This document shows, one piece after another, positions 1 through 12,490 of a DNA stretch of 12,490 nt. The stretch spans positions 1 through 12,490 of the forward strand of contig JAOZRC010000088.1 of the NCBI GenBank assembly GCA_029940345.1, given 5' to 3'. The notes under the pieces are model-generated. The model had not been told where the DNA came from and did not search any database. It saw only the letters and a list, made by a program, of their open reading frames with translations. Position numbers and translations under genes: made by a program. Within the stretch, counting starts at the first letter, position 1, and every line of letters starts with the position of its first letter. Source of the DNA: Desulfobacterales bacterium (GTDB lineage: Bacteria; Desulfobacterota; Desulfobacteria; Desulfobacterales; JAUCGF01).

Positions 1-57
1 ATGTTGCACGAAAACGGAGTTCTGACGGCGGATATGGATAGTTGGGACGTTCAGTAG
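1..57 (+). CDS. possible 3' end of an upstream gene
   Basis: Frame 1 is open from the first base for 18 codons and ends with two consecutive stops (TAG at 55-57, TGA at 58-60). The C-terminal residues read GVLTADMDSWDVQ. The stretch is too short to recognise a family. It could equally be non-coding sequence, since the opposite strand is also open here. The only arguments for it are the tandem stops and the onset of repeat DNA immediately afterwards, which is typical of the end of a gene. Confidence 0.3.
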   Translation: MLHENGVLTADMDSWDVQ

Positions 58-88
58 TGAAGCTAAAGGAGTGCAAGCTTCATTAATC

Positions 89-220
89 GGCATCCTCCAT
101 TGAACGGTTGACACTTAAAAGATGGAGTGCCAAACTTACAGTTTGGCAGATTTCAGTACAGCCCTTGATCACCGCCAAACTGTAAGTTTGGCACTCCGCC
201 TAAAAGTGTTAACTACTTTA
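89..220 (+). mobile_element. MITE-like palindromic element, copy 1 (right end missing)
   Basis: The left end GGCATCCTCCATTG (89-102) matches the ends of the copies at 7602-7740 and 10085-10234 with one change. It is followed by the shared sub-terminal block with CGGTTGACACTT. Two perfect 24-bp inverted arms (124-147 and 174-197) surround a 26-base loop, and the conserved AAAAGTGTTAACTACTTT block follows. The expected right end AATGAAGGATGCC is absent: similarity stops near 220. It is in the same orientation as copy 2 and inverted relative to copy 3, and its loop resembles the loop of copy 3. It has no coding capacity; an apparent short reading frame across it is an artefact of the palindrome. 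It is probably an old copy truncated by a later rearrangement. Confidence 0.75.
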
Positions 221-244
221 CGGGTTGCCAGAGCGTCTGATAAA

Positions 245-333
245 CGTTCCAACACCGGTGCTTTGGAACGAGTTTTTATATTAGGCTATCAGCCTGTTTT
301 TTCAATATCAGTAAGTCATTATGGTAGCTGAAC
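245..333 (+). repeat. 89-bp direct repeat, copy A
   Basis: It begins with a hairpin, CGTTCCAA (245-252) pairing with TTGGAACG (263-270), around the internal palindrome CACCGGTG (253-260). The conserved block CCTGTTTTTTCAATATCAG (293-311) and then AAGTCATTATGG follow, and it ends in GAAC. Copy B at 443-531 has exactly the same length and aligns without gaps. The hairpin loops and the 275-292 segment diverge most. It has no open frame shared by both copies, so it is read as a non-coding interspersed repeat. Confidence 0.7.
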
Positions 334-335
334 TT

Positions 336-435
336 CATCCTGTAATCCGTTAATCCTGCCAATCCTGATTCAGACCGTGATTGGCTGTTACCATTGTCTG
401 AATTAGGATTTAGCGGATTGAATGATTATAGGATT
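336..435. repeat. imperfect palindrome built from AATCC-type units
   Basis: The left arm 336-375 contains several degenerate AATCCTGNN units and ends in AATCCTGATTCAGAC. The right arm 396-435 begins GTCTGAATTAGGATT. The innermost 15 bp pair with one mismatch, and the 40-bp arms pair at roughly 70 % over a 20-base loop. It fills nearly all the space between the two 89-bp direct repeats. Short AATCC-rich palindromes of this sort are widespread between genes in environmental Gram-negative genomes. No function is assigned. Confidence 0.6.
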
Positions 436-442
436 TTCATCT

Positions 443-531
443 TGTTCCAATGCTGGAGCGTTGGAATGAGCTTTTTTATCTGCCCGTCTGCCTGTTTTTT
501 CAATATCAGCAAGTCATTATGGCAGCGGAAC
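443..531 (+). repeat. 89-bp direct repeat, copy B
   Basis: This is the second copy of the unit at 245-333. The leading hairpin is TGTTCCAA (443-450) with TTGGAATG (461-468), and the block CCTGTTTTTTCAATATCAG recurs at 491-509, then AAGTCATTATGG and a terminal GGAAC. The copies differ by scattered substitutions without indels, so they are not a recent tandem duplication. Between this repeat and the end of the DUF3999 gene (532-648) I see no gene or convincing terminator. Confidence 0.7.
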
Positions 532-648
532 AAACATTCTGATTTCCAAATTTCAGGTGAGATGCCATGCCTCCAAAAAAAAGATTATTATCGAAGTTAC
601 GGACAAAAACTGATCAGCCTCTTTGCCAAACTGCTGTTTTCAAGCCGG

Positions 649-2007
649 TCACATTTGTCGATAAAGGTTCCAGGCCATAAAGCCTAAGAAAACAACCCCG
701 GCGACCAAAATTACCCATAACAACCACTGTTTCCACGGTATGGGTGGTGGCATCGGGTTCAACCGGGATGCACCGCCGAGTTGGATGCGTTCCTTTATAT
801 GCGCCGGGCGAATCAATGAAGCGGGCTTGGTTTTGTTTTGTAACGGTTCAAGAAGGAGATTGTCAGTAGGTGCCGGTGGCCTCATGTCGGCATTCCCGAA
901 TGCCAGCGTAAACGGGGATTCGCCGCGAGCCAGAAATACCAAATCATTGGGCGTCCATCCCAATTCCAGGCGCGGTGGATTATTTCCCATGCCGCCCGTG
1001 TCAGACAGGATTTCCAAGCGCCAATAACGATCGGTGGTCAAAGCAGATGAAAAAACCGGATTTTGCATGTCAGTTTGGTCCATCCGCAGATTATAAAACA
1101 CTCCTCTACAACGTTGGCGCCAGGGATCATCCGCGTTTTGGCGTGATTTTACGACCGCCTGTATCAGGCTGTTGATCTGAGGCAGTCGGACATTGACCTG
1201 GTCTGCCGGAAATACGCCTTTGCTGTCAAAGTGAAACACCCTGAGATTATCAGCGTCGCGGACACCGGAGAGCGTAAACGAGCGACGCGGCCGAGAAATC
1301 ACCTTATTAATGACCGTACCTCGAACATCTGTCAGGTGTACATCCGTAGCACCGGCCGGCCATTGCAAACGCAGATAAGGCGCTTGCCGCAGCGGGAGAT
1401 GAATCCGGCGCTGTTCCAGTTTGTGATTGCCGTATAGCATCTCAGTGAGGGTTGCGGCCCGAACCAACGTATGCCAGGCAGATAAATCCTGACTATAAGA
1501 TACGCTGACGGTGGTGATAAAATGTGAATCCGCACCTTCCCAATGCAACTGCAATTCACTGATCGTTTTTTTTATATGACTGACATCGATCAGGTACGCG
1601 CTTATCTTGGAAGTCGCATCTGTATCAGTTTTACCGGTAACCATAATAATAGCGCCGGCGGCGTTAGTCTTGACATTCAGAGATAACGGTTTATCACTTT
1701 TGCCTTTGGGTTGAAAAACAGGGAAAAACGGCAAAGACAACTGTTCGGGCGCTTTGGCGCGATCACTTTGACGGAATTGCAGCACATGCGGAACCACCTC
1801 GCCATGTGTATTGAACACCCTTAAATCACCCAGATCGTTTCGCGTTACATTTTGATAAACATCTTCCGGCAAAGTGATTTTATAAAGCGAACCAAATTTG
1901 TCCACGCTCAATTGATAGCCAAAGGCAAAGTCATCCGGATGGGGGCCATCCGCCCAAATCGCGGGCGGCCATATCAAAACAATCAGCATTATTATTGTTC
2001 TTTTCAT
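649..2007 (-). CDS. DUF3999 family exported, C-terminally membrane-anchored protein
   Basis: The protein has 452 residues. Residues 1-19 form a signal peptide (hydrophobic core IIMLIVLIWP, cleavage after AIWA). The mature part opens with the DUF3999 signature DFAFGYQL and LPEDVYQNVTRNDLGDLRVF followed by GEVVPHVL (about 26-76). The late family motif with LELGWTPNDLVFLARG lies near 350. A proline-rich stretch (PMPPPIPW) leads into one transmembrane helix at about 428-447 and a short tail NLYRQM, so the bulk should lie outside the inner membrane. The length is normal for the family. The start is supported by GGAGA six bases upstream. It lies 154 bp downstream of DUF2339 on the same strand; the two families are often neighbours, which suggests a joint envelope role. 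The biochemical function is unknown. Confidence 0.88.
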   Translation of the reverse strand: MKRTIIMLIVLIWPPAIWADGPHPDDFAFGYQLSVDKFGSLYKITLPEDVYQNVTRNDLGDLRVFNTHGEVVPHVLQFRQSDRAKAPEQLSLPFFPVFQPKGKSDKPLSLNVKTNAAGAIIMVTGKTDTDATSKISAYLIDVSHIKKTISELQLHWEGADSHFITTVSVSYSQDLSAWHTLVRAATLTEMLYGNHKLEQRRIHLPLRQAPYLRLQWPAGATDVHLTDVRGTVINKVISRPRRSFTLSGVRDADNLRVFHFDSKGVFPADQVNVRLPQINSLIQAVVKSRQNADDPWRQRCRGVFYNLRMDQTDMQNPVFSSALTTDRYWRLEILSDTGGMGNNPPRLELGWTPNDLVFLARGESPFTLAFGNADMRPPAPTDNLLLEPLQNKTKPASLIRPAHIKERIQLGGASRLNPMPPPIPWKQWLLWVILVAGVVFLGFMAWNLYRQM

Positions 2008-2161
2008 GTAGTTATCTCCTTGTTCACAAACGCAATCCGGGTCATCTTTTCGGTAACCTTCAAAAGAGTCCGACAGGGTTGAGTTTCAGCATCGTCCCGA
2101 CACCCCAATTTTATAAAACACCTTATCAATGATACCATCGTTGCATTCCCCAACCACACAA

Positions 2162-4945
2162 TCAGGAATCCTCATGCCGTCGTGGCGGCAACGGCGAAAA
2201 ATAGCCGATGATGAGAATCAGGACACCCACTCCTAAAAATGATACAATTCGCGAAATCGTTCCGATGCCGGAAAGATCAACGATGAACAATTTCAACACC
2301 TCAAGTCCCAGGAGCGTCGCACCGACGAACCACACCTCTCGCATTCCTTTGCGCGTGGCAAATCCCATAACACCAAATGCAGTCAGACTCCATACAATTG
2401 AGATAGCGGCCTGGAACAGGATGGAAGCGTGCATGTAACGCCCGGTAAAAGGTGTATCTCCCCAAAAGTGTACAGTGCGGGCGACCACTGCATTAAGCCA
2501 TAGGAAAATAATCAGCACTAACGCATAAATGAAAGTTCGATCCGGCAGTTTCGAAATTAGCGGCGGATTTAACATCCGGATGTGTTTAATCCATGCAATT
2601 ATTACCAGGAAAATAAACAGTTGAACCATATCCAGCGGGTTTAAAACAGGAAAATAGGGCAACGGACGCGGTTCCCCGGTTGTGAACGTCGAAACAAAAC
2701 TCTGAATCCCAATAAACAGAACCAGTATGGCCGCACCGAGACCTGCATACCATTTATAATATTTGCGAAATGGCCAGCGAATACGCTTTCCCCATTTGAT
2801 TAAGGCAAAAATCACAACACCGGGAGCAATACTCCACACCACAAAATACCAAACCCTGGCGTCTTTCACCACCTGATCGACGGCCCAGGCAAGCTCCCAT
2901 GTCAGGATTAGCACCGCCAGCCACAGGGATACCAGATGCAATATCAGAATCAGACGCTTCCACCAAAGCGTTTCAAAACAACGCATCTGGTAATACCAAA
3001 TCGTAAAGGCTGTCACCCATGGAATGGCACCCCAGTGCGTAAACGGGTGCTCAATTGATTTTCGGTCAAAGCAAGTCAATGCCGTAATGATCATGGTCGG
3101 CAGTAAAATCAACGGTGGCCATCGCATGGCGCGCCAATTCAGCTTGCGCGCCAGCCATCCCATAGTCAGAACGCTAACGGCAATAAATAGCAGATTGGCA
3201 TGAATCTCATTTTTGCGGAGCATAAATTCTTCAATTTCACGTAAACCACCGCCCAACCACCAAAGCAATCCCCAAATAAAGATAGGTATATAAAACTGTT
3301 TTTCCCATTTTCGCAACCGGTCAGAATGAAGTTCGAGATACCTCGCGGCGCTCAACCCGGCTAAACTGATAATCAGGCATCCGAGAAAGATGCTGTTGGC
3401 AATCGGTATGTGGGTTTGTATTTTGTATGCAGTGCTGAGAAAGGCGATGCCGGCCCCCAGTTGGAGCAGCAATCCGAAATTACGTGCCAGGCAACGGGAT
3501 TGGCGAACGCCGATCCAGATCAAGGCGAAACCTTCCAGCGCCCACACCGCCGCTGTCCAACGCCCTTCAAGCGCCAGTGGAATCGCCAGACTGCCGAACA
3601 CCACCCCCAATGACAGGAAAGCTTCGGTTAACAGGCGCAAGCCATCCGCCTGTTTTTTCCATAAAACAGTTGCCAGGATGATATAAAAAGCGGCCGCGCC
3701 CAAAGCGGAATAGGCCAGACCGTATTTGAAATCACGAACCAGGGCATACTGCAAACTGAAAAAGATTAACGGCAGTCCGAAAACAAGCGTGCCGTCAATG
3801 TAGCCTTTCAGGTCAGGCGTCTGGCGAAAGGCAAAAAGCACTGCAATGGCCGTGTAAAATATAAAAAAGAGAATTAAAAAAGGTTCTGTGGAAGCAAAAA
3901 AAGCCGGGGTGTAATAATGATATCCCCATGACGCGCCAATGCCGAAAGTGAACACAAAGCCGATCAAATTCAGGGCGCGCCAGGATCGGAACCAGGCGAT
4001 ACCCAAAATACCGGCATTCAATAGAGCGTAATAAGAGAAAAGCATGATATGACTGCCGCCGCCGGTAGACATTAGCACCGGTGCCATAAAGCCGCCTGCC
4101 GAGCCGAACTGCGCCAGTACATGGGCGTCTTGTAAGACAGCCAAAATACCGGCAAGCACGACGATCGCAATCATCAGGGCAAAAGCCAGTCCCACCGGTG
4201 CCAATGTATACATTTTGGCCGCGGCGAAAAGCGTGAAATAGAGCACACCGACACCGCCGCCCTGGATCATCAGCGCATAGTTGCGCCGCCGAAGGCGCAG
4301 GCGCCATCCGATGGCCAGCATCAACAGACCGCCCAAGCCCGCGCCCATCAGACGGATTTCAATGGGAAGCATGTTGTGTTCAGCGGCAAATTTAAGCAAA
4401 AACGCCACACCGCAAAACAGCACAATCAGGCCGATGCGCACCAGCAGGTTGTCACCAATAATGATCTCTTTTAACCTGTTAATAAATTCAGATGGGGTGT
4501 TTTTTTCCGAATATTCAGAGGCAGTTTTGATTTTTTCGGACGATGTAGGGGGTTCTGTGTCGTATTCATAATCAAAAACCAACGGTTCGGGAGTTGGCGC
4601 TGTCACTTCTTTGGCTATATCTGTAATAGGTCGTTCCGAAGGTTCCGCAGTCGGTTGTGGAGATGTTTGCCGAGCGGTTTGTGATGACCGAATTAATTCC
4701 TCTGCCGGTGTCAAAGCCGTTTCATTTTTTTCAGGCGTGGCAGGCGACGGCGCGGACGTCTCCGCGGTGGGTTCCTTTAACTGGCGGCTCAAAACATCCA
4801 CCCGGCGTTGTAGTTTTACCAGATGGCGTTTCAGTTCCCAAGCGAAGCCAAAGAGAAAACCGAGTGCAAATCCAATGACAGCGCCGGCGAATTCAAACAG
4901 TATTGCGCCGCTGATTGAACCGATAATGGCTATGATATATCTCAT
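2162..4945 (-). CDS. DUF2339 family polytopic membrane protein
   Basis: The protein has 927 residues. A glycine-rich membrane hairpin (about 3-36) is followed by a basic, probably coiled-coil helix (38-57) and a Pro/Thr/Glu-rich linker (about 58-150). After that comes the DUF2339 domain, entered through IGDNLLVRIGLIVLF (163-177). It carries the family hallmark GGFMAPVL (284-291) and continues as closely packed hydrophobic segments to the end, on the order of twenty or more membrane spans. An AAAGG sequence lies seven bases upstream of the ATG. It is first in a likely operon with the DUF3999 gene. The biochemical role of DUF2339 is not established; size and topology suggest a transporter-like or envelope-assembly membrane protein, but that is inference. 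Open frames on both strands inside it are shadows. Confidence 0.9.
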   Translation of the reverse strand: MRYIIAIIGSISGAILFEFAGAVIGFALGFLFGFAWELKRHLVKLQRRVDVLSRQLKEPTAETSAPSPATPEKNETALTPAEELIRSSQTARQTSPQPTAEPSERPITDIAKEVTAPTPEPLVFDYEYDTEPPTSSEKIKTASEYSEKNTPSEFINRLKEIIIGDNLLVRIGLIVLFCGVAFLLKFAAEHNMLPIEIRLMGAGLGGLLMLAIGWRLRLRRRNYALMIQGGGVGVLYFTLFAAAKMYTLAPVGLAFALMIAIVVLAGILAVLQDAHVLAQFGSAGGFMAPVLMSTGGGSHIMLFSYYALLNAGILGIAWFRSWRALNLIGFVFTFGIGASWGYHYYTPAFFASTEPFLILFFIFYTAIAVLFAFRQTPDLKGYIDGTLVFGLPLIFFSLQYALVRDFKYGLAYSALGAAAFYIILATVLWKKQADGLRLLTEAFLSLGVVFGSLAIPLALEGRWTAAVWALEGFALIWIGVRQSRCLARNFGLLLQLGAGIAFLSTAYKIQTHIPIANSIFLGCLIISLAGLSAARYLELHSDRLRKWEKQFYIPIFIWGLLWWLGGGLREIEEFMLRKNEIHANLLFIAVSVLTMGWLARKLNWRAMRWPPLILLPTMIITALTCFDRKSIEHPFTHWGAIPWVTAFTIWYYQMRCFETLWWKRLILILHLVSLWLAVLILTWELAWAVDQVVKDARVWYFVVWSIAPGVVIFALIKWGKRIRWPFRKYYKWYAGLGAAILVLFIGIQSFVSTFTTGEPRPLPYFPVLNPLDMVQLFIFLVIIAWIKHIRMLNPPLISKLPDRTFIYALVLIIFLWLNAVVARTVHFWGDTPFTGRYMHASILFQAAISIVWSLTAFGVMGFATRKGMREVWFVGATLLGLEVLKLFIVDLSGIGTISRIVSFLGVGVLILIIGYFSPLPPRRHEDS

Positions 4946-5264
4946 GCAAGAACCTTTCCGTTTGAATCGTTTAACTTGAATCGCAATCTGATTTTTTACT
5001 TGTTTCAGACATTCATATAGGGAGCTTCAGAAAATTTATTTCACAAGAATAGAGAGAGGCGTCAGTATTTGAAACAGTATATACGGATAAGCAAGGAAAA
5101 AGAAATATAGCAAGCTAAGTGACAAATGTAAAGGATCGTATTTCACCTCTGATTGCCAGGTTGAAAATTTTCTAAATTTAATACTTGCAAAATGACACCA
5201 ATTAATCAATATATTATCCTGTTTGCCAACAGGGCAATTGCATGAAAATTCGGGGGAGGGCGGA
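4946..5264. other. AT-rich divergent intergenic region
   Basis: This 319-bp gap separates the divergent DUF2339 and PilC-like genes and should carry both promoters. A weak plus-strand candidate is TTGCAA (5185-5190) with TATATT (5210-5215), but the 19-base spacing is long. I found no tRNA, strong hairpin or copy of the repeats present elsewhere in the window. Confidence 0.4.
5252..5264 (+). promoter_or_regulatory. strong purine-rich ribosome binding site fixing the start of the PilC-like gene
   Basis: GGGGGAGGGCGGA directly precedes the ATG at 5265, with the GGAGG core about five bases away. This favours 5265 over the in-frame TTG at 5223, which has no such signal. Confidence 0.65.
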
Positions 5265-6317
5265 ATGTATCAAACTAAAGTAGAGCGAAAAGATATCATC
5301 ACTTCTTCAAAACAGCTTGCATCCATGATCGAAACCGGTTTGCCCATTAGGCAATCCTTGGACGCTCTCGTTTCGCTGCAGAAAAACAGCGCCATGCGAA
5401 AAATAATGCAGAGCATTAAAGAATCGATCGAAAACGGTGCCACCTTGGCGGAAGCGTTAAAAAAACATCCTGAACATTTCAATAATTTTTATGTCTGTAT
5501 GATTGATGCCGGCGAATCCGCTGGCCAGCTTGATACGGTTTTAAACCGACTGATCGAACATCTGGAAAAAGCGGAAAAATTCAAAGCACAAATCAAAAGT
5601 ATTATAACTTATCCAACCGTTGCGCTGGCAGTCGCCGGCCTTGGCATCGGTGCTATTTTTATATTTGCTATTCCTGTGCTTGAGGCAATAGTCGTTAGCA
5701 TGGGAGGTGCATTACCGACGCCTACAAAAATAGTTGTATGGCTTTCACGCATCATGATTAGTAAATCTTCGTCTATTATCATTGGGATCATTCTTTTCAG
5801 CATTGCTTTTCAATGGTACCGCAACACACTAAAAGGACGCGAGTTTATTGATAGGATAATGCTAAACCTGCCGGTTTTCGGTGAATTGTTGAAAAAAGGC
5901 GCGGCGGCCAAATTTACACGCACCTTAGGGATACTTTCTATTGATTTGCCTATCTCGGAGGCATTGGCAGTAACAGCTACAACAACTGACAACAAAGCCA
6001 TTGAAAAGGCGATAATCAAAGTAAGCGCTGAAATTGCCAAAGGGCGGCCATTGGCGGATTCACTTTCTAAAGTCGGTGTGTTTCCAAGCATGATGTGCAA
6101 GATGATTGGCGTAACAGAATCTGCAGGGGGACTAGATGCGATGCTGGTAAAAGTGGCCGATTTTTATGAGGAAGAGATTGATCAGGCGTTGGAGAAGATA
6201 ACCGCGATAATTGTGCCAACTAGCCTGGTTTTTATTTGTATCGGAGTAATAATTATGATTTTTTTGGTATTTTTTATTGCTTGCTCTCTCCCATTTTATG
6301 GTAATTCATATGTTTAA
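5265..6317 (+). CDS. GspF/PilC-family inner-membrane platform protein, orphan
   Basis: The protein has 350 residues and two type II secretion F domains. The first (about 13-137) opens with SSKQLASMIETGLPIRQSL, has the AGESAGQLD turn near 82-90 and ends in a membrane helix (about 117-140). A second helix lies at about 168-185. The second domain (about 214-338) has KFTRTLGILSIDLPISEAL, the TESAGGLDAMLVKVADFYEEEID repeat of the same turn, and a final helix (about 316-342). In type IV pilus and type II secretion machines this protein is the membrane platform that couples the assembly ATPase to the pilin filament. Compared with the roughly 400-residue PilC/GspF it lacks about 50 N-terminal residues. 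No ATPase, prepilin, peptidase or secretin gene is nearby, so its partners must be encoded elsewhere or it acts differently. It converges on mutY with a 35-bp gap and no obvious terminator. Confidence 0.85.
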   Translation: MYQTKVERKDIITSSKQLASMIETGLPIRQSLDALVSLQKNSAMRKIMQSIKESIENGATLAEALKKHPEHFNNFYVCMIDAGESAGQLDTVLNRLIEHLEKAEKFKAQIKSIITYPTVALAVAGLGIGAIFIFAIPVLEAIVVSMGGALPTPTKIVVWLSRIMISKSSSIIIGIILFSIAFQWYRNTLKGREFIDRIMLNLPVFGELLKKGAAAKFTRTLGILSIDLPISEALAVTATTTDNKAIEKAIIKVSAEIAKGRPLADSLSKVGVFPSMMCKMIGVTESAGGLDAMLVKVADFYEEEIDQALEKITAIIVPTSLVFICIGVIIMIFLVFFIACSLPFYGNSYV

Positions 6318-6352
6318 ATTAAACACCAAAAAATTTATTTTGATTAAACCGA

Positions 6353-7456
6353 TTAACCCCTTTCCTCAAACAGTTCACGGATACGCCCAAAAAATTTATG
6401 GTTTGCTTTGGGGAACGGGTATTTGCTGATTTCATCCGTCGTTATCCATTGATAAGCCACGGGACCGTTTAATTTCACCTTGCCGCTGATATAAAGGCAA
6501 TGAAAGACATCCATCACAATTTTAAAATGGGTGTAAGCATGTTTTATCCGGGTGATATAAGACCGTATTTCCACCCGGAGATTCACCTCTTCCCAAATCT
6601 CGCGAATACAAGCAGCTTCAGCAGTCTCTTGCCGGCGGATTTTACCGCCAGGAAATTCCCACAATCCGCCTAACAAACCGTCATTTGATCGTCGGGTGAT
6701 CAACAGACGATTGTTGTGCGACACCACACCCACGGCAATATGATATTCAGGGATCGGCTTGGAAGGCGTTCGTCGGGGATATTCGTTAATCGTATTTTTT
6801 TGAAAGCTCTTACAAAACATTTGAACCGGACAATTGCCACACTCCGGTTTTTTGGGTCTGCAAACCGTAGCGCCCAATTCCATCATCGCCTGGTTAAATT
6901 GCCCGGGTTGAGCTTGGTCCAGTAATTGGGTTGCAATCGCTTTGAAGTGTTGATAAGAAGAGGAGTGATTGACTGGGGCCGAAATCTGGTTCAAGCGGGC
7001 CAAAACGCGTTTAACGTTGCCGTCTACAACAGCGAGAGGCCGGTTAAACGCGATGCTTTGAACGGCGGCGGCGATATAGTCCCCGACACCCGGTAGTTTT
7101 TGAAAATCGTCAGGGTCTGAAGGAACGCTGCCGTCGTGTTGGTCGCATACAATTTGTGCGGCCCGATGTAAATTGCGCGCTCGTGCATAATATCCCAGAC
7201 CTTCCCATGCTTTAAGCACCGCTTGTGCATCGGCTCCGGCCAAGTGGCTGATATGTGGAAAAGCGGCCAAAAAAGGATCATAATAACGCAGCACCGTTTT
7301 AACCTGGGTTTGCTGAAGCATCACTTCTGAAACCCATATTTGATACGGGTTAGCAGTTTCGCGCCAGGGAAGCCGGCGATGGTGTTGCCGATACCAGTTT
7401 GTTAATTCGGTTTGAAATTGTTTGACTGATTTTAGAATATGCGTCAGGGTGTCCAT
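6353..7456 (-). CDS. mutY: A/G-specific adenine DNA glycosylase MutY
   Basis: MutY removes adenine mispaired with 8-oxoguanine, starting base-excision repair. The protein has 367 residues. The glycosylase domain (about 12-215) shows the catalytic glutamate E44 in WVSEVMLQQTQV, the helix-hairpin-helix LPGVGDYIA (121-129) and the catalytic aspartate D145 in VVDGNVKRV. The [4Fe-4S] cysteines are C199, C206, C209 and C215 with canonical C-x6-C-x2-C-x5-C spacing. The C-terminal MutT-like domain (about 238-362) has the lesion-recognition segment HAYTHF (306-311; FSH in E. coli). Unusually, it also has a nearly complete Nudix box (G271, E277, R285, E286, E289, E290; only the glycine near the end is replaced by N292). 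The start codon lacks a strong Shine-Dalgarno sequence. No gene is co-directional with it nearby, so it is probably transcribed alone. Confidence 0.95.
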   Translation of the reverse strand: MDTLTHILKSVKQFQTELTNWYRQHHRRLPWRETANPYQIWVSEVMLQQTQVKTVLRYYDPFLAAFPHISHLAGADAQAVLKAWEGLGYYARARNLHRAAQIVCDQHDGSVPSDPDDFQKLPGVGDYIAAAVQSIAFNRPLAVVDGNVKRVLARLNQISAPVNHSSSYQHFKAIATQLLDQAQPGQFNQAMMELGATVCRPKKPECGNCPVQMFCKSFQKNTINEYPRRTPSKPIPEYHIAVGVVSHNNRLLITRRSNDGLLGGLWEFPGGKIRRQETAEAACIREIWEEVNLRVEIRSYITRIKHAYTHFKIVMDVFHCLYISGKVKLNGPVAYQWITTDEISKYPFPKANHKFFGRIRELFEERG

Positions 7457-7468
7457 TGATAACTTTCG

Positions 7469-7474
7469 ATTATA
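7469..7474 (-). promoter_or_regulatory. candidate -10 box for mutY
   Basis: Read on the minus strand this is a perfect TATAAT. No good -35 hexamer lies 16-18 bases upstream. Transcription from it would leave a leader of only about six bases, consistent with the weak ribosome site. The short inverted-repeat element at 7476-7551 abuts it and may supply or disturb upstream promoter sequence. The evidence is a single hexamer. Confidence 0.28.
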
Positions 7475-7475
7475 G

Positions 7476-7551
7476 AGTATGCTTCATTTTCATCGGTTCA
7501 CCCACCGAAAAGTTTTTTGCAAAAAGTATGGATTGTTAAATGAAGGATACC
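7476..7551. repeat. short element with MITE-related ends
   Basis: The left end AGTATGCTTCATT (7476-7488) and the right end AATGAAGGATACC (7539-7551) are inverted repeats of each other (11 of 13). Both resemble the 13-bp ends of the larger elements. The interior lacks the 24-bp-armed stem and has only the small hairpin CGGT...ACCG. No 8-bp duplication flanks it. It could be an internally deleted relic or a chance pairing of one solo end with an AT-rich sequence. Confidence 0.4.
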
Positions 7552-7572
7552 AAATAATCAATGCTTTTCTGA

Positions 7573-7773
7573 TTGCAAAACGAATATTTAAACCAATCTT
7601 GGGCATCCTTCATTTTCCGCTTAACACTTTAAAGGAGTGCTGAACCGAAGGTTTAGCGTTTACGCTGGCCTTTGCTAAACCTTCGGTTCAGCACTCCCCA
7701 TGAAAGTGTAAACTACTTTTAAGCTATTATGAAGGATGCCCAATCTTGAATGAATTTCAAATTCGTTTTACAA
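7573..7773. repeat. older palindrome split by the MITE insertion
   Basis: TTGCAAAACGAAT (7573-7585) and ATTCGTTTTACAA (7761-7773) are inverted repeats matching at 12 of 13 positions. They now lie on either side of the 139-bp element. Removing the element and one copy of the target duplication brings the arms within about 40 bases of each other, a plausible hairpin. The right arm shares CAAATTCGTTTTAC (7758-7771) with the palindrome at 10285-10334 (13 of 14), so it belongs to a dispersed family. Confidence 0.5.
7602..7740 (+). mobile_element. MITE-like palindromic element, copy 2, with 8-bp target duplication
   Basis: Terminal repeats GGCATCCTTCATT (7602-7614) and ATGAAGGATGCC (7729-7740) bound the element. 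The direct repeat CAATCTTG occurs immediately outside both ends (7594-7601 and 7741-7748), the mark of transposition. Inside are sub-terminal blocks containing ACACTTT and GAAAGTGTAAACTACTTTTAA. A central stem has perfect 24-bp arms (7634-7657 and 7674-7697) and a 16-base loop. Each arm is nearly self-complementary: GCTGAACC, GAA, GGTTTAGC. There is no transposase or other coding sequence, so it would depend on an enzyme supplied elsewhere. Families with 8-bp duplications include IS1595, ISL3 and IS66; I cannot assign the parent. Confidence 0.85.
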
Positions 7774-7803
7774 TCACTGCATTTGTTGATTTGAAAATAA
7801 TAA

Positions 7804-7933
7804 GAGTGTAACCTTGTTTGGCAGGATGGATGAAGCACAGCGTAGCCCACCATCGTATGATTTCGAAATTACGGTGAGTTTCGCTACGCTACACCCACCC
7901 TACGGACGCAATAAACGCAAAAAGGTTGCACTC
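7804..7933. repeat. intergenic hairpin repeat with outer inverted ends
   Basis: The outer ends GAGTGTAACCTT (7804-7815) and AAGGTTGCACTC (7922-7933) pair with one mismatch. Inside, AGCGTAGCCCACC (7840-7852) and GGTGAGTTTCGCTACGCT (7873-7890), followed by ACACCCACCCTACG, form the imperfect hairpin of a palindrome type commonly scattered in environmental proteobacterial and cyanobacterial genomes. It ends about 30 bp before the start of the next gene, so it may supply the transcript leader of that gene. Confidence 0.6.
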
Positions 7934-7966
7934 AAATGATAATAGCCAAATAAATAAGGAGTGAAC

Positions 7967-9118
7967 ATGGAAATAAAAAAGTATGTGGCTGCGGAACTAT
8001 TCGATTGGATTGTCAATCAGGAAGATTTTGTATTGCTGGACGTGCGTAATCCCAAAGAAGTGGCGCGCTTTAAAATTGAAGGCCCCGATCCGGTTGAAAT
8101 GCTGAATGTACCTTACATTGATTTTATATATGAAGAGGAAAAAAAGGATAGCATTGCCAAAGTGCCTGCCGGTAGAATCATCCGGGTTGTATGCGCCAAG
8201 GAAGGTTCATCCCAATTTGTTGCCGAAGCGCTGATTGAAAACGGCTTTGAAGATGTTGCCATTCTAAAAGACGGCATCAAGACCTGGGGCAACTTATTGG
8301 TTCCCAAACTGATCTGTTCCCAAGAAAATTGGTGTCTTTATCAATTTATTCGTCCGGCCAAGGCTTCATGCAGCTATGGACTGATCAGCGGGAAACGGAT
8401 GGCTATTTTTGATCCCTGTATCAATGTTGAATTCTATCAGGATTTTGCTGATGAAATCGGGTGCAAGATTGTAAAAACTTTCGAGACCCATCTTCAGGCC
8501 GATTACATATCCGGCAGTCAGGCCCTGGCTAGGGACAATGATGCTGAAATTATCGGTCACGCAAATGACTTTAAAGAAGCTGCCTTTGCCTATTCACCGG
8601 TGGAAGACCGCAAATTTTACTCCTTAGATGACCAAGGACCTTCTGTTGAAGCGATCCACTCCCCCGGACATACGCCGGGAAGCACCTGCTATCTGATTGA
8701 CAGTCGTTATCTGATTTCAGGCGACACGGTTTTTCTTGTGTCCATCGGGCGGCCGGACTTGGGCGGCAAAGCCCAGGGGTGGTCAAAGCTTTTATTTAAT
8801 ACGATGAAAACAACGATTGCGGCCATGGATAACCAATTATCTGTTTTGCCTGGACATTTTGTTAATTGGGATGAGGCTGGCAGCGACCTTGTATTCATGG
8901 ATACGCTGGGCAGCATCAAAGATAAAAATGAGGCGATTTATGACATTGCAACGGAGGAGGCCTTTTTTGAATTCATTAAGGCCAATATGCGTCAACAACC
9001 GGAAGAGTATGCCCGGATTCGTCAAATCAATGCCGGCTTAATAACCGTGGATGCTAAGGAGCAGGAAATTATGGACTTAGGCAAGAATGAATGCGCCGCC
9101 AGCGCCAACCCTTCCTGA
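7967..9118 (+). CDS. rhodanese / metallo-beta-lactamase fusion, persulfide-dioxygenase-like
   Basis: The protein has 383 residues and is predicted cytoplasmic. The N-terminal rhodanese domain (about 4-113) has the active-site loop VVCAKEGSS with cysteine C76. The metallo-beta-lactamase domain (about 122-300) has THLQADYISGS (174-184), HSPGHTPGST (231-240), SGDTVF (251-256), GRPDL (261-265) and LPGH (294-297). Persulfide dioxygenases of the ETHE1 group bind one iron through the first His of THxHADH, the His of PGHT and the Asp of GDT. Those are present here as H175, H235 and D253, while the second-metal residues are altered (Q177, Y180). The likely role is oxidation or transfer of glutathione-type persulfide sulfur. 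The C-terminal tail (about 300-383) resembles PDO tails. The start at 7967 follows AAGGAG by five bases; the GTG at 7961 overlaps that site. It is monocistronic, closed by a terminator. Confidence 0.85.
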   Translation: MEIKKYVAAELFDWIVNQEDFVLLDVRNPKEVARFKIEGPDPVEMLNVPYIDFIYEEEKKDSIAKVPAGRIIRVVCAKEGSSQFVAEALIENGFEDVAILKDGIKTWGNLLVPKLICSQENWCLYQFIRPAKASCSYGLISGKRMAIFDPCINVEFYQDFADEIGCKIVKTFETHLQADYISGSQALARDNDAEIIGHANDFKEAAFAYSPVEDRKFYSLDDQGPSVEAIHSPGHTPGSTCYLIDSRYLISGDTVFLVSIGRPDLGGKAQGWSKLLFNTMKTTIAAMDNQLSVLPGHFVNWDEAGSDLVFMDTLGSIKDKNEAIYDIATEEAFFEFIKANMRQQPEEYARIRQINAGLITVDAKEQEIMDLGKNECAASANPS

Positions 9119-9128
9119 TTGGATTCTG

Positions 9129-9172
9129 ATCAGACCCTCCCTCTCTCCTGACAGGACAGGGTCTGATTTTTA
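9129..9172 (+). terminator. rho-independent terminator of the rhodanese/MBL gene
   Basis: ATCAGACCCT (9129-9138) pairs perfectly with AGGGTCTGAT (9158-9167). The stem is followed by a T-rich run (TTTTATT). It lies 11 bases past the stop codon. The loop is about 19 bases and could extend the stem partly through a CCTG/CAGG pairing. Confidence 0.85.
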
Positions 9173-9232
9173 TTCATTTATCAGCAGAAGATAATCCCCT
9201 GGAGCAAACCCATCAATGCTGCGGTAAACATA

Positions 9233-9267
9233 TCCATTGCGTACTTTTTGATGTATGCGTCAATGGA
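9233..9267. repeat. inverted repeat upstream of the chemoreceptor remnant
   Basis: TCCATTG (9233-9239) and CAATGGA (9261-9267) are perfect 7-bp inverted repeats. The bases just inside them (CGTAC and GTATGCG) partly pair as well. It sits 34 bp before the start of the broken receptor gene and could be a former operator or simple hairpin. No regulator can be named. The stretch 9173-9300 holds nothing else that I recognise. Confidence 0.35.
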
Positions 9268-9300
9268 CACCTACAGTGTTTAATCAAACGGTAACAATAA

Positions 9301-9926
9301 ATGCTACTGAAAAACAGAAAAATCGGTACAAGACTCGGGCTGGGATTTGGCGCTGTAATTGTAATTATTATAATATCTGCTGGCATCAGCGCCATTAAGC
9401 TGGATACGATTCACACTCGATCGATCCAAGTGGGCGAAGAAAACAAAAATGCCATACTGTCTAACGAAATGGCGTTTATTACCATCAAAATAATGAACCT
9501 TTTCTTATATGCATCCACACACACAAGCTTGAGGGATTTAAGGAGGCCGAAGAAGTCAGCACGGCCTTCAAAAATAAACTGGCCGAATTGATAAAAAGCA
9601 GCGGTAATGATCAAAACAGGCTCAAAGAGCTGGATACACTCATGGCCGCATTTAACCGCTATTATGAACTCGGCAAGGAGATGGCCTATGTATATTTAAC
9701 CGAAGGGATCGAAGAGGGCCATCTGCTGGTCGCGGATTTCGATAAATCCGCCCAAACATTGACTTCCGGAATGAAAACCTTTTAAATGGAAAAAATGGCT
9801 GAAGCCCGCAAAGGTATTCAAAGTGTGGCAAATTCGACTGACCATGTTAAAAAACTTATTTTTTGGATGAACGGACTTGCCATTCTCATCAGCGTTTGCG
9901 TATCTGTTGTGATCACTTATAGCTGA
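9301..9926 (+). pseudogene. truncated, frameshifted methyl-accepting chemotaxis protein remnant
   Basis: The start MLLKNRKIGTRLGLGFG followed by a membrane helix (residues about 17-33) is typical of chemoreceptors with a four-helix-bundle sensor. Frame 1 runs to about 9525. There a run of five CA units (9516-9525) shifts the frame; with one unit fewer it continues as ASTHKLEGFKEAEEVSTAFK, then through LIKSSGNDQNRLKELDTLM to MKTF. A TAA at 9783-9785 interrupts. The same frame then resumes with EKMAEARKGIQSVAN and a second membrane helix LIFWMNGLAILISVCVSVV, and stops at TGA 9924-9926. The HAMP and cytoplasmic signalling domains are absent, and no further receptor sequence follows. Three lesions plus loss of the output half mean it cannot work as a receptor. 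Confidence 0.8.
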
Positions 9927-10084
9927 AAACAAAGGCGTTATAAATATCAAAAAATATGCTCTTAGAGATGTGTATAACGATGAGGGTTGAAATCCCAGGC
10001 TATATCACTTTGTCGCTTCGCGGCATAACTTCCCCCCAAATCCGTTATAATCAGACATTATTTTAAAAAATCATCATAAAATTG

Positions 10085-10234
10085 GGCATCCTTCATTTTG
10101 ACCTAAAAGTAGTTTACACTTTTTCGGGAGTGCCAAACTTACAGTCAGGCGGTTGATAACTGCCGTGCTTGTATCTGCCAAACTGTAAGTTTGGCACTCC
10201 GGCTTAAAGTGTGAACCGCTCAATGAAGGATGCC
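10085..10234 (-). mobile_element. MITE-like palindromic element, copy 3, with 8-bp target duplication
   Basis: Perfect 13-bp terminal inverted repeats GGCATCCTTCATT (10085-10097) and AATGAAGGATGCC (10222-10234) bound this 150-bp element. TAAAATTG is directly repeated outside both ends (10077-10084 and 10235-10242). It is inverted relative to copies 1 and 2: read on the minus strand it aligns along its whole length, including the loop, with copy 1. The central arms are 10127-10150 and 10177-10200. They match except for two adjacent positions (CA for TT at 10146-10147 read against the other arm), so this copy has begun to lose its symmetry. It has no coding capacity. It lies about 160 bp beyond the receptor remnant and about 250 bp before sucA. 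Confidence 0.88.
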
Positions 10235-10284
10235 TAAAATTGCAGGAGGATTTTTTCAATACAGTTCCTAAAAACCATATTCAA

Positions 10285-10334
10285 GTAAAACGAATTCGTA
10301 TTTCGTTTCCGGTCGAATTACAAATTCGCTTTAC
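10285..10334. repeat. palindrome GTAAAACGAATTCGTA / TACAAATTCGCTTTAC
   Basis: The two 16-base arms (10285-10300 and 10319-10334) are inverted repeats matching at 14 of 16 positions over an 18-base spacer. The sequence CAAATTCGYTTTAC also occurs at 7758-7771, so it is a dispersed repeat rather than a site specific to sucA. The remaining space to sucA (10335-10486) holds only the small palindrome listed separately and no gene. Confidence 0.55.
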
Positions 10335-10412
10335 ATTAACATCGCAGTTCGCTATTAGAATAAGAATTGCGACAATGATGCCTAAACATAACGACGACAT
10401 CACATTTATTAG

Positions 10413-10426
10413 GGCAACAAGTTGCC
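10413..10426. promoter_or_regulatory. small palindrome upstream of sucA
   Basis: GGCAAC, AA, GTTGCC is a perfect 6-bp inverted repeat about 60 bp before the sucA start. TTGCCT within it could serve as a -35 with CATAGA 17 bases downstream as a poor -10. It is a candidate operator or promoter only; the sequence is too short to exclude chance. Confidence 0.22.
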
Positions 10427-10486
10427 TGAACTGATATTTTATGGCATAGAAATTGCGCTATTTGATATTGAAGGACTACAAAACAG

Positions 10487-12490
10487 ATGGGTGACCTATT
10501 TATGAATAGCCGGCCAAATAAAAAAAACAAAGAACAGGGACAAGGAGAGAGCGCCCTCTCCTTGCCGGAAACATTAAATCAGGACTATATTGAATCCCAA
10601 TATATCCGATGGTCGCAAAACCCACAGTCTGTGACACCGGATTGGGCCTTTTTTTTCAAGGGCTTTGAGTTTGCTGATGGACGCCAATTCACTCTCGCAA
10701 GCACCGGTGATCCAGATCAGGAATCGCGGCAAGGACGTGTCGATACCCTTATCTATGGTTACAGGAATCTCGGCCACCTATTGGCCTGTATGGATCCGTT
10801 AACGGCCTGTCCCACCGATCATCCGCTATTGTCCCTGGAGGCCTTTGACTTCGGTCAGGAAGACCTCGATAGTGAATTTTTTACCCAAGGAATCACCGAT
10901 AGCGCCAAAGCGTCTCTAAAAGAGATTATCGGGGCGCTCAAGGCGACCTATTGCCATTCTATCGGCGTCGAGTACATGCACATACAGGATCCGGATGAGC
11001 GGCGTTGGCTGCAAAAACGCATGGAGCCGATTAGAAACAACCCCTCGTTCGACAGTGATGCCAAAACTGTTATTCTGGAAAAACTAACTCAGGCCGCCCT
11101 TTTTGAAAAGTATCTTAACAAGAAATATGTGGGTGTCACCCGTTTTTCCCTGGAAGGCGGGGAAGCGTTGATACCGCTGCTTCATTTTCTTATTGAGCAT
11201 GTGGCTGATCAGGGATGTCAGGAGATTACGCTGGGCATGGCGCACCGCGGACGGCTAAATGTTCAGGCCAATATTTTGCAAAAACCCTATGAAGAAATTT
11301 TCGGTGAATTTGAAAGTTGCTACGATCCCGACCAACTGTTCGGTGCCGGTGATGTCAAGTATCACAATGGTTATCTGGCTGATATTGATCTGGGTGAAGG
11401 GCGCTCTTTCCGAATTTTCATGCTGAACAATCCGAGCCACCTGGAGGCGGTCGATCCGGTTGTCCAGGGTGTAGCGCGCGCCAGGCAAGATATTCACGCC
11501 AAAGAACGCTCCTGTGTACTGCCGTTGTTAATCCACGGCGACGCCGCGTTTGCCGGAGAGGGTGTTGTGGCCGAGACCCTCAACATGTCCCAGTTAGCGG
11601 GGTATGCCACTGCCGGAACGGTTCATATTATTATCAACAACCAGATCGGTTACACAACGCTCCCCGAAGACGCACGCTCGACACGCTATTCCACCGATAT
11701 TGCCAAAATGCTGATGGCTCCGATTTTTCATGTTCAGGGTGAAGACCCGGAAGCGGTTGTGCATGTCGCCCGTCTTGCCGCTGATTACCGCAAGACCTTT
11801 GGCAAGGATGTCATTATCGACCTGGTTTGTTTCCGCCGCTACGGCCATAATGAAGGTGATGAACCTTACTTCACCCAACCGCTTATGTACGAACGGATCA
11901 GGCAACGACCTTCGCTTCATCAGCTTTACGGAGACAGACTGATCGCCGAAAAGATTATAGACAAAGATAAGCTGGAAACACTTGAGCGTCGGATTAATCT
12001 GACAATTGACGAAGCCTATCAGGAAATTCACGGAAGCGCCTGTCTCTTTCCCGAAGACCGCTTTTTTGAAAACTGGGAGGGCTTTCATGGGGTGTATTCC
12101 CATGAACCTGTTGAAACAGGCGTCAATGAGACGCGATTGATCGAATTGGCCCGTCTGCTTAACAAATTTCCGGATGAATTTAAGCTCCATCCCAAACTGA
12201 AGCGTCTTTTACAAAAGCGTCTCCAAACCGTTGAAAAGGGTTCAGGGATTGATTGGGCCAACGCGGAAGCCCTGGCGTTTGCCTCCCTGCTATTGGAAGG
12301 AACACCGATTCGGTTAAGCGGACAAGATTGCGGACGAGGCACGTTCAGCCAACGCCATGCGGTTCTTACGGACACCCAAACCGGGGAGCAATTTATCCCG
12401 CTCAATGCTTTGGGCCATGCGCCCTTTAACGTTTATAACAGCCCTTTATCCGAATTTGGTGTGCTCGGATTTGACTACGGCTACTCCCTG
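10487..12490 (+). CDS. sucA: 2-oxoglutarate dehydrogenase E1 component (partial, 3' end outside window)
   Basis: E1 is the thiamine-diphosphate enzyme that decarboxylates 2-oxoglutarate and passes the succinyl group to E2 lipoyl domains. The frame is open to the last base (668 codons; SucA is usually about 930). The N-terminal E2-binding-type segment DYIESQYIRWSQNPQSV is present. Family motifs follow in order: LGMAHRGRLNV (H253), GDVKYHNGYLAD, NNPSHLEAVDPVVQG, HGDAAFAGEGVVAETLNMS (D352, diphosphate/metal binding), INNQIGYTT (N384, N385), CFRRYGHNEGDEP, and RLSGQDCGRGTFSQRHAVL. Two starts fit: 10487, with GAAGGA 11 bases upstream, and 10502, five codons later, with GGGTGA at better spacing. 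An in-frame TGA at 10469 rules out anything earlier. The E2 gene sucB would be expected just downstream. Confidence 0.95.
   Translation, partial: MGDLFMNSRPNKKNKEQGQGESALSLPETLNQDYIESQYIRWSQNPQSVTPDWAFFFKGFEFADGRQFTLASTGDPDQESRQGRVDTLIYGYRNLGHLLACMDPLTACPTDHPLLSLEAFDFGQEDLDSEFFTQGITDSAKASLKEIIGALKATYCHSIGVEYMHIQDPDERRWLQKRMEPIRNNPSFDSDAKTVILEKLTQAALFEKYLNKKYVGVTRFSLEGGEALIPLLHFLIEHVADQGCQEITLGMAHRGRLNVQANILQKPYEEIFGEFESCYDPDQLFGAGDVKYHNGYLADIDLGEGRSFRIFMLNNPSHLEAVDPVVQGVARARQDIHAKERSCVLPLLIHGDAAFAGEGVVAETLNMSQLAGYATAGTVHIIINNQIGYTTLPEDARSTRYSTDIAKMLMAPIFHVQGEDPEAVVHVARLAADYRKTFGKDVIIDLVCFRRYGHNEGDEPYFTQPLMYERIRQRPSLHQLYGDRLIAEKIIDKDKLETLERRINLTIDEAYQEIHGSACLFPEDRFFENWEGFHGVYSHEPVETGVNETRLIELARLLNKFPDEFKLHPKLKRLLQKRLQTVEKGSGIDWANAEALAFASLLLEGTPIRLSGQDCGRGTFSQRHAVLTDTQTGEQFIPLNALGHAPFNVYNSPLSEFGVLGFDYGYSL

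Follow-up and report, generated by a model that had tools for sequence, protein, structure and literature searches.

Nested palindromes in the window

A contig of a Desulfobacterales bacterium (GenBank assembly GCA_029940345.1, contig JAOZRC010000088.1, positions 1-12,490 of the forward strand) carries three copies of a palindrome for which a nested structure had been proposed, with each arm of a long stem forming a hairpin of its own. The whole stretch of 12,490 nt was analysed and is referred to here as the window. The copies raise the question of what this structure is and by which means it came to be repeated. The palindromes proved real, but the repeated unit is larger than the earlier note had assumed, as each palindrome forms the core of a miniature transposon (MITE; Table 1). 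Both MITE ends are present in copies 2 and 3, and the right end has been lost in copy 1. Of the two constant blocks, GGAGTGC and AAAGTGT, that had been placed at the flanks of the palindrome, AAAGTGT is a subterminal part of the MITE and lies outside the palindrome.

Table 1. Positions of the three MITE copies, their inner units and their target-site duplicates in the window.
Feature	Position	Strand	Evidence
Copy 1, MITE with REPIN-like core inside	89..219	-	left end GGCATCCTCCATTGAACGGTTGACACTT; right end truncated after AACTACTTT; 83% match to copy 3 reversed
Copy 1, left REP-like unit, GGAGT and GCCAAACT-TAC-AGTTTGGC hairpin	124..147	+	complementarity, folding
Copy 1, right unit, inverted, 100% complementary to left	174..197	-	complementarity
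Copy 2, left target-site duplicate CAATCTTG	7594..7601	.	flank comparison
Copy 2, complete 139-bp MITE with REPIN-like core	7602..7740	+	GGCATCCTTCAT ends; perfect 8-bp target duplications; genome copies
Copy 2, left unit, GGAGT and GCTGAACC-GAA-GGTTTAGC	7634..7657	+	complementarity, folding
Copy 2, right unit, inverted, 100% complementary to left	7674..7697	-	complementarity
Copy 2, right target-site duplicate CAATCTTG	7741..7748	.	flank comparison
Copy 3, left target-site duplicate TAAAATTG	10077..10084	.	flank comparison
Copy 3, complete 150-bp MITE with REPIN-like core	10085..10234	+	GGCATCCTTCAT ends; perfect 8-bp target duplications
Copy 3, left unit, damaged hairpin (AGTCAGGC replacing AGTTTGGC)	10127..10150	+	complementarity, folding
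Copy 3, right unit, hairpin intact	10177..10200	-	complementarity
Copy 3, right target-site duplicate TAAAATTG	10235..10242	.	flank comparison

A transposing MITE encloses the palindromes

The outer element was recognized as a MITE by its terminal inverted repeats (GGCATCCTTCAT), its lack of coding capacity and its size of 139 and 150 bp. At least 392+389 occurrences of the 12-base end were found with up to one mismatch, compared to 4+7 for the reversed control. The elements of the source genome form a biased sample, their loci having been retrieved by searches with these same elements. In the loci examined, 77 non-redundant end pairs (including mispaired ends) were located 45-420 bp apart, of which 41 showed an 8/8 target duplication and another ten a 7/8 duplication, against 0.65 and 0.62 respectively with shuffled flanks.

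At least 20 other copies of copy 2 were found elsewhere in the genome at 98-100% identity when the best 40 of 463 candidates were scored, one of the 20 being cut by a contig end. The similarity of these copies to copy 2 extends as far as the MITE ends and breaks off at the 8-bp duplications. An empty site was located as well. One locus of the source genome (L032), 99% like copy 2, reads catttttg[139 bp]catttttg, while its counterpart in the sister species (L252; 83% over 186 bp) reads an uninterrupted ttCATCTTTGaatatc. This was the one clean empty site among 73 joined-flank queries against sister loci, with two further spanning matches that were unclean. Based on the 8-bp duplications, the burst of near-identical copies and the empty site, the element transposes, and the repeated copying that had been suggested for the palindromes was thereby confirmed.

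The same MITE ends enclose unrelated palindromes in other copies and other genomes. Besides the GGAGTGC types, GTCCC-GGGAC, GTAGGGTGGG and GTAGTTCCGCC cores were observed here, and further types were present in other genomes of the order.

A probable parent insertion sequence

An autonomous element was absent from the first locus sets, and two long end pairs considered for this role were dropped, as they were without the MITE subterminal sequence. It was later found in Desulfonema magnum, as an insertion sequence (IS) of 1923 bp with both MITE ends and 8-bp duplications. This element is present at four places in D. magnum, with 100% the same protein and with 8/8 duplications at three of the four. 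A relative of 1951 bp, again with an 8/8 duplication, was found in a second genome (G143). The long IS end matched the MITE at 33/40 and 35/40, the short end at 30/38 and 29/37. The two IS ends are unlike each other, as are the two MITE ends, and each matches its own counterpart: scores of the MITE end with its own and with the other IS end were 26 versus 13, 30 versus 16, 16 versus 9 and 17 versus 8, with 12 as the best of 300 shuffles.

For the 533-aa protein encoded by the 1923-bp element, no Pfam or NCBIfam family was found above cut-off, so that it seems to lie outside the coverage of both collections, and its AlphaFold model was poor (pLDDT 48.8). A search of 19 end-rich genomes gave the protein in 12, and none of six other genomes contained a match; in three of the 12 it was found only at E-values of 1e-6 to 1e-4 and in others as fragments. 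It was not found in the other seven of these end-rich genomes, the sister species included. In the source genome the IS was found only as a partly replaced copy (C366) and one fragment, which weakens the case for a present supply of transposase there. Judged by the shared ends, the D. magnum IS is the probable parent of the MITE, and the 533-aa protein would be the transposase, mobilising the MITE in trans.

REP-like units and their relation to RAYT genes

As a rule, REPs go together with a RAYT gene (REP-associated tyrosine transposase) in their own genome, which encodes an IS200/IS605-like enzyme acting on single-strand hairpins. The core of the MITE consists of GGAGT and a hairpin facing its own inverted copy. 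This is the build of a REPIN, described as a REP doublet forming hairpins (PMC3116915). Exact matches to the unit pattern numbered at least 76+81 in the source genome and 0+0 in the control. A position within 110 nt of a MITE end was observed for 24 of the 26 units sampled in this genome, versus 0/30 and 3/124 in other genomes. Among the matches listed, the 24-mer pattern of these units is also abundant, without MITE ends, in further genomes from this order, and the sister species contains both free and MITE-borne doublets. Upon comparison of 242 genomes, some contained ends and no units (at least 237/0 in G024 and at least 272/0 in G035), others, among the matches listed, units with few or no ends (at least 97 units and four ends in G116; at least 29 and 0 in G032), which was counted as independence of unit and MITE.

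Three of the four D. magnum genes over the cut-off of NCBIfam NF047646 are surrounded by GGAGTGC-headed repeats, and three homologues of this D. magnum RAYT in another genome (G167), 60-64% identical, also lie amid such repeats. Several observations count against a REPIN in the MITE. The flanks of the fourth D. magnum gene (L449) hold no GGAGTGC, which is missing as well around two source-genome genes that reach or exceed this cut-off. The flanking units at the intact RAYT loci examined combine the GGAGTGC head with other stems (GAAAAT, AAAAATT, AAGGTTT). A CCAAACT-type stem beside a RAYT was seen only at a decayed RAYT piece (L347 in G116). At three D. magnum RAYT loci, 33/34, 0/11 and 11/36 of the GGAGTGC heads passed a simple 6-bp hairpin test, and the guide is GGAG here, compared to GT[AG]G in the canonical REP tag (PMC6006769). 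A further locus (L183) was discarded as RAYT linkage, its unit being located within another open frame at about 500 bp from the Y1 gene.

Based on the REPIN-like core, the free units and the GGAGTGC repeats around several RAYT genes, the nested palindrome is very probably a REPIN that travels as cargo within an IS-derived MITE. It is very unlikely that the GGAGTGC palindrome is intrinsic to the MITE and resembles the RAYT repeats through convergence of a short motif. The predominance of sampled units near MITE ends and the flanks of nine RAYT-like loci of the source genome, none with a GGAGTGC head within the stretch examined, would agree with such an origin, but the 24-mer pattern is abundant free of MITE ends elsewhere in the order, the sister species has doublets of both kinds and unrelated palindromes occupy the same MITE ends in other copies and genomes. 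We also consider it very doubtful that a RAYT is still the mover, with REPINs transposing themselves and the MITE ends as a favoured landing place. REP dimers inside palindromes are reported from other bacteria (PMC3733652) and two RAYT-like genes of the source genome reach or exceed the NF047646 cut-off, but the burst copies are alike up to the MITE ends and stop at the 8-bp duplications, and the whole 139 bp is missing at the empty site. A RAYT as current mover in this genome was rejected on the lack of the head at all nine RAYT-like loci within the stretch examined, and a cognate RAYT is probably no longer active there.

For the REPIN as MITE cargo, the following mechanism is proposed. Two inverted REP units, each of GGAGT and a hairpin, would occupy the centre of a non-autonomous transposon, and all that this transposon keeps of an IS of the 1923-bp D. 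magnum type would be its two ends of about 30-40 bp each. Presumably a RAYT placed the REP into the MITE, and the short hairpins would be a relic of the REP's original life with this enzyme. The IS transposase would then copy or move the whole block in trans, spreading the REPIN as cargo. Drift or replacement would change the stems but spare the hairpin pairing and the GGAGTGC head, resulting in an apparent covariation between subfamilies. More tentatively, and with rather more doubt than confidence on our part, the MITE may be a general REP carrier, its palindromic centre repeatedly receiving REP dimers of unrelated RAYT families, so that RAYT-less REPs could keep spreading via a second, unrelated transposase.

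Folding and variation of the arms

Single-strand DNA folds of copies 1, 2 and 3 were far below those of shuffled sequences (z -10.8, -12.3 and -9.6, with 0/200 shuffles as good for each), and the 24-nt arms are fully complementary in copies 1 and 2 (Table 1). The left arms of these two copies, folded alone, left GGAGT unpaired, followed by an 8-bp stem with a 3-nt loop, including one G.T pair in copy 2. A short hairpin behind a constant unpaired 5' tag was thus seen in two of the three left arms folded. The description of every arm as a hairpin is valid for these two and for the right unit of copy 3, and fails for the left arm of copy 3. The GCCAAACT-TAC-AGTTTGGC sequence, ascribed to copies 1 and 3, was found in copy 1 but not in both arms of copy 3, the left arm of which reads GCCAAACTTACAGTCAGGC. 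As a result, the long stem of copy 3 is only 92% complementary, with two mismatches; the change is uncompensated and the hairpin of this left arm does not stand out from shuffled sequences (z -0.67, 48/200).

Over all loci examined, 46 distinct 24-mers were counted, 15 of them from the source genome, which disposes of a scenario with two arm sequences only. Inverted doublets were present in the source-genome loci as 39 distinct cores, with units allowed up to three mismatches to the pattern. Three of the eight stem pairs could be tested for covariation, the other five being fixed by the search pattern. Among the 46 distinct units, with kinship ignored, 40 had a Watson-Crick pair at 8/22, against a shuffle mean of 19.5, and 38 had one at 13/17, against 29.2; pair 9/21 showed no covariation (25 versus 25.2 in shuffles). 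The supposed covariation within the arm is therefore present in two of three testable pairs, which fits recognition of single REP hairpins, and these alignments lend some support to selection for the short hairpin.

A strict four-way compensation does not stand. Apart from the mismatches in copy 3, the arms are identical in only three of 34 distinct arm pairs in the source-genome loci examined, and position 8 is unlike between the arms in 17 of the 34, with both arms self-paired in 11 of these and one arm only in six. Arms within an element are more alike than random arms (100 differences versus 188 expected). Such arm-to-arm covariation in repeats should not be read as RNA function.

None of the six ends of the 24-bp stems is followed by five or more consecutive T, the longest T run near a stem being TTTT on the minus strand beside copy 1. 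A terminator scan, in which a loop limit of 3-8 nt excludes the long stems as wholes, flagged no long stem. It gave 16 sites in all (15.7 in shuffles), among them one of 5 pairs in copy 3, in the space that separates its arms (10149-10166). Out of 36 placed elements, five lie between convergent genes, ten between divergent and 21 between tandem genes. The proposed bidirectional terminator was abandoned and an intrinsic terminator identity rejected on T runs, the scan for loops of 3-8 nt and gene orientation. In the window no Rfam family reached its gathering score, and two sub-threshold matches (E 0.094 and 0.54) were set aside as far below gathering scores. A selected functional structure, be it a bidirectional terminator, a processed RNA or a structure alternating between a single long stem and two hairpins, with copies kept for this role, would account for the very strong folding and the two covarying pairs but is very improbable given the terminator and Rfam results, the few convergent placements and the many copies that are recent insertions with target duplications.

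Comparison with known repeats

The core shares with the REPINs of PMC3116915 the two inverted short palindromes, the constant 5' tag, the choice between one long and two short hairpins, the many copies and the same-headed units around some RAYT genes in relatives. It differs in its tag, GGAG(T) versus GTAG/GTGG, and in its setting, 24 of the 26 units sampled in this genome being close to the ends of a transposon that has duplications of its own. Another parallel is found in the REP dimers 'inserted within long palindromic sequences' of A. variabilis, H. neapolitanus and T. roseum (PMC3733652), where a longer dispersed palindrome likewise has a REP dimer at its centre; section 7 of that paper leaves the outer palindrome unexplained. 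Here, in contrast, the outer element is a MITE, for which 8-bp duplications, one empty site and a probable parent IS were found, and its cores are of several unrelated kinds.

The target duplications and the empty site show the spread, as passenger of an unrelated transposon, of what is very probably a REPIN. If general, this would explain the REP dimers inside longer palindromes of other bacteria (PMC3733652), and would give substance to the idea, put forward in the same paper, that other transposases may mobilise REPs lacking an enzyme of their own. A limited literature search, together with the papers cited, yielded no earlier report of a REPIN carried in a MITE.

As to the carrier, the IS-derived MITEs Correia/NEMIS, RUP, ERIC and Nezha (PMC3733652, PMC2817692) are similar in being 70-300 bp long and non-coding, in having target duplications and in ending in inverted repeats that an IS has as well. 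The present element differs in that the protein of its probable parent falls outside the Pfam and NCBIfam families (above cut-off) and that the palindrome of its interior can be exchanged. In Porphyromonas gingivalis, too, a MITE carries another class of repeat, which is a minisatellite there and a probable REPIN here (PMC4596501).

Nested palindromes as cores of MITEs

The nested palindromes are most economically explained as REPINs that ride in IS-derived MITEs. The three palindromes described in the earlier note are genuine, and their folding is far stronger than that of shuffled sequences; the window that holds them is one entire contig of the 6.05-Mb assembly (1024 contigs, the own genome). 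The 24-nt arms are perfectly complementary in copies 1 and 2; in copy 3 two positions are mismatched, owing to the AGTCAGGC at the end of the left arm. The true unit exceeds the palindrome: copies elsewhere resembling copy 2 are bounded by GGCATCCTTCAT...ATGAAGGATGCC, and an 8-base target duplicate adjoins most of them. Copy 2 lies between divergent genes for an HhH-GPD/NUDIX protein and a rhodanese/metallo-beta-lactamase protein, copy 3 upstream of a 2-oxoglutarate dehydrogenase E1 gene.

Positions of the MITEs and other features of the window, and of the 1923-bp IS in D. magnum
Feature	Position	Description
Copy 1 MITE	89 (left end)	left end kept, right end lost
Copy 2 MITE	7602-7740	flanked by CAATCTTG on both sides
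Copy 3 MITE	10085-10234	flanked by TAAAATTG on both sides
1923-bp IS	L399:4945-6867 (D. magnum C1, about 1,896,944-1,898,866)	encodes 533-aa protein
Second repeat	246-333 and 444-531	81% alike
Imperfect inverted repeat	7814-7905	GTAGGGTGGG/GGTGGGCTACG type
Short ORF and coding-like sequence	9301-9950	96-aa ORF, then another frame

The exact 12-base end occurs 471 times (237+234) in the own genome, against once for the reversed pattern. With the best 40 of 463 candidates scored, at least 20 further copies proved 98-100% identical to copy 2. Candidate end pairs spaced 45-420 bp in own-genome loci numbered 77, mispaired ends included; 41 of them had 8/8 duplications, against 0.65 with shuffled flanks. 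A search with 73 joined-flank queries against loci of the sister species (G038) gave one clean case, L032, one of 20 copy 2-like copies, for which the orthologous site is empty with a single target copy. Neither of two more spanning matches counts as such a site: the pair at L023 lacks a duplication, and the match at L061 covers 67 bp. ORF context gave a setting for 36 of the 51 own elements whose duplication is 7/8 or 8/8: 21 lie between tandem genes, 10 between divergent and 5 between convergent ones, and no element was inside an ORF. The remaining 15 were left out for short flanks or a gene missing on one side.

Covariation in the stems

Covariation within the arm, also proposed earlier, was found among 46 distinct units for position pairs 8/22 and 13/17 and not for 9/21; slid controls showed none. 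For 8/22 and 13/17 the P values were 0.035 and 0.009 with the 15 distinct own-genome units, and 0.0002 and 0.074 with the 35 from other genomes. The strict matching of every difference on the opposite arm did not hold up, with identical arms in just 3 of 34 distinct pairs. Differences between arms numbered 100, against 188 with random partners, which shows that the arms share a common descent. With G.T included, 576/624 cells in stem columns are paired within arms and 562/624 between arms, so neither structure is clearly the retained one. Complementary mutations in REPs were noted earlier (PMC2817692).

Probable parent IS

An element of 1923 bp with the same ends as the MITE and an 8/8 duplication was found in the Desulfonema magnum genome (G114; 8,027,777 bp). 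Its protein is encoded, 100% identical, at four places, three of them with 8/8 duplications. The two ends of the IS are unlike and the window MITEs retain both. A 1951-bp relative in G143 has an 8/8 duplication and a protein match split across two frames. The own genome contains an IS fragment (C819) and a version whose gene has a palindromic stretch in place of its second half (C366).

The protein gave nothing above cut-off in Pfam or NCBIfam; weak matches were to Mutator/IS256 models (E 0.077 and 0.04), rve, IS481 and one unrelated model. Among 72,556 plasmid records the sole match was in Acaryochloris, 25% over two hypothetical proteins. The IS protein turned up in 12 of the 19 end-rich genomes searched, in three of these with E values of just 1e-6 to 1e-4; the other seven, the sister species among them, gave no match, nor did any of six further genomes. 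The element possibly represents an undescribed IS family.

REP units, RAYT genes and capture

The MITE core has the layout of a REPIN, two inverted REP hairpins with a constant tag, here GGAGT plus an 8-bp hairpin, twice and in inverted order (PMC3116915). The exact unit pattern occurs in 15 of 242 genomes of the order. Among the 80 loci listed, named records with the unit were from Desulfobacterales lineages, bar one 'uncultured bacterium'; the genera and families named belong to that order.

Units and ends also occur apart. Units with few or no ends were found in G116 (97 units/4 ends), G032 (29/0), G167 (19/2) and G076 (246/9), and ends without units in G024 (237) and G035 (272). Within 110 nt of a MITE end lay 0/30 and 3/124 units in loci of other genomes and 24/26 in 30 own loci; random positions gave 2/150, 12/620 and 8/130. 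Free GGAGTGC doublets in L253 and L254 (sister species) and L165 have other flanks in common, partly on both sides (..GCCGCCAAG / TTTTCGATCTACTGATA..), and may perhaps form a second composite element.

In D. magnum, four genes exceed the NCBIfam cut-off for a REP-associated tyrosine transposase (RAYT). Three of them lie within arrays of repeats that have a GGAGTGC head and other stems; no GGAGTGC head is near the fourth (L449). Three G167 genes, counted as RAYTs by homology (60-64% identity to the D. magnum RAYT), lie among GGAGTGC-headed repeats, and in G116 a CCAAACT-kind unit adjoins a decayed RAYT piece. Nine RAYT-like places were found in the own genome, two at or above cut-off, all nine without GGAGTGC in their flanks; one of the nine, C705, is a remnant that matches over 75 residues at 59%. 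A RAYT would have inserted the REP into the MITE, presumably in that direction.

Own-genome MITE ends also enclose GTCCC-GGGAC, GTAGGGTGGG, GTAGTTCCGCC and further palindromes, and other palindromes lie inside such ends in G024, G049 and G143. Palindrome capture at the MITE centre thus seems to recur. Across 346,103 bases of own-genome contigs, GTAGGGTGGG was away from MITE ends in 16/17 places, the GTCCC type in 4/8 and GTAGTTCCGCC in 0/2. GTCCC-GGGAC palindromes adjoin other IS200-like genes in relatives (L173, L175, L176, L179, L180) and in the own genome (L091), forming a long array at L175.

The sister species has composites with GGAGTGC cores and its own stem variants, with 8/8 duplications in 6 of 13 end pairs listed, five of the six with GGAGTGC cores. 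The presence of such composites there suggests that the MITE + GGAGTGC composite predates the split; independent capture in the two genomes is a conceivable alternative.

Other repeats

A MITE of 306-307 bp with the same ends and CTACAAAATTTGTAG palindromes inside is present in D. magnum (L232, L234, L396, L397, L401) as near-identical copies with 8/8 duplications. In G024 (L241, L244, L245), these same ends carry cores of CGGGATCGGGATC-type repeats.

The imperfect inverted repeat of the window has the appearance of a GTAG-tagged REP; 7810-7910 as a whole folds no better than shuffles. The 96-aa ORF has no Pfam match, and our impression is that its region resembles a decayed chemoreceptor-type gene. 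The second, different repeat of the window has a GTTCCAA...TTGGAAC hairpin with T runs downstream, both hairpins folding better than shuffles, and resembles a widespread GTTCCCACGC palindrome.
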